Shown: one piece after another, positions 1 through 5,974 of the stretch
Layout of the letters: each line of letters begins with the position of its first letter
Position numbering within the stretch: position 1 is the first letter of the stretch
Assembly (NCBI GenBank): GCA_007136585.1
Contig: SLGR01000219.1
Location: 1 to 5,974 of the forward strand
Reading direction: 5' to 3'
DNA: 5,974 bases
Source: Candidatus Sumerlaeota bacterium
Lineage (GTDB): Bacteria > CG03 > SLGR01
Notes under the pieces: generated by a model
Told to the model about the DNA's origin: nothing
Databases searched by the model: none
What the model saw: only the letters and a program-made list of their open reading frames with translations
Translations under genes and position numbers: made by a program

Positions 1-586
1 CTGAGAGCTCTTTTTTCAGTATATGGGTTTTCCCGAAACCTGCCATATACCCGTTAATCCGGGCCGCAACTGAAGAGCGCATAAAATCCCTGTGATCCGC
101 GTAGCTTTCTCTAAGCTCCCTATATATAACCCTGCTTTTTTTAATATATGATTTCTGCTGGTAATCTTCAGCAGGGAAAAACCTGTCAACGGGATATATC
201 CCTGTACAAGCCTCTCTATCCCCCTGAGAAAGGGCTCTCTTCTTCTCCCGGGCAGCTCTCAGCTGAGAGCTGTTATGGTAAAAAACCGTAGACATAAACC
301 GTCTTCCGGAAGGTTCCCGGAACGGGTCGTGGAGTTTTAAAAACTCCTCAAGGATCCGGCGGTAAGAGGTTTGCTGCGGAAGGAACCGAACCTGCACGGA
401 TTCGGTATGATCCTTAGGGTTGTAAGAAGAAGGTTCCTCGCCTATACCCCCGGTGTATCCCGTAAGGGTGCTGAATACCCCCGGGAGCACCCCCAGCCCA
501 GCTTCCAGCCTGCGGAAATCTCCTCCTGCAAGAGTTGCTGTCATAAGGTCCCCGGCGGCTTCCGATTCCGGTAAGGGTTTAGTCAT
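1..586 (-). CDS. MsrA-like protein lacking the catalytic cysteine, partial (C-terminus beyond left edge)
   Basis: This frame stays open from an ATG at 586 to the window edge and gives 195 residues. The framework is that of peptide methionine sulfoxide reductase A: ATLAGGDF at 17-24, LPGVFSTLTGYTGG at 34-47, HTESVQV at 60-66, LHDP at 85-88, FYHNSSQ at 102-108, FFPAEDYQQ at 136-144, and the late AARINGYMAGFG at 174-185 found in many longer MsrAs. In active MsrA the first motif is GCFWCxE. Here it is GDFRRLE, so the catalytic Cys is Asp23, the Trp is Arg25 and the second Cys is Arg26. The Glu of the GHAE motif is kept (Glu62), but the later Asp appears lost (around Pro92) and the Tyr of TQYRS is Phe97. 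The only visible cysteine is Cys127. Reductase activity is therefore unlikely; a binding or scaffold role is inference. Met15 (codon 544-542) is an alternative start, closer to the usual MsrA N-terminus. The gene lies 37 bases after the preceding one, with a G-rich spacer. The fold is near complete at the edge, so few residues are probably missing. Confidence 0.85.
   Translation of the reverse strand, partial: MTKPLPESEAAGDLMTATLAGGDFRRLEAGLGVLPGVFSTLTGYTGGIGEEPSSYNPKDHTESVQVRFLPQQTSYRRILEEFLKLHDPFREPSGRRFMSTVFYHNSSQLRAAREKKRALSQGDREACTGIYPVDRFFPAEDYQQKSYIKKSRVIYRELRESYADHRDFMRSSVAARINGYMAGFGKTHILKKELS
253..272. repeat. Perfect 20-bp palindrome inside the MsrA-like gene
   Basis: CAGCTCTCAG at 253-262 is followed directly by its exact reverse complement, CTGAGAGCTG, at 263-272. 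Nine bases of the right half (CTGAGAGCT) recur at positions 1-9. The palindrome falls in codons for NSSQLRAA, a part of the MsrA framework where similar residues are usual. It may therefore be a chance product of coding sequence rather than a protein-binding site or RNA hairpin. Confidence 0.5.
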
Positions 587-623
587 AAATCGCCCTGAGA
601 CACCCCTCCCCCGGGATCGGCAC

Positions 624-1784
624 TCAGAAACTCCCTTCCCTGTAAAGGCTCCTTAAGTATTTTATCTTTTTTTCACAGACCCCGGCCAAACTCCCCGCCC
701 TGAGGGCACCCTGTATCCTGGGATCCTCCCAGAGCCACTTGAACTTTCCGTACAGCTCAGCGTATTCTTTTGATGAAACTCCTCGCCACAAATTCTTTTT
801 TTTCTCCATAAGAATACCGGAAGACCCGGGGGAAAGGTTTTCAATATCTTCAAAATAATCTTCAAGAGGGAATCTAAGGTTGTACTCTTCCCAGAGAGAT
901 ATGTTTTTTTTGCGGGCCGACTCAAGCTGCCTCTCCCAGAACTCCAGTATCTCGTTTATGTGGTTAAGGGGTTCAAAACCCTTTTTGCCGCCGTCGTATA
1001 TAACGCAGGCCTCAAGGGCTATGATCATTTTTTCAAACTGGGAGTACTCAAACTCGGGCGAAATCAGAGCTCCCAACCGGCTGCTTTTGAGAAGGTCCGT
1101 ATCCGGGGAGAAATTCTCAAGGGGCGTATCATCTGAAGCAAGGGCGAACCTGCCTTCCAGGTAACAGAGAATAGTCCTCTCGTATCCCGGGCATTTTTCC
1201 CTGAATATCTTGTCCCATTTTCTCAGAACACGAGCGGCTTCGCCGCACCCTATTGTAATAAAAACAAGGTTCCTTATCCGGCAATCAGAAGATTCCATAT
1301 AAGCATCCAGGTACCTCAGCGCGTTGTCCAGAGATATACCGGAAGCGACTATATCGCACGAGTATATGGTTGCTTCATCGGGAACCACGAATTTTCTATA
1401 GAGATCATCGCTAACCTCAAAACTTCCCTCCTTCAGGACCCGCTGGCTGGATATATACGAACTGCTCTGCCACTTGTATCCGAAGGCCCTGTTGAGAGCG
1501 GAGACTATCTCAAAGTTGAGCGCCCCTCTCAGAATATGAAATACGTTTACTTTCCTGGAGTCCAGCCTGCTGAGATCCTCCAGGCGGCTGATTCCCTTGA
1601 GGGCGTTTGTTATACCGTTACGCATCTTCCTGCGAAAACCCACGCTTACTATCTCGGGGTAGTTCATAAGGTCCCGGGTATCCCTGGTGGAAACCACGTA
1701 CTGCTTCAGGGTATCACAGGGATCTCCGGAAATAGTGTAGACCGAGACCGATTCGTCCCGGAACCTTCGCTTAAGCCTTTCCAT
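624..1784 (-). CDS. Unrecognised protein with phosphoribosyltransferase-like motifs
   Basis: This is a 386-residue soluble protein with no signal peptide or membrane helix. I cannot name its family. The middle part follows the motif order of uracil phosphoribosyltransferase. VFHILRGALNFEIVSAL (81-97) resembles the pyrophosphate-binding LRAGL loop. SSSYISSQRV (107-116) sits where the flexible hairpin would be. ATIYSCDIVASGISLDNAL (138-156) resembles the PRPP loop, hydrophobic strand then DD/DP then ATGGS, with Cys143-Asp144 in place of the acidic pair and ASGIS in place of ATGGS. RNLVFITIGCGEAARVL (171-187) matches the following strand and turn. RTILCYLEGRFAL (203-215) sits where the base-binding strand lies. 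Residues 216-386 are charged, rich in Trp, Tyr and Lys, and unassigned. The protein is much longer than the usual ~210 residues of UPRT. The ATG at 1784 has a well-placed GAGG and lies 9 bases after the YihY-type gene, so co-transcription is likely. Catalytic activity and substrate are unknown. Confidence 0.8.
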   Translation of the reverse strand: MERLKRRFRDESVSVYTISGDPCDTLKQYVVSTRDTRDLMNYPEIVSVGFRRKMRNGITNALKGISRLEDLSRLDSRKVNVFHILRGALNFEIVSALNRAFGYKWQSSSYISSQRVLKEGSFEVSDDLYRKFVVPDEATIYSCDIVASGISLDNALRYLDAYMESSDCRIRNLVFITIGCGEAARVLRKWDKIFREKCPGYERTILCYLEGRFALASDDTPLENFSPDTDLLKSSRLGALISPEFEYSQFEKMIIALEACVIYDGGKKGFEPLNHINEILEFWERQLESARKKNISLWEEYNLRFPLEDYFEDIENLSPGSSGILMEKKKNLWRGVSSKEYAELYGKFKWLWEDPRIQGALRAGSLAGVCEKKIKYLRSLYREGSF

Positions 1785-1791
1785 TACAGTG

Positions 1792-1795
1792 CCTC
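1792..1795 (-). promoter_or_regulatory. Shine-Dalgarno site of the PRTase-like gene
   Basis: On the minus strand GAGG sits 7 bases before the ATG at 1784. Its first two bases are the last two of the TGA stop of the YihY-type gene. Ribosomes finishing that gene stop on this site, which suggests coupled translation and supports the chosen start. Confidence 0.6.
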
Positions 1796-3044
1796 ATATA
1801 TCCCGCACGGAAATATGCCGGAACCTTTCCCGTGTAAACCTGTTTACACCCGAAAGAAGCTTATCAACGTTATCGGAAATTTCGTTATCGTTGACCTCCA
1901 GGTCGGATTTCCCGTACCCTCTCACCGCACCTATTATATCCCAGGCGGAAGCGTCTTCCCGGCCGGGGCGGGGCCTGAAGAAGCGCTGCTTGTTTTTATA
2001 CGATTCCACAAGCATCCCTGTTTCAGCAAGCTCATAGAGAAGCTCGTTTACAAGCTTTACCGGGCCTCCCACATCCTCTATTACATCCTCAGCCGGAACC
2101 GGGGTTCCATTATCTGAGCTCCTCCTGAAAACCGAGGCGGCGGCCATAAGGGCCAGTTTCTCCCTGGAAGAGAAACTTACCGCTCCCGCATTCCCCGCGC
2201 TCTTATATACGCGGAAGTTCTGAACGGCAAAAGAAAGCTCCGCCCCGGCAAGGATTATCATCCAGCTTACATATATCCATATAAAAAGAAGCACAAGCTG
2301 GGAGAAACTCCCGTAAATTATATTGAGCTCGGTTGCCCGGGAAGACCAGAGCACGTAGATCCTCTGGGCGCTGAGCCAGAGAAGCCCCGTGACCACCCCG
2401 GCCGTAAGGGCGGCGCTTAACTTGACCCTGACATTGGGAAAGGCAAAATAAAGCAGAGTAAAACCGGAAAAGGCTATGAGATAAGGGAAGAACCCACGGG
2501 CCACTGGAACATGGGTCCCGATAAAATCTATGGCGGCCGAAAGCCCCACTGTAAGGATAACAGGAAGTATAATTATCGCTATAATATAGTAAAACGCCCT
2601 CTTAAGGAGAGGCCTCTTCTCCTTTATGCCCCATATTTCATTAAAATAACGCTCTATATGAGAGAGAAGAAAGGAGGCTATCTTAAGCAGGGCCAGGACC
2701 CCTATAACCCCCAGGGCGCTGACATCGGTCCTGTTGACGTAATCAATTATACTCTCTGATATCTCCGGGTTGATCAGTATGTGGTTAAGGAGAGATATCC
2801 CGTATGTATTCTGAACCCCCGCCTCTTTCAGGGCCACGAAGACCACGGCGGAAAAAGGGACCATAGCTATGAGCGAATAATATGTAAGCGAGGAGGCGAG
2901 TACGTGGCACCGGTCCTTGAAAAAATCATACCCTGTTATGAGTGATATTTTAAGGAGGTTTATCAGGTGACCCTGGGCCTTAGGCCTCCGGGAAACGTCT
3001 ATCCTCCAGAGCTCTTCCTTGAGAAAATGTTTTACCCTGTTCAT
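1794..3044 (-). CDS. YihY/BrkB-family inner membrane protein with C-terminal winged-helix-like domain
   Basis: This is a 416-residue membrane protein of the YihY/BrkB (UPF0761) family, once misassigned as ribonuclease BN; the biochemical role of the family is unsettled. Signature parts are the N-terminal ASSLTYYSLIAMVPF (50-64) and the late YGSFSQLVLLFIWIYVSWMIILAGAEL (244-270). Hydrophobic segments lie at about 48-72, 108-130, 149-175, 184-203, 209-232 and 246-275, giving the usual six-helix core. Residues 290-416 form a soluble tail absent from short family members. About 295-358 has helix-helix-helix then a strand-like stretch (REKLALMAAASVF, then AEDVIEDVG, then VNELLYELAETGMLVES, then QRFFRPRP), as in a winged helix. 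The final 40 residues are charged. The start at 3044 has a modest purine-rich site (GGGAAG) just upstream. The gene follows thiE by 36 bases with no terminator visible. No direct link to thiamine is evident; it may transport or modify something at the membrane, or simply share the transcript. Confidence 0.92.
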   Translation of the reverse strand: MNRVKHFLKEELWRIDVSRRPKAQGHLINLLKISLITGYDFFKDRCHVLASSLTYYSLIAMVPFSAVVFVALKEAGVQNTYGISLLNHILINPEISESIIDYVNRTDVSALGVIGVLALLKIASFLLSHIERYFNEIWGIKEKRPLLKRAFYYIIAIIILPVILTVGLSAAIDFIGTHVPVARGFFPYLIAFSGFTLLYFAFPNVRVKLSAALTAGVVTGLLWLSAQRIYVLWSSRATELNIIYGSFSQLVLLFIWIYVSWMIILAGAELSFAVQNFRVYKSAGNAGAVSFSSREKLALMAAASVFRRSSDNGTPVPAEDVIEDVGGPVKLVNELLYELAETGMLVESYKNKQRFFRPRPGREDASAWDIIGAVRGYGKSDLEVNDNEISDNVDKLLSGVNRFTRERFRHISVRDI

Positions 3045-3080
3045 AACTTCCCGTCTAATATAACTTTTTCAAGGTGGAAA

Positions 3081-3719
3081 TCAAACCCTCACGTATGAGT
3101 TGTATGCACGGCAGAGCTCACTTACGTTGTTTTCTATGTCTCCTTCGGTTATGCCCCGGACCATCGCCACCGTACGGACACCGGCTTCCAGAACCCTGTG
3201 TAGGTTGCCCCGGTTTATCCCCCCCATAACAGTTACCGGGATACTAACCTTATCCCTGACCTCCCGGAAAGTTTTGAGCCCCACCGGGGATATGCCGGGT
3301 TTTGTCGGTGTGGAAAAAATAGGACCCACGTTCACATACCCGGCGCCTGCCGCCTCCGCCGCCAGGGCCTCCTCCGCACTGCGAGTAGAGCGCCCTATGA
3401 TAAGCCCGGGACCGATAGTTCTCGCCGCCCCTACCGGCAGATCCTCTCTGCCGAGATGCACCCCGTCGGCTCCAACGCTCAGAGCTATATCAATATCATC
3501 ATTTATTATAAGAAGGCGGCCCGCGTCAGAGGTCTTACGCCTGAATATTTCCGCCAGGCGGAACCTCTCCCTCCTTGAGAGATGTTTCTCCCGCATCTGA
3601 ACCGCCTGTACTCCTGCAGCAATAACCCTTTCAAGTATATGCGTAGGGTCCTCACCGGTTCCTTCCCGGGTGCTTATAACCGCATAGAGGTCAACCCGAG
3701 AGGGGAGAAGAGGGGTCAT
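3081..3719 (-). CDS. thiE: Thiamine-phosphate synthase
   Basis: This 212-residue cytoplasmic enzyme joins HMP pyrophosphate and hydroxyethylthiazole phosphate to give thiamine monophosphate, the step where the two halves of the vitamin meet. It has the TIM-barrel sequence of the family: LYAVIS (11-16), QMREKHLS (41-48) for the pyrimidine pyrophosphate, LLIINDDIDIALSVGADGVHLGREDLP (69-95) with the Asn-Asp-Asp that hold substrate and magnesium, IIGRSTRSAEEA (107-118), GYVNVGPIFSTPTKPG (127-142) and MGGINRGN (165-172). Length is normal and no key residue looks lost. The ATG at 3719 overlaps the thiS stop as ATGA, so translation is coupled to thiS. No TenI-like feature stands out: the QMREK and GPIFSTPTK motifs are those of a true synthase, although ThiE and TenI are related and a distant call could confuse them. 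Confidence 0.95.
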   Translation of the reverse strand: MTPLLPSRVDLYAVISTREGTGEDPTHILERVIAAGVQAVQMREKHLSRRERFRLAEIFRRKTSDAGRLLIINDDIDIALSVGADGVHLGREDLPVGAARTIGPGLIIGRSTRSAEEALAAEAAGAGYVNVGPIFSTPTKPGISPVGLKTFREVRDKVSIPVTVMGGINRGNLHRVLEAGVRTVAMVRGITEGDIENNVSELCRAYNSYVRV

Positions 3720-3922
3720 CCGCCTCCCGTAAACTTCAGAACCTCTATGACGCTTCCAGCATCTATCTTAACGGAAGCGGGGTCGTCGGACCTGTTAACA
3801 ATCTTTCCGTCTATCTCTATAACGCAGAGCATACGGTCAACCTTAAGTTCAAGCATAAGCTGGCCGAGATCGGATGCCGATACTTCTTTTTCCCTGCCGT
3901 TTAATATAACGGTCTTACTCAT
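3716..3922 (-). CDS. thiS: Thiamine biosynthesis sulfur carrier protein
   Basis: This is a small 68-residue ubiquitin-like protein that carries sulfur as a C-terminal thiocarboxylate and delivers it to ThiG for thiazole ring formation. The sequence starts with a beta-strand and turn (KTVILNGREKEV, 3-14), has a helix (ASDLGQLMLELKV, 16-28), then CVIEIDGKIVNRSD (33-46) and VKIDAGSVIEVLKFTGGG (51-68), ending in the glycine tail needed for adenylation and thiolation. Length is typical. It overlaps thiH by four bases at its start and thiE by four bases at its end, both as ATGA. A site GGGAGA lies 6 bases before its ATG. ThiS must be activated by ThiF or a MoeB-like enzyme, and none is encoded in this window. 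Confidence 0.95.
   Translation of the reverse strand: MSKTVILNGREKEVSASDLGQLMLELKVDRMLCVIEIDGKIVNRSDDPASVKIDAGSVIEVLKFTGGG
3723..3728 (-). promoter_or_regulatory. Shine-Dalgarno site of thiE, formed by the thiS glycine-tail codons
   Basis: On the minus strand GGGAGG lies 3 bases before the thiE ATG at 3719. It is made from the last base of the ThiS Thr65 codon and the first two glycine codons (GGA GGC). The spacing is shorter than the usual 5-9 bases, so reinitiation through the ATGA overlap probably contributes. Confidence 0.5.
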
Positions 3923-5022
3923 TCCATATCTCCCGCGGATATCGAAGGTTCCGCATTTCTGTATCCCCTGTCCCAGTCCTTGAAAACTGGCCTGAGCCCC
4001 GATCCCTCCAACGCGGAGCAGACCTCGCCAGTGCTCCTTGAATCAAAAACCCCGAACTGTTTAGTATCTTTCTCGTAATGGAGATACCCTCCGGGAGAGG
4101 TCTTTGACTCCACGCTCATATGAGTGATCCCGTAACGGGCGAGGTTATCCCGCATATAAGGGGGCTCCCGGGTTGATATGTATATGGGCGTATCCGGAAA
4201 AAGTATCCTGACTGCGGAGACTATCTTTACAAAATCCCTGTCGCTTACCGGGTAGGGGGCTTTAAACCCCGCACCTTCTTCAACTACTCTCGGAAAAGAT
4301 ACCCCGAAAGTTGTCCTCCAGTGTTTTTTTATCAGATACTCAAGATGCTTTGCAAGAAAGGCAACTTCTTCCCTCCAGGGGGCCAGACCCAGAAGAGCTC
4401 CTATATTTACAAAAGGCACCCCGGCAAGGGCGGCGCGTTCGGGGGTTTCAAGCCTGTACCTGTAATCGGACTTTCTTCCCTTCCGGTGATACCGGGCATA
4501 CAGTTGCCGGTCGTATGTCTCCTGATATACGGTAACTCCGTCAAGACCCGAATTATACAAATTCCTGTACTGCTCTTCACTGAAAGGGCTGACCTCTATG
4601 GATACATGGCTGAATTTTTCAGCCAGCGCCTCCACAACCCCGCAGATAAAATCATACCCCGCGCGGGAAGGATCCTCACCCCCTACTATCAGAATACTCT
4701 CTATCCCCCTGTTTTTAAGATAATCCGACTCCGCTAATATTTCCCGGAGGCTCAGCACCCTTCTGCTTCCGGGTAAAGCGCTGCTGAAACCGCAGTAAGC
4801 GCAGCTGTTCCCGCAGTAACTGGATAGATAAAGGGGTGAGTAGAGGTTTATTCTCCTTCCGAACCTGGAATCCCTTATCCGCCGGGCTTCCTGGAGAAGA
4901 ACTTCCAGTTCAGATTCAAGTATCTTCTCAGGAAGAACAGACGGTTTCCCGGAAACAGAAAGCCCGTAAAAAGATTCCGGGAGGCACTCCGTTTTTCCGT
5001 GCTTTACCGGTCCTGAAGCCAT
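3919..5022 (-). CDS. thiH: 2-iminoacetate synthase (tyrosine lyase, radical SAM)
   Basis: ThiH cleaves tyrosine with a SAM-derived radical to give dehydroglycine (2-iminoacetate) and p-cresol; dehydroglycine supplies the C-N unit of the thiazole ring to ThiG. From the ATG at 5022 the protein has 367 residues, close to the ~377 of E. coli ThiH. The radical SAM cluster motif CGNSCAYCGF is at 70-79, with CxxxCxxC cysteines 70, 74 and 77, preceded by NLYSPLYLSSY. Further family stretches are ILIVGGEDPS (110-119), VYQETYD (165-171), NIGALLGL (206-213), FGVSFPRV (239-246) and the C-terminal QFGVFDSRS...FKDWD (about 322-351). The frame also opens at an ATG at 5085, but those 21 extra residues lie entirely over the thiG end and resemble nothing. 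The start at 5022 has AGGGGA upstream and overlaps thiG by 19 bases. The cluster is oxygen-sensitive, pointing to anaerobic or facultative growth. Confidence 0.95.
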   Translation of the reverse strand: MASGPVKHGKTECLPESFYGLSVSGKPSVLPEKILESELEVLLQEARRIRDSRFGRRINLYSPLYLSSYCGNSCAYCGFSSALPGSRRVLSLREILAESDYLKNRGIESILIVGGEDPSRAGYDFICGVVEALAEKFSHVSIEVSPFSEEQYRNLYNSGLDGVTVYQETYDRQLYARYHRKGRKSDYRYRLETPERAALAGVPFVNIGALLGLAPWREEVAFLAKHLEYLIKKHWRTTFGVSFPRVVEEGAGFKAPYPVSDRDFVKIVSAVRILFPDTPIYISTREPPYMRDNLARYGITHMSVESKTSPGGYLHYEKDTKQFGVFDSRSTGEVCSALEGSGLRPVFKDWDRGYRNAEPSISAGDME

Positions 5023-5810
5023 CCTATAAAATCCCCTGCGGGAGAACTGGCCCTGGCAGATTTTGAGCTTCTGACCCCGCTGCACAAAAATGCCTCGCGA
5101 CCAGCTCTTACAGCCATATCAAAGGCGCGGGCCGCCCTAGGCGGATCCGCCGCCGTTGCTATAGCCGTATTCACCAGGACGGCTGCGGCCCCCATCTCCA
5201 TCGCAGCAGCGGCATGAGAGGGCATCCCCAGACCCGCATCAACTATAACAGGCACCTTGGACTGTTCTATAATGATCTCTATCATATCCCTCATTCGAAG
5301 CCCTCTGTTAGAGCCTATGGGAGCCCCAAGGGGCATCACAGCCGGACACCCCTCTTCCTCGAGCCTCTTTGCCAGAACAGGGTCCGCGTTTATGTAGGGA
5401 AGCACAGTGAACCCGTTTTTTACCAGAAGCCCGGCAGCCCGGAGCGTCTCCACGGGATCCGGAAGAAGATACCTGGGTTCTGGGGTCAGCTCAAGCTTCA
5501 CCCAGTCACCGCCTCCGGCGGCGCGGGCCAGTTTTGAAAGGCGGAAGGCTTCTTCAGCCGTACGGGCCCCGGATGTATTTGGCACAAGAAGCACCTTTGA
5601 CCGGTCTATACTACTGATAAATTCATCATCTCCGGAATCAAGGTCCATTCTCCTAAGGGCTACAGTTAAAAGCTCCGACCCGCTGCTTTTTACGGCTTCC
5701 GACATTACAGCCGCTGAAGGATATTTCCCCGTACCTATAAAAAGCCTGTTTCTGAACTCCCTGCCCGCTATCTCAAGCGTATCATGATTATTATTTATCT
5801 TACTTGTCAT
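5004..5810 (-). CDS. thiG: Thiazole synthase
   Basis: ThiG is a cytoplasmic TIM-barrel enzyme that makes the thiamine thiazole phosphate from 1-deoxyxylulose 5-phosphate, dehydroglycine and ThiS thiocarboxylate. The protein has 268 residues, normal for the family. FIGTGKYPS (24-32), TVALRRMDL (49-57) and LLVPNTSGARTAEEA (74-88) open the barrel. GDWVKLELTPEPRYLLPDP (101-119) carries Lys105, which forms the Schiff base with the sugar, and Glu107. GFTVLPYINADP (133-144), MPLGAPIGSNRGL (159-171), PVIVDAGLGMPSHAAAAMEMGAAAVLVNTAIA (187-218) with Asp191, and FLCSGVR (241-247) complete the phosphate-binding and catalytic face. By offset, Lys105, Glu107 and Asp191 correspond to the known Lys96, Glu98 and Asp182 of the B. 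subtilis enzyme. It is the first recognisable gene of the run, with GAGG 6 bases before the ATG, and its end overlaps thiH by 19 bases. Confidence 0.96.
   Translation of the reverse strand: MTSKINNNHDTLEIAGREFRNRLFIGTGKYPSAAVMSEAVKSSGSELLTVALRRMDLDSGDDEFISSIDRSKVLLVPNTSGARTAEEAFRLSKLARAAGGGDWVKLELTPEPRYLLPDPVETLRAAGLLVKNGFTVLPYINADPVLAKRLEEEGCPAVMPLGAPIGSNRGLRMRDMIEIIIEQSKVPVIVDAGLGMPSHAAAAMEMGAAAVLVNTAIATAADPPRAARAFDMAVRAGREAFLCSGVRSSKSARASSPAGDFIGWLQDR
5032..5037 (-). promoter_or_regulatory. Shine-Dalgarno site deciding the thiH start
   Basis: On the minus strand AGGGGA sits 9 bases before the ATG at 5022, inside the end of thiG. This supports 5022 over the in-frame ATG at 5085, whose extra residues have no family match. 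Confidence 0.55.
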
Positions 5811-5816
5811 TATTTA

Positions 5817-5820
5817 CCTC
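5817..5820 (-). promoter_or_regulatory. Shine-Dalgarno site of thiG
   Basis: On the minus strand GAGG lies 6 bases before the ATG at 5810, a near-ideal position that supports the chosen thiG start. Confidence 0.65.
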
Positions 5821-5837
5821 TAAAATCACTCTTTCAC

Positions 5838-5853
5838 ACCGACAAGGGTCGGT
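5838..5853. repeat. Perfect inverted repeat (hairpin) in the thiG leader
   Basis: ACCGAC (5838-5843) and GTCGGT (5848-5853) pair perfectly around AAGG. Read on the plus strand, the stem runs into four T residues (TTTTAAAA at 5853-5860), like a short intrinsic terminator facing away from thiG, possibly stopping antisense transcripts. Read on the minus strand, it is a leader RNA hairpin ending 17 bases before the thiG Shine-Dalgarno site and has no U-tract after it, so it is not a terminator in that direction. The stem is short, and either role is inference. Confidence 0.4.
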
Positions 5854-5974
5854 TTTAAAAGGTGCTAACTGAGTTCTTTCCAACCGGGAAATTATTCTGT
5901 TCCGGGGGGCTTTAGAAAATCTCAAAACAATTCGGACCGGCGCCCTGCAATTAATTTCTCTACAGACCGTGGAC

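Follow-up and report, generated by a model that had tools for sequence, protein, structure and literature searches.

A probable pseudoenzyme descended from a helical-domain MsrA, without the catalytic cysteine, in two genera of one bacterial family

In some classes of enzymes, pseudoenzymes are a familiar phenomenon. A search of the open-access literature for a pseudoenzyme form of MsrA found none described. Among solved structures, the closest to the protein analysed here are those of Clostridium oremlandii MsrA, represented by six full-length sequences (E values from 9e-33 upward). This MsrA (CoMsrA; PDB 4LWJ/4LWK/4LWM/4U66), to which the protein is 36% identical, is a selenoprotein with Sec16 in the motif GUFWG. 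Its active site has been described as GCFWG (residues 15–19), Tyr47, Glu55, Gln89, Tyr90, His137 and Tyr140 (PMC4333827), with Glu55 acting as the proton donor (PMC4479559). The classical MsrA (E. coli type, TIGR00401) has the fold and the Pfam family (PF01625) in common with the protein described below; in contrast to classical MsrA, the latter has neither the catalytic nor a resolving Cys.

The window, that is, the whole stretch of DNA that was analysed, is an entire contig (C206, 5974 bp) from a MAG that is 88% complete and comprises 257 contigs. The MsrA-like gene lies on the minus strand (2–586, 195 codons), with an ATG at 586 and no stop before base 1. Its 3′ end is missing because the contig finishes there, and the protein is accordingly truncated at residue 195. 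Roughly 20–30 C-terminal residues are absent; an orthologue in a second genome (G002) has 226 aa. The missing C terminus was sought elsewhere in the assembly with a 46-aa query, a weak test, and was not found. A search of a collection of genome contigs with the window protein as query gave no match; a profile of the neighbouring gene did retrieve named records from it. An Rfam search of the window gave no match.

By descent, the window protein is a member of the MsrA superfamily (PF01625). The match to the Pfam PMSR profile reaches 82 bits (E 7e-23; curated cut-off 23.7 bits) and covers profile positions 1–148 of 153. An AlphaFold2 model (mean pLDDT 74, with low confidence in the helical C-terminal part) has CoMsrA as its best structure match (Z 19.1, 125 residues, rmsd 2.4). 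The original prediction had described an MsrA framework over the full length of the frame; this is true of the part that precedes the end of the contig. The score against the NCBI msrA equivalog, TIGR00401, is 65.9 bits, below the cut-off of 108.1, and that against the MsrA helical domain (PF20939) is 21.6 bits, just below the cut-off of 23.7. The first part of this C-terminal helical domain is present (SSVAARINGY) and the rest lies beyond the contig end; the full helical extension is carried by the orthologue.

The motif GCFWG or GUFWG is replaced by GDFRR (residues 22–26; 509–523, minus strand), and the codons GGA GAT TTC CGC AGG confirm the predicted Asp for the nucleophilic Cys and Arg for the Trp. 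On the alignment with CoMsrA, C16 corresponds to D23, W18 to R25 and G19 to R26, with F17 kept as F24; beyond the motif, Y47 has become S54, Q89 R96, Y90 F97, H137 Q143 and Y140 S146. Arg96-Phe97, in place of Gln89-Tyr90, are encoded at 296–301 (minus strand); the Arg is common to the orthologue, and the Phe is the later Tyr-to-Phe exchange that had been foreseen. The equivalent of the proton donor Glu55 is kept as Glu62 (401–403, minus strand), and Glu also occupies this position in the orthologue. Only Gly15, Phe17 and Glu55 of the CoMsrA active site are thus retained, and besides Gly15, eight of the ten mapped residues are changed. Nothing is left of the nucleophile, of Trp18 or of the hydroxyls of Tyr47 (now Ser) and Tyr90 (now Phe). 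In the aromatic methyl pocket, the Phe is retained and the Trp is now Arg. The sole Cys of the fragment, C127, is unconserved, and the pocket is now polar and charged in character (D, R, R, S, E, R, F, Q, S). Judged from these residues, the window protein is a Cys-less MsrA homologue unable to use known MsrA chemistry, and it would not be expected to reduce methionine sulfoxide.

Two further replacements that had been proposed read differently against the helical subfamily. The loop bearing the catalytic Asp of E. coli MsrA is missing across the whole of this subfamily, so the supposed exchange of a later Asp for Pro is no change specific to the window protein. To regard Arg26 as standing for the second Cys is misleading, since motif position 5 is usually Gly in the subfamily; with Gly as the normal residue, the loss of a resolving Cys at this point need not be assumed.

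The orthologue belongs to another genus of the same family and is found on a public MAG contig, JAAZFS010000022.1, labelled Elusimicrobia. Its frame of 226 codons (L049, 3110–3787) is intact, its motif is GPFWD, and no active-site Cys is present, the single Cys being located in the C-terminal extension. The original prediction had proposed looking for the GDFRR form in other genomes. A copy without the active-site Cys does occur in a second genus, at the corresponding locus; GDFRR itself, with GPFWD in the orthologue, does not stand as a conserved motif. In both loci, a YihY/BrkB gene is followed by a phosphoribosyltransferase-like gene and then by the MsrA-like gene, with an ankyrin-repeat gene inserted between the first two in G002. 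Eight residues, including the Arg for Gln89, are unique to the pair of MsrA-like proteins, the highest number for any pair in the set. Apart from the motif Gly and Phe, the only active-site features shared by both copies are Glu55 and the Arg at the Gln89 position. Most altered pocket residues differ between them, which is unlike one conserved new active site. Of the three genomes of the family, one lacks the gene, leaving only two carriers.

The two carriers differ in their other Msr genes. A normal MsrA with GCFWG, sought as a possible second copy, is present in the genome of the window (contig C135). It belongs to the same Pfam family as the window protein, but it adjoins MsrB, has no helical domain and is a close relative of the MsrAs encoded by other genomes of the family and order. 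In G002, a MAG with 84% completeness, no MsrA homologue other than the Cys-less copy was found, and neither a canonical MsrA nor an MsrB was detected. Elsewhere, in genome G006, the MsrA beside MsrB is divided between two frames, with a TAA close by (G006:C224:13311-13735; L046/L048), reflecting a frameshift or a sequencing error.

In the tree, a helical clade that includes CoMsrA and TGA-containing MsrAs is split from ordinary MsrA (support 97/92), and the two Cys-less copies lie inside it as sisters (support 86/83). Both sit on very long terminal branches (2.33 and 2.48 versus a median of 0.88). The sister grouping is incompletely supported and long-branch attraction is possible; orthology of the two copies is supported by synteny. 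In nine other helical-type MsrAs from other phyla that were aligned, the nucleophile is either an in-frame TGA (seven), presumably read as selenocysteine as in CoMsrA, or Cys (two), and every other MsrA locus with an automatically readable motif has Cys or TGA at this position. No third copy without Cys or Sec was found among the loci examined (919 genome look-ups, with overlaps, including searches around genomes G228, G250 and G274), and viral contigs yielded only normal GCFW MsrAs. Two members of the subfamily deserve mention in their own right. One helical-domain MsrA (L067, 1407–2036) has GCFWD, with Cys and Asp instead of GUFWG, and Asp at position 5 is also found in the G002 copy. In a TGA-containing helical-type MsrA (L075, G385:C9), the second half of the frame departs from the family, as if frameshifted.

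The upstream gene, at 624–1784 on the minus strand, encodes a phosphoribosyltransferase-like protein of an unnamed family and immediately precedes the MsrA-like gene in both genomes in which the latter occurs. The protein contains the motif DIVASGxSLDNAL, has no Pfam match, and shows weak sequence and fold similarity to hypoxanthine phosphoribosyltransferase (HGPRT) and PyrR. Identities of 60–68% are observed in Spirochaetes- and Elusimicrobia-labelled MAGs and of about 33% in other families of the phylum. MsrA as a general partner of this gene was rejected, as nine other loci, eight of them from Spirochaetes-labelled MAGs, had no MsrA match. Next to it is the gene for the YihY/BrkB family membrane protein (1794–3044, minus strand), which is upstream in the orthologous locus too. 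At 3081–5810 (minus strand) lies a thiamine cluster with thiE, thiS, a ThiH-like radical SAM protein and thiG. Since the frame listed for the radical SAM gene overlaps thiG by 82 bases, its true start is probably further in.

A gene in decay, drifting since the loss of the nucleophile and simply without a stop codon as yet, would fit the long branches, the absence of the gene from the family's third genome, and the replacements that differ between the two lineages; in the genome of the window (G000), the normal MsrA also makes the copy dispensable. Yet both frames are intact (195+ and 226 codons), and structural invariants are retained more often than active-site residues. Of 31 positions outside the active site that are invariant in the nine catalytic relatives, 23 are kept in the window protein and 24 in the G002 protein, versus 3/9 and 5/9 of the invariant active-site positions (pooled Fisher p about 0.02). 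Third codon positions also differ far more between the two copies than the first and second (0.49/0.44/0.71 at positions 1/2/3; chi-square p 0.0008), although part of this signal may predate the loss of the nucleophile. In simulations of neutral drift, in which frameshifts were uncounted, the frame stayed free of stops in about 10% of runs at 26% changed residues and in 2% at 40%, and such an outcome is needed twice, the frame being stop-free in both lineages. Together, invariant retention, codon-position bias and the stop-free frames indicate that selection has acted on the structure while the constraint on catalysis was lifted. The signal of selection on protein structure is moderate, in keeping with the earlier suggestion drawn from the intact frame and kept structural residues. 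The constraint is weak and relaxation strong, as seen from the very long end branches and an identity of 35% between the two MsrA-like proteins versus 67% for the proteins of the upstream gene. On balance, decay appears unlikely.

An error of sequencing or assembly in a normal MsrA gene might be suspected from its position at the end of a MAG contig. This is next to inconceivable given the number of active-site residues altered, and it is refuted by the Cys-less copy at the same locus in an independent public MAG; the original prediction had rightly set such an error aside. Catalysis of another kind, such as hydrolysis or isomerisation by Glu55 with the new Asp and Arg, would fit the presence of Phe17 and of a Glu55 counterpart in the two copies, and the Arg that both have acquired at Gln89. 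Against it, the orthologue has Pro in place of Asp23, the candidate catalytic residue, and the two copies disagree at the remaining altered pocket positions, making this a most improbable outcome.

We regard as likely that the protein is a retained MsrA pseudoenzyme, by descent a helical-domain (selenocysteine-type) MsrA, which two genera of a single family maintain as a folded protein. From a helical-domain ancestor, the nucleophile would have disappeared together with most of the sulfoxide pocket, and the protein was probably kept folded after this loss for a job other than methionine sulfoxide reduction. Its role may be that of a binding or scaffold protein. The old active-site face would most likely bind a polar ligand or a partner protein, a proposal made because the remodelled pocket is polar and charged, with Glu55 and the Arg common to both copies; perhaps there is a link with the phosphoribosyltransferase-like protein encoded just upstream. 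A more specific history is offered tentatively, as a possibility that we lean against: an MsrA that was once a selenoprotein, whose UGA was exchanged for a sense codon other than Cys in a lineage lacking selenocysteine machinery, and which is now a non-redox binding protein, perhaps acting with the adjacent phosphoribosyltransferase-like protein. No selA was found in 16 genomes of the phylum, several of them incomplete MAGs (among the named controls, only E. coli scored above the cut-off), and an Rfam scan for tRNA-Sec matched ordinary tRNAs in all control genomes and is hence non-discriminating.

An MsrA without Cys or Sec that is kept beside a normal one would show that the fold can be retained for binding alone. 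Annotation by Pfam score alone would name such genes MsrA; the NCBI equivalog cut-off is not reached by the window protein.
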